Shown here: in pieces, positions 1 through 39,541 of the stretch | Layout: every line of letters starts with the position of its first letter | Position numbering within the stretch: position 1 is the stretch's first letter | From: Bacteroidales bacterium | GTDB lineage: Bacteria; Bacteroidota; Bacteroidia; Bacteroidales; UBA932 | Direction: 5' to 3' | Assembly: GCA_017461285.1 (NCBI GenBank) | Contig: JAFTYS010000078.1 | Coordinates: 1-39,541 of the forward strand | DNA: 39,541 nt | Program-made: the position numbers and the translations under genes | The notes under the pieces: model-generated | The model's input: only the letters and a program-made list of their open reading frames with translations | What the model was told of the DNA's origin: nothing | Database searches by the model: none

Positions 1-20
1 ATTTTCTTTTAGAACACAGA

Positions 21-57
21 AAAGTGGCAGGACAAAATCGTCCTGCCACTTTTTTTA
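21..57 (+). terminator. Intrinsic terminator of an upstream gene outside the window
   Basis: Perfect inverted repeat: GTGGCAGGAC at 24-33 pairs with GTCCTGCCAC at 40-49 around a 6-base loop. The stem can extend through flanking A/T pairs and is followed by a run of T. It separates ftsY from whatever lies upstream, so ftsY starts its own transcription unit. Confidence 0.85.
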
Positions 58-72
58 TATCCCATAAATGAT

Positions 73-80
73 TAAATTTG
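73..80 (+). promoter_or_regulatory. Bacteroidetes-type -7 promoter box for ftsY
   Basis: TAAATTTG matches the TAnnTTTG -7 consensus of Bacteroidetes. It sits 19 bases before the ftsY ATG, which would give a very short leader of about 13 bases. The -33 region falls in the T-run of the preceding terminator, so no clear TTTG could be chosen there. Confidence 0.6.
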
Positions 81-99
81 CGGGTTAAACATATGTTAT

Positions 100-1038
100 A
101 TGGGTATATTTGACAAAGGAGTTAAAAAGACCAACAGAAGTTTCTTTGACAGGCTTTCCAGAGCTATTGTGGGAAGGACTGAAGTCGATGACGATGTTCT
201 GGATGCAATAGAAGAAGCATTGCTGGCTACAGATATGGGTGTGGATACCACGATGAAGGTCATCGAGAACCTTGAAGAGAGAGTTAGGGCAGATAAGTAC
301 GTGTCCCTTAATGAACTGGTGGACATTCTCCGTGACGAGATTGCCTCTCTTCTGAATGTCCGTGAAGGAGAGTCATCTGACGACGCCGTCGTTCCTTTCG
401 ATTTTTCCCATAAGCCTTATGTCATCATGGTCGTAGGCGTCAATGGCGTGGGAAAGACCACTACCATAGGAAAGCTTGCCAGCAGTCTGAAGGCTCAGGG
501 AAAGAAGGTGGTCCTTGGCGCCGCCGACACTTTCAGGGCTGCAGCTGTAGATCAGCTTACCATATGGGCCGAAAGGGCTGGCGTAGATATCGTGAAGCAG
601 GAAATGGGATCTGACCCGGCGTCAGTTGCCTTCGACACCGTCAAGTCTGCAGTAGCCAAGGATGCTGATGTCGTTCTGGTAGATACTGCAGGACGTCTTC
701 ACAACAGGATTGACCTGATGAACGAGCTTACAAAGATACGCAACGTCATGAGAAAGGTCGTGCCTGATGCTCCTCATGAAGTGCTTCTTGTTCTCGACGG
801 CTCTACTGGTCAGAATGCATTCCAGCAGGCAAAGGAGTTCTCACGTGCAACGGATATCACAGCCCTTGCTGTCACCAAGCTTGACGGTACTGCAAAAGGA
901 GGCGTTGTGGTCGGCATCGTTGACCAGTTCAAGGTTCCGATCAAGTTTGTCGGCATAGGTGAGGGAATAGACGACCTTAAGGTGTTTGACAAGAGGGAGT
1001 TTGCTGAGTCTCTCTTTTCAAAGGAAGATATAGAATAA
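100..1038 (+). CDS. ftsY: Signal recognition particle receptor FtsY
   Basis: SRP-family GTPase that docks SRP-bound ribosomes at the inner membrane for co-translational insertion. What is seen: a helical N domain (about residues 1-95) followed by the G domain with the P-loop GVNGVGKT (113-120), DTAGR (195-199) and TKLDGTAKGG (from 259). This is the FtsY/Ffh arrangement, and the absence of a C-terminal M domain rules out Ffh. At 312 residues it lacks the long acidic A domain of E. coli FtsY, as is usual in Bacteroidetes. The ATG at 100 follows a -7 box closely, and the protein begins directly with the N-domain helix. It is the first gene of the + strand housekeeping run, 18 bases before pheT. 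Confidence 0.97.
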   Translation: MGIFDKGVKKTNRSFFDRLSRAIVGRTEVDDDVLDAIEEALLATDMGVDTTMKVIENLEERVRADKYVSLNELVDILRDEIASLLNVREGESSDDAVVPFDFSHKPYVIMVVGVNGVGKTTTIGKLASSLKAQGKKVVLGAADTFRAAAVDQLTIWAERAGVDIVKQEMGSDPASVAFDTVKSAVAKDADVVLVDTAGRLHNRIDLMNELTKIRNVMRKVVPDAPHEVLLVLDGSTGQNAFQQAKEFSRATDITALAVTKLDGTAKGGVVVGIVDQFKVPIKFVGIGEGIDDLKVFDKREFAESLFSKEDIE

Positions 1039-1056
1039 TCAAAAGTTAAAGCATAT

Positions 1057-3498
1057 ATGAAGATTTCGTACAATTGGCTCAAGGATTATCTTGAGTGTGG
1101 ACTTACTCCGGATGAGGTGGCGCAGGCGCTGACCTCTATCGGACTTGAGGTGGATGGAGTTGAGCAGGTCGAGGAGATTCCGGGAGGACTTGCGGGAGTT
1201 ATCGTGGCTGAGGTGGTCGAGTGCGTGGATCATCCTGATTCGGACCATCTCCATGTGACAAAGCTGAATACCGGCGAAGGTGACCTCCTTCAGGTCGTGT
1301 GCGGAGCGCCTAATGTGGCTGCAGGTCAGAAAGTTCTTCTCGCGACCGTTGGAACGGTTCTTGGCGAGGACTTCAAGATCAAGAAGTCGAAGATCCGCGG
1401 AGTCGAGTCTTTCGGTATGATATGCGCAGAAGACGAGCTAGGTATAGGAGACTCTCATGACGGCATCATGGTTCTTGATCCGGAAGCGGTAGTAGGAACC
1501 CCTGCCAAGGATTATCTCGGACTCGCAACAGATGCTGTGATCGAGATCGGCCTCACAGCAAACAGGGTTGATGCTGCATCACATATCGGAGTGGCACGTG
1601 ACCTCTATGCATATCTCAAGCATAATGATATTCCTTGCGAGTTCCGTATCCCTGACGTTTCTGCCTTCGAGGAAAGTGATGGCGAGGCCATCCCTGTAGA
1701 GGTGACGGCAGCAGACGGTTCTCCACGCTATACAGGTACGACCATAAAAGGCGTCAAGGTGGCCGCATCTCCTGAGTGGCTCCAGAAGAAGCTTCTTTCC
1801 ATCGGATTGAGGCCGATAAACAATGTGGTGGACATCACCAATTTCGTCCTTCATGAGATCGGTCAGCCTCTCCATGCTTTCGATGCGTCGAAGATCGCAG
1901 GAGGAAAGGTCATTGTCCGCAGGGCGGATGAAGGGGAGAAGTTCGTGACTCTTGATGGAGTCGAGCGCACATTGAGCGCGGCTGACCTCATGATCGCCAA
2001 TGCCGAGAAACCGATGTGCCTTGCAGGAGTATTCGGCGGCGAGGAGTCGGGTGTGACAGAGTCTACCGTTGACGTATTCCTTGAAAGCGCATATTTCAAT
2101 CCTGTATCAATCAGAAAGAGTTCGAAGAGGCATGGTCTTAAGACGGATGCATCTTTCCGTTATGAGCGCGGTGCAGACCCTCTGATCGTTGATTATGCAG
2201 CAAAGCGTGCAGCTCTTCTTATCCAGGAGATCGCTGGCGGAAAGGTAGTGGGTAAGGTACAGGAGTTCTACCCGGAGAAGATCGGGAAGAAGACTGTCGA
2301 ACTTGACTATGACCGCATCGAGGCATTCATCGGCAAGAAGATCGGTCATGACGTGATCGAATCCCTTCTTGAGAATCTTGCGTATGATTTCGTGGAGAAG
2401 CGCGAAGGAGGTGCGGTTGTTGCAGTTCCTTCATATATGATCGACGTATATCGTGAATGTGACGTAGTGGAGGAAATCCTTCGTGTGTACGGATATAACA
2501 ACATAGAGCTTCCTCAGGCTATGCGTATGTCTGTGAATGCCCCTCAGAAGCCTGAACCTGAGCAGGTAAGGAAATCGATTGCAGATTTCCTTGCGGCAAA
2601 CGGATTCGTGGAGACAATGAACAACTCGCTTACCAGGTCTGAGTATTATTCAAAGCTCAAGACATTCCCAGAAGAGAAGTGCGTAAGGATTCTCAATCCG
2701 CTCAGTTCTGACCTCAACGTGATGAGACAGACTCTTCTCCTTAACGGACTTGAGGTAATCGCATACAACATCAACCGTCAGGTTACCAACATAAAGACAT
2801 TCGAGTACGGCTCTGTTTACTCTTACAATCCTGAAATGGACGGAAAGACCCTCGAGTCATATGAGGAGCATACATGCTATGCGCTGTTTATCAGCGGCCA
2901 GCCTGACAAGTCCTGGAGAGTGGACCCGGGCAAGGGCAACTACTTCCAGCTCAAGGGATATCTCGAACTTCTACTGAAGCGTTTCGGATGTGACATCTAT
3001 TCTCTTGAGACCGAAGCCGCTCCTGCCGACCTTTTCTCTGAAGGACTTGCATACAGCCTCCCTGGTTCGCGCCAGCCTCTCGCTGTAATGGGTACAGTCG
3101 CTCCTGCAAGGCTGAAGCAGTTCGGCATCAAGCAGCCGGTATTCGCTGCAGAGATCAGCTGGCCGACCCTTTTCACCCTCGTGAAGAGAAACAAGATCAA
3201 GTATAAGGAGCTTCCTAAGTTCCCAGAGGTAAGACGTGACCTTGCCCTGCTTCTCGACGAGTCTGTAAGTTATGCTGACCTCAGGAAGAGCGCATTCCGC
3301 GTAGGAAAGAAACTTCTCAAGCAGGTAGGACTTTTCGATGTCTACAGAGGAGACAAGATCGCTGAAGGCAAGAAGCAGTATGCTCTCAGCTTCGTGCTTC
3401 AGGACCTTGACAAGACGCTGACAGACAACGATGTGGAGAGGGTTATGAGCAAGCTTCTCTCTACATTCCAGAACGAATTCGGAGCAGCTTTGAGATAA
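1057..3498 (+). CDS. pheT: Phenylalanyl-tRNA synthetase beta subunit
   Basis: Large subunit of the cytosolic alpha2beta2 enzyme that charges tRNA-Phe. The domain order is visible: N-terminal segment with an OB-fold tRNA-binding domain (about 40-150), B3/B4 editing region (about 210-385, with LRPINNVVDITNFVLHEIGQ), B5 domain (about 405-475), catalytic-like core (about 480-700) and C-terminal anticodon-binding FDX-ACB domain beginning near KFPEVRRDLALLLD (about residue 718). The length of 813 is normal for the family. pheS is not adjacent, so the two subunits are encoded apart here. It lies 18 bases after ftsY and 2 bases before the DUF4296 lipoprotein gene, so it is probably co-transcribed with both. 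Confidence 0.97.
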   Translation: MKISYNWLKDYLECGLTPDEVAQALTSIGLEVDGVEQVEEIPGGLAGVIVAEVVECVDHPDSDHLHVTKLNTGEGDLLQVVCGAPNVAAGQKVLLATVGTVLGEDFKIKKSKIRGVESFGMICAEDELGIGDSHDGIMVLDPEAVVGTPAKDYLGLATDAVIEIGLTANRVDAASHIGVARDLYAYLKHNDIPCEFRIPDVSAFEESDGEAIPVEVTAADGSPRYTGTTIKGVKVAASPEWLQKKLLSIGLRPINNVVDITNFVLHEIGQPLHAFDASKIAGGKVIVRRADEGEKFVTLDGVERTLSAADLMIANAEKPMCLAGVFGGEESGVTESTVDVFLESAYFNPVSIRKSSKRHGLKTDASFRYERGADPLIVDYAAKRAALLIQEIAGGKVVGKVQEFYPEKIGKKTVELDYDRIEAFIGKKIGHDVIESLLENLAYDFVEKREGGAVVAVPSYMIDVYRECDVVEEILRVYGYNNIELPQAMRMSVNAPQKPEPEQVRKSIADFLAANGFVETMNNSLTRSEYYSKLKTFPEEKCVRILNPLSSDLNVMRQTLLLNGLEVIAYNINRQVTNIKTFEYGSVYSYNPEMDGKTLESYEEHTCYALFISGQPDKSWRVDPGKGNYFQLKGYLELLLKRFGCDIYSLETEAAPADLFSEGLAYSLPGSRQPLAVMGTVAPARLKQFGIKQPVFAAEISWPTLFTLVKRNKIKYKELPKFPEVRRDLALLLDESVSYADLRKSAFRVGKKLLKQVGLFDVYRGDKIAEGKKQYALSFVLQDLDKTLTDNDVERVMSKLLSTFQNEFGAALR

Positions 3499-3500
3499 AT

Positions 3501-4199
3501 ATGAAAAGGCATTTCTACCATATCATTGCCGCGGCAGTCTCTGCTGTCATCCTCCTCGCTTCATGCGGTAAGGATGACGGTGAGGTTATTCCACGTAAGG
3601 ATCTGGCTGAGATATATGCTGAAATGCTTATGACCGACCAGTGGGTTCTGATGACTCCCAACATCAGGCTTATAGCAGACACCTCTCTTGTCTATGCCCC
3701 TATCATGGAACGCTATGGATACGACAGGGAGGATTACGTCAGGTCGGTTGACCACTATATGAACGACCCGGAGCGTTTCTCAAAGATCTTGAGGGAGACA
3801 GGTGAGATACTGGAAGCGAAACTCAAGGATCTGGAATTGCGTAAGGTGGAGCTGGAGAGACTTGAGAAACTCAGGAAGGAGGCTGAAAAATACAGACCGG
3901 ACACCAGATGGGACGAACTTTATCCGAAAAGACCGGTCCGCATGCGCATAGGCCCTTCGGACAGTATAGCATTTGAGAGAGATTCGTCAGGACTCTACAG
4001 GATGTCATTTGTCGAGCGTGTGGATACGGTATATGAAGGCGTTTCCATGATGCTTCCTGCTGTAGATACTGTTGAGGTTTCTGCAGCTGATACGCTTGAA
4101 GCCGCAAAGTCGGATTCTCTGGTCGCGCTTCCTGTCCTGTCCAAGGAACGAAAGATGATCGCACCGGATTTCATGAAGAGAAAAGATGGCAGAAAATAG
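3501..4199 (+). CDS. DUF4296 family lipoprotein
   Basis: Secreted lipoprotein of unknown function. A basic n-region and hydrophobic stretch end in the lipobox LLASC, so Cys22 would be lipidated. Residues about 27-115 (IPRKDLAEIYAEMLMTDQWV and following) have the look of DUF4296, a helical domain specific to Bacteroidetes. Residues about 100-135 are rich in Glu, Lys and Arg and could form a coiled coil. The C-terminal half is polar and I do not recognise it. The start lies 2 bases after the pheT stop, and the 3' end overlaps the next gene by 14 bases, so it belongs to the same operon. No catalytic motif is visible. Confidence 0.85.
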   Translation: MKRHFYHIIAAAVSAVILLASCGKDDGEVIPRKDLAEIYAEMLMTDQWVLMTPNIRLIADTSLVYAPIMERYGYDREDYVRSVDHYMNDPERFSKILRETGEILEAKLKDLELRKVELERLEKLRKEAEKYRPDTRWDELYPKRPVRMRIGPSDSIAFERDSSGLYRMSFVERVDTVYEGVSMMLPAVDTVEVSAADTLEAAKSDSLVALPVLSKERKMIAPDFMKRKDGRK

Positions 4200-5379
4200 A
4201 ATAGCGGCATCCTATGTATATACGCTGGATGCGGAAGAGCCGATAGTCAACGGCTATGTGGAATATGACGATGACGGAACCGTCACGGCAGTAGGAAGAT
4301 GTGAGGACATATCTTCGGAGAAGCGTTTCCTCGACGGTGCCATCGTGCCGGGTTTTGTCAATGCCCACTGCCATGTGGAACTGTCCCATCTTCACGGAAA
4401 GTTCCGCAAGGGCACAGGAATGGCCGGATTCATAGACCAGATAAACGAACTGCGTGACTGGGCCGGCCGTGAGGTGAAGGTGGAGCTTGTCCGCAAATGG
4501 ATGGACAAGATGTGGTCGGACGGAGTGTCTGCCATGGCTGACATAAGCAATGACGATTCCTCATTTGAGGTAAAGGCATCGCATCCGATGTATACCAGGA
4601 CATTCCTGGAAGTGTTTGGAAGCGAACCGCATATGTGCGAAGGGGTGATGAATGAAGTCACGGAACTCAATGCTGCTGCTGACGCTGCAGGTATTGATGC
4701 TGCTCCTACACCTCATTCCTGCTATACCATGAGCCCTCAGCTTTTGAGCGCATCGGCAGCAGCAGGACTTGAGAGGGGTTATCTGTCTTACCATTCCCAG
4801 GAGAGCCTCGAAGAGGAGGAACTGATAAGATATGGTTCGGGAGCGATGTATGAGAACAGGAAGAGGTCCGGAATGAGCACCCCTCCGGTGACAGGAGAAT
4901 CGTCTCTGAAGTACTTTATGGACAGGCTGGCAGATGCAAGGCCGGCACCGTATGATGCCCATGTCCTGCTGGTCCATAATGTATGCCTGAGTCAGGATGA
5001 CATCGATGCGGCGCGAAAGGTGATGAACAACGTGTATTGGGCGATATGCCCGCTCTCGAATCAGTTCATACACGATGCTCTGCCTCCTGTAAGGCTTATG
5101 AGGGAGAACGGACTGGATGTGATGATCGGTACCGATTCGCTTTCGAGCAATGACGACCTTGACATGGTCAAGGAGATGTATTGCCTGCATGAGAACTTCC
5201 CAGAAGTCGGTATGAATGAACTGCTTTCATGGGCTAGTCTTAACGGAGCGCGTTTCCTGTCGAAGGAAGATGAACTTGGCTCATTGATACCGGGAAAGAA
5301 ACCGGGACTGGTATTTATAGGAAATCTGGACGGCGAGGGATGCCTTACTGCAGAAAGCCGTTCTGAAAGGATAATATGA
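4186..5379 (+). CDS. Metal-dependent amidohydrolase (aminofutalosine deaminase-like/chlorohydrolase group)
   Basis: Member of the amidohydrolase superfamily, probably a cytosolic deaminase. What is seen: the metal-binding HxH in NAHCHVE (His61, His63), further candidate metal ligands His203 (SYHSQES) and His264 (LLVHN), and the catalytic Asp317 in GTDSLSSNDDLDM. Together these are a complete mononuclear-metal set of the chlorohydrolase/aminofutalosine deaminase type. The substrate cannot be fixed by reading. Many Bacteroidetes homologues carry the name aminofutalosine deaminase, but no other futalosine-pathway gene is in the window. The ATG lies inside the end of the DUF4296 gene (14-base overlap), and its stop overlaps the next start, so translational coupling is likely. 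Confidence 0.85.
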   Translation: MAENRIAASYVYTLDAEEPIVNGYVEYDDDGTVTAVGRCEDISSEKRFLDGAIVPGFVNAHCHVELSHLHGKFRKGTGMAGFIDQINELRDWAGREVKVELVRKWMDKMWSDGVSAMADISNDDSSFEVKASHPMYTRTFLEVFGSEPHMCEGVMNEVTELNAAADAAGIDAAPTPHSCYTMSPQLLSASAAAGLERGYLSYHSQESLEEEELIRYGSGAMYENRKRSGMSTPPVTGESSLKYFMDRLADARPAPYDAHVLLVHNVCLSQDDIDAARKVMNNVYWAICPLSNQFIHDALPPVRLMRENGLDVMIGTDSLSSNDDLDMVKEMYCLHENFPEVGMNELLSWASLNGARFLSKEDELGSLIPGKKPGLVFIGNLDGEGCLTAESRSERII

Positions 5380-6137
5380 TGCTGCACTTTGATGAAATAG
5401 TCTTCGGACCTATATTCAGCCGTCGTCTTGGCTCGTCACTGGGGGTTAATCTCTTGCCTTCAAAGGGCAAGTTATGTAACTTCGACTGCGTATATTGCGA
5501 ATGCGGATGGAATAAGGATGGGAAAAGCGACGGGAAGTTTCCCCGGCTTCCGGAGATAGAAAAGGCGCTTGAAGAGAAGATGTCGAAGGCCGCGGCAGAA
5601 GGTGTAGGTGTGGATTCCATCACATTTTCCGGAAACGGAGAGCCTACCATCCATCCGGATTTCGCGCAGGTCATCGATGTGACCCTCCGCCTAAGGGACA
5701 GATATTTTCCTGAAGCAAAGGTCTCTGTGCTGTCAAATGCGACGATGGTCGGAAGAGAGGATGTGGCCGAGGCTCTCATGCGTGTGGACAATCCTATTCT
5801 GAAGATCGACGCATCTTCAGACGAACTGGTCAGGAAGATAAACAAGCCGGCAGGACCATACCGCCTTGCTGATGTAATCGCGAACTTGAGGAAATTTGAA
5901 GGACGCTTCATTCTCCAGACCATGTTCCTGCGTTCGCCGGAATTTGATACCGCATCACGAGAGGCGCTGGCTGCATGGATGGATATAGTGAGGGAGCTGA
6001 AGCCTAGGGAGGTCATGGTCTATACCATAGACAGGGAGACTCCTGACAAGTCTTTGGGTAAATATACCGTGGAGGAAATGACTGCAATGGTACAGCCTCT
6101 GATTGATGAAGGATACAGCATACAGATAAGAGGGTAA
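5376..6137 (+). CDS. Radical SAM protein, TYW1/COG0731-like
   Basis: Radical SAM enzyme with the 4Fe-4S cluster motif CNFDCVYC (Cys34, Cys38, Cys41) and a glycine-rich SAM-binding segment, ITFSGNGEPTIHP. The layout (N-terminal FGPIFSRRLGSSLGVNLLP before the cluster) resembles COG0731, the group related to the tRNA-Phe wyosine enzyme TYW1. It lacks the flavodoxin domain of eukaryotic TYW1. Bacteria do not make wybutosine, so the bacterial role is not established. It overlaps the amidohydrolase stop by 4 bases (ATGA), and its TAA shares one base with the dtd ATG. That places it in a translation-related operon with pheT and dtd, but this is context, not proof of a tRNA substrate. Confidence 0.88.
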   Translation: MMLHFDEIVFGPIFSRRLGSSLGVNLLPSKGKLCNFDCVYCECGWNKDGKSDGKFPRLPEIEKALEEKMSKAAAEGVGVDSITFSGNGEPTIHPDFAQVIDVTLRLRDRYFPEAKVSVLSNATMVGREDVAEALMRVDNPILKIDASSDELVRKINKPAGPYRLADVIANLRKFEGRFILQTMFLRSPEFDTASREALAAWMDIVRELKPREVMVYTIDRETPDKSLGKYTVEEMTAMVQPLIDEGYSIQIRG

Positions 6138-6592
6138 TGAGGACTGTGATACAAAGAGTCACCCATGCTTCGGTGGCGGTCCCTGATCAGGGATATGAAT
6201 CTTCAATAGGCAAAGGACTGCTTGTCCTTGCAGCCTTTATTGATGAAGACACGGACGAGGATGTAGCGTGGACAGCGAAGAAGATCGCCGCCATGCGGAT
6301 CTTTGATGATGAGGCGGGAGTTATGAATCTTTCTGTCAGGGATGTTGAGGGAGAGATACTTGCCGTAAGCCAGTTCACGCTCTATGCTTCTACGGTAAAG
6401 GGAAACAGGCCTTCATACATAAAGGCAGCAAAGCCAGATGTCGCGGTCCCTCTTTACGAGAAGTTCCTTGCCGCCTTGGAGAGCGAGCTCGGAAAGGCGG
6501 TTGGAAAGGGAATTTTCGGGGCGGACATGAAGGTGTCGCTTCTCAATGACGGCCCTGTGACGATAATAACAGATTCAAAATTGAAATTTTAA
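6137..6592 (+). CDS. dtd: D-aminoacyl-tRNA deacylase
   Basis: Hydrolyses D-aminoacyl-tRNA, and also Gly-tRNA-Ala, as a chiral proofreading step in translation. Both active-site signatures are visible: SQFTLYAS (from residue 78) and the Gly-Pro motif NDGPVT (137-142), whose cis-Gly-Pro rejects L-amino acids. The N-terminus MRTVIQRVTHASV is typical, and 151 residues is full length. The ATG uses the last base of the preceding TAA (TAATG), implying coupled translation with the radical SAM gene. deoC starts 5 bases downstream. Confidence 0.97.
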   Translation: MRTVIQRVTHASVAVPDQGYESSIGKGLLVLAAFIDEDTDEDVAWTAKKIAAMRIFDDEAGVMNLSVRDVEGEILAVSQFTLYASTVKGNRPSYIKAAKPDVAVPLYEKFLAALESELGKAVGKGIFGADMKVSLLNDGPVTIITDSKLKF

Positions 6593-6597
6593 GATAT

Positions 6598-7485
6598 ATG
6601 GACTACATGACTAAATACGGCTATGCTCCGGATCAGGAAGCAATAGCAAGGGCATTGGAAATGATTGCCGCGAACCTTGAGAATGTCGCTTCGGAGCAGG
6701 TCTACAAGGACTGCTTCTCGATGATGGACCTTACTACGCTGAAGACCGACGACACACCTGCATCTGTAGAGAAGCTCGTTGGCAAGGTCAATGCGTTCAA
6801 TGACACATATCCGGACTGGCCTCTTCCGGCTTCCATCTGTGTGTTCTCAAACTTTGCAAAGACGGTAAAGGATGCCAGAAAGAAGGATTTCAACATCACT
6901 GTAGTGTCCGCCTGCTTCCCTTCGTCGCAGAGCTTCCTTGAAGTGAAGCTCAAGGAATGCGAAATGGCTGTGGAGCAGGGTGCTGACGAAGTCGATATCG
7001 TGCTTGCACTCAATTCTTTCCTTGCAGGCAATTATGAAGCAGCTGCCGAAGAGATCCGTCAGGTCCGCAAGTGCATCGACGAGGTCGCTGACAGGCAGGG
7101 ACGCAAGGTACATCTTAAGGTCATCCTTGAAACAGGTCTCCTCAGGACTCCGGAACGCATCGCGCAGGCATCTTTCCTTGCGATGGAAGCAGGTGCGGAT
7201 TTCATCAAGACCTCTACAGGAAAGGTGGATGTGAACGCCACTCCGGCTGCCGCATATGTGATGTGCGAATGCATTGCAAAGTATCATGCAGTGACAGGAA
7301 AGAAGATCGGATTCAAGCCGGCTGGTGGCATTTCGTCTGCAGCGGATGCCCTGTGCTACTATTCGATCGTGGCTTCAATCCTTGGAAAGGACTGGCTCAA
7401 CAAGGAACTCTTCCGCTTCGGTGTAAGCCGTGTAGCTAACAGCATTCTTTCGGCTGTGGAGCAGAAGACAGTGTCATATTACTAG
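6598..7485 (+). CDS. deoC: Deoxyribose-phosphate aldolase
   Basis: Class I aldolase that cleaves 2-deoxyribose 5-phosphate to glyceraldehyde 3-phosphate and acetaldehyde in deoxynucleoside catabolism. The Schiff-base lysine is in FIKTSTGK (Lys204), and the second active-site lysine is in GFKPAGG (Lys240). The protein has 295 residues and carries an N-terminal extension compared with short bacterial DeoC forms. A second ATG three codons downstream (MTKYGYAP) is an equally possible start. It is the last gene of the ftsY-pheT run, followed by two hairpins and a strong terminator. Confidence 0.95.
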   Translation: MDYMTKYGYAPDQEAIARALEMIAANLENVASEQVYKDCFSMMDLTTLKTDDTPASVEKLVGKVNAFNDTYPDWPLPASICVFSNFAKTVKDARKKDFNITVVSACFPSSQSFLEVKLKECEMAVEQGADEVDIVLALNSFLAGNYEAAAEEIRQVRKCIDEVADRQGRKVHLKVILETGLLRTPERIAQASFLAMEAGADFIKTSTGKVDVNATPAAAYVMCECIAKYHAVTGKKIGFKPAGGISSAADALCYYSIVASILGKDWLNKELFRFGVSRVANSILSAVEQKTVSYY

Positions 7486-7524
7486 AAAATTTGTTTGATT
7501 TTTTATAAAAATTGAACAAATTTT
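7486..7524. other. AT-rich hairpin after deoC
   Basis: AAAATTTGTT at 7486-7495 can pair with AACAAATTTT at 7515-7524 around a T-rich loop. It begins directly after the deoC stop. It may protect the mRNA 3' end or assist the GC-rich terminator that follows. Confidence 0.45.
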
Positions 7525-7531
7525 AGAGGTG

Positions 7532-7568
7532 AAATCGCCCTTCTACATATGTGGAAGGGCGATTTTTG
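7532..7568 (+). terminator. Intrinsic terminator after deoC
   Basis: AAATCGCCCTTC (7532-7543) pairs perfectly with GAAGGGCGATTT (7554-7565) around a 10-base loop that is itself partly self-complementary. A short T-run ends the stem. It closes the housekeeping operon and insulates the fimbrial operon. Confidence 0.85.
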
Positions 7569-7609
7569 AAAATATCCGCATACATTTTCGGTATACGGCT
7601 ATTTCTCTT

Positions 7610-7617
7610 GAACTTTG
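7610..7617 (+). promoter_or_regulatory. Possible -7 box for the fimbrial operon
   Basis: GAACTTTG matches TAnnTTTG except at the first base. It lies 23 bases before the ATG at 7641 and after the deoC terminator, where a promoter for the fimbrial operon must be. No convincing -33 element was found. Confidence 0.35.
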
Positions 7618-7640
7618 CCTCCGTAATTAAACTTAATGTT

Positions 7641-9215
7641 ATGAGAGGTAAAATCAGACTGATGCTCATGGCTCTGGTGATGGCGTCATGCAGCGGTAGA
7701 GGAATCGATTCCGATCCCGGACTGGACAGTCAGTCCGGAAGGAATCTTTCCCATGAAAAGATTGTCTTGGGGGCTCGTCTGGAGAATCCTTACAAGACAG
7801 AGAACATTACCAAGGCTCTTTCTGCCTTGTATCCTACAAAGGCGGACAGGGTTCAGGTCCGCACAACGGACCTTTATGTCAGGTTCCTTCCTGAAGATGA
7901 GCAGCAGCTGGCTCTTCTTGAAGGGCTTCGCCTTACAGACCATCCGTTGGATTACGAGATTCTCCAGGATGGAGACTGGTATCATGATCCTGAGGTCGCT
8001 GATGATAAGATGACATGGCAGTATGCCGTCGTCCCTCATGATTATGTTTTTCCTGAGATCGAATATGAAATCATTGATGAGTGCCATATCTCTGAAAATG
8101 ATTCGGGAACCAGAAGCGGCGATGACATAGACTGGGAGGCTGTAGAACGCCATTCTTATCTTATGACCGGCAATGAAGGATTCCTTATCCCGGACACAAA
8201 GGCAGAGAAGGTCAGCCCTTCGGGAAGAATCACAATAGTCGACGAGAAAGCTGGGGATGGAAAGTCTGCAGGAGTAAAGGGAGTGCGCGTTTCCTGCAAC
8301 TCATTCGTCAAGTTCGCCCATGCATATACGGATGATGAGGGCTATTATAAGATGGATAAGAAGTTCTCTTCAAAACTCCGTTACAGACTCGTCTTTGAGA
8401 ACAGCAAAGGCTTTTCCATAGGCTTCAATATGATTCTAGCCCCAGCCTCGACATCTACATTAGGGCAGGCTGGTCCCGACGGGGTCAATGCCTCCGTTAC
8501 AGACAGGTCAGAAAGCAAGCTCTTCAAGAGATGTGCTGTAAACAATGCGGCCTACGATTACTATTCCCGTTGCGAGGTGTCAGACATGAATCTTGCTCTC
8601 CCTCCAAAAGACCTGCGCATCTGGCTCTTCCATAAACTTCAGTCGAGCAGCAGCATGATGATGCATCATGGAGCGTTCCTGGATATGGATCTCGTCTCAT
8701 CATTTCTTGGGGATTTTGCGCCTCTGGTACAGATATTCCTTCCCGACCTGACCATCGGGGTCAAGGGAAGAGACGATTATGCCTCGATATACTCTGAGGT
8801 CTGTCATGAACTAGCCCATGCCAGTCATTTTTCCAAGGTAGGGACAGGCTACTGGAACAGATACATATTATATGTGATGGGTTCATTCGTTTCCTCCGGG
8901 GGAATGGCATACGGTGATGGCAGCGGAGTGAATGCAGGCTACTGCGAAGTGGGTGAAATGTGGGCTTACTATCTGTCTGCCAGGATGTATCACGACCGCT
9001 ATGGCGGAGATTATCCGCCGTTCGGAACCACATTCTGGTTCTATCCGCAGATCCTGCGTTATGTCGAGGAGAAGGGACTTGAATGCTGGGAGATCTTCTC
9101 TCTGCTTGACGCTTCCGTAAATTCGCGCGAGACCCTCAGGCGTGCCATGATTGCATACTGCCCTGATAAGGCAGACGAGATAGAACTCATATTCAACAGA
9201 TATATGCGGCCATGA
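7641..9215 (+). CDS. Lipoprotein with carboxypeptidase-regulatory-like domain and HExxH metallopeptidase motif
   Basis: I do not recognise a named family. The start at 7641 gives MRGKIRLMLMALVMASC, a clean lipoprotein signal (lipobox MASC); an upstream in-frame ATG at 7551 lies inside the deoC terminator and is rejected. That leaves 524 residues. Residues about 193-260 resemble a carboxypeptidase-regulatory-like beta domain (GVRVSCNS, TDDEGYYKM). The C-terminal half holds EVCHELAHASHF, an HExxH motif (His389-Glu390, His393), followed 40-odd residues later by CEVGEMWAYY (Glu436 or Glu439), the spacing expected of a gluzincin third ligand. It is therefore probably a cell-surface or periplasmic zinc peptidase, but substrate and activity are inference. 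It is the first gene of the fimbrial operon and overlaps the DUF3575 gene by 4 bases. Confidence 0.75.
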   Translation: MRGKIRLMLMALVMASCSGRGIDSDPGLDSQSGRNLSHEKIVLGARLENPYKTENITKALSALYPTKADRVQVRTTDLYVRFLPEDEQQLALLEGLRLTDHPLDYEILQDGDWYHDPEVADDKMTWQYAVVPHDYVFPEIEYEIIDECHISENDSGTRSGDDIDWEAVERHSYLMTGNEGFLIPDTKAEKVSPSGRITIVDEKAGDGKSAGVKGVRVSCNSFVKFAHAYTDDEGYYKMDKKFSSKLRYRLVFENSKGFSIGFNMILAPASTSTLGQAGPDGVNASVTDRSESKLFKRCAVNNAAYDYYSRCEVSDMNLALPPKDLRIWLFHKLQSSSSMMMHHGAFLDMDLVSSFLGDFAPLVQIFLPDLTIGVKGRDDYASIYSEVCHELAHASHFSKVGTGYWNRYILYVMGSFVSSGGMAYGDGSGVNAGYCEVGEMWAYYLSARMYHDRYGGDYPPFGTTFWFYPQILRYVEEKGLECWEIFSLLDASVNSRETLRRAMIAYCPDKADEIELIFNRYMRP

Positions 9216-9775
9216 AAGTGTCTTTGAAAATTATCCTGCTCCTGTGTCTGGCGCTTGCTTGCCGCAGGAGTGATGCCCAGACATTCAGTGTGTCTACAGA
9301 TATTCTGGGATATGCGCGTCTCGGCACAATGAGCCTTGATGCATCCTATGCAGTTGCCCGAAGATGGAGCCTTGTGGCGGGAGCACGCTATAATCCTTTC
9401 ACATTCCGCAAAGGCGATCCTGACAGGCAGTTCCAGAACCGTCAGCAGTCCTACGCGGTCGGAATGAGACTTTGGCCGTGGCATACATGGTCGGGATGGT
9501 GGTTTGCAGGAAAGCTTCGTTATCAGGAGTATAATGAAGGAGGAATCATTTCCAGCAAGACGGAGGAAGGGGACCGCTTCGGTGCCGGTCTGTATGCGGG
9601 CTATACCCATATGCTTACATCACATATAAACCTTGAGTTCGGACTGGGATTGTGGTCGGGTCTGGCGGTATACCGTCAGTATTCATGTCCGGTCTGCGGC
9701 CTTACGCTGTCGTCAGGCAATAAGTTCTTCCTGCGCCCGGATGATGTAATGATATCCCTTGCCTATGTGTTCTGA
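9212..9775 (+). CDS. DUF3575 family protein
   Basis: Exported protein of 187 residues with an N-terminal signal (MKVSLKIILLLCLALACRRSDAQ). Cleavage after DAQ or nearby is more likely than lipidation at Cys17. The rest is rich in alternating aromatic and small residues (ARRWSLVAGARYNPF, WSGWWFAGKLRYQEYNEGG, HINLEFGLGLWSG), the beta-barrel-like pattern of DUF3575. Such proteins occur next to DUF3868 and fimbrial genes in Bacteroides. The likely location is the outer membrane; the role in fimbria assembly or anchoring is inferred from the neighbours. The start overlaps the preceding stop (ATGA). Confidence 0.8.
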   Translation: MKVSLKIILLLCLALACRRSDAQTFSVSTDILGYARLGTMSLDASYAVARRWSLVAGARYNPFTFRKGDPDRQFQNRQQSYAVGMRLWPWHTWSGWWFAGKLRYQEYNEGGIISSKTEEGDRFGAGLYAGYTHMLTSHINLEFGLGLWSGLAVYRQYSCPVCGLTLSSGNKFFLRPDDVMISLAYVF

Positions 9776-11639
9776 AGCGAAACTTGCCTTGGTGCTGGCC
9801 GCTTTCCTGGCCGTATCCTGCTCCACGTCCAGAGTCATGCAGAGGATCCGGTCCGGAGAAGTCCGTATGGATATATCCGTGCCTGATGAAAAACCTCTGG
9901 ACGATGGGGAGGACAAGGACGTGAAGATAGACAGCATAAGGAGCGACCTGTCTGACGGTCCGATAATCATGAATGCGATAAGGGACAGCGAGACCGGGGA
10001 AATGGTGGCCACCGATGTCATCAATGCCTCCACCGTTGTCGCCCGCTTCCGTAATGTCGCTGAAAGGGCCGGCTATGTCTCGATCAGCTTTGACGTGACC
10101 GTCCCTTCCGAGATGTCTTCATCAGACTGGCAGCTGAAGCTTCGCCCTTTCATGAGGATTCAGGAAGATACGGTGGCCCTCGATCCGCTGTATATCACCG
10201 GTGAATGGTATAGGAAGGAACAGTTGAGGGGCTATGAAAGGTATAGGGAATTCCTGGCGTCGATAATCACGGATACGACGGATCTGGTCAGGATCGGCCA
10301 GCTGGAGATATTCCTGCAGAGACATTATCCGGAGACCTACGCCATGAAGAACGACACCTCTCTGATATCGGATCCGGTAGCACGGAATCTCTTCGGAGTG
10401 ACCCAGGCAGATGCCTTGAGACATTATTCAAGACATGCGAGGATATATTTCAACGAACGTCGCAAGGCAAGAAGGGAACTGATGTACGAAAGATATGTGA
10501 AGGATCCCATCCTTACCGAAGGCATACGTCTGGATACTGTCCTGACTGCCTCGGATGGAGATTTCATCTACAGGTACAGGCATACCTTCAGGAGCCGTCC
10601 GGGATTGAAGAAAGTTATGATAAACCTGAAAGGGGAGATGTACGAAGCCGGGGAATGCCTGCAGGAACTGCCATTCCCCGAGGAACTTACCTTCTATATC
10701 AGCTCTCTGTCATCCTTGGCGGATCATACTCCGAAATACAGGATGATCGTTCTGGAAAGGAATGTGTACGACAACACAAAGGCATTGATAGACTTTGCTA
10801 AAGGAAGCCATGTCATTGATACCGCATTGGCTGATAATGCCTCTGAACTTGCCAGAGTCGTGAAATGTATGGATGATGTCTTTTCAAGGCAGGAGTATGT
10901 GCTTGATTCGCTTATCGTGAAGGCATCATGCTCTCCGGAAGGATCATATGCCCACAATTCCCGCCTTGCAGCCGCCCGCTCGGAGTCCATAAGGCAACAC
11001 ATATGGGAATACATACCGGAGCAGTGGCGCGACAGTGTAAGGACGTCGCATGTTCCTGAGAACTGGGAACAGTTCAGGCTTATTGTAGCAAACGATTCGA
11101 TCCTTGAAGAGCCGGTGAGGAAGAAGGTGCTTCAGCTTACCGATGATCTCGGACGCCCTGATGAAGTGGAGAGAAGGCTTTCGGAGATGCCTCAGTATCG
11201 CTATCTGAGGGAGACGATTTATCCCCAGCTGCGCAGCGTCAGCTTCGATTTCCATCTCCATCGTGCAGGAATGCAGAAAGATACCGTGCATACTACGGAA
11301 CTGGATACGGTGTATATGGCAGGGTTAGATGCCTTAAGAGACCTGGATTATAAGAAGGCGGTGGAACTCCTCAGGCCATATCGTGATTATAATACAGCGC
11401 TGGCATATATGTCAGCGGATTATAACCATTCCGCATTGGATGTGCTGGAAGGACTTGATGACAAGGATGCGAAAGTGTGCTACATGAAAGCCTTGATATT
11501 GTCCCGGCTTGGGGTCAGTGACGAGGCCATGAAATACTTTGAACTGAGTCTTGCCTATGACCCATATCTTGAATACAGAGCAAATCTGGATCCGGAAATG
11601 TCCGGACTGATCAATAAATACAAACTTATAAACCATTAA
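9765..11639 (+). CDS. DUF3868-like lipoprotein with OmpA-like and TPR-like C-terminus
   Basis: Envelope lipoprotein of 624 residues. The ATG at 9765 gives MCSEAKLALVLAAFLAVSC with lipobox LAVSC; an in-frame TTG two codons upstream adds nothing. The region after the signal (VVARFRNVAERAGYVSISFDVTV, then LKLRPFMRIQEDTVALDPLYITG) fits DUF3868. About residues 380-420 (VKASCSPEGSYAHNSRLAAARSESIRQHI) resemble the OmpA C-terminal peptidoglycan-binding motif with conserved Asn and Arg. The last 110 residues contain TPR-like helices (ALRDLDYKKAVELL, KALILSRLGVSDEAMKYFELSL). It overlaps the end of the DUF3575 gene by 11 bases. It may anchor the fimbrial apparatus to peptidoglycan; that is inference from domains and position. 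Confidence 0.78.
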   Translation: MCSEAKLALVLAAFLAVSCSTSRVMQRIRSGEVRMDISVPDEKPLDDGEDKDVKIDSIRSDLSDGPIIMNAIRDSETGEMVATDVINASTVVARFRNVAERAGYVSISFDVTVPSEMSSSDWQLKLRPFMRIQEDTVALDPLYITGEWYRKEQLRGYERYREFLASIITDTTDLVRIGQLEIFLQRHYPETYAMKNDTSLISDPVARNLFGVTQADALRHYSRHARIYFNERRKARRELMYERYVKDPILTEGIRLDTVLTASDGDFIYRYRHTFRSRPGLKKVMINLKGEMYEAGECLQELPFPEELTFYISSLSSLADHTPKYRMIVLERNVYDNTKALIDFAKGSHVIDTALADNASELARVVKCMDDVFSRQEYVLDSLIVKASCSPEGSYAHNSRLAAARSESIRQHIWEYIPEQWRDSVRTSHVPENWEQFRLIVANDSILEEPVRKKVLQLTDDLGRPDEVERRLSEMPQYRYLRETIYPQLRSVSFDFHLHRAGMQKDTVHTTELDTVYMAGLDALRDLDYKKAVELLRPYRDYNTALAYMSADYNHSALDVLEGLDDKDAKVCYMKALILSRLGVSDEAMKYFELSLAYDPYLEYRANLDPEMSGLINKYKLINH

Positions 11640-11652
11640 AAACAAAACAGTT

Positions 11653-12648
11653 ATGAAGAGAAAGATTTTTAGTGCTGCAATGCTTGCACTGGTGTTGGTT
11701 TCATGTGAGAAGAAGGAGTCGGTTCCTGTTGATGATGCAAGGGAGACTGTTCCGTTGGAAATCAGGCTTGTTTCCGAAGAGACAAAGGCGCTTGGTGAAG
11801 GTGGTGCCGAAGAGAAGACCGTCTCGAACTATCAGGTACTTATCTATGATATGTCCAGCAGGATGCTTGAGGCTTATGCGACTCCCGATCCTTCTGCCGT
11901 CAGTGTGAGTATGGAGTGTACTACAGGACCGAAGGAAGTGGTTGTGCTCGCCAATGCACCTGACGTGAAAGAAATAGTCTCATATGACACGTTCCTGAAG
12001 ACAAAGTCACGCCTTGCTGACAACAGCATCGGCGACCTTGTGATGGAAGGCAGTGCATCACCGAACCTCACTGCTGCCGGAGGAACTGTCAATGTGGACA
12101 TAAGGAGAGTCGTTTCAAAGGTCGTGCTGAATGGGATTACAGTAGATTTCGAGCTGGATGCATATGACAATATGGATTTTGTTCTCAATAAGGTATACCT
12201 CACAAATGTCGCGGGAGACAAGAGTTATCTGGCTGAGGACGCCGATCCTGCCAGCTGGTACAATCAGCTGGTGAGGACTTCCGCTCCTGAGGTGGATGCG
12301 ATGATATACGAAGATCTGGGAAACCTGAACATAAAGACTACCAGGGAGTATAAGAAGCAGCATCATTTATATTGCTATCCTAATCCTCATACAACGGATA
12401 CATTTGCTTCGGATGTATGGAGCCCTCGTCCTACCCGTCTTGTGGTTGAAGCCACTTTGGGCAATGTCCAGTATTACTATCCTGTATCCTTGCCGGAACT
12501 TAAACAGAACACAAGATATTATGTGTCGCTTCATATCATCCGCCCGGGAGCGACCAGTCCTGAGCAGGATATGGACAAGTATGCCGTTTCGTTCAAGATA
12601 ACCATTGAGGAATGGAAAGGACCGGAAAACGTTACAGAAACCATCTGA
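11653..12648 (+). CDS. FimA/Mfa1-like fimbrial subunit (fimbrillin) lipoprotein
   Basis: Probable major fimbrial subunit of the type V (FimA/Mfa1) class. It has a lipoprotein signal with lipobox LVSC (Cys18) and an N-terminal domain with the hallmarks of fimbrillins: ETKALGEGGAEEKTVSNYQVLIYD, KEVVVLANAP, and NLTAAGGTVNVDIRRVVSKVVLNGI. In this class the lipidated precursor crosses to the outer membrane and a protease removes the N-terminal strand, so that a C-terminal donor strand of another subunit can fill the groove. Candidate Arg sites are Arg30 and Arg38. The C-terminus (RYYVSLHIIRPGATSPE...ITIEEW) fits a donor-strand end. At 331 residues it is of normal size. It follows the DUF3868 gene by 13 bases. 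Confidence 0.85.
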   Translation: MKRKIFSAAMLALVLVSCEKKESVPVDDARETVPLEIRLVSEETKALGEGGAEEKTVSNYQVLIYDMSSRMLEAYATPDPSAVSVSMECTTGPKEVVVLANAPDVKEIVSYDTFLKTKSRLADNSIGDLVMEGSASPNLTAAGGTVNVDIRRVVSKVVLNGITVDFELDAYDNMDFVLNKVYLTNVAGDKSYLAEDADPASWYNQLVRTSAPEVDAMIYEDLGNLNIKTTREYKKQHHLYCYPNPHTTDTFASDVWSPRPTRLVVEATLGNVQYYYPVSLPELKQNTRYYVSLHIIRPGATSPEQDMDKYAVSFKITIEEWKGPENVTETI

Positions 12649-13412
12649 TGGGGCTTGTCCTGCTGGGCGGACTGATCCTGCAGACGGCATGTTCTGTAAA
12701 GGAAGACAGGATCCCTTGTCCATGTCTTCTGCATCTGGATTTCGTCTGCCCGGAAACGGAAGATATGGGGCTTGTCGGACTCAAGGTCACATCGCTGAAC
12801 GGATTCGTGTGGAGAGATACTGTGGATGTGTCCGGAGGATGGAACGGGTATTCTGTACCCGTTCCCCAATCCTCCCTGCACGTCAGTGCATGGGCTGGAG
12901 ACGACGGGCTGGTTTCTGAATCAGGGCTGGTGATTCCATACGGAGATGACTGCCCTAAGGTGTTCATGCATGATTCGGACATCAGGATCAATGGCGAATA
13001 CTGCCACGAGACCGTTACGTTGAGAAAGAATCATTGTGTGCTGACTCTGGTTACTGAGGGCGAAGAGAAGCTCTCGTCCGTCCTGCGTCTTAAAGGAAAT
13101 GTGGCTGGCTATGATGCCTGGGGAGTCCCTCTGAACGGTGACTTCAGCTTTGTGCTTGAAGAGGGAGGTCTTGAGGATGGGTATCTGGCTGTACTTCCGA
13201 GGCAGAACGACGCATCGCTCATGCTGGAAGCGGATGATGGTAAAGGGAATAATGTGGCTTTTGCTATAGGACAGTATATCGTATCCAGCGGATATGACTG
13301 GACAGCCCCAGATCTGGATGACATCCGTGTTACTCTGGATTATGCTTTGACAGAAATCAGGGTCGTCATAGGTGCTTGGGAAAGTGTATACGGATATGAT
13401 GTGGAGATTTGA
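12612..13412 (+). CDS. FimB/Mfa2-like fimbrial anchor lipoprotein
   Basis: Fimbrial accessory lipoprotein of the FimB/Mfa2 type, thought to anchor or cap the fimbria at the outer membrane. After the signal peptide comes ACSVKEDRIPCPCLLHLDF, the typical start of this family with its CPC motif, then two beta-sandwich-like halves. Start choice: the ATG at 12612 supplies a basic n-region (MERTGKRYRN) before the hydrophobic core and lipobox TAC (Cys27). The later ATG at 12648, which overlaps the preceding TGA, would leave a signal without any positive charge. The longer start overlaps the fimbrillin gene by 37 bases. This is the last gene of the operon; no tip-subunit gene of the Mfa3-5 kind follows. 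Confidence 0.82.
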   Translation: MERTGKRYRNHLMGLVLLGGLILQTACSVKEDRIPCPCLLHLDFVCPETEDMGLVGLKVTSLNGFVWRDTVDVSGGWNGYSVPVPQSSLHVSAWAGDDGLVSESGLVIPYGDDCPKVFMHDSDIRINGEYCHETVTLRKNHCVLTLVTEGEEKLSSVLRLKGNVAGYDAWGVPLNGDFSFVLEEGGLEDGYLAVLPRQNDASLMLEADDGKGNNVAFAIGQYIVSSGYDWTAPDLDDIRVTLDYALTEIRVVIGAWESVYGYDVEI

Positions 13413-13428
13413 CAATTAGGAATAAAAA

Positions 13429-13461
13429 TTGTTCGGATTTCAAAAACATTTTATATCTTTG
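13429..13461 (+). promoter_or_regulatory. Promoter of tRNA-Leu
   Basis: -7 box TATCTTTG at 13454-13461, a perfect TAnnTTTG match, with TTG at 13429-13431 as a candidate -33 element. The -7 box ends 15 bases before the tRNA. Confidence 0.75.
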
Positions 13462-13476
13462 CATCCACTTTCTGAC

Positions 13477-13557
13477 GCGGATGTGGTGAAATGGTAGACA
13501 CGCTCGTTTCAGGTGCGAGTGCTTCACGGCGTGTAGGTTCGACTCCTATCATCCGCA
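13477..13557 (+). tRNA. tRNA-Leu (CAG)
   Basis: Acceptor stem GCGGATG pairs with CATCCGC at the 3' end, with discriminator A. The anticodon arm is CTCGT-TTCAGGT-GCGAG, giving anticodon CAG. A variable arm and the T arm (TAGGTTCGACTCCTA) are present, as expected for a class II tRNA. CCA is not encoded. The gene has its own promoter upstream and a terminator downstream. Confidence 0.95.
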
Positions 13558-13561
13558 CTGC

Positions 13562-13590
13562 AAAAAGCTCAGCTTCGGCTGGGCTTTTTT
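13562..13590 (+). terminator. Intrinsic terminator after tRNA-Leu
   Basis: AAAAAGCTCAGC (13562-13573) pairs with GCTGGGCTTTTT (from 13578) around a TTCG tetraloop, followed by T residues. One G-T pair is present in the stem. Confidence 0.88.
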
Positions 13591-13610
13591 CGTTTCTTCC
13601 AGAAAATGCC

Positions 13611-13618
13611 TATATTTA
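13611..13618 (+). promoter_or_regulatory. Possible -7 box for the GH3 gene
   Basis: TATATTTA matches TAnnTTTG at seven of eight positions. It lies 28 bases before the ATG at 13646 and after the tRNA-Leu terminator. Confidence 0.4.
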
Positions 13619-13645
13619 CAGATCGGCAATGCTAAACAGTGATTT

Positions 13646-15985
13646 ATGATGTTCAACTTTATTAAGAAAGTGTCAGTACTTGGAAGCACGTTGCTTCTGG
13701 CTGGCTGTAATTCGGTGGATATGGAAAAGTATGTGGATGAACTTTATGACAGGATGTCCCAGGAAGAGTGTATAGCACAGCTCAGGAGCGGATACATGGA
13801 CGAACTGTTTGATGAGGATGGAAATCTTGATGTTTCCAGATGCGAGGAACTGATTCCGGACGGCATCGGACATTTCTCTCAGTATGCCAGCCAGAAGACC
13901 ATGGATCCTAATGTCCTTCGTGACCGCGTGGCAGCAGTCCAGGAATGGCTTATGGAGAATACGCCGAACGGAATACCTGCCCTTTTCCATGAGGAAGTGC
14001 TCAGCGGAATCAACACAAGCGGCTCGACAATCTATCCTCAGCAGATCGGCCAGGCATGTTCGTTCAATCCGGAACTTGCCGAGCTGAAGACTTTGCAGAC
14101 AGGTCTCGCCATGCGTAAGATGGGAGGAGTTCTGTCATTGTCTCCGATGGTGGATGTATGCAGGGTTCCGAGCTTCAACCGTCTTGAGGAATCTTATGGT
14201 GAAGATGCTTATCTGTCTGCGGTTATGGGAACTGCATTCGCCAGAGGCCTGCAGCAGGATGACCTTGCAAAGGGTGTGGGAACATGCACGAAGCATTACC
14301 TCGGATATGGCGGAGGCGGAGATGCTGGCGAGAAGGAGATGATTGAGGAGATCCTCCTGCCGCATGAAGCCATGATCCGTCTGACCGGCAGCAAGGTGGT
14401 GATGCCGGGATATCATGCAGTTCATGGAAAGAACTGTGTGGAGAACGAATACATCCTCCAGGAGATTCTGAGGGATTATGTAGGATTCGACGGAATGGTC
14501 GTAAGCGATTATACTGCGATAGACCAGATTCCTGGTCTGGATACGCCGGTGCAGAAGGCGGCTGCCGCCATCAATGCCGGCAATGACGTGGATTTCCCTA
14601 CGGGATCCAATTACAAGTATCTTCAGGAAGCGATCGATCAGGGACTTGTCTCTCCGGAGACTTTCGAACGTGCCGTAAAGAATGTTCTGCGTCATAAGTT
14701 CCGTGCCGGCCTTTTTGATGAAAAGCCATATCTTTACAGCAGCGAATATATCGTCCTCGACACTCCGGCGGAGCGCCAGACTGCATATGATATAGCTTCC
14801 CAGTCCGTCGTGCTTCTTGAAAACAACGGCATACTACCCCTGAAGGAACCGGCAAAAGTTTTCCTTACAGGTCCAAATGCAAACAGCATGTGGGCAATGT
14901 GCGGAGACTATTCTTATCCTGCGATGTCATATTTCTGGAAGCATTTCACGGAAGGACTGGACAATCCTCATGTCATAGGTCTGCTGGAAGGAATGCGCGG
15001 ACGCAGACCGGACGGATTTGAAATCACATATTCGCGCGGCTGCGACTGGACAGAAGAAATCGAGACGAAGTATTCGCAGGTGGGCGACGAACGTGCATGG
15101 GAGTATTCGCTTCTCCATCGCAAGGTCGATTCAGGTGAGACTGCCGATAAGGAAGAAGCACTGGCTCTCGCAAAGGAAAGCGATGTCATCGTCGCTGCTG
15201 TCGGCGAGAATGTCATGCTCTGCGGCGAGAACCGTGACCGTCAGGGACTGCGCCTTCCCGGCAGGCAGGAAGAATATGTCGAGGAACTCATAGCTACAGG
15301 CAAGCCGGTGATCCTGGTGGTCTTCGGTGGACGTGCGCAGGTTATATCTGGTCTTGCAGAGCGTTGTGCGGCTGTAATCCAGGCATGGTATCCGGGAGAG
15401 GAAGGCGGAAATGCCGTGGCGGACATCCTCTATGGCAACATATCTCCTTCTGCAAAGTTGTCTGTCAGCTATCCGAATGAGGAAGTCTATGAAGCCATGT
15501 GCTATAACTATTCTGCTGAGAAGGATCCGCGCGTGCAGTGGCCTTTCGGATATGGATTGAGCTATACCACATTCGGTTATGATGATCTTGATATGGATGC
15601 TAATGGTTCTACATCTGACAAGTTTGTCTCGCTTTCTTTCAAGGTGACGAACACCGGCTCTGCAGCAGCAGATGAGATCGTCCAGATTTATGTCTCTCCG
15701 ACGGAAGACGGCCAGAACATCCGTCCGATCCAGCTGCAGGGCTTTGCCCGTGTCTCTCTAGAGCCGGGACAGACCAAGAAGGTCAAGGCGAAGCTTTATA
15801 CCGAGCAGTTCGGATATTATACCAATGATGGCGTGCGTCAGTGGAATATAGCCCCTGGTACATATGAAGTCAAGGTGGGAGCTTCTTCTGAGGACATCAG
15901 GCTCTCTGGCAGGATCGTTCTGAAAGGAAAGCATGTGACCAAGCCGTTGAGGGAGTATTATATTTCGGAAGTAACTGTAAAGTAG
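13646..15985 (+). CDS. Glycoside hydrolase family 3 lipoprotein (beta-glucosidase/xylosidase type)
   Basis: Exo-acting glycosidase, probably on the cell surface or in the periplasm. The signal peptide ends in lipobox LLAGC (Cys21). The GH3 N-terminal barrel shows KHYLGYGGGG and the nucleophile in GMVVSDYTAI (Asp288). The GH3 C-terminal domain includes VLLENNGILPLK and GENRDRQGLRLPGRQEEYV. A C-terminal fibronectin III-like domain begins near SLSFKVTNTGSAAADEIVQIYVSP. The total of 779 residues is typical of three-domain GH3 enzymes. The substrate (glucoside, xyloside or other) cannot be told from motifs, and no SusC/SusD pair or other polysaccharide-utilisation gene is nearby. A 2-hydroxyacid dehydrogenase gene follows after 6 bases. 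Confidence 0.93.
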   Translation: MMFNFIKKVSVLGSTLLLAGCNSVDMEKYVDELYDRMSQEECIAQLRSGYMDELFDEDGNLDVSRCEELIPDGIGHFSQYASQKTMDPNVLRDRVAAVQEWLMENTPNGIPALFHEEVLSGINTSGSTIYPQQIGQACSFNPELAELKTLQTGLAMRKMGGVLSLSPMVDVCRVPSFNRLEESYGEDAYLSAVMGTAFARGLQQDDLAKGVGTCTKHYLGYGGGGDAGEKEMIEEILLPHEAMIRLTGSKVVMPGYHAVHGKNCVENEYILQEILRDYVGFDGMVVSDYTAIDQIPGLDTPVQKAAAAINAGNDVDFPTGSNYKYLQEAIDQGLVSPETFERAVKNVLRHKFRAGLFDEKPYLYSSEYIVLDTPAERQTAYDIASQSVVLLENNGILPLKEPAKVFLTGPNANSMWAMCGDYSYPAMSYFWKHFTEGLDNPHVIGLLEGMRGRRPDGFEITYSRGCDWTEEIETKYSQVGDERAWEYSLLHRKVDSGETADKEEALALAKESDVIVAAVGENVMLCGENRDRQGLRLPGRQEEYVEELIATGKPVILVVFGGRAQVISGLAERCAAVIQAWYPGEEGGNAVADILYGNISPSAKLSVSYPNEEVYEAMCYNYSAEKDPRVQWPFGYGLSYTTFGYDDLDMDANGSTSDKFVSLSFKVTNTGSAAADEIVQIYVSPTEDGQNIRPIQLQGFARVSLEPGQTKKVKAKLYTEQFGYYTNDGVRQWNIAPGTYEVKVGASSEDIRLSGRIVLKGKHVTKPLREYYISEVTVK

Positions 15986-15991
15986 GGATAT

Positions 15992-16918
15992 ATGAAGATC
16001 GTGTTTCTTGATGCGGCTACGATGGGAGATGTCTCCTTCGAGCCGTTCGAAAGGTTGGGTGAGTTCGTTTCATACCCGACATCGACACCGGAACAGGCCC
16101 GTGAAAGGGTTGCGGATGCCGATGTGGTGATGATCAACAAGGTGCTTGTTAACAAGGAACTTATAGATGCGGCTCCGGCTCTGAAGCTCGTGTGTGTCGC
16201 TGCAACCGGAGTTAACAATATCGATGTGGAATATGCGGCCTCGAAGGGCATACCGGTAAGGAATGTTGCCGGCTATTCGACTGATTCTGTCGCGCAGTCT
16301 ACGTTCATGCACATCCTCTCCCTTGCGGGAGGCGCACCGTATTTCGATGAGAGCGTCAAGTCCGGAAGCTATTCCCGCAGCGGAATGTTCACGGACCCGA
16401 ACTGGAACTGGACGGAGCTCGCCGGCAAGACCATCGGAATAATCGGCATGGGAAACATCGGAAGAAAGGTAGCAGCCATCGCTCAGGCTTTCGGGATGGA
16501 AGTATGCTATTATTCGACTTCGGGAACGGCTCATTGCAAGGACTATCCATGCCTTCCGCTTGATGAACTCCTGAAAGTTTCTGATATCGTATCTGTCCAT
16601 GCCCCGCTGAACGAAAGGACCCTTAATCTGTTGGGAGCGAGAGAGTTTGCGATGATGAAGCCTACGGCTTATGTGGTCAATGCCGGACGCGGAGCCATAA
16701 TAGTGGAAAAGGATCTGGCCGATGCTGTCGACAACGGAGTCATAGCAGGAGCCGGAATAGATGTCTTCGTGCAGGAACCGATACCTGAAGACCACCCGTA
16801 TCTGAAGATGAAGCATCCCGAGCGCATGCGCCTCGCCCCACATGTGGCATGGGCGAGCGTGGAAGCCCGCAAGCGCCTGGTCGCCATGATGGCAGACAAC
16901 GTCCGGAAAGGATGGTGA
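15992..16918 (+). CDS. D-2-hydroxyacid dehydrogenase (NAD-dependent)
   Basis: Cytosolic oxidoreductase that interconverts a 2-hydroxyacid and a 2-oxoacid. The Rossmann motif GMGNIG is at 152-157. The catalytic triad of the family is complete: Arg233 in NAGRG, Glu262 in VFVQEP and His284 in APHVAW. The NAGRG segment and overall layout resemble glycerate dehydrogenase/hydroxypyruvate reductases, but the substrate is not certain. The protein has 308 residues, which is normal. It lies 6 bases after the GH3 gene, so it is probably co-transcribed. No terminator is obvious after its stop; a long non-coding stretch follows. Confidence 0.9.
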   Translation: MKIVFLDAATMGDVSFEPFERLGEFVSYPTSTPEQARERVADADVVMINKVLVNKELIDAAPALKLVCVAATGVNNIDVEYAASKGIPVRNVAGYSTDSVAQSTFMHILSLAGGAPYFDESVKSGSYSRSGMFTDPNWNWTELAGKTIGIIGMGNIGRKVAAIAQAFGMEVCYYSTSGTAHCKDYPCLPLDELLKVSDIVSVHAPLNERTLNLLGAREFAMMKPTAYVVNAGRGAIIVEKDLADAVDNGVIAGAGIDVFVQEPIPEDHPYLKMKHPERMRLAPHVAWASVEARKRLVAMMADNVRKGW

Positions 16919-17192
16919 TTGGTTGTAGAAAGATGCTGTGTCTAGTGGTAATATAAATGATGCCCCAATATTTTTTCTGACTTGTCCGGAGATCAGACCG
17001 GATTTCCGGATGATAATGACAATTTTGATCAAGTGTATTCAAGTGAATTATTGCGAAGCGCCTCTCGTTCAGATTGCAGCCGCTTCGCTGTCGTCAAAGT
17101 ACCGAAATTGTTCCAAATCCGCTCGCGAGGCGTTCCTCACACTGCGGATCAAATGAAAAAGCAGGTTGATAAATGTGCAGAATCGCTCTCAA
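16919..17192. other. Non-coding stretch before the two-hairpin element
   Basis: No credible gene on either strand. What can be seen: an 8-base perfect inverted repeat GCGAAGCG/CGCTTCGC (17053-17060 and 17081-17088); two copies of TCCGGA (16985-16990 and 17005-17010); and a short near-direct repeat AAGTGTATT/AAGTGAATT around 17031-17049. It looks like decayed or structural DNA. No protein remnant was recognised in translation. Confidence 0.5.
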
Positions 17193-17313
17193 TGTGTCTA
17201 TCCTGTCATATTAGTAACAGGATGGACAAGGGATGCTTTGTAATACTTTGATTATCTGATGTTTATAAGATATGCAACAGCTATCATGCCGACGCATGGA
17301 CAGGATAGACACA
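17193..17313. repeat. Two-hairpin intergenic repeat element, copy A
   Basis: The element is bounded by a perfect 15-base inverted repeat, TGTGTCTATCCTGTC (17193-17207) and its complement at 17299-17313. Inside are two hairpin units. Hairpin 1: TGTCTATCCTG (17195-17205) with CAGGATGGACA (17218-17228), one G-U pair, 12-base loop. Hairpin 2 is decayed on its left side: CTATCATG (17281-17288) against the intact right arm (17301-17313), again with a 12-base loop starting CCGA. The 48-base spacer shares the words TTGAnTATCTGnTG and AAGAT with copy B at 34795-34914. The flanks of the two copies are unrelated, so the unit has defined ends. No open reading frame. Confidence 0.75.
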
Positions 17314-17351
17314 TCTCGTCCTTTAAAAAATGTGGTATGTAAATTAAATGA

Positions 17352-17381
17352 AAAAAGCACTGAAGAAATTCAGTGCTTTTT
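17352..17381. terminator. Bidirectional terminator downstream of tRNA-Asn
   Basis: AAAAAGCACTGAA (17352-17364) pairs perfectly with TTCAGTGCTTTTT (17369-17381) around a GAAA loop. On the minus strand it gives a T-run directly after tRNA-Asn. On the plus strand it would end any transcript crossing from 16918. Confidence 0.88.
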
Positions 17382-17382
17382 G

Positions 17383-17456
17383 CTCCCGAACTTGGACTTG
17401 AACCAAGGACCCTCTGATTAACAGTCAGATGCTCTAACCAACTGAGCTATTCGGGA
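17383..17456 (-). tRNA. tRNA-Asn (GTT)
   Basis: On the minus strand, acceptor TCCCGAA pairs with TTCGGGA, with discriminator G. The D arm contains AGCTCAGTTGGTTAGAGC. The anticodon arm is TCTGA-CTGTTAA-TCAGA, giving anticodon GTT, and the T arm is CTTGGTTCAAGTCCAAG. CCA is not encoded. Promoter and terminator are both adjacent. Confidence 0.96.
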
Positions 17457-17494
17457 ATTTATGTTCTCAAACGTTTTCTTTTCGTTTGGGATTG

Positions 17495-17525
17495 CAAAGG
17501 TAGACATTTTTTCTTTACCTCCAAA
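17495..17525 (-). promoter_or_regulatory. Promoter of tRNA-Asn
   Basis: Read on the minus strand: TTTG (17522-17525), 19 bases, then TACCTTTG (17495-17502), a perfect TAnnTTTG box 38 bases before the tRNA 5' end. The same TTTG-N19-TACCTTTG layout is found upstream of rpmH. Confidence 0.8.
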
Positions 17526-17566
17526 CTTTTTTGCGAAAAAAATCGAAAAAATACGACTTTTCTGCA

Positions 17567-17602
17567 TTTTGTTCGTTATGAGCAAGTTTTTATGTACATT
17601 TG
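17567..17602 (+). promoter_or_regulatory. Promoter of the HU-domain gene
   Basis: TTTTG at 17567-17571 and TACATTTG at 17595-17602, a perfect -7 match. Transcription would begin about 8 bases further on, leaving a leader of roughly 9 bases before the ATG at 17618. This also rules out the in-frame TTG at 17600 as the start codon. Confidence 0.7.
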
Positions 17603-17617
17603 TATAAAACTAGTTTT

Positions 17618-18589
17618 ATGGATATCGATCTTTTATCTAAAATGGTCAAGGAACTGATCCTTGATGACGACAAGGTGGTCCTTCCTGGGCTCGGCTGCTT
17701 TGTGGCTGAGATAGTTCCTGCTTATTTCTCGGATAAGGGATATACGATAAATCCGCCATACAGGAAACTGTATTTCAGGGCGCGTCCGGACGAAGGGGAT
17801 TCCCTGATCGATTTCTATGCAAAATCAAACGATGTCTCATACGAAGTCGCTGAAAAGATCATAAAGGATTTCGTATCTGAACTGAAGTCCGTACTTCTTT
17901 CGAAGAAGGTCGTGGTCTTTCCAGGGCTGGGTCGTCTCAGGGCTACAAAGGAGAATAACGTGTTCTTCATTGCTGATGAGGACCTGGATATCTATCCGGA
18001 AGGCTTCGGTTTGAAGCCGGTGTCTCTCAAGACACATAAGGAGACTGATGCCGAAGTAAGGGCGGCAGTGGCTGACCTGAAGACCATGCTGGAAACAGAT
18101 CCTGTACAGGAAGAGCCGGTGGAGATGCCGGTACCTGTTCCGGTGGCTGAGCAGGAGTCTGTGGCCGAACCGGAACCATCTGCGGAGCACCAGCCGGAAC
18201 CGGTGGCAGAATCTGCACCAGAGCCGGAATCGGAACCAGAGCCTGAGCCGCAGTCTGAACCAGTGGTCGACCCGGAGCCTGAAATTGAGCCTGAGCCGGA
18301 ACCCGAAATAGAGATTCTGGTAGAGCCTCTTCCAGATCCGGAACCGGAGCCACAGCAAGATTCAGAATCCGAACCGGAGTCAGAATCTGAATCAGAGCCA
18401 CAGCCTGAGCCGGATCAGAAGCCGGCGACAGAGGAGAAACCGAAAAAGAAGTGGGGCAGGGCCTTGCTTATCGTACTGGCCGTTCTAGTTGTCCTTGTTG
18501 TGGCTTATATGGCTGTAGGGCGTCTGTGTCCTGAATGGATAGACCAGTTCCTGTACAGCCCTGAAGAGTTGGAGATTCTTAACCGATAA
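17618..18589 (+). CDS. Membrane-anchored CCDC81-like HU-domain protein with Glu/Pro-rich linker
   Basis: Protein of 323 residues from the ATG at 17618. Residues about 1-50 ([27 protein letters not shown]) and about 55-125 (including [20 protein letters not shown]) match the paired CCDC81-like bacterial HU domains, a family known from Bacteroidetes. Residues about 160-275 are a low-complexity linker dominated by Glu, Pro and Ser. One transmembrane helix follows at about 282-301 ([19 protein letters not shown]), then a short tail. Many relatives end in a periplasmic SPOR domain; none is visible here. The arrangement suggests a DNA- or protein-binding module in the cytoplasm tethered to the inner membrane, a role that remains inferred. 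An acyl-ACP thioesterase gene follows after 2 bases. Confidence 0.85.
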
Positions 18590-18591
18590 AA

Positions 18592-19326
18592 ATGATAAAG
18601 TATACAAAAGACCTTACCATACAGTGCTTTGAAACAGATGCATCTTGGCGTCTGAAACCGGCATCCTTCATGAATCTGGCCCAGGAAGCGGCAGGCAATC
18701 ATGCCGTTTACCTTGGTTTCGGATATGACGACCTGATCGTCTCCAATACGGCGTGGATACTTTCGCGTGTCCATGTGGAATTCATCGATACTCCGAAGTG
18801 GAGGGAAGACATCACCCTGACCACGTGGCACAAAGGCCTCAACCGCCTGTTCTTCCTCAGGGATTTCGTGCTTACGGACAAGGATGGCAGAGAGAGGGTA
18901 AAGGCTACGACATCCTGGCTGGTCCTGGATCTGGCTACAAGGAGGCTGGTGCGCGATCCTGAACTGATGGAAGAGGGTACGGTATGTACTGAAAATGCCA
19001 TAGAGACTCCTGCAGATAAGGTTCAGATGCCGAAAGACGCAGAATCTGTCCATGTGATGGACCACACAGTCGCTTATTCTGATGTCGACATGAACGGCCA
19101 TGCAAACAATGCCATGTACATGCAGTGGGCGATGGATGCTGTCGATTACGACATCGCATCCACAAGAGCGGTCAAGGAATTCACCATAAACTTCAACCAT
19201 GAGATAAAGCCGGGAAATACCGTTTCCCTGTTCAAGACGAAGGTAGAGGATGGCGGAAACCTCCATGTGTTCGTAGAAGGAAAGGTGGAGGAACAGTCAG
19301 CATTTACAGTAGAAATATTATTCTGA
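18592..19326 (+). CDS. Acyl-ACP thioesterase
   Basis: Cytosolic enzyme that releases free fatty acids from acyl carrier protein; member of the FatA/FatB-like acyl-ACP thioesterase family. What is seen: the N-terminal hotdog domain (FMNLAQEAAGNHAVYLGFGYDDL, WILSRVHVEFIDTPKWREDITLTTWH) and the second hotdog half with the conserved DVDMNGHANNAMYMQW segment carrying Asn and His. The length of 244 residues fits bacterial members. It follows the HU-domain gene by 2 bases and precedes the Nudix gene by 4, so all three are likely one transcript. Confidence 0.93.
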   Translation: MIKYTKDLTIQCFETDASWRLKPASFMNLAQEAAGNHAVYLGFGYDDLIVSNTAWILSRVHVEFIDTPKWREDITLTTWHKGLNRLFFLRDFVLTDKDGRERVKATTSWLVLDLATRRLVRDPELMEEGTVCTENAIETPADKVQMPKDAESVHVMDHTVAYSDVDMNGHANNAMYMQWAMDAVDYDIASTRAVKEFTINFNHEIKPGNTVSLFKTKVEDGGNLHVFVEGKVEEQSAFTVEILF

Positions 19327-19330
19327 GGGG

Positions 19331-19915
19331 ATGGAACTTATATATCCATATGACATAGCGCCTGTTGTTCCCGCACCTACTGCGGAGATCATTCCGGGAC
19401 GTGCCGTCGCAAGCGAATGGTTCCCTGTAGTGGAACCAAGCGGTCTTGTCATCGGACGAGCCACAAGGGCCTATTGCCATAGCGGGGCCAAGCCTCTCCA
19501 TCCTGTGATCCATATTCATATCATAGACCGTTTCAGCAGGATATACCTCCAGAAGCGTTCGATGAAGAAGGATATCCAGCCGGGCAGGTGGGATACGGCA
19601 GTCGGAGGCCATGTCTCTTATGGCGAAGGAATTCTGGAAGCCGTATACAGGGAAGCATCCGAGGAACTCGGCTTCACGGATTTCCATCCCATCCATCTCG
19701 AAGCCTATCAGTTCGAATCGGAGATAGAGAAGGAAATGGTCAATGTGTTTGCTGTTGTCGGCAGCTATGACCTCCACCCCGATCTGGACGAGGTGGATGA
19801 AGGACGCTGGTGGGATCTCAAAGATATAGACGCCAATCTCGGCAAAGGAATATTCACTCCGAACTTCGAGTCGGAGTTCCGTATGATCCGCAAACCTCTT
19901 CTAGCCCTTCTGTAG
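19331..19915 (+). CDS. Nudix hydrolase
   Basis: Pyrophosphohydrolase with a complete Nudix box: Gly93, Glu99, Arg107-Glu108, Glu111-Glu112 and Gly114 in GHVSYGEGILEAVYREASEELGF (positions 93-115). The region before the box, with HPVIHIHIIDRFSRIYLQKRS, resembles the isopentenyl-diphosphate isomerase-like or YfcD-like subgroup. The exact nucleotide or diphosphate substrate is not known. The protein is 194 residues long. It lies 4 bases after the thioesterase gene and 16 before the glycosyltransferase gene, whose upstream sequence is A-rich as usual in Bacteroidetes translation starts. Confidence 0.92.
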   Translation: MELIYPYDIAPVVPAPTAEIIPGRAVASEWFPVVEPSGLVIGRATRAYCHSGAKPLHPVIHIHIIDRFSRIYLQKRSMKKDIQPGRWDTAVGGHVSYGEGILEAVYREASEELGFTDFHPIHLEAYQFESEIEKEMVNVFAVVGSYDLHPDLDEVDEGRWWDLKDIDANLGKGIFTPNFESEFRMIRKPLLALL

Positions 19916-19931
19916 GAAAAACAAAACAGCC

Positions 19932-21278
19932 ATGTCAATGATAGAATCTTTTTCGGGACTTCCCTTCAGCAGGACGCAGACTCTGCGTGAGGTAGCTGCG
20001 TCTGCATCAGGGAAATACCTGCTTCTTTATACGAACAGCCATCATCTGGAAATGGGCATGCTCGCCTGCGAACGGATCGCAGGCATCGCCGATGACACCG
20101 GCGCCGACATGCTTTATGCAGACCATTACAGGATCGTAAGCGGGCCTGACGGCAGTCCTGTACGCCGCAGGCATCCGCTGATTGACTGCCAGAAGGGAGC
20201 TCTGCGTAACGACTTTGATTTCGGAAGCGTCCTTATCTTCCGCACTTCATCTTTCAGGAAGGCAGTTGAGGAAATGACGGAAGATTATGAATATGCGGCC
20301 CTTTATGACCTCCGCCTGCGTATGGATAGGATCGTGCATATAAACGAGTACCTGTATACGGATGTGGAGACGGACAACCGCAAGTCCGGCGAGAAGCAGT
20401 TCGATTATGTCGATCCGCGCAACAGGGCGGTCCAGATAGAGATGGAGAAGGTATGTACGGACCACCTCAAGAGGATCGGTGCATATCTGGAACCGAACTT
20501 CAAGGAACCGGAATCATGCGGACTCGGAGGGGAATTCGCTGTGACGGCAACTGTGGTCATTCCGGTATTCAACAGGATACGCACTGTCGGTGATGCTGTT
20601 GCGAGCGCATTGGGACAGAAATGCGCATTCCCTTTCAATGTAATAGTCGTGGACAATCATTCGACTGACGGGACAACAGAGCTGCTTGCCTCTCTTTCTG
20701 CCGATGACCCCCGTCTGATCCATGTCATTCCGGACAGGAATGACCTCGGCATCGGCGGATGCTGGAACCTGGCGGTTCACCATCCGCGATGCGGCGAATA
20801 CGCTGTGCAGCTCGACAGTGACGACGTATACAGCGGCCCGGACACGATGCAGAAGATTGTCGACGCTTTCCGCGAGCAGAAATGCGCCATGGTCGTAGGC
20901 ACATACCAGATGACGGATTTCCAGATGAATCCCATCCCTCCCGGAATCATTGACCATAGAGAGTGGACAGAAGATAACGGCCGCAACAATGCCCTGAGGA
21001 TCAACGGTCTAGGAGCTCCGAGGGCCTTCTGGACTCCGCTTCTCAGGACCATAAACCTGCCGAACACCAGCTATGGTGAGGACTATGCCCTCGGCCTTCG
21101 CATCAGCAGGGAATACCGCATAGGCAGAATATATGACGTGCTTTACTGCTGCCGCAGGTGGGAAGGCAATTCCGATGCTGCCCTGGATGTGGAGAAGGTA
21201 AATGCAAACAATCTGTACAAGGACAGGATCCGTACGTGGGAGCTTGAAGCAAGAATCAGAATGAATGATGGACAATAA
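19932..21278 (+). CDS. Two-domain family 2 glycosyltransferase
   Basis: Inverting GT-A glycosyltransferase. The active domain occupies about residues 203-440: VTATVVIPVFNRIRTVGDAVASAL, VIVVDNHSTDGT, and the metal/nucleotide site VQLDSDDVYSG (Asp295 to Asp298). Residues about 20-150 look like a second, degenerate GT-A half (AASASGKYLLLYTNSHHLEMG, DTGADMLYADHYRI) in which the usual DxD position reads TNSHH. No transmembrane segment or signal is visible, so it is probably cytosolic. It is the first gene of a tight cluster: its stop lies inside the start of the HIT/SpoIID fusion gene (14-base overlap). Donor and acceptor are not deducible. The context suggests cell-wall or envelope sugar chemistry. 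Confidence 0.85.
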   Translation: MSMIESFSGLPFSRTQTLREVAASASGKYLLLYTNSHHLEMGMLACERIAGIADDTGADMLYADHYRIVSGPDGSPVRRRHPLIDCQKGALRNDFDFGSVLIFRTSSFRKAVEEMTEDYEYAALYDLRLRMDRIVHINEYLYTDVETDNRKSGEKQFDYVDPRNRAVQIEMEKVCTDHLKRIGAYLEPNFKEPESCGLGGEFAVTATVVIPVFNRIRTVGDAVASALGQKCAFPFNVIVVDNHSTDGTTELLASLSADDPRLIHVIPDRNDLGIGGCWNLAVHHPRCGEYAVQLDSDDVYSGPDTMQKIVDAFREQKCAMVVGTYQMTDFQMNPIPPGIIDHREWTEDNGRNNALRINGLGAPRAFWTPLLRTINLPNTSYGEDYALGLRISREYRIGRIYDVLYCCRRWEGNSDAALDVEKVNANNLYKDRIRTWELEARIRMNDGQ

Positions 21279-23514
21279 CGGGACATTACATAAGTTTGTC
21301 GGAGACCAACTCTCCCGCTGGCCTTTGGCATGTGCGAATTTCCGCGCTCTCAAGAATGTCAAGGTCAGGGAGCTTGATGCCGGCGGGCTGACAGTCAAGC
21401 TGCAGTTCAATCCTGCCAGGATCATATCGTCGGCGGCAAAGCTAGACAAGGCGGACATAGCAAAGCGCAAGTGCTTCCTTTGCCGCGAGAACCGTCCGGC
21501 CGAGCAGGACATGATAAAGTTCGAAGGCCGTAAGGGAAAGAAATACCACATACTTGTAAATCCGTATCCGATATTCCCGGACCATCTGGTGATCGCCGCA
21601 GTGCGCCACACAGACCAGTCTATCTGGCGCAGATATATCGACATGCTGGACCTGGCACGCAAATATGACGGATTCACCTTCTTCTACAACGGGCCTAAAA
21701 GCGGTGCTTCCGCTCCTGACCACCACCATTTCCAGGCTGCTCCCAAAGGACTTATTCCTCTTTGCGAGGATGTGGACAGGTCGCTCGGCAGACTGGAAGA
21801 GAATTATGTGACATCTGTCCAGGACGCACGTCTGTACCATTACGATAAGTTTACGACAGGAGTCTTCGTGATACGTTCCGAGACTGCAAAATCGGCCGCC
21901 AAGCTTTTCTACCGTCTTCTTGACTGTGCGGAAATGAAGGAGGGGGAGACCGAACCGCAGTTCAATCTGTTCACATACCATACGGACGGAGAGTTCCGCT
22001 CCGTCGTGGTCTTCCGAAGCCGCCACCGCTCGCACCATTACTTCAGCGAAGGTCCCGACCATCTTACGATGAGTCCGGGATGTGCCGATATGGGCGGGGT
22101 CTTCATCGTTCCTGTCGAGGATGAATATGGCAAGATAACTCCTGAACTTCTTGGGGAGATGATTACGGAGGTTTCCATAACTGAAGATGAACAGAATGCG
22201 ATAATCCGCCGTCTTACCCGTACACAGCCGCTGCTCCAGGTCGGAATAATGTCCGCGAGGGAGATCGGGTTCGAAGTCCTCTCCGACGGAGCAGGTCCAA
22301 GAAAGGCTGTGATGCGCGAGGGCAAGATAGAGTACGACGGAGCGCTTTATGACGAGCTTTATTTCGAAGCTCCGACCCTTTCGACCCGCTTTGCGGAACC
22401 TTCCTTCGTGCTTCATGGCGTAACCATCGGAGTGAATTTCCATTGGGAAAGGAAGGAGGACCAGAAGTTTGCCGGAGCATTGAAGATAATCGTGGACAAG
22501 GACAAGCTGACGGCCATAAATGTCATCGGTGTGGAAGATTACCTCTTGAGCGTCATATCGTCCGAGATGAGTGCTTCCGCTTCCGAGGAGTTCCTGAAGG
22601 CCCATGCGGTAATTTCTCGTTCATGGGTTATGGCCCAGATCGCTTCGGCAAGGAGTGAACATCATTCCGCAGTCCCTGAAGGCATATACGGAGTCCCTGC
22701 ATTGATGTCCCATCTGGACTCCATGCTCTGCGGGGATGGTACGGAAAGCGATTCTGCAGTCCATGAATATGTCAGATGGTACGACCACGAGGACCACAGG
22801 CTGTTCGACGTCTGCGCAGATGACCATTGCCAGAGATACCAGGGGCTGACGCGCGCCACAGGGGAAACGGTCCGCAAAGTGATAGACCAGACATGGGGAC
22901 AGACTCTTTATCATGACTGTGAGTTGTGCGACGCGAGGTTCTCGAAGTGCTGCGGAGGCGTGATGGAATCGTTCTCCACATGCTGGGATGACAAGGATAT
23001 GCCTTACCTCCAGCCTCTTCCTGACACACCGGACCACGATGCTGAAGGAGAATGCTTCTGCAATACGACCGACAAGGCCATCCTGTCCCAGGTCCTGAAC
23101 AATTATGACCAGGAGACTACAGACTTCTACAGATGGACCGAAACCTATGACAGGGAGCATCTCGCCGGACTCATCAGCCGCAGGAGCGGAAAGGACATAG
23201 GCGAACTGATCTCGATCGAACCTTTGGAAAGAGGCGTTTCCGGAAGGATAATGAAGCTCAGGATAGTCGGATCGGCAATGACGTTGGTTGTAGGCAAGGA
23301 GCTGGAAATCAGAAGGATATTGTCTGAAAGCCACCTGAAGAGCTCTGCATTCGATGTGCGCTTCGAAGGCGATTCCGTTGTTCTTGAAGGAAAAGGATGG
23401 GGACACGGAGTCGGTCTGTGCCAGATCGGTGCGGCAGTGATGGCATCGAAAGGATATTCATATACCGAAATCCTGGAACACTATTATCCGGGAACATATC
23501 TGTCAATGCAATGA
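21265..23514 (+). CDS. Fusion of DUF4922 (HIT/Ap4A phosphorylase-like) with SpoIID/LytB domain
   Basis: A 749-residue fusion. The N-terminal part (about 1-310, DUF4922) looks like the GalT/Ap4A-phosphorylase branch of the HIT superfamily: a CFLC pair (Cys70, Cys73), NPYPIFPDHLVIA, and NGPKSGASAPDHHHFQ with a His triplet at 153-155 and Gln157. The C-terminal part (about 390-749) is a SpoIID/LytB domain: SVISSEMSASASEEFLKAHAVISRSWV with the candidate catalytic Glu434, and GWGHGVGLCQIGA (His714) near the end. SpoIID cuts peptidoglycan glycan strands or stimulates amidases and is normally extracytoplasmic, yet no signal peptide or membrane helix is visible here. The enzyme may therefore act on imported wall fragments in the cytoplasm; this is inference. 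It overlaps its neighbours on both sides. Confidence 0.82.
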   Translation: MMDNNGTLHKFVGDQLSRWPLACANFRALKNVKVRELDAGGLTVKLQFNPARIISSAAKLDKADIAKRKCFLCRENRPAEQDMIKFEGRKGKKYHILVNPYPIFPDHLVIAAVRHTDQSIWRRYIDMLDLARKYDGFTFFYNGPKSGASAPDHHHFQAAPKGLIPLCEDVDRSLGRLEENYVTSVQDARLYHYDKFTTGVFVIRSETAKSAAKLFYRLLDCAEMKEGETEPQFNLFTYHTDGEFRSVVVFRSRHRSHHYFSEGPDHLTMSPGCADMGGVFIVPVEDEYGKITPELLGEMITEVSITEDEQNAIIRRLTRTQPLLQVGIMSAREIGFEVLSDGAGPRKAVMREGKIEYDGALYDELYFEAPTLSTRFAEPSFVLHGVTIGVNFHWERKEDQKFAGALKIIVDKDKLTAINVIGVEDYLLSVISSEMSASASEEFLKAHAVISRSWVMAQIASARSEHHSAVPEGIYGVPALMSHLDSMLCGDGTESDSAVHEYVRWYDHEDHRLFDVCADDHCQRYQGLTRATGETVRKVIDQTWGQTLYHDCELCDARFSKCCGGVMESFSTCWDDKDMPYLQPLPDTPDHDAEGECFCNTTDKAILSQVLNNYDQETTDFYRWTETYDREHLAGLISRRSGKDIGELISIEPLERGVSGRIMKLRIVGSAMTLVVGKELEIRRILSESHLKSSAFDVRFEGDSVVLEGKGWGHGVGLCQIGAAVMASKGYSYTEILEHYYPGTYLSMQ

Positions 23515-24827
23515 AAACGAAAGGAACTCTGAATCCATGGTACTGGATACCGACCCTGTACTTCGCGGAGGGTATCCCGTATTTCATCGTAAACAACATA
23601 TCGGTGATAATGTTCACCAACATGGGCATGTCCAAGGGCCAGATGGCATGGTACACCAGCCTGCTTTACCTCCCGTGGGTCATCAAGCCGCTGTGGAGCC
23701 CTTTCGTCGATATCATAAAGACCAAAAGGTGGTGGATCATGGCGATGCAGGTCATCATGTCCGCTGCTTTTGCCCTTGTGGCATTCACTCTTCCACATCC
23801 GTCTGCCGAAGTGATCGCGGCAGGAGGAACGGATGTGTCGCTCTTTACGGTGACACTTGTGCTGTTCTGGATAACGGCATTCGCTTCCGCCACCCATGAC
23901 ATTGCGGCTGACGGATTCTATATGCATGCCCTTGATACCGGAGACCAGTCCCTCTTTGTCGGAATCAGAAGCACATTCTACAGACTGTCTTCGATCTTCG
24001 GCCAGGGAGTCCTCGTGGTCATCGCCGGTCTGCTTGAAAGAAAGACAGGAGACATACCTCAGGCGTGGTCCGTTACGTTGCTGGCAAGCGCGGTGCTGTT
24101 CGCCACCATTACCTTATGGCATACGTTCAGCCTCCCGAAACCTTCTTCCGACGCCTCCCGTCTTGGTTCGGGAAAGGCTGATGCGAAGCAGGTCATCATG
24201 GAATTCGGCAGGACATTCGTCACTTTCTTCAAGAAGAGGCATGTGTGGATCGCCATGGCCTTCATGCTACTTTACCGCCTTCCTGAAGCCTTCCTGGTCA
24301 AGATGATGAATCCTTTCCTTCTTGACTCTGCTGCAGAAGGTGGACTGGGACTTTCGACCGAGACCGTGGGCGTGGTTTACGGCACGGTTGGAGTCGCTGC
24401 CTTGACCGTCGGCGGCATAGTGGGCGGTATCGCGGCGTCGAAATGGGGACTGAAGAAGGCCTTATGGCCTATGGCCCTGAGTCTTACTCTGCCATGTCTG
24501 TCCTTTGTGTTCCTTGCCGCTTACCAGCCTGAAAATCTGCTTCTGATCAGTTCATGTGTGGCATTGGACCAGTTCGGCTACGGATTCGGATTCACAGCCT
24601 ACATGCTGTATCTCATATACTTTTCGGACGGAGAATTTAAAACGGCACACTATTCGCTGTGTACTGCATTCATGGCACTCAGCATGATGCTTCCGGGAAT
24701 GGTCGCAGGATACCTCCAGGAAGCCATTGGCTATGTATGGTTCTTCGCCTTCGTGATGGTCTGCTGCCTGGTGACCGTGGCGGTTACCTTACTGCTGAAG
24801 GTGGATCCGGAATATGGAAAGAAATAA
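23511..24827 (+). CDS. AmpG-like MFS permease
   Basis: Inner-membrane transporter of the major facilitator superfamily with about 12 hydrophobic segments. The ATG at 23511 overlaps the preceding TGA (ATGA) and gives MKTKGTLNPWYWIPTLYFAEGIPYFIVNNISVIMF, the usual AmpG-type start; an in-frame upstream ATG at 23397 would add 38 non-family residues. The motifs LYLPWVIKPLWSPFVD and ATHDIAADGFYMHAL are typical of AmpG and relatives, which import anhydromuropeptides. The length of 438 fits short AmpG forms. Coupling to the SpoIID fusion gene, with a NamZ gene downstream, supports a muropeptide or amino-sugar substrate. Confidence 0.87.
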   Translation: MKTKGTLNPWYWIPTLYFAEGIPYFIVNNISVIMFTNMGMSKGQMAWYTSLLYLPWVIKPLWSPFVDIIKTKRWWIMAMQVIMSAAFALVAFTLPHPSAEVIAAGGTDVSLFTVTLVLFWITAFASATHDIAADGFYMHALDTGDQSLFVGIRSTFYRLSSIFGQGVLVVIAGLLERKTGDIPQAWSVTLLASAVLFATITLWHTFSLPKPSSDASRLGSGKADAKQVIMEFGRTFVTFFKKRHVWIAMAFMLLYRLPEAFLVKMMNPFLLDSAAEGGLGLSTETVGVVYGTVGVAALTVGGIVGGIAASKWGLKKALWPMALSLTLPCLSFVFLAAYQPENLLLISSCVALDQFGYGFGFTAYMLYLIYFSDGEFKTAHYSLCTAFMALSMMLPGMVAGYLQEAIGYVWFFAFVMVCCLVTVAVTLLLKVDPEYGKK

Positions 24828-24833
24828 TGATTA

Positions 24834-25991
24834 ATGCTTATGAAGAAGATGATGCTTTATGCGGCTGCAGTTGCAGCAATGTGCGGCATGGGTTCATGCG
24901 GCCATAAGGAAGTACCTCCTGCAGAAGGTTCCAGGACAGGCTTTGCCCTTTCGTTTTTCAAGGAAGTCAATAAGCACACAAACTCTGGCGAGAATGTGTT
25001 TGTTTCCCCATACAGCGCCGGAGCGGCACTCTCAATGCTGACCGAAGGAGCGCAGGGACAGACCAAGGTCGAGCTTGACAATGCCCTTAACGGATGTCTT
25101 TTCAGCAATGAGAAGCTCGACGGAGGCGATTCTGTCGTGGTGAAGTCTGCCAATTCAGTATGGCTCGACAGTGATTTCAGTGTACGCAACCACTATGTGA
25201 ACCTTCTTCAGAAGGATTACGATGCATTGGTCGAGACGTTGAGGTTCTCTGACCCTGCAACGGTCGAGGCCATCAACAACTGGTGCGCAGAAAATACTGC
25301 AGGAAAGATCGATGAGATAGTGGACAAACTGACTCCGGGAGATGTGATGGTAATTCTCAATGCATTGTATTTCAATGCTCCGTGGGAAGAGAAGTTTGAT
25401 CCTGCCTATACTTCAAAGGCGGATTTCCGTGGTGTCTCAAAGACTTCCAAGGTAGACATGATGTCCAGGAAAGGACGTTATAACTATGTTGAGTTTCAGG
25501 GCTGTCAGATGATCGAACTTCCTTATCTGGGAAGCAGCTGTTCCATGTTCGTAGTGCTTCCTCCTGAGGGTATGAAGATCGACGGATTCCTGCCTTATGT
25601 AAATGAGAATACATATAAGCAGGCGATGGGAATGATGGCTCCTGCAGAGGTGAAGTTCAAGATGCCTAAGGTGAAGATGGAGACGGAACTCCTTCTCAAT
25701 GACGTGCTTATGGGCATGGGAGTCAGGACTGCATTTACCGGTGCCGCTGATTTCAGAGGCATTTCCGAAAGCGGACCTCTGGCTGTCAGCCAGGTCAAGC
25801 AGAAATGCTATGTGGACATCTCCGAGTCAGGAACCGAGGCTGCGGCTGTAACCAGCGTGATGGTCCGTCTGACATCGGTGCGTCCTGAAATCGACCTCAA
25901 GGTCATGACCGTAGACCGTCCTTATGTATTCTTCATCGCCGACAAGGAGTCTGACAATATCCTCTTTGCCGGAAAGATAGTCAACCTTTAA
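24834..25991 (+). CDS. Serpin-family protease inhibitor lipoprotein
   Basis: Secreted serpin of 385 residues. It begins with a signal ending in GMGSC (Cys22 in the longer form), so it is probably lipidated; the ATG at 24834 or the one two codons later may be used. The serpin fold signatures are clear: NVFVSPYSAGAALSMLTEGAQG, NALYFNAPWEEKFDPAYT, and the C-terminal RPYVFFIADKESDNILFAGKI. The reactive-loop hinge ESGTEAAAVTS (331-341) keeps Gly at P15, Thr at P14, small residues at P12-P10 and Thr at P8, as in inhibitory serpins. Counting places P1-P1' at Thr347-Ser348, with Arg345 close by. The target protease is unknown. It lies 6 bases after the AmpG-like gene. Confidence 0.93.
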   Translation: MLMKKMMLYAAAVAAMCGMGSCGHKEVPPAEGSRTGFALSFFKEVNKHTNSGENVFVSPYSAGAALSMLTEGAQGQTKVELDNALNGCLFSNEKLDGGDSVVVKSANSVWLDSDFSVRNHYVNLLQKDYDALVETLRFSDPATVEAINNWCAENTAGKIDEIVDKLTPGDVMVILNALYFNAPWEEKFDPAYTSKADFRGVSKTSKVDMMSRKGRYNYVEFQGCQMIELPYLGSSCSMFVVLPPEGMKIDGFLPYVNENTYKQAMGMMAPAEVKFKMPKVKMETELLLNDVLMGMGVRTAFTGAADFRGISESGPLAVSQVKQKCYVDISESGTEAAAVTSVMVRLTSVRPEIDLKVMTVDRPYVFFIADKESDNILFAGKIVNL

Positions 25992-26009
25992 AGATACTTC
26001 TGTTCTGAT

Positions 26010-27266
26010 ATGAGAAAACTGTTCATTGTCCTGGCCGTTATGGCCGGATTGGCATGTGTGGATTTCGCATCGGCACGCACGGTGGTGAAGCCCGGCATCG
26101 AGGTGCTTCGCGATGGCGGCTTCAAGGAACTGCAGGGAAAGCGTGTGGGCCTTGTGACAAACCCAAGCGGCGTGGACCGCTACCTCAGGTCTACGATAGA
26201 TATTCTGTACAATGCTCCCGGTGTGGAGCTGGTGGCCCTGTATGGCCCGGAACATGGCGTAAGGGGAGATGTATATGCAGGCGGCAAGGTCGCGGACACA
26301 AGGGATGAGGCTACCGGTCTTCCTGTCTACTCTCTGTATGGAGCAACTCGAAGGCCGACTCCGGAGATGCTTGAAGGAATCGATGTGATGGTCTATGACA
26401 TACAGGATGTCGGCGCCCGTTCATATACATTCATCAGTACATTGGGCCTTGTGATGGAAGCCTGTGCTCCGAAAGGAATAGAAGTGGTTGTTCTGGACCG
26501 TCCCAACCCTCTGGGCGGTAACAAGATAGAAGGATGTTACGTGGAGCAGCCGTTCAATTCATTCGTCAGTCAGTACAGGATCCCATATGTCTATGGACTG
26601 ACGGTTGGAGAACTTGCCATCATGATCAATGAAGAGGGACTGAACAGAGGTCAGCTGGGAAATCAGGAGCCAGTCAGGTGCAAGCTGACTGTCGTTCCGA
26701 TGGAAGGATGGGAGCGCGATATGCTGTATGAAGACACAGGTCTTCCGTGGGTGCTGCCTTCACCGAATATTCCTTTCAAGGAAACTCCTCTCTATTATGC
26801 AGCAGCCGGCATATGCGGCGAACTTTACGGATTCATGGACATAGGCATAGGATATACCCTTCCTTTCCAGCTTTTCGGAGCCACATGGCTGGATCCGGAA
26901 AAACTGAAGGCGCGTCTGGATAGCTACGGACTTCCGGGAGTATCGTTCCGCACTATATGGTACAAACCGATTGCCGGCAGCCGCAAGGGAGAACTCGTAA
27001 AGGGACTTCAGTACTTCTTCACAGACTATGAAAAGGCACGCGTGACCGAGACGCAGTTCTATGTCATGCAGGCGGTTGCGGAGCTGTATCCGGACAAGAA
27101 GGCCTTCGAGATCATCAGCGGCTATGGACTGTTCGACAAAGTCTGTGGCACGGATTATGTGAGGAAGGAATTCAGCAAGAGGTACAAAGTGGCGGATATC
27201 AGGAACTATTGGCGCAAGGATGAGGCCGCGTTCCGCGAAATGTCACAGAAATACCACATCTATTAA
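26010..27266 (+). CDS. namZ: Exo-beta-N-acetylmuramidase NamZ-like (DUF1343, GH171)
   Basis: Member of DUF1343, whose characterised members (NamZ) release MurNAc from the non-reducing end of peptidoglycan fragments. A signal peptide (MRKLFIVLAVMAGLACVDFASA) would place it in the periplasm or outside. The family landmarks are present: GKRVGLVTNPSGV, LYGPEHGVRGD (Glu81-His82), DIQDVGARSYTFISTL, VLDRPNPLGG, LPWVLPSPNIP and the C-terminal domain with GKDYVRKEF-like text (GTDYVRKEFSKRY). The length of 418 is normal. It lies 18 bases after the serpin gene and 17 before the DUF6515 gene. Together with the AmpG-like permease it supports a MurNAc or muropeptide salvage role for the cluster. Confidence 0.9.
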   Translation: MRKLFIVLAVMAGLACVDFASARTVVKPGIEVLRDGGFKELQGKRVGLVTNPSGVDRYLRSTIDILYNAPGVELVALYGPEHGVRGDVYAGGKVADTRDEATGLPVYSLYGATRRPTPEMLEGIDVMVYDIQDVGARSYTFISTLGLVMEACAPKGIEVVVLDRPNPLGGNKIEGCYVEQPFNSFVSQYRIPYVYGLTVGELAIMINEEGLNRGQLGNQEPVRCKLTVVPMEGWERDMLYEDTGLPWVLPSPNIPFKETPLYYAAAGICGELYGFMDIGIGYTLPFQLFGATWLDPEKLKARLDSYGLPGVSFRTIWYKPIAGSRKGELVKGLQYFFTDYEKARVTETQFYVMQAVAELYPDKKAFEIISGYGLFDKVCGTDYVRKEFSKRYKVADIRNYWRKDEAAFREMSQKYHIY

Positions 27267-27283
27267 CTTAAAACTTTCATATC

Positions 27284-28414
27284 ATGGGATCAATCAGAAC
27301 AACAATCGCTACAATGCTTGCAGCGCTCGCATTGGCTGCGTCCGCACCTGATGCTGACGCTCAGGCGCGAAGGTCCTCAGACGTGAATAATTCAAGAAGA
27401 TCTTCACAGGCGACCAAGTCGGATGACAACAGAAAATCTTCAGTCAGCAGGCCTAGCACTACTGTCACGACCCCGTCGAAAAAGGGTGCGACGCCTTCAA
27501 TAATCCCTGGCATAAAGCTGGTCGGCAACGATAAAGATGATTCCAAGCCAGGTTTGAAGCCAGATTCTGACAAGCCTGTCCAGATAACCCGTCCGGCGCC
27601 TCGCAAGCCGCAGGGAAACAGTCAGGCAGACAGGCCGGGCGTCCGTCCGGATGCAAGGCCGGATAGACCTGACGTGAACCCGGGCAAGCCGGCGGTAAAA
27701 CCGGATAGGCCTGACGTGAATCCGGGCAAGCCGGCGGTAAAACCGGATAGGCCTGACGTAAAACCCGGCAAACCGAACGTGAAGCCAGGTAAACCGGGCA
27801 AAGGCTATGGATATAATCCTGAACCTCCTAGGGTACATCCTCGCGACAGGGACTTCATGCGTTGGGACAAGCCGTCATACTGGTGGTCCTACGATGACCA
27901 CTATTATGGCCACAAGGTAAGGATGCTTCCTTCACGTGCCCGCAAGCATGTGTATCACGGAGTGACATACTACTGCTATAACGACATATGGTACCGTCCT
28001 TACGGCGGACATTATGTAGTGTGCAGACCTCCGTACGGACTTTCTGTCGCTGCTGAAATAATCTCCGACCTTGCATGGGCGGCAGTCAGGGTGTCATACT
28101 ACAGTGCTATGGCAAACGCCTACAGCCAGAATGCCTATGCCCTTGCAAACAGATTGAACCTCAGACAGAATTATGCTTCTGCAGATTCAGACTACTTCTA
28201 CCAGGACGGAGTCTTCTATGCAAAGGATGCCAGAGGCGAGTACAGGATCATCCTTCCTCCGGCAGGTGCTCTGGTTGAGTATCTCCCGGATGATTTCGAC
28301 CTGATCACTCTAAGTGACGGCAATGAATACTATAAGGTAGATGACACCATCTACAAGCTGACGATTGTAGACGGCAAGCCTTATTTCGAAGTAGCGGGCC
28401 AGATGTACGACTAG
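27284..28414 (+). CDS. DUF6515-like exported protein with Pro/Lys/Asp-rich repeats
   Basis: Exported protein of 376 residues with a signal peptide ending near ADAQA. Residues about 23-115 are polar, Ser/Arg- and Lys/Pro-rich. Residues about 126-170 contain three copies of a 14-residue repeat, DRPDVNPGKPAVKP and variants. The C-terminal half is a folded domain rich in Tyr and Trp (PSYWWSYDDHYYGHKVRMLP, GVTYYCYNDIWYRPYGGHYVVCRPPYG), then YFYQDGVFY and LPDDFDLITLSDGNEYYKV, which fits DUF6515. The basic Pro-rich section could bind the wall or another polyanion; that is inference. The stop codon shares CTAG with the convergent deacetylase gene. Probably the last gene of the NamZ cluster. Confidence 0.8.
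   Translation: MGSIRTTIATMLAALALAASAPDADAQARRSSDVNNSRRSSQATKSDDNRKSSVSRPSTTVTTPSKKGATPSIIPGIKLVGNDKDDSKPGLKPDSDKPVQITRPAPRKPQGNSQADRPGVRPDARPDRPDVNPGKPAVKPDRPDVNPGKPAVKPDRPDVKPGKPNVKPGKPGKGYGYNPEPPRVHPRDRDFMRWDKPSYWWSYDDHYYGHKVRMLPSRARKHVYHGVTYYCYNDIWYRPYGGHYVVCRPPYGLSVAAEIISDLAWAAVRVSYYSAMANAYSQNAYALANRLNLRQNYASADSDYFYQDGVFYAKDARGEYRIILPPAGALVEYLPDDFDLITLSDGNEYYKVDDTIYKLTIVDGKPYFEVAGQMYD
27659..27784 (+). repeat. Three tandem 42-bp coding repeats
   Basis: Units start at 27659, 27701 and 27743 (each beginning CCGGATA). The first two are almost identical and the third diverges in its second half. Each encodes one 14-residue DRPDVNPGKPAVKP-type unit of the DUF6515-like protein. The number of units is likely to vary between strains by slippage. 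Confidence 0.9.
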
Positions 28415-29358
28415 CGTATAATCACGGCTCCGCCGAAAGGAGAGAATGATACGAACGCCTTACCGTCGCGGTAAACGGTCTCAAGAGACACCCCGTCCTG
28501 CTGGGCCTTCACCTTCTTTCCTCCGGTATTCACCTCCAGAGTTAGATCGGTCTCATAAAGACCCTTATCAAGATTTGTTGCAGGAACGACAGTGATTTCA
28601 TTACCGTTTTTTGAAATCTCCACTGTCGTTCCTTTTGCTGCTGCAACATATGCAGCAACATCGCGGAACGTTCCTACCCATATGCGGCTTTCAAGTGACT
28701 TGAGGTAGTCAAGGAAGTCAGTGAATTCAGACGGATTCTCATAGCAGTCGTATCCGTAGTTTATGCCGTGGGTCATGCCGGCGATCCATGAGCCGGCGGC
28801 GAGAGCGTCTTCCACCTGCTTCTGGAGATATTCCTTCGGCGAGTGCTGGCCTCCGAGCCAGAATTCCTTCAGGCGCGCTCCTACGCGGCCTTTCATCGCT
28901 TCTGCGAGGACGGTCTCATTGTATGCGTTATACGGGAAGCAGAAAGTCGTCGAAGGTTTGCCGATGTTTGCCAGAATGGCCTCGTCATTCTTTCTGATCT
29001 GTTCCTTCAGTTCGTCTTCCGGCAGGGTGGTCATGTTCGGATGGCTCCAGCTGTGGTTCGACATTTCGTGCCCTTTGTCTGACATTTCCTTTGCCTCAGC
29101 CCATGTGAAATGGGTCGTGTCATGCTGGGGCTCAGCCGGCATCCATGCTCCGCACATCCAGAATGTTCCTCTGAATCCTCGTTTCTCCAGTTCTGGTGCC
29201 ACAAAGGTATAATGCTCCTTCATAGAGTCATCGAATGTGAGGCTTACGGCACATTCCTTACCGTCCTTGTACGGGGCTACCTTGATGTCTTCGGTAGAAA
29301 GGTCTGCAGTGCATCCTATTGCAACAGCCATGGATGTAATCATGATCATTCGCTTCAT
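28411..29358 (-). CDS. Polysaccharide deacetylase (NodB-like) lipoprotein
   Basis: Carbohydrate esterase family 4-like protein of 315 residues. The signal ends in AIGC (Cys16), suggesting lipidation. NodB motif 1 is TFDD (41-44, catalytic base and metal Asp), motif 2 is HSWSH (102-106, metal His pair), and motif 3 is FCFPYNAYN (about 139-147). The C-terminal 90 residues form a separate beta-rich domain (GTTVEISKNGNEITVVPATN...). It probably removes acetyl groups from an envelope or dietary polysaccharide. It starts 9 bases after murI on the same strand, so it is likely the third gene of an aldo/keto reductase-murI operon. It ends tail-to-tail with the DUF6515 gene with no terminator between them. 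Confidence 0.9.
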   Translation of the reverse strand: MKRMIMITSMAVAIGCTADLSTEDIKVAPYKDGKECAVSLTFDDSMKEHYTFVAPELEKRGFRGTFWMCGAWMPAEPQHDTTHFTWAEAKEMSDKGHEMSNHSWSHPNMTTLPEDELKEQIRKNDEAILANIGKPSTTFCFPYNAYNETVLAEAMKGRVGARLKEFWLGGQHSPKEYLQKQVEDALAAGSWIAGMTHGINYGYDCYENPSEFTDFLDYLKSLESRIWVGTFRDVAAYVAAAKGTTVEISKNGNEITVVPATNLDKGLYETDLTLEVNTGGKKVKAQQDGVSLETVYRDGKAFVSFSPFGGAVIIR

Positions 29359-29367
29359 AATGTAGTG

Positions 29368-30105
29368 TTATATAGTCTTATATAGTTTTTCTAAGGTGGA
29401 GATGTCACCGGAAGAATGAAGGGACATGCTGAACCCGTCCTTATGGATCAGGCCCTTCTCCTTCATGACTTCTTCCAGATGCCTTGCCACGGCAGGGGCA
29501 GGGTCGATGATTATGACGGAATCTCCGGCAATCTTCTGTATTGTATCTGAAAGGAACGGGTAATGTGTGCATCCGAGGACAATTGTGTCGGCGCCGGCAT
29601 CAAGAAGAGGTCTCAGGCTTCTTTCTACAACAGTCTCAGCTGCTTCTCCGTTGATTTTTCCGCTTTCGACAAGTTCCACGAAGCCTTGTCCGATATGTTC
29701 CTCGATCCTTACGTTCTGTGCCCATTTGGCACGGGTGTCTATGTATTTTGTGGCCTTCAGGGTTCCGGCTGTCGCAAGGACTCCTACTACTCCGCTGCGT
29801 GTGGCTTGTGCAGCCGGCTTTACGGCCGGCTCCATCCCGATGAACGGAACGTCAAACTCTTCGCGGAGGGTGCTGATTGCGGCTGCGGTGGCAGTATTGC
29901 ATGCGACCACGATTATTTCCGCACCCTGTCCGATCAGCCAGGATGTTATTTCCCTGGCCCTGCCGATTATGTATTCGCGGGACTTCTCCCCGTACGGGCA
30001 GTGGGCGCTGTCCGACCAGTAGATGTACTTCTCGTCAGGAAGGATCTTGAGTATTTCCCTGAAGACGGAGAGACCTCCGACCCCTGAGTCGAATATACCT
30101 ATCAT
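29368..30105 (-). CDS. murI: Glutamate racemase
   Basis: Cytosolic cofactor-independent racemase that supplies D-glutamate for peptidoglycan. The N-terminus MIGIFDSGVGGLSVFREI contains the Asp6-Ser7 site. The two catalytic cysteines are in VACNTATAAAIS (Cys69) and LGCTHYPFL (Cys179). The 245-residue length is at the short end of the family but nothing appears missing. Its start overlaps the stop of the aldo/keto reductase gene by 4 bases, and the deacetylase gene follows after 9 bases, so all three are co-transcribed on the minus strand. Confidence 0.96.
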   Translation of the reverse strand: MIGIFDSGVGGLSVFREILKILPDEKYIYWSDSAHCPYGEKSREYIIGRAREITSWLIGQGAEIIVVACNTATAAAISTLREEFDVPFIGMEPAVKPAAQATRSGVVGVLATAGTLKATKYIDTRAKWAQNVRIEEHIGQGFVELVESGKINGEAAETVVERSLRPLLDAGADTIVLGCTHYPFLSDTIQKIAGDSVIIIDPAPAVARHLEEVMKEKGLIHKDGFSMSLHSSGDISTLEKLYKTI

Positions 30106-31106
30106 ATTCCGACGATTTCATTAATCAGGTCGAGCTCTTCCCTGGTGAATGCGGTGTTTCTTACTGCATTCAGATTATCGTCTATCTGGGCGGTGCTGCT
30201 TGCTCCTATGATGACCGAAGTCACGAGATCGTCCTTAAGGTTCCATGCAAGTGCCATCTGCGCGAGGCTCTGGCCTCTTGAGGCTGCGATATCATTCAGC
30301 CTGCGCAGCTTCTGAACGAATTCAGGAGTAAGAATCTCCTTGTCCAGCGATGCGTTTCTCGCTGCCCTCGAATCTGTCGGTATGCCGTCAAGATACCTTC
30401 CTGTCAGAAGCCCCTGGGCGAGAGGGGAGAATGATATGAATCCCGAACCCTTTTCCTTTGCCTTGGCAAGGATGCCTCCGGTCTCCGGCTCGCGGTTGAG
30501 GATGTTGTACTTGCCTTGATAGAGGAGGCAAGGGACATCCCGCGATGCCAGATAGTCATATGCATGGTCCAGTATCTCGCATGGATAGTTGGATATTCCG
30601 ACATACAGTGCCTTTCCGCTTCGTACGATATCCACGAGCGCCTGGAGGGTTTCATCGACAGGGGTCACCGGGTCGAACCTGTGGGTATAGAAAATGTCGA
30701 CATAATCCAGGTTCATCCGCTTCAGACTCTGGTCGAGGCTGCTGAACAGATATTTCCTCGATCCGAAGTTTCCATATGGTCCCGGCCACATGTCGTAGCC
30801 TGCCTTTGTCGAGATGAACATCTCGTCCCTGTATGGTCTCATGTCGCTTTTCATGACCTGTCCGAATGTTGCTTCCGCGCTTCCGTATGACGGGCCGTAG
30901 TTGTTTGCCAGATCGAAATGGCATATTCCCTTATCGAAGGCATGAAGGATCATCTCCCTGCTTCGTGAAAGAGGTGCCTGGTCTCCGAAATTGTGCCATA
31001 GCCCGAGAGAAACTTCCGGGAGGAGGATGCCGCTTTTGCCGCATCTGCGGTACTTCATTCCGCAGTCATAGCGGTCTTCTGATGCTGAATACACTGAATT
31101 GATCAT
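30102..31106 (-). CDS. Aldo/keto reductase (YghZ/Kv-beta-like)
   Basis: NADPH-dependent reductase with the complete AKR tetrad: Asp65 (CHFDLANNYG), Tyr70, Lys101 (ISTKAGYDMWPGPYG) and His142 (YTHRFDP). The YDMWPGPYG segment and the stretch GISNYPCEIL fit the YghZ/AKR14 group, known for L-glyceraldehyde 3-phosphate and methylglyoxal reduction. The 334-residue call uses the first ATG; a second ATG at residue 17 (MKYRRCGKSG) matches the usual family start and may be the real one. It is the first gene of the minus-strand operon with murI and is divergent from asnA. Confidence 0.93.
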   Translation of the reverse strand: MINSVYSASEDRYDCGMKYRRCGKSGILLPEVSLGLWHNFGDQAPLSRSREMILHAFDKGICHFDLANNYGPSYGSAEATFGQVMKSDMRPYRDEMFISTKAGYDMWPGPYGNFGSRKYLFSSLDQSLKRMNLDYVDIFYTHRFDPVTPVDETLQALVDIVRSGKALYVGISNYPCEILDHAYDYLASRDVPCLLYQGKYNILNREPETGGILAKAKEKGSGFISFSPLAQGLLTGRYLDGIPTDSRAARNASLDKEILTPEFVQKLRRLNDIAASRGQSLAQMALAWNLKDDLVTSVIIGASSTAQIDDNLNAVRNTAFTREELDLINEIVGI

Positions 31107-31127
31107 GAAATTTAAGTTTGATTCCTA

Positions 31128-31135
31128 CAAATATA
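31128..31135 (-). promoter_or_regulatory. -7 box for the aldo/keto reductase-murI operon
   Basis: Minus-strand TATATTTG, a perfect TAnnTTTG match, 21 bases before the first ATG of the reductase gene. It lies only 11 bases from the divergent asnA -7 box. Confidence 0.65.
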
Positions 31136-31146
31136 CTTATTTTATC

Positions 31147-31154
31147 TAATTTTG
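31147..31154 (+). promoter_or_regulatory. -7 box for asnA
   Basis: TAATTTTG, a perfect TAnnTTTG match, 21 bases before the asnA ATG at 31176. A TTTG at 31117-31120 is present but at an unusually long distance. Confidence 0.65.
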
Positions 31155-31175
31155 TAATGTTTAAACTACGTGAAT

Positions 31176-32213
31176 ATGGCATTGGTGATTCCGGAAGGAT
31201 ATAGAAACATATTGGGAAACATTGAGAATACCGAGAAGGCCATAAAGGCAGTCAAGGATATGTTCCAGGACAATCTGTCCGCACAGCTGGCCCTGCTCAG
31301 GGTTACGGCTCCGATGACAGTGCTGAGCGGTACCGGTCTTAATGATGACCTGAACGGAGTGGAAAGCCCGGTCTCCTTTCCTGTCAAGGACATGGAAGGA
31401 CGCAAGGCCGAGGTGGTCCATTCCCTTGCCAAATGGAAAAGGATCAAGCTCGCGCAGATGGGAGTGGCTCCGGGAAGGGGTATATATACAGATATGAATG
31501 CGCTCCGTCCGGAAGAAGAGCTGGACAACATTCATTCCATATATGTCGACCAGTGGGATTGGGAAAAGGTTATTGTTCCCGAGCAGAGGACTCTTGATTT
31601 TCTGAAGAAGACCGTACGCAGGATATATGAGGCGATAAAGGTGACTGAGAACAAGCTGTATGTCGAATTCCCGCAGATAGAGCCGATGCTGCCTGAAGAA
31701 ATATTCTTCATCCATTCGCAGCAGCTGCTCCGGATGTATCCGGATCTTTCTCCGAAGGAGAGGGAAGATGCCGTCGTAAAGGAGCATAAGGCGGTGTTCA
31801 TAATAGGTATCGGCGGACTGCTTTCCGACGGGAATCCTCATGACGGCCGTGCGGCCGATTATGACGACTGGTCTTCTGTCAATGAGGAAGGTCATGAAGG
31901 TCTTAACGGCGACCTGCTCTTGTGGAATCCGGTTCTCCAGAGCGCCTTTGAGGTTTCAAGCATGGGTATAAGGGTGGATTCCGAAGCTTTGCTGAGGCAG
32001 CTGAAGCTTCGTGGAGAAGAAGAAAAGTCAGAGCTGATGTACCATAAGATGCTGCTTGAAGGCAGGCTTCCGCTTACGATAGGAGGTGGTATAGGACAGT
32101 CGCGTCTGTGCATGTTCCTTCTTCGCAAGGCCCACATCGGAGAGATCCAGAGCAGCCTCTGGCCTGAGGAAATGAGGATGAAGTGTCATGAGGCGGGGAT
32201 AGAACTGGCATAA
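31176..32213 (+). CDS. asnA: Aspartate-ammonia ligase (asparagine synthetase A)
   Basis: Ammonia-dependent asparagine synthetase, a class II aminoacyl-tRNA-synthetase-like enzyme. It follows the E. coli AsnA pattern closely: VVHSLAKWKR, RGIYTDMNALRPEEELDNIHSIYVDQWDWE, IGIGGLLSDGNPHDGRAADYDDWS, GDLLLWNPVL, SSMGIRVD and IGGGIGQSRLCMFLL. The ATG at 31176 (MALVIPEGY) is preferred to an in-frame GTG two codons upstream. The protein has 345 residues, as expected. It has its own short-leader promoter, divergent from the aldo/keto reductase gene. Confidence 0.97.
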   Translation: MALVIPEGYRNILGNIENTEKAIKAVKDMFQDNLSAQLALLRVTAPMTVLSGTGLNDDLNGVESPVSFPVKDMEGRKAEVVHSLAKWKRIKLAQMGVAPGRGIYTDMNALRPEEELDNIHSIYVDQWDWEKVIVPEQRTLDFLKKTVRRIYEAIKVTENKLYVEFPQIEPMLPEEIFFIHSQQLLRMYPDLSPKEREDAVVKEHKAVFIIGIGGLLSDGNPHDGRAADYDDWSSVNEEGHEGLNGDLLLWNPVLQSAFEVSSMGIRVDSEALLRQLKLRGEEEKSELMYHKMLLEGRLPLTIGGGIGQSRLCMFLLRKAHIGEIQSSLWPEEMRMKCHEAGIELA

Positions 32214-32220
32214 AAAACGT

Positions 32221-32228
32221 TATATTTG
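32221..32228 (+). promoter_or_regulatory. -7 box for prfB
   Basis: TATATTTG, a perfect match to TAnnTTTG, 7 bases after the asnA stop and 20 bases before the prfB ATG. No clear -33 element was found within the end of asnA. Confidence 0.6.
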
Positions 32229-32248
32229 CAGGATAAATCAAGGGACAG

Positions 32249-33316
32249 ATGATAACAAACGAGCAGATAAAGGAACTTCAGCAGAGGATTGAGACGCTTG
32301 GCAGATGCATCGGCGTGGAAGATAAGCGTGCTGAGGTGGAGAAGATGACAGAGAAGACTCTCGCTCCGGATTTCTGGGATGACCCGAAGGAAGCGGAGAA
32401 GTTTCTTAAGGAAATGTCGGGCGTCAAGTTCTGGGTGACCGGTTTTGACAAGGCCAGCAGTGCGGTGGAAGACCTGAACGTGCTGCTTGAACTGGAGGAT
32501 GATGATATAGACCAGGCTTATGACGAGGCTCTCAAGGCTGTCGAAGATCTTGAGCTCCGCAACATGCTGGGCGAGGAAGGCGACAATCTCGGTGCAGTCC
32601 TGACCATCAATTCAGGTGCAGGCGGTACAGAGGCAAACGACTGGTCGGCAATGCTGATGCGAATGTATGTCCGCTGGGCTGAACGTAACGGATACAAGGT
32701 CACGGTCACCGATGAGCTGGAAGGTGAGGATGCGGGAATAAAGTCCGTGACAATGCAGGTCGAAGGAGATTATGCCTTCGGCTATCTCAAGGCCGAGAGC
32801 GGAGTCCACCGTCTGGTGCGCATATCTCCGTTCAATGCCCAGGGCAAGCGTCAGACTACGTTCTCGTCGGTGTTCGTATATCCTCTTGTAGACGATTCGA
32901 TAGAGATCGAGATCAATCCCGGAGACCTCGAATGGGATACCTACCGTTCGAGCGGAGCCGGCGGACAGAATGTCAATAAAGTCGAGACCGGCGTGCGCGT
33001 CAGGCATATCCCTAGCGGAATCGTCGTCGAGAACACCGAGACCCGTTCGCAGCTGGACAACAGGCAGAACGCCCTGCGTATCCTCAAGTCCCGCCTCTAC
33101 GACATCGAACTCAAGAAACGCCAGGAGAAGCAGGCGGAACTGGAAGGCCAGAAGAAGAAGATCGAGTGGGGATCGCAGATCCGCAGCTACGTCCTTCATC
33201 CGTACAAGATGGTCAAGGACCTGCGAACAGGCCATGAGACGTCGGATACCCAGGGAGTCCTTGACGGTGATCTGAATGATTTCATGAAGGTTTTCCTGAT
33301 GGAAAACAGCAAATAA
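32249..33316 (+). CDS. prfB: Peptide chain release factor 2
   Basis: Class I release factor for UGA/UAA stop codons. The GGQ peptidyl-hydrolysis motif is at 238-240 in SSGAGGQNVNKVETGVR. The RF2-type recognition motif SPF is at 193-195 (RISPFNAQGKRQTTFSSVFVYP), which distinguishes it from RF1 (PxT). The reading frame is continuous for 355 residues. At the place where E. coli prfB has its in-frame TGA (around codon 25), this gene reads LGRCIGVEDKRAEVEKM without any stop or slippery CTTTGA, so the usual +1 frameshift autoregulation is absent. It has its own -7 box after asnA. Confidence 0.97.
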   Translation: MITNEQIKELQQRIETLGRCIGVEDKRAEVEKMTEKTLAPDFWDDPKEAEKFLKEMSGVKFWVTGFDKASSAVEDLNVLLELEDDDIDQAYDEALKAVEDLELRNMLGEEGDNLGAVLTINSGAGGTEANDWSAMLMRMYVRWAERNGYKVTVTDELEGEDAGIKSVTMQVEGDYAFGYLKAESGVHRLVRISPFNAQGKRQTTFSSVFVYPLVDDSIEIEINPGDLEWDTYRSSGAGGQNVNKVETGVRVRHIPSGIVVENTETRSQLDNRQNALRILKSRLYDIELKKRQEKQAELEGQKKKIEWGSQIRSYVLHPYKMVKDLRTGHETSDTQGVLDGDLNDFMKVFLMENSK

Positions 33317-33338
33317 GGGAGATGTAACATTTATTTTA

Positions 33339-33371
33339 CATATGGGCCTGCAACATTTGCAGGCCCATATG
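33339..33371. other. Perfect 14-bp hairpin between prfB and the PagL-like gene
   Basis: CATATGGGCCTGCA (33339-33352) and TGCAGGCCCATATG (33358-33371) pair perfectly around a 5-base loop. There is no T-run on either side, so it is not a textbook intrinsic terminator. It may still stop transcription or protect the prfB mRNA end, or bind a protein as a dyad. Confidence 0.6.
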
Positions 33372-33420
33372 CATCTATAGAGACGTTTGGTTTTTGTAAT
33401 TAAGAATAAAGAGTGTAGAA

Positions 33421-34734
33421 ATGAAACGTCTCGTACTGTTATTATTGACAGCGATAGTATGTGTGAATCCTGTTCTTGCCCAGAACGCTGCGAATGAGGA
33501 GGCAGAAAGCAAGAAAATCCCGTTTTCCATAAAGGCATATCCCTTCAGGGGAATGTATCTCGACAAGAATACCCACTATGAGAAATTCGGCCCTATCAAT
33601 CCGGAAGGTGTGCATATGGGACTTGAATTCCCATCATTGCAGCAGCGTCCGTGGCAGCAGTATCTCGGCAACCCTACAGTAGGTGTCGGACTTTCCTGGA
33701 TCGATTTCGGACATCCGTATGATCCGGCCATGGCAAAGCTGGGAATGGGATTTGCCGTATATCCGTACATCCTGCTGGATGCCATAGATACAGACTATTT
33801 CCAGATGAGGTTCAAGGTGGCGGCCGGCCTGGGGGCTGTTACGGAACATTGGTATACCCAGGAGGATACCGATCCTGACCGTTATTATGAAAAGACGGTG
33901 AACACCATCTTCGGATGTACCCTGAATGCATATCTGAATGCCGGAGTGAATATGAACGTTCCGATTACCAGGTACCTGGCCTTAGGAGCGGAGTTCGGGT
34001 ATTTCCACATGAGCAACGGACGTGTCTGCATGCCGAACATCGGTGTGAATGCAATATACGGATCTGTGGGAGTGACCGCGACCTTCAATTCTGATGTAAA
34101 GAAGGCTCCTGTCCGTTTTCCGGACCTTCCTTATGGATGGTGTCTGAATATAACTGGTGCGATCGGTGCCCAGAAGTCGGCCATTGCTGACGATCATAGA
34201 TTCCTTATCTCGACTTTCCATGCCGGCCCGGTCTACCATGTCAACAACTGGTACGGCATCGGTCTCGGACTTGATGTCTTCTATAACGGTGCCATAGATA
34301 ACAATACCGACCGTACTCTGTACAGGAAGAGGCCTGAAGGCTACAGCCAGCTGGATAAGGTGCGTGCCGGTGTCTCTATGAACAATGAATTCAAGTTCGG
34401 ACTGGTTACGGCCATCGTTGACTGGGGAGTATATTTCTTCAATCCTTCACGAAACTATTATGACAATGACCATCCGCTGTACGGCTACGGAAAGCGCCCT
34501 TTGTTCTACAAGAACGACGGAGCCGGTACGGATGAGGCATTCCACTATATCCGATTCGGACTTAAGTGCCGCGTATGGGACAACTTCTATCTTCAGGCAA
34601 ATGCCAAGACCCACCTCCATATCGCAGAGTACATTGAGTTCGGTATGGGCTATCAGATACCGTTCCTGAAGAAGTCCAACCGCAAGAAAGACGAAAGCAT
34701 AGTCTTCCACTACAAGAAAGACTGGTGGAAATAA
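33421..34734 (+). CDS. PagL-like outer-membrane lipid A deacylase (acyloxyacyl hydrolase family)
   Basis: Outer-membrane beta-barrel protein of 437 residues with a cleavable signal peptide (MKRLVLLLLTAIVCVNPVLA). The central part resembles PagL: ALGAEFGYFHMSNGRVCMPNIGVNAIYG carries the His-x-Ser pair (His196, Ser198) followed by Asn199 and the PNxGxN segment. In PagL the His and Ser, with a Glu, hydrolyse the 3-O acyl chain of lipid A. The protein is more than twice the length of the small PagL barrels, with additional amphipathic strands before and after the motif, as in Bacteroidetes proteins annotated acyloxyacyl hydrolase. Activity is inferred from the motif. It appears to stand alone, flanked by a hairpin and a repeat-rich region. 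Confidence 0.78.
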   Translation: MKRLVLLLLTAIVCVNPVLAQNAANEEAESKKIPFSIKAYPFRGMYLDKNTHYEKFGPINPEGVHMGLEFPSLQQRPWQQYLGNPTVGVGLSWIDFGHPYDPAMAKLGMGFAVYPYILLDAIDTDYFQMRFKVAAGLGAVTEHWYTQEDTDPDRYYEKTVNTIFGCTLNAYLNAGVNMNVPITRYLALGAEFGYFHMSNGRVCMPNIGVNAIYGSVGVTATFNSDVKKAPVRFPDLPYGWCLNITGAIGAQKSAIADDHRFLISTFHAGPVYHVNNWYGIGLGLDVFYNGAIDNNTDRTLYRKRPEGYSQLDKVRAGVSMNNEFKFGLVTAIVDWGVYFFNPSRNYYDNDHPLYGYGKRPLFYKNDGAGTDEAFHYIRFGLKCRVWDNFYLQANAKTHLHIAEYIEFGMGYQIPFLKKSNRKKDESIVFHYKKDWWK

Positions 34735-34794
34735 TGGATCGCCGGCCTTGTGCCGGAGCCAGTTTGTATTTCCAATCCACAAAACCCATCCAAT

Positions 34795-34914
34795 TGTGTC
34801 TGTCCTGTTCATTTTGTGTCAGGATAGACACAAGGTGTTTTTTAACCTGTTGAATATCTGGTGCTTGCAAAGATGGGCGTGTCTATCCTGCCGATTCCTG
34901 AACAGGATAGACAC
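34795..34914. repeat. Two-hairpin intergenic repeat element, copy B
   Basis: The better-preserved copy. Hairpin 1: TGTGTCTGTCCTG (34795-34807) and CAGGATAGACACA (34820-34832), one G-U pair, 12-base loop. Hairpin 2: GTGTCTATCCTG (34879-34890) and CAGGATAGACAC (34903-34914), perfect, 12-base loop starting CCGA. The 46-base spacer aligns with that of copy A. The outer ends also match each other over about 16 bases (GTGTCTnTCCTGTTCA), so the whole unit has terminal inverted repeats. It is non-coding and lies between the PagL-like gene and fumarase. Confidence 0.8.
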
Positions 34915-34937
34915 CTTCGAGCCTTATTTTCAGGCTT

Positions 34938-34951
34938 GCAAAGATCTTTGC
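34938..34951. repeat. Palindrome and direct repeat beside copy B
   Basis: GCAAAGATCTTTGC is a perfect 14-base palindrome. Its left part belongs to the 11-base word CTTGCAAAGAT at 34935-34945, which also occurs inside the element spacer at 34864-34874. Confidence 0.6.
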
Positions 34952-34965
34952 GTCGTTTATTTTGT

Positions 34966-34973
34966 TATATTTG
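34966..34973 (+). promoter_or_regulatory. -7 box for fumarase
   Basis: TATATTTG, a perfect TAnnTTTG match. The only such box found between copy B of the repeat element and the fumarase ATG. It would give an untypically long leader of about 145 bases that contains a palindromic repeat. Confidence 0.55.
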
Positions 34974-34985
34974 CATGATTTAGAT

Positions 34986-35089
34986 TTCTTTCGCTGACGC
35001 TCAAGCGGCTTCGTCGATGGCCCGACTCCCTGCGGTCGCTCGAGATGATACGCTTGTCATCCTGAGGAGCGTAGCGACGTGAGGATCTT
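34986..35089. repeat. TCATCCTGAG-type palindromic intergenic repeat
   Basis: Contains TGTCATCCTGAGGAGCG (35056-35072) followed by TAGCGACGTGAGGATCTTT, the familiar form of a repeat found in many bacterial intergenic regions. GTCGCT (35035-35040) with ATGA (35045-35048) can pair with TCAT (35057-35060) and AGCGAC (35073-35078). The left part (TCGCTGACGCTCAAGCGGC) is also rich in short inverted words. It occupies the probable fumarase leader. Confidence 0.6.
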
Positions 35090-35124
35090 TATGATTGGAA
35101 TTAACAATATTAACACAATACAAA

Positions 35125-36747
35125 ATGGCAGATTTCAAATATGCACCAATGTTTCAGCTTGGCGAGGACAAGACTGAATACTACAAGATTCCGGGTTCGG
35201 AGCAGTATGTGAGCACCGGCGAATTCGAAGGACATGAGATTCTCAAGGTCGCTAAGGAAGGCCTTACAGTGATGGCTAACACTGCTTTCCGCGATGTTTC
35301 GTTTATGCTTCGTCCTGAACACAATGAGATGGTGGCCAAGATCCTCCATGATCCTGAAGCTTCAGAGAACGACAAGTATGTGGCACTTACCTTCCTCCGC
35401 AACGCTGAGGTGGCATGCAAGGGCAAGCTTCCTTTCTGCCAGGATACCGGTACTGCAATCATCCATGGCGAGAAGGGCCAGCAGGTATGGACAGGCTACG
35501 ATGACGAGGAAGCTCTTTCACTCGGAGTGTACAAGACATACACTGAGGAGAACCTCCGTTACTCGCAGAATGCACCTCTCACAATGTATGACGAGGTAAA
35601 CACAAAGTGCAACCTTCCTGCCCAGATCGACATCGAGGCCACACATGGCGCAGAGTATCACTTCCTTTGCGTGACAAAGGGCGGCGGATCTGCAAACAAG
35701 ACTTATCTCTATCAGGAGACAAAGGCGATCCTCAATCCTCAGACCCTCGTTCCGTTCCTCGTCGCAAAGATGAAGACCCTCGGAACTGCTGCATGTCCTC
35801 CTTATCATATCGCATTTGTAATCGGTGGAACATCAGCTGAAAGGAACCTCCTTACAGTGAAGCTCGCATCATGCAAGTATTACGATAACCTTCCTACTAC
35901 AGGTGACGAGACAGGACGCGCATTCCGTGATGTAGAGCTTGAGAAGCTCGTTCTCGAGGAGGCTCACAAGATCGGTCTCGGCGCACAGTTCGGCGGAAAG
36001 TACTTCGCACACGACGTACGCATCATCCGTCTTCCACGCCACGGCGCAAGCTGCCCTGTAGGACTTGGAGTGAGCTGCTCTGCAGACCGCAACATCAAGA
36101 CAAAGATCAACAAGGACGGTATCTGGATCGAGAAGCTCGATGATAGTCCTGCACGCCTCATTCCTGAAGAACTCCGTCAGGCAGGCGAAGGTGAGGCTGT
36201 GAAGATCAACCTCGACCAGCCTATGGCAGACATCCTCAAGGAACTCACAAAGTATCCTGTGTCGACACGCCTCAGCCTTAACGGAACCATCATCGTAGGC
36301 CGCGACATCGCACATGCGAAGATCAAGGAGCGCCTCGACAGGGGAGAGGAGATGCCTCAGTATCTCAAGGATCATCCGATCTACTACGCCGGTCCTGCCA
36401 AGACTCCTGCGGGAATGCCTTGCGGATCGATGGGCCCTACGACAGCAGGCCGTATGGACTCATATGTGGACCTGTTCCAGAGCCACGGCGGAAGCATGAT
36501 CATGCTTGCAAAGGGTAACAGAAGCCAGCAGGTTACAGACGCATGCCAGAAGTACGGCGGATTCTATCTCGGTTCCATCGGAGGCCCTGCAGCGATCCTT
36601 GCCCAGAACAACATCAAGAGCATCGAATGCGTAGAGTATCCTGAGCTCGGAATGGAGGCGATATGGAAGATCCACGTAGAAGACTTCCCTGCATTCATCC
36701 TCGTGGATGACAAGGGCAACGACTTCTTCAAGAAGCTCGGATTGTAA
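35125..36747 (+). CDS. fumA: Class I fumarate hydratase (4Fe-4S)
   Basis: Iron-sulfur fumarase that interconverts fumarate and malate in the TCA or reductive branch; cytosolic and oxygen-sensitive. Cluster ligand candidates fall at Cys105 (PFCQDTGT), Cys224 (CPPYHIAF) and Cys318 (GVSCSADRN), the spacing of class I fumarases. The C-terminal domain carries [17 protein letters not shown]. The ATG at 35125 ([10 protein letters not shown]) is chosen over an in-frame TTG 10 codons upstream. The protein has 540 residues. Codon use is strikingly biased (AAG, CTC, CGC, ACA) compared with neighbours, as in a highly expressed gene. It stands alone, followed by tRNA-Gln. Confidence 0.96.
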
Positions 36748-36771
36748 TATTGTAAAAAAGTAGTATCTTTG
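36742..36771 (+). promoter_or_regulatory. Promoter of tRNA-Gln
   Basis: TATCTTTG at 36764-36771 is a perfect -7 box. TTG at 36742-36744, 19 bases upstream, fits the -33 element and overlaps the last codons and stop of the fumarase gene. Confidence 0.75.
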
Positions 36772-36781
36772 CAGACGGAAT

Positions 36782-36852
36782 TGGGATATGGTGTAATGGT
36801 AGCACTACAGATTTTGGTTCTGTCTGCTCAGGTTCGAGTCCTGATATCCCAA
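36782..36852 (+). tRNA. tRNA-Gln (TTG)
   Basis: Acceptor TGGGATA pairs with TATCCCA, with discriminator A. The anticodon arm is ACAGA-TTTTGGT-TCTGT, giving anticodon TTG. The T arm is CAGGTTCGAGTCCTG. CCA is not encoded. The tRNA has its own promoter and a terminator immediately after. Confidence 0.96.
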
Positions 36853-36855
36853 CTT

Positions 36856-36885
36856 AAAACGGAATGCCTAGGCATTCCGTTTTTT
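36856..36885. terminator. Bidirectional terminator between tRNA-Gln and yqaA-like gene
   Basis: The palindrome GGAATGCCTAGGCATTCC (36861-36878), extended by AAAAC/GTTTT on either side, is followed by a T-run on the plus strand and preceded by A residues that serve the minus strand. It can end both the tRNA-Gln transcript and the tadA-yqaA transcript. Confidence 0.88.
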
Positions 36886-36890
36886 GTGTT

Positions 36891-37328
36891 TCAGAACAGT
36901 CCGTATACCAGATTCCAGACGAGGAAGCGGGCGAACTTGCCGATGAGCAGCAGTACCATGGTCCATCCGGGACGGGTCTTGTAGAAGCCCAGGGCGATGG
37001 CGATCACGTCTCCAATGAAAGGGATCCACGCCGTCAGAGCCAGCCAGACACCCCATCTGTCGATCTTCTCCTTCTGCTTCTGCAGGGTCTCAGGCTTTAC
37101 CTTGAACCATTTCTCGATCCATTCCCATTTTCCTATCCAGCCTATCCAGTAGGTGAGAACGCTTCCCAGCCAGTTGCCGAGCGTACCTACGATCAGGCAG
37201 CCGACAGGGTTGGCGGTGGCTGCCAGTATGGCCATATAAAGCACGTCAGAGCTGAACGGGAATATCGTCGCCGCCAGAAATGTGCCTATGAAAAGGCCAA
37301 AGAGTCCCAATCCTTCAAGCCACTCCAT
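36891..37328 (-). CDS. YqaA-like VTT/SNARE-associated domain membrane protein
   Basis: Small inner-membrane protein of 145 residues related to the DedA/VTT group (YqaA subfamily). It has several hydrophobic segments: the first contains GLFGLFIGTFLAATIFPFSSDVLYMAIL, the second NPVGCLIVGTLGNWLGSVLTYWIGW, and the last WIPFIGDVIAIALGFYKTRPGW, which matches the conserved G-D near the VTT domain end. Some family members act in lipid scrambling or transport, but YqaA itself is uncharacterised. It follows tadA by 2 bases on the minus strand, so the two are co-transcribed. Confidence 0.88.
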   Translation of the reverse strand: MEWLEGLGLFGLFIGTFLAATIFPFSSDVLYMAILAATANPVGCLIVGTLGNWLGSVLTYWIGWIGKWEWIEKWFKVKPETLQKQKEKIDRWGVWLALTAWIPFIGDVIAIALGFYKTRPGWTMVLLLIGKFARFLVWNLVYGLF

Positions 37329-37330
37329 AA

Positions 37331-37768
37331 CTATTTCCTTTTATTTTTGAAGAACTCGCTCACAGTCTCTCCACATTCTTCAGCGAGAACTCCGGAAGTC
37401 ACTTCTGTCTTCGGATGCATCAGGGAAGGGGAGAAGAGGGAAAAGCCTCGCTTCGGATCGGATGCTCCGTATACCACGCGGCCGATCTGCGACCATGCCA
37501 GCGCTCCTGCGCACATCGGGCACGGCTCGACCGTCACATAGATGGTGCAGTCGTTCAGGTATTTGCCTCCCATCGCTTCGGTAGCTGCGGTGATGGCGAT
37601 CATCTCCGCATGAGCTGTCGGATCGTTGAGCCTTTCGGTCATGTTGTGGCCTTTCCCGATGATGCGGCCGCGGCATACGATGACCGCGCCTATCGGCACC
37701 TCATCTTCCGCGGCCGCCATCTGCGCTTCGCGCAGGGCATCCTTCATATATCTTTCGTCCTGTTCCAT
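37331..37768 (-). CDS. tadA: tRNA-adenosine deaminase-like nucleoside deaminase
   Basis: Zinc-dependent deaminase that converts adenosine 34 of tRNA-Arg(ACG) to inosine in the TadA family. The zinc and proton-shuttle residues are visible: TAHAE (His53, Glu55) and PCPMCAGAL (Cys83, Cys86). The N-terminus MKDALREAQMAAAEDEVPIGAVIV is typical. The length of 145 is normal. A guanine deaminase-like role cannot be excluded from motifs alone, but TadA is the better match. It is the first gene of a two-gene minus-strand unit with the YqaA-like gene, beginning just after the rpmH terminator. Confidence 0.92.
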   Translation of the reverse strand: MEQDERYMKDALREAQMAAAEDEVPIGAVIVCRGRIIGKGHNMTERLNDPTAHAEMIAITAATEAMGGKYLNDCTIYVTVEPCPMCAGALAWSQIGRVVYGASDPKRGFSLFSPSLMHPKTEVTSGVLAEECGETVSEFFKNKRK

Positions 37769-37783
37769 ATCGTTTCAAACAAA

Positions 37784-37807
37784 AAACCCGACCTTCAGGC
37801 CGGGTTT
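37784..37807 (-). terminator. Terminator after rpmH
   Basis: On the minus strand AAACCCG pairs with CGGGTTT (37784-37790 and 37801-37807), with an inner CCT/AGG stem and one mismatch, followed by a T-run. It lies 7 bases after the rpmH stop. Confidence 0.8.
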
Positions 37808-37813
37808 CTATTT

Positions 37814-37966
37814 TTACCATCTGTCCTCAGATGATACAGTCAGTTTCTTGCGGCCGCGACGACGGCGAGCTGCCAATACACGACGTCCGTTAGGAGTCGA
37901 CATGCGCTCGCGGAAGCCATGCTTGTTACGACGCTTGCGCTCTGATGGTTGGAATGTTCTTTTCAT
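37814..37966 (-). CDS. rpmH: 50S ribosomal protein L34
   Basis: A 50-residue, strongly basic protein. The translation starts [18 protein letters not shown], continues [20 protein letters not shown] and ends [12 protein letters not shown], the L34 signature over nearly its whole length; the C-terminus has a few extra residues beyond the usual KLT end. It is a component of the large ribosomal subunit. It has its own strong promoter (TTTG-N19-TACCTTTG) and terminator, so it is monocistronic here. In many bacteria rpmH lies beside rnpA and dnaA near the origin; neither gene is in the window. Confidence 0.97.
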
Positions 37967-38005
37967 ATCTAGATATTTTTATATTTCCTATATAATTTGG
38001 GAGTG

Positions 38006-38036
38006 CAAAGGTAGTCTTTTTGATTTTATTTACAAA
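38006..38036 (-). promoter_or_regulatory. Promoter of rpmH
   Basis: Read on the minus strand: TTTG (38033-38036), 19 bases, TACCTTTG (38006-38013). Both boxes and the spacing are identical to those of tRNA-Asn. It lies 9 bases after the rsmG stop on the same strand and would give a leader of about 30 bases. Confidence 0.82.
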
Positions 38037-38044
38037 ATATTTTA

Positions 38045-38719
38045 TCATTTTTCGATGAAAATGACCTGCTTGGTCTCAAAGAACGGGTCAGATGTCCATC
38101 CGGAGATAGGCCAGACATGCACAGAACCCTTGCGGAGCTTCGCTCTGGCTATCTCTTCTTCCAGGTCTCCGCCCTTGAGATATAGTATTCCTTCGCTGTA
38201 TTTTCCCTTCACCCACGGCATGAAGTTGTCGAGAGCCGTCACTGCACGCGAAACGATGTAGTCGAATGTCTCCGGAAGGGATTCGGCACGCGCATTGACT
38301 GTCTTTACGTTCTCAAGACCGAGGCCTTTCGCCACCTCCGTCGCCACGATGATCTTCTTTCCGATGGAATCGCAGAGGGTGAACTGCGCATGCGGGAACA
38401 TCACGGCCAGCGGGATGCCTGGAAATCCGCCTCCCGTTCCGAGGTCCATGACCTTGAGAGGCTCTGCGATGCTGAACGGACCTTCTCCCCTGAGACGGTC
38501 GTACACGTCCGGCATTTCGGTCTTAAGATATGCGGCTATTCCCAGAGAGTGGAGCACATGATGCCTGTAAAGCTCGTCGATGTCCTTTCTGGACACCACG
38601 TTTATCTTCGAGTTCCAGTCGCGGTACAGTGTGTCCATCTTCTCGAACTGTTCCATCTGCCGCTCTGTGACCTCCGGAAACTTTTCCTCTATTATCTTCT
38701 TGAATTCGCTGTATTCCAT
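38045..38719 (-). CDS. rsmG: 16S rRNA (guanine527-N7)-methyltransferase
   Basis: SAM-dependent methyltransferase (GidB/RsmG) that makes m7G527 in 16S rRNA. The SAM motif VMDLGTGGGFPGIPLAV is at about 90-106, and the N-terminal DTLYRDWNSKINVVSRKDIDELYRHHVLHSL is the family signature. IVSRAVTALDNFMPW follows in the second half. The length of 224 is normal. It starts 3 bases after the sigma factor gene, so it is probably part of a polA-sigma-rsmG minus-strand unit. The rpmH promoter lies just after its stop. Confidence 0.96.
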   Translation of the reverse strand: MEYSEFKKIIEEKFPEVTERQMEQFEKMDTLYRDWNSKINVVSRKDIDELYRHHVLHSLGIAAYLKTEMPDVYDRLRGEGPFSIAEPLKVMDLGTGGGFPGIPLAVMFPHAQFTLCDSIGKKIIVATEVAKGLGLENVKTVNARAESLPETFDYIVSRAVTALDNFMPWVKGKYSEGILYLKGGDLEEEIARAKLRKGSVHVWPISGWTSDPFFETKQVIFIEK

Positions 38720-38722
38720 ATG

Positions 38723-39322
38723 TTAAAGTATTTCGTCAGAATAATCCATCATCTTGAGAAGCATCGCCTTGGCGCGCCTGATCTTTGTCTTCACGGTGTT
38801 TATCGGCATCCCTAGAGCTTCTGCGATCTCCTTGTAGCCGAAGTTTTCGATCAGGTTCATCCTTGCCACCGTACGGTAATCCTCCTTCAGCTTCTCGATA
38901 TTGTTCAGCCACTTGTCATATTCCTGCTGGTTGATGATGTCTTCTTCAGGATTGTGCATCGCTGCAGGCAGTTCCTTGAGCTCCGCGTAGTCTTCGTTTA
39001 TGGATCTTGTAGGCATGTTGTTCTTTTCCCTGTCATGCCTGCTCATGTGGTCGAATGCCGTATTTCGTGCGATGCGGTAGATCCATGTCGAGAACTTGTA
39101 CTCGGGATTGTATGTCGCCAGCTGGCTGAATGCCTTCTGGAAGCTTTCCAGACAGATGTCTTCCACGTCTTCCTTCTGGCTGACGTAGCGTGAGATATGG
39201 CTCTTCACACCGGTGTTGTAACGGGTGTAAAGCACGATGTAGGCCGCCTGGTTCTGCTCCAGTGCTAGCCGGACAAGCTCTATGTCCGAGAGATTAGTGA
39301 GCTTCGAGCCAGTTGCTTCCAT
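38723..39322 (-). CDS. ECF-like RNA polymerase sigma factor
   Basis: Sigma-70 family protein of 199 residues with regions 2 and 4 only. Region 2: YIVLYTRYNTGVKSHISRYV and FSTWIYRIARNTAFDHMSRHDR. Region 4: LKEDYRTVARMNLIENFGYKEIAEALGMPINTVKTKIRRAKAML, a helix-turn-helix for the -35/-33 element. No anti-sigma gene is adjacent. The start ATG (MEATGSKLTNLSD) lies within the end of polA (29-base overlap), and rsmG follows after 3 bases. Such a housekeeping position suggests a constitutive or stress-related role rather than a transport-linked one; the regulon is unknown. Confidence 0.92.
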   Translation of the reverse strand: MEATGSKLTNLSDIELVRLALEQNQAAYIVLYTRYNTGVKSHISRYVSQKEDVEDICLESFQKAFSQLATYNPEYKFSTWIYRIARNTAFDHMSRHDREKNNMPTRSINEDYAELKELPAAMHNPEEDIINQQEYDKWLNNIEKLKEDYRTVARMNLIENFGYKEIAEALGMPINTVKTKIRRAKAMLLKMMDYSDEIL

Positions 39323-39541
39323 GGTTGCATTCTACAGTTAAAGGTACCGAGAGTACCGTTACGTTTTCCATTTCCTCCCTCACGATCCTTTCCAGTGCTT
39401 CAACTTCTTCAGTTACAGCATCAAAGACAAGTTCGTCATGGATCTGAAGGACCATCCGGCTCCTGAAGCCTTCCTTTTCGAGACGGCGGTCCACATTTAT
39501 CATCGCCATCTTGATGATGTCGGCCGACGTGCCCTGGATAG
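39294..39541 (-). CDS. polA: DNA polymerase I, C-terminal fragment (cut by the window edge)
   Basis: Only the last 82 codons are inside the window. The translation shows IQGTSADIIKMAMINVDRRL, then VLQIHDELVFDAV, which is polymerase motif C with the catalytic His-Asp-Glu, and the terminal VPLTVECNHGSNWLEAH. These are diagnostic of family A DNA polymerase I. The frame is open to the window end, so the gene continues to the right. Its stop overlaps the start of the sigma factor gene by 29 bases. Confidence 0.95.
   Translation of the reverse strand, partial: IQGTSADIIKMAMINVDRRLEKEGFRSRMVLQIHDELVFDAVTEEVEALERIVREEMENVTVLSVPLTVECNHGSNWLEAH

Follow-up and report, generated by a model that had tools for sequence, protein, structure and literature searches.

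A dispersed palindrome doublet in a Bacteroidales genome, probably a REPIN-like element of a RAYT system, with spacing near whole helical turns

What is a two-hairpin element that occurs twice, in different surroundings, within a single stretch of Bacteroidales DNA? The stretch analysed (the window, 39,541 nucleotides) does contain, as a preliminary description held, the same design in two places, each time as a 119-base element on the plus strand. Copy 1 (34796..34914) consists of two 36-bp palindromes, at 34796..34831 and 34879..34914, each with a 12-base arm, a 12-base loop and a second 12-base arm, separated by a 47-base spacer (34832..34878), i.e. GTGTCTGTCCTG-12-CAGGATAGACAC, spacer, GTGTCTATCCTG-12-CAGGATAGACAC. 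Copy 2 (17194..17312) has its palindromes at 17194..17229 and 17277..17312, and is laid out as GTGTCTATCCTG-12-CAGGATGGACAA, a 47-base spacer and ACAGCTATCATG-12-CAGGATAGACAC; in both copies the palindromes start 83 bp apart. All four loops have 12 bases and the second loop begins with CCGA in both copies, as had been noted; the common layout likewise stood, with a spacer of 47 bases in both copies rather than the 46-48 first given. The further claim that all arms are built on one 12-mer applies to most of them, but fails in copy 2, whose second hairpin has a degenerate inner left arm. The repetition of the arm 12-mer is not due to chance, since the window has 10 matches to it with at most 2 mismatches, compared with a shuffle mean of 3.16, and none of 100 shuffles gave as many.

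Pairing is possible between the outer arms of the doublet as well, and it is this pairing that the minimum-energy RNA fold adopts (z -5.5 and -4.2). Most of the palindromes start with GTGT, and of 24 palindromes two, both right ones, have GTGG. Both window copies are intergenic, copy 1 lying beside genes for a PagL-like protein and fumarase, copy 2 beside a 2-hydroxyacid dehydrogenase gene and a tRNA. Their flanks are unrelated, again as described, because the two copies align solely from 3-4 bases to the left of the element through to its right end.

The closest relative found is the goat-cecum Bacteroidales MAG RGIG1649 (G001, 2.2 Mb). When genome contigs, each species being represented by one genome, were scanned with a relaxed palindrome pattern, 18 loci resulted, and RGIG1649 was the only genome among them with several sites having 12-base loops (L007, L008, L014). 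Of these, L008 corresponds to the copy-2 locus by orthology, its DNA being 87% identical along 4.5 kb, and it carries the orthologous element (L008/L019). RGIG1649 has three full doublets, on C23, C3 and C66, and a pattern search allowing at most 3 mismatches gave 12 palindromes, i.e. six in the doublets, five on C52 and C12, and a solo one on C4; the same search in six other genomes gave no palindrome. The relatives, in which the preliminary description would have looked for further copies, thus supply doublets in RGIG1649, but BLAST with the doublet found them in one of 61 genomes, RGIG1649 itself, with one further genome giving short matches only. Among the five dispersed doublets of the window family the arms are 92% and the spacers 64% identical, and all spacers have 47 bases.

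Alignments of copy 1 with the RGIG1649 copies run from 14-15 bases left of the element to 0-10 bases right of it, the longest stretch, by pairwise local alignment with the copy on C23, being 34780..34925 (plus strand). Copy 2 and the copies on C23 and C66 have up to 49 bases of flank in common on the left and 15-43 on the right, and that on C3 about 20 on each side; the moved unit may therefore exceed the doublet. In RGIG1649 the two genes that flank the copy-1 locus have orthologues at 93 and 97% identity, but these enclose 1.9 kb of unlike sequence in which the element is absent, i.e. there is a presence/absence difference in which the whole intergenic region has changed, with no clean empty site. 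A separate dispersed repeat follows copy 1, in that window positions 34984-35048 match RGIG1649 C10 (83%, 65 bases) and C46 (94%, 34 bases).

In RGIG1649, blocks of the same palindrome with an 83-bp period occur on both sides of a divergent gene for a REP-associated tyrosine transposase (RAYT), which is known from RGIG1649 and homologues rather than from the window. The RGIG1649 protein has the motifs NHFH and YILRNH; the HUH motif, a single catalytic tyrosine and an asparagine four residues on are invariant in 101 homologues, the tyrosine motif in the lineage being Y-x-x-x-N followed by H, P, S, C or others. The best structural match of the predicted fold is the E. coli RAYT bound to REP (4er8). 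From the doublets of the relative, the palindrome blocks around the RAYT gene, the invariant residues and this structural match, we infer that the element is very probably a non-autonomous, REPIN-like palindrome doublet of a RAYT system. The features of RAYT/REP systems found here are an HUH transposase with a single tyrosine, flanking palindromes of one family and dispersed intergenic copies (intergenic position was read for the window copies, and in RGIG1649 the genes around the C23 copy were annotated). Of the identities first suggested, that of a MITE/REP-like mobile element is supported accordingly by RGIG1649, where these palindromes surround the RAYT gene, and by the dispersal of the doublets. 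Protein P0001 continues past its alignment with the 165-residue E. coli RAYT chain (4er8) into a well-predicted helical domain at its C terminus (residues 248-311).

RAYT/REP systems as a kind are already known; new here are the 12-base loops, the absence of a GTAG foot and the helical phasing considered below. RAYTs have been divided into classes, each transposase having its own palindrome family, and canonical REPs have a GT[AG]G foot and, in short hairpins, loops of 2-5 bases (PMC6006769). In the E. coli REP/REPtron with TnpA-REP, as here, an HUH/Tyr transposase gene is flanked by palindromes that are dispersed elsewhere (PMC6006769). By contrast with canonical REPs, the loops here have 12 bases and the foot is GTGT or variable. 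The REPINs of Pseudomonas are REP doublets that form hairpins, with offsets of 71 and 110 bp (PMC3116915); they resemble the present elements in that the outer arms are inverted repeats and in that the doublet is the unit of dispersal, which here corresponds to the dispersed stretch in most places, some copies sharing more flank. However, the present doublet is composed of two halves that are near-perfect 36-bp palindromes in their own right, with long loops, so its orientation is poorly defined, and the offset is 83 bp. Abundance also differs: RGIG1649 has three doublets in 2.2 Mb, not the many per genome that had been anticipated, compared with hundreds of REPINs in P. fluorescens SBW25 (PMC3116915).

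TnpA-REP subclass 2.6, which holds Bertels group 5, is described from Bacteroidetes as having 'atypical secondary structures' that flank the gene without GT[AG]G and have copies elsewhere (PMC6006769), all points of likeness to the present system. By contrast, the motifs of the subclass are NH[LIV]H and YIH[QN]NP, compared with NHFH and YILRNH here (compared at the level of the published motifs; PMC6006769), and the RAYT here, at ~290 residues, carries an additional helical domain at its C terminus. Class 2 has the signature Y---NP (PMC6006769), which this RAYT lineage does not retain, its tyrosine and asparagine being invariant; among the passages of that paper on subclass 2.6 we found none that describes phased pairs. 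The TIRtrons/TIRYT likewise have a RAYT-like gene and non-GTAG flanking repeats, some double palindromic, in dimers or clusters, the dimers with 20-100 bp spacers (PMC3733652); they differ in that many flanking blocks here are doublets with a period tied to the helix turn. In the literature covered, to which subscription papers mostly do not belong, we found no papers on Bacteroidales RAYTs beyond PMC6006769, PMC3733652, PMC3116915 and PMC8266576, and no description of helical phasing of REP pairs. The statement that the element belongs to no described family is thus right in part, since RAYT/REP systems, TIRtrons and subclass 2.6 are already published.

Beyond the window family, RAYT relatives occur, at 1 to 11 per genome, in 43 of 81 genomes that comprise G001 and its relatives, and a 12-member RAYT profile has matches in 272 of the 398 family genomes sampled. 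RAYT-like genes appear unusually expanded, with several divergent ones per genome, up to 11, and about 5 candidates per genome scored in the 398-genome search. At least five sites of one palindrome arm lie in the 600-base flanks at 58 of 111 RAYT loci (the first set), compared with 2 of 550 shuffles and 2 of 131 control stretches (overlapping tiles), and at 48 of 82 loci in a second set; 53 and 34 loci, respectively, fall below that number. About half of the 193 RAYT loci thus have an abundance of palindromes of their own, and different RAYT lineages have different arm sequences. Among the 100 loci with at least five sites, one or more of them downstream, 72 have their first downstream arm no more than 60 bases from the RAYT stop.

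Dispersed doublets were found for two of four further RAYT families searched, that of a second RAYT of RGIG1649 and one of G065; the search in the G010 and G034 families found no dispersal. The second RGIG1649 family has seven doublets on six other contigs, with an offset of 51 in six and 50 in one; their arms are 89% and spacers 50% identical, the spacer length being 21 in six doublets and 20 in the seventh, and the matches extend over 84-91 bases in five of the six places, the sixth covering 136 bases and three palindromes. The G065 family is represented on three other contigs (BLAST, 88-89 bases), and the two read base by base have an offset of 52. The spacing is kept while the spacer sequence diverges.

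The offsets between same-strand arm sites are not spread evenly, but cluster in the first set (111 loci) at 42, 50-54, 62-64, 72-75 and 83-85. A modal offset with support on both strands was obtained for 43 of 111 and 45 of 82 loci, 88 of 193 in all, or 89 with the value of 83 for L046 added by hand. The phasing hypothesis was formed on the first set, where the values outside the main class (n=15 at 70% identity clustering) gave p=4.8e-5 in a V-test with period 10.5 and phase 0, and in a scan of periods between 8 and 14 the best fit was at 10.5; a stricter earlier tally (38 loci) also had modal values of 79 and 104, and a free-phase best period of 10.9. The test was then fixed and run on 82 fresh loci, whose 45 offsets were 51-53 (20), 63 (2), 73-76 (21), 84 (1) and 46 (1). 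Outside the main class these gave p=2.5e-6 per locus (n=25) and 4.5e-5 at 70% clustering (n=19), with p=0.058 at 50% clustering, which leaves only 4 independent values; periods of 10.7 and 12.4-12.5 fit these non-main values better than 10.5, owing to the dominance of one 75-bp group. In the pooled data the offsets lie near 42, 52, 63, 73-75 and 84 bp, and 84 of 89 deviate from a multiple of 10.5 by at most 2 bp (the others being 46, 50, 50, 76 and 89). Outside the main class 38 of 41 are that close (38% expected), with p=1.6e-4 at 50% clustering (n=16) and p=6e-4 at 35-45% clustering (n=14).

Fitting the offset class to a quick tree of 89 RAYTs takes 14 changes (minimum 5; shuffled mean 35.7, none of 200 as low), i.e. 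the class follows the RAYT lineage yet has changed repeatedly. Several sister RAYT pairs are about one turn apart (75/64, 84/73, 52/42) and one is half a turn apart (51/46). The clade of the window family has offsets of 83, 85 and 85 (L046, L056, L109), and L110, 38% identical, has 85 as well. Offsets near multiples of the 10.5-bp helix suggest paired recognition of the palindromes on one face of duplex DNA. The mobilisation of REP elements is still poorly understood (PMC8266576), and the described RAYT/REP chemistry is on single-stranded DNA; spacing that steps by about one helix turn and tracks the transposase tree would be a signature of paired recognition on duplex DNA. It is tentatively proposed, with somewhat less than even confidence, that RAYTs throughout the family work on palindrome pairs on the same face of double-stranded DNA, the transposase or a partner reading the phased duplex doublet before single-stranded hairpin chemistry, and the number of turns (4, 5, 6, 7 or 8) being heritable in each RAYT lineage.

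Judged by its homologues, the RAYT would act as an IS200-fold HUH/Tyr nuclease that recognises the palindrome in hairpin form and, in the manner of E. coli TnpA-REP (PMC6006769), cuts and rejoins at the hairpin foot, the doublet presumably being copied or moved by it during replication. Less certainly, and on the basis of the phasing, a RAYT multimer or an accessory protein may hold both palindromes on one face of the duplex before or during movement, in which case the offset would be constrained to near a whole number of turns, eight in the window family. The Bacteroidales family is also a source of many natural pairings of a RAYT with a palindrome, which differ in sequence from one pair to the next.

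Helical phasing could also arise if a host or regulatory protein, e.g. a repressor of the RAYT gene or an HU/IHF-like protein, binds the duplex, the doublet then being mainly an operator and not a transposition substrate. The closeness of the first downstream arm site to the RAYT stop is in keeping with such a role, but the genes adjoining the window copies are unrelated and the arms differ in sequence between RAYT lineages, and we regard this explanation as rather unlikely. The helical phasing of the spacing nonetheless lends some weight to the 'protein-binding array' of the preliminary description, which may be right in part. The tandem arrays of 83-bp period at the RAYT locus, the RAYT families without dispersal (G010, G034) and the flanking sequence common to some copies would fit a different origin, in which the doublets are relics of tandem arrays around RAYT genes, spread by ordinary duplication or recombination without RAYT transposition, and the offset is the array period. 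However, the dispersed copies match over approximately one doublet in five of the six places of the second RGIG1649 family and in all three of G065, copy 1 matches the RGIG1649 copies over about 119-145 bases, and an inherited period leaves unexplained why offsets in different families are near multiples of 10.5; such an origin seems distinctly improbable.

A transcription terminator or structured RNA, to which the stable fold and one terminator-like match within copy 1 might point, is highly improbable. The six-T run that follows the first stem of copy 1 is absent from seven other doublets compared, the terminator-like count is near the shuffle mean (1 versus 0.4), and an Rfam search of the whole window returned three tRNAs only, with no match at the doublets above the gathering score, so the structured RNA suggested at first found no support. 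A CRISPR array was also considered and rejected, in that the spacers are homologous, not unique, and the neighbours in RGIG1649 are the RAYT and an HRDC protein.

Some minor features accompany the palindromes and RAYT genes. A perfect 20-bp tandem repeat of 4.1 copies (L007, 271-351) adjoins a palindrome array, and at L046 the stretch between the palindrome doublets on the downstream side of the RAYT contains a second tandem repeat (11732-12050), with a period of about 82 or 153. Also at L046, an ORF beside the RAYT (13055-13477, minus strand) encodes an HRDC domain (E 1.3e-18) and a stretch weakly similar to the tail of the Rpn recombination-promoting nuclease. At L046, L056, L109 and L110, a similar AT-rich stem (AAATTTGTTTGATTTTT ... 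AAAAATCAAACAAATTT and variants) is present upstream of each RAYT.
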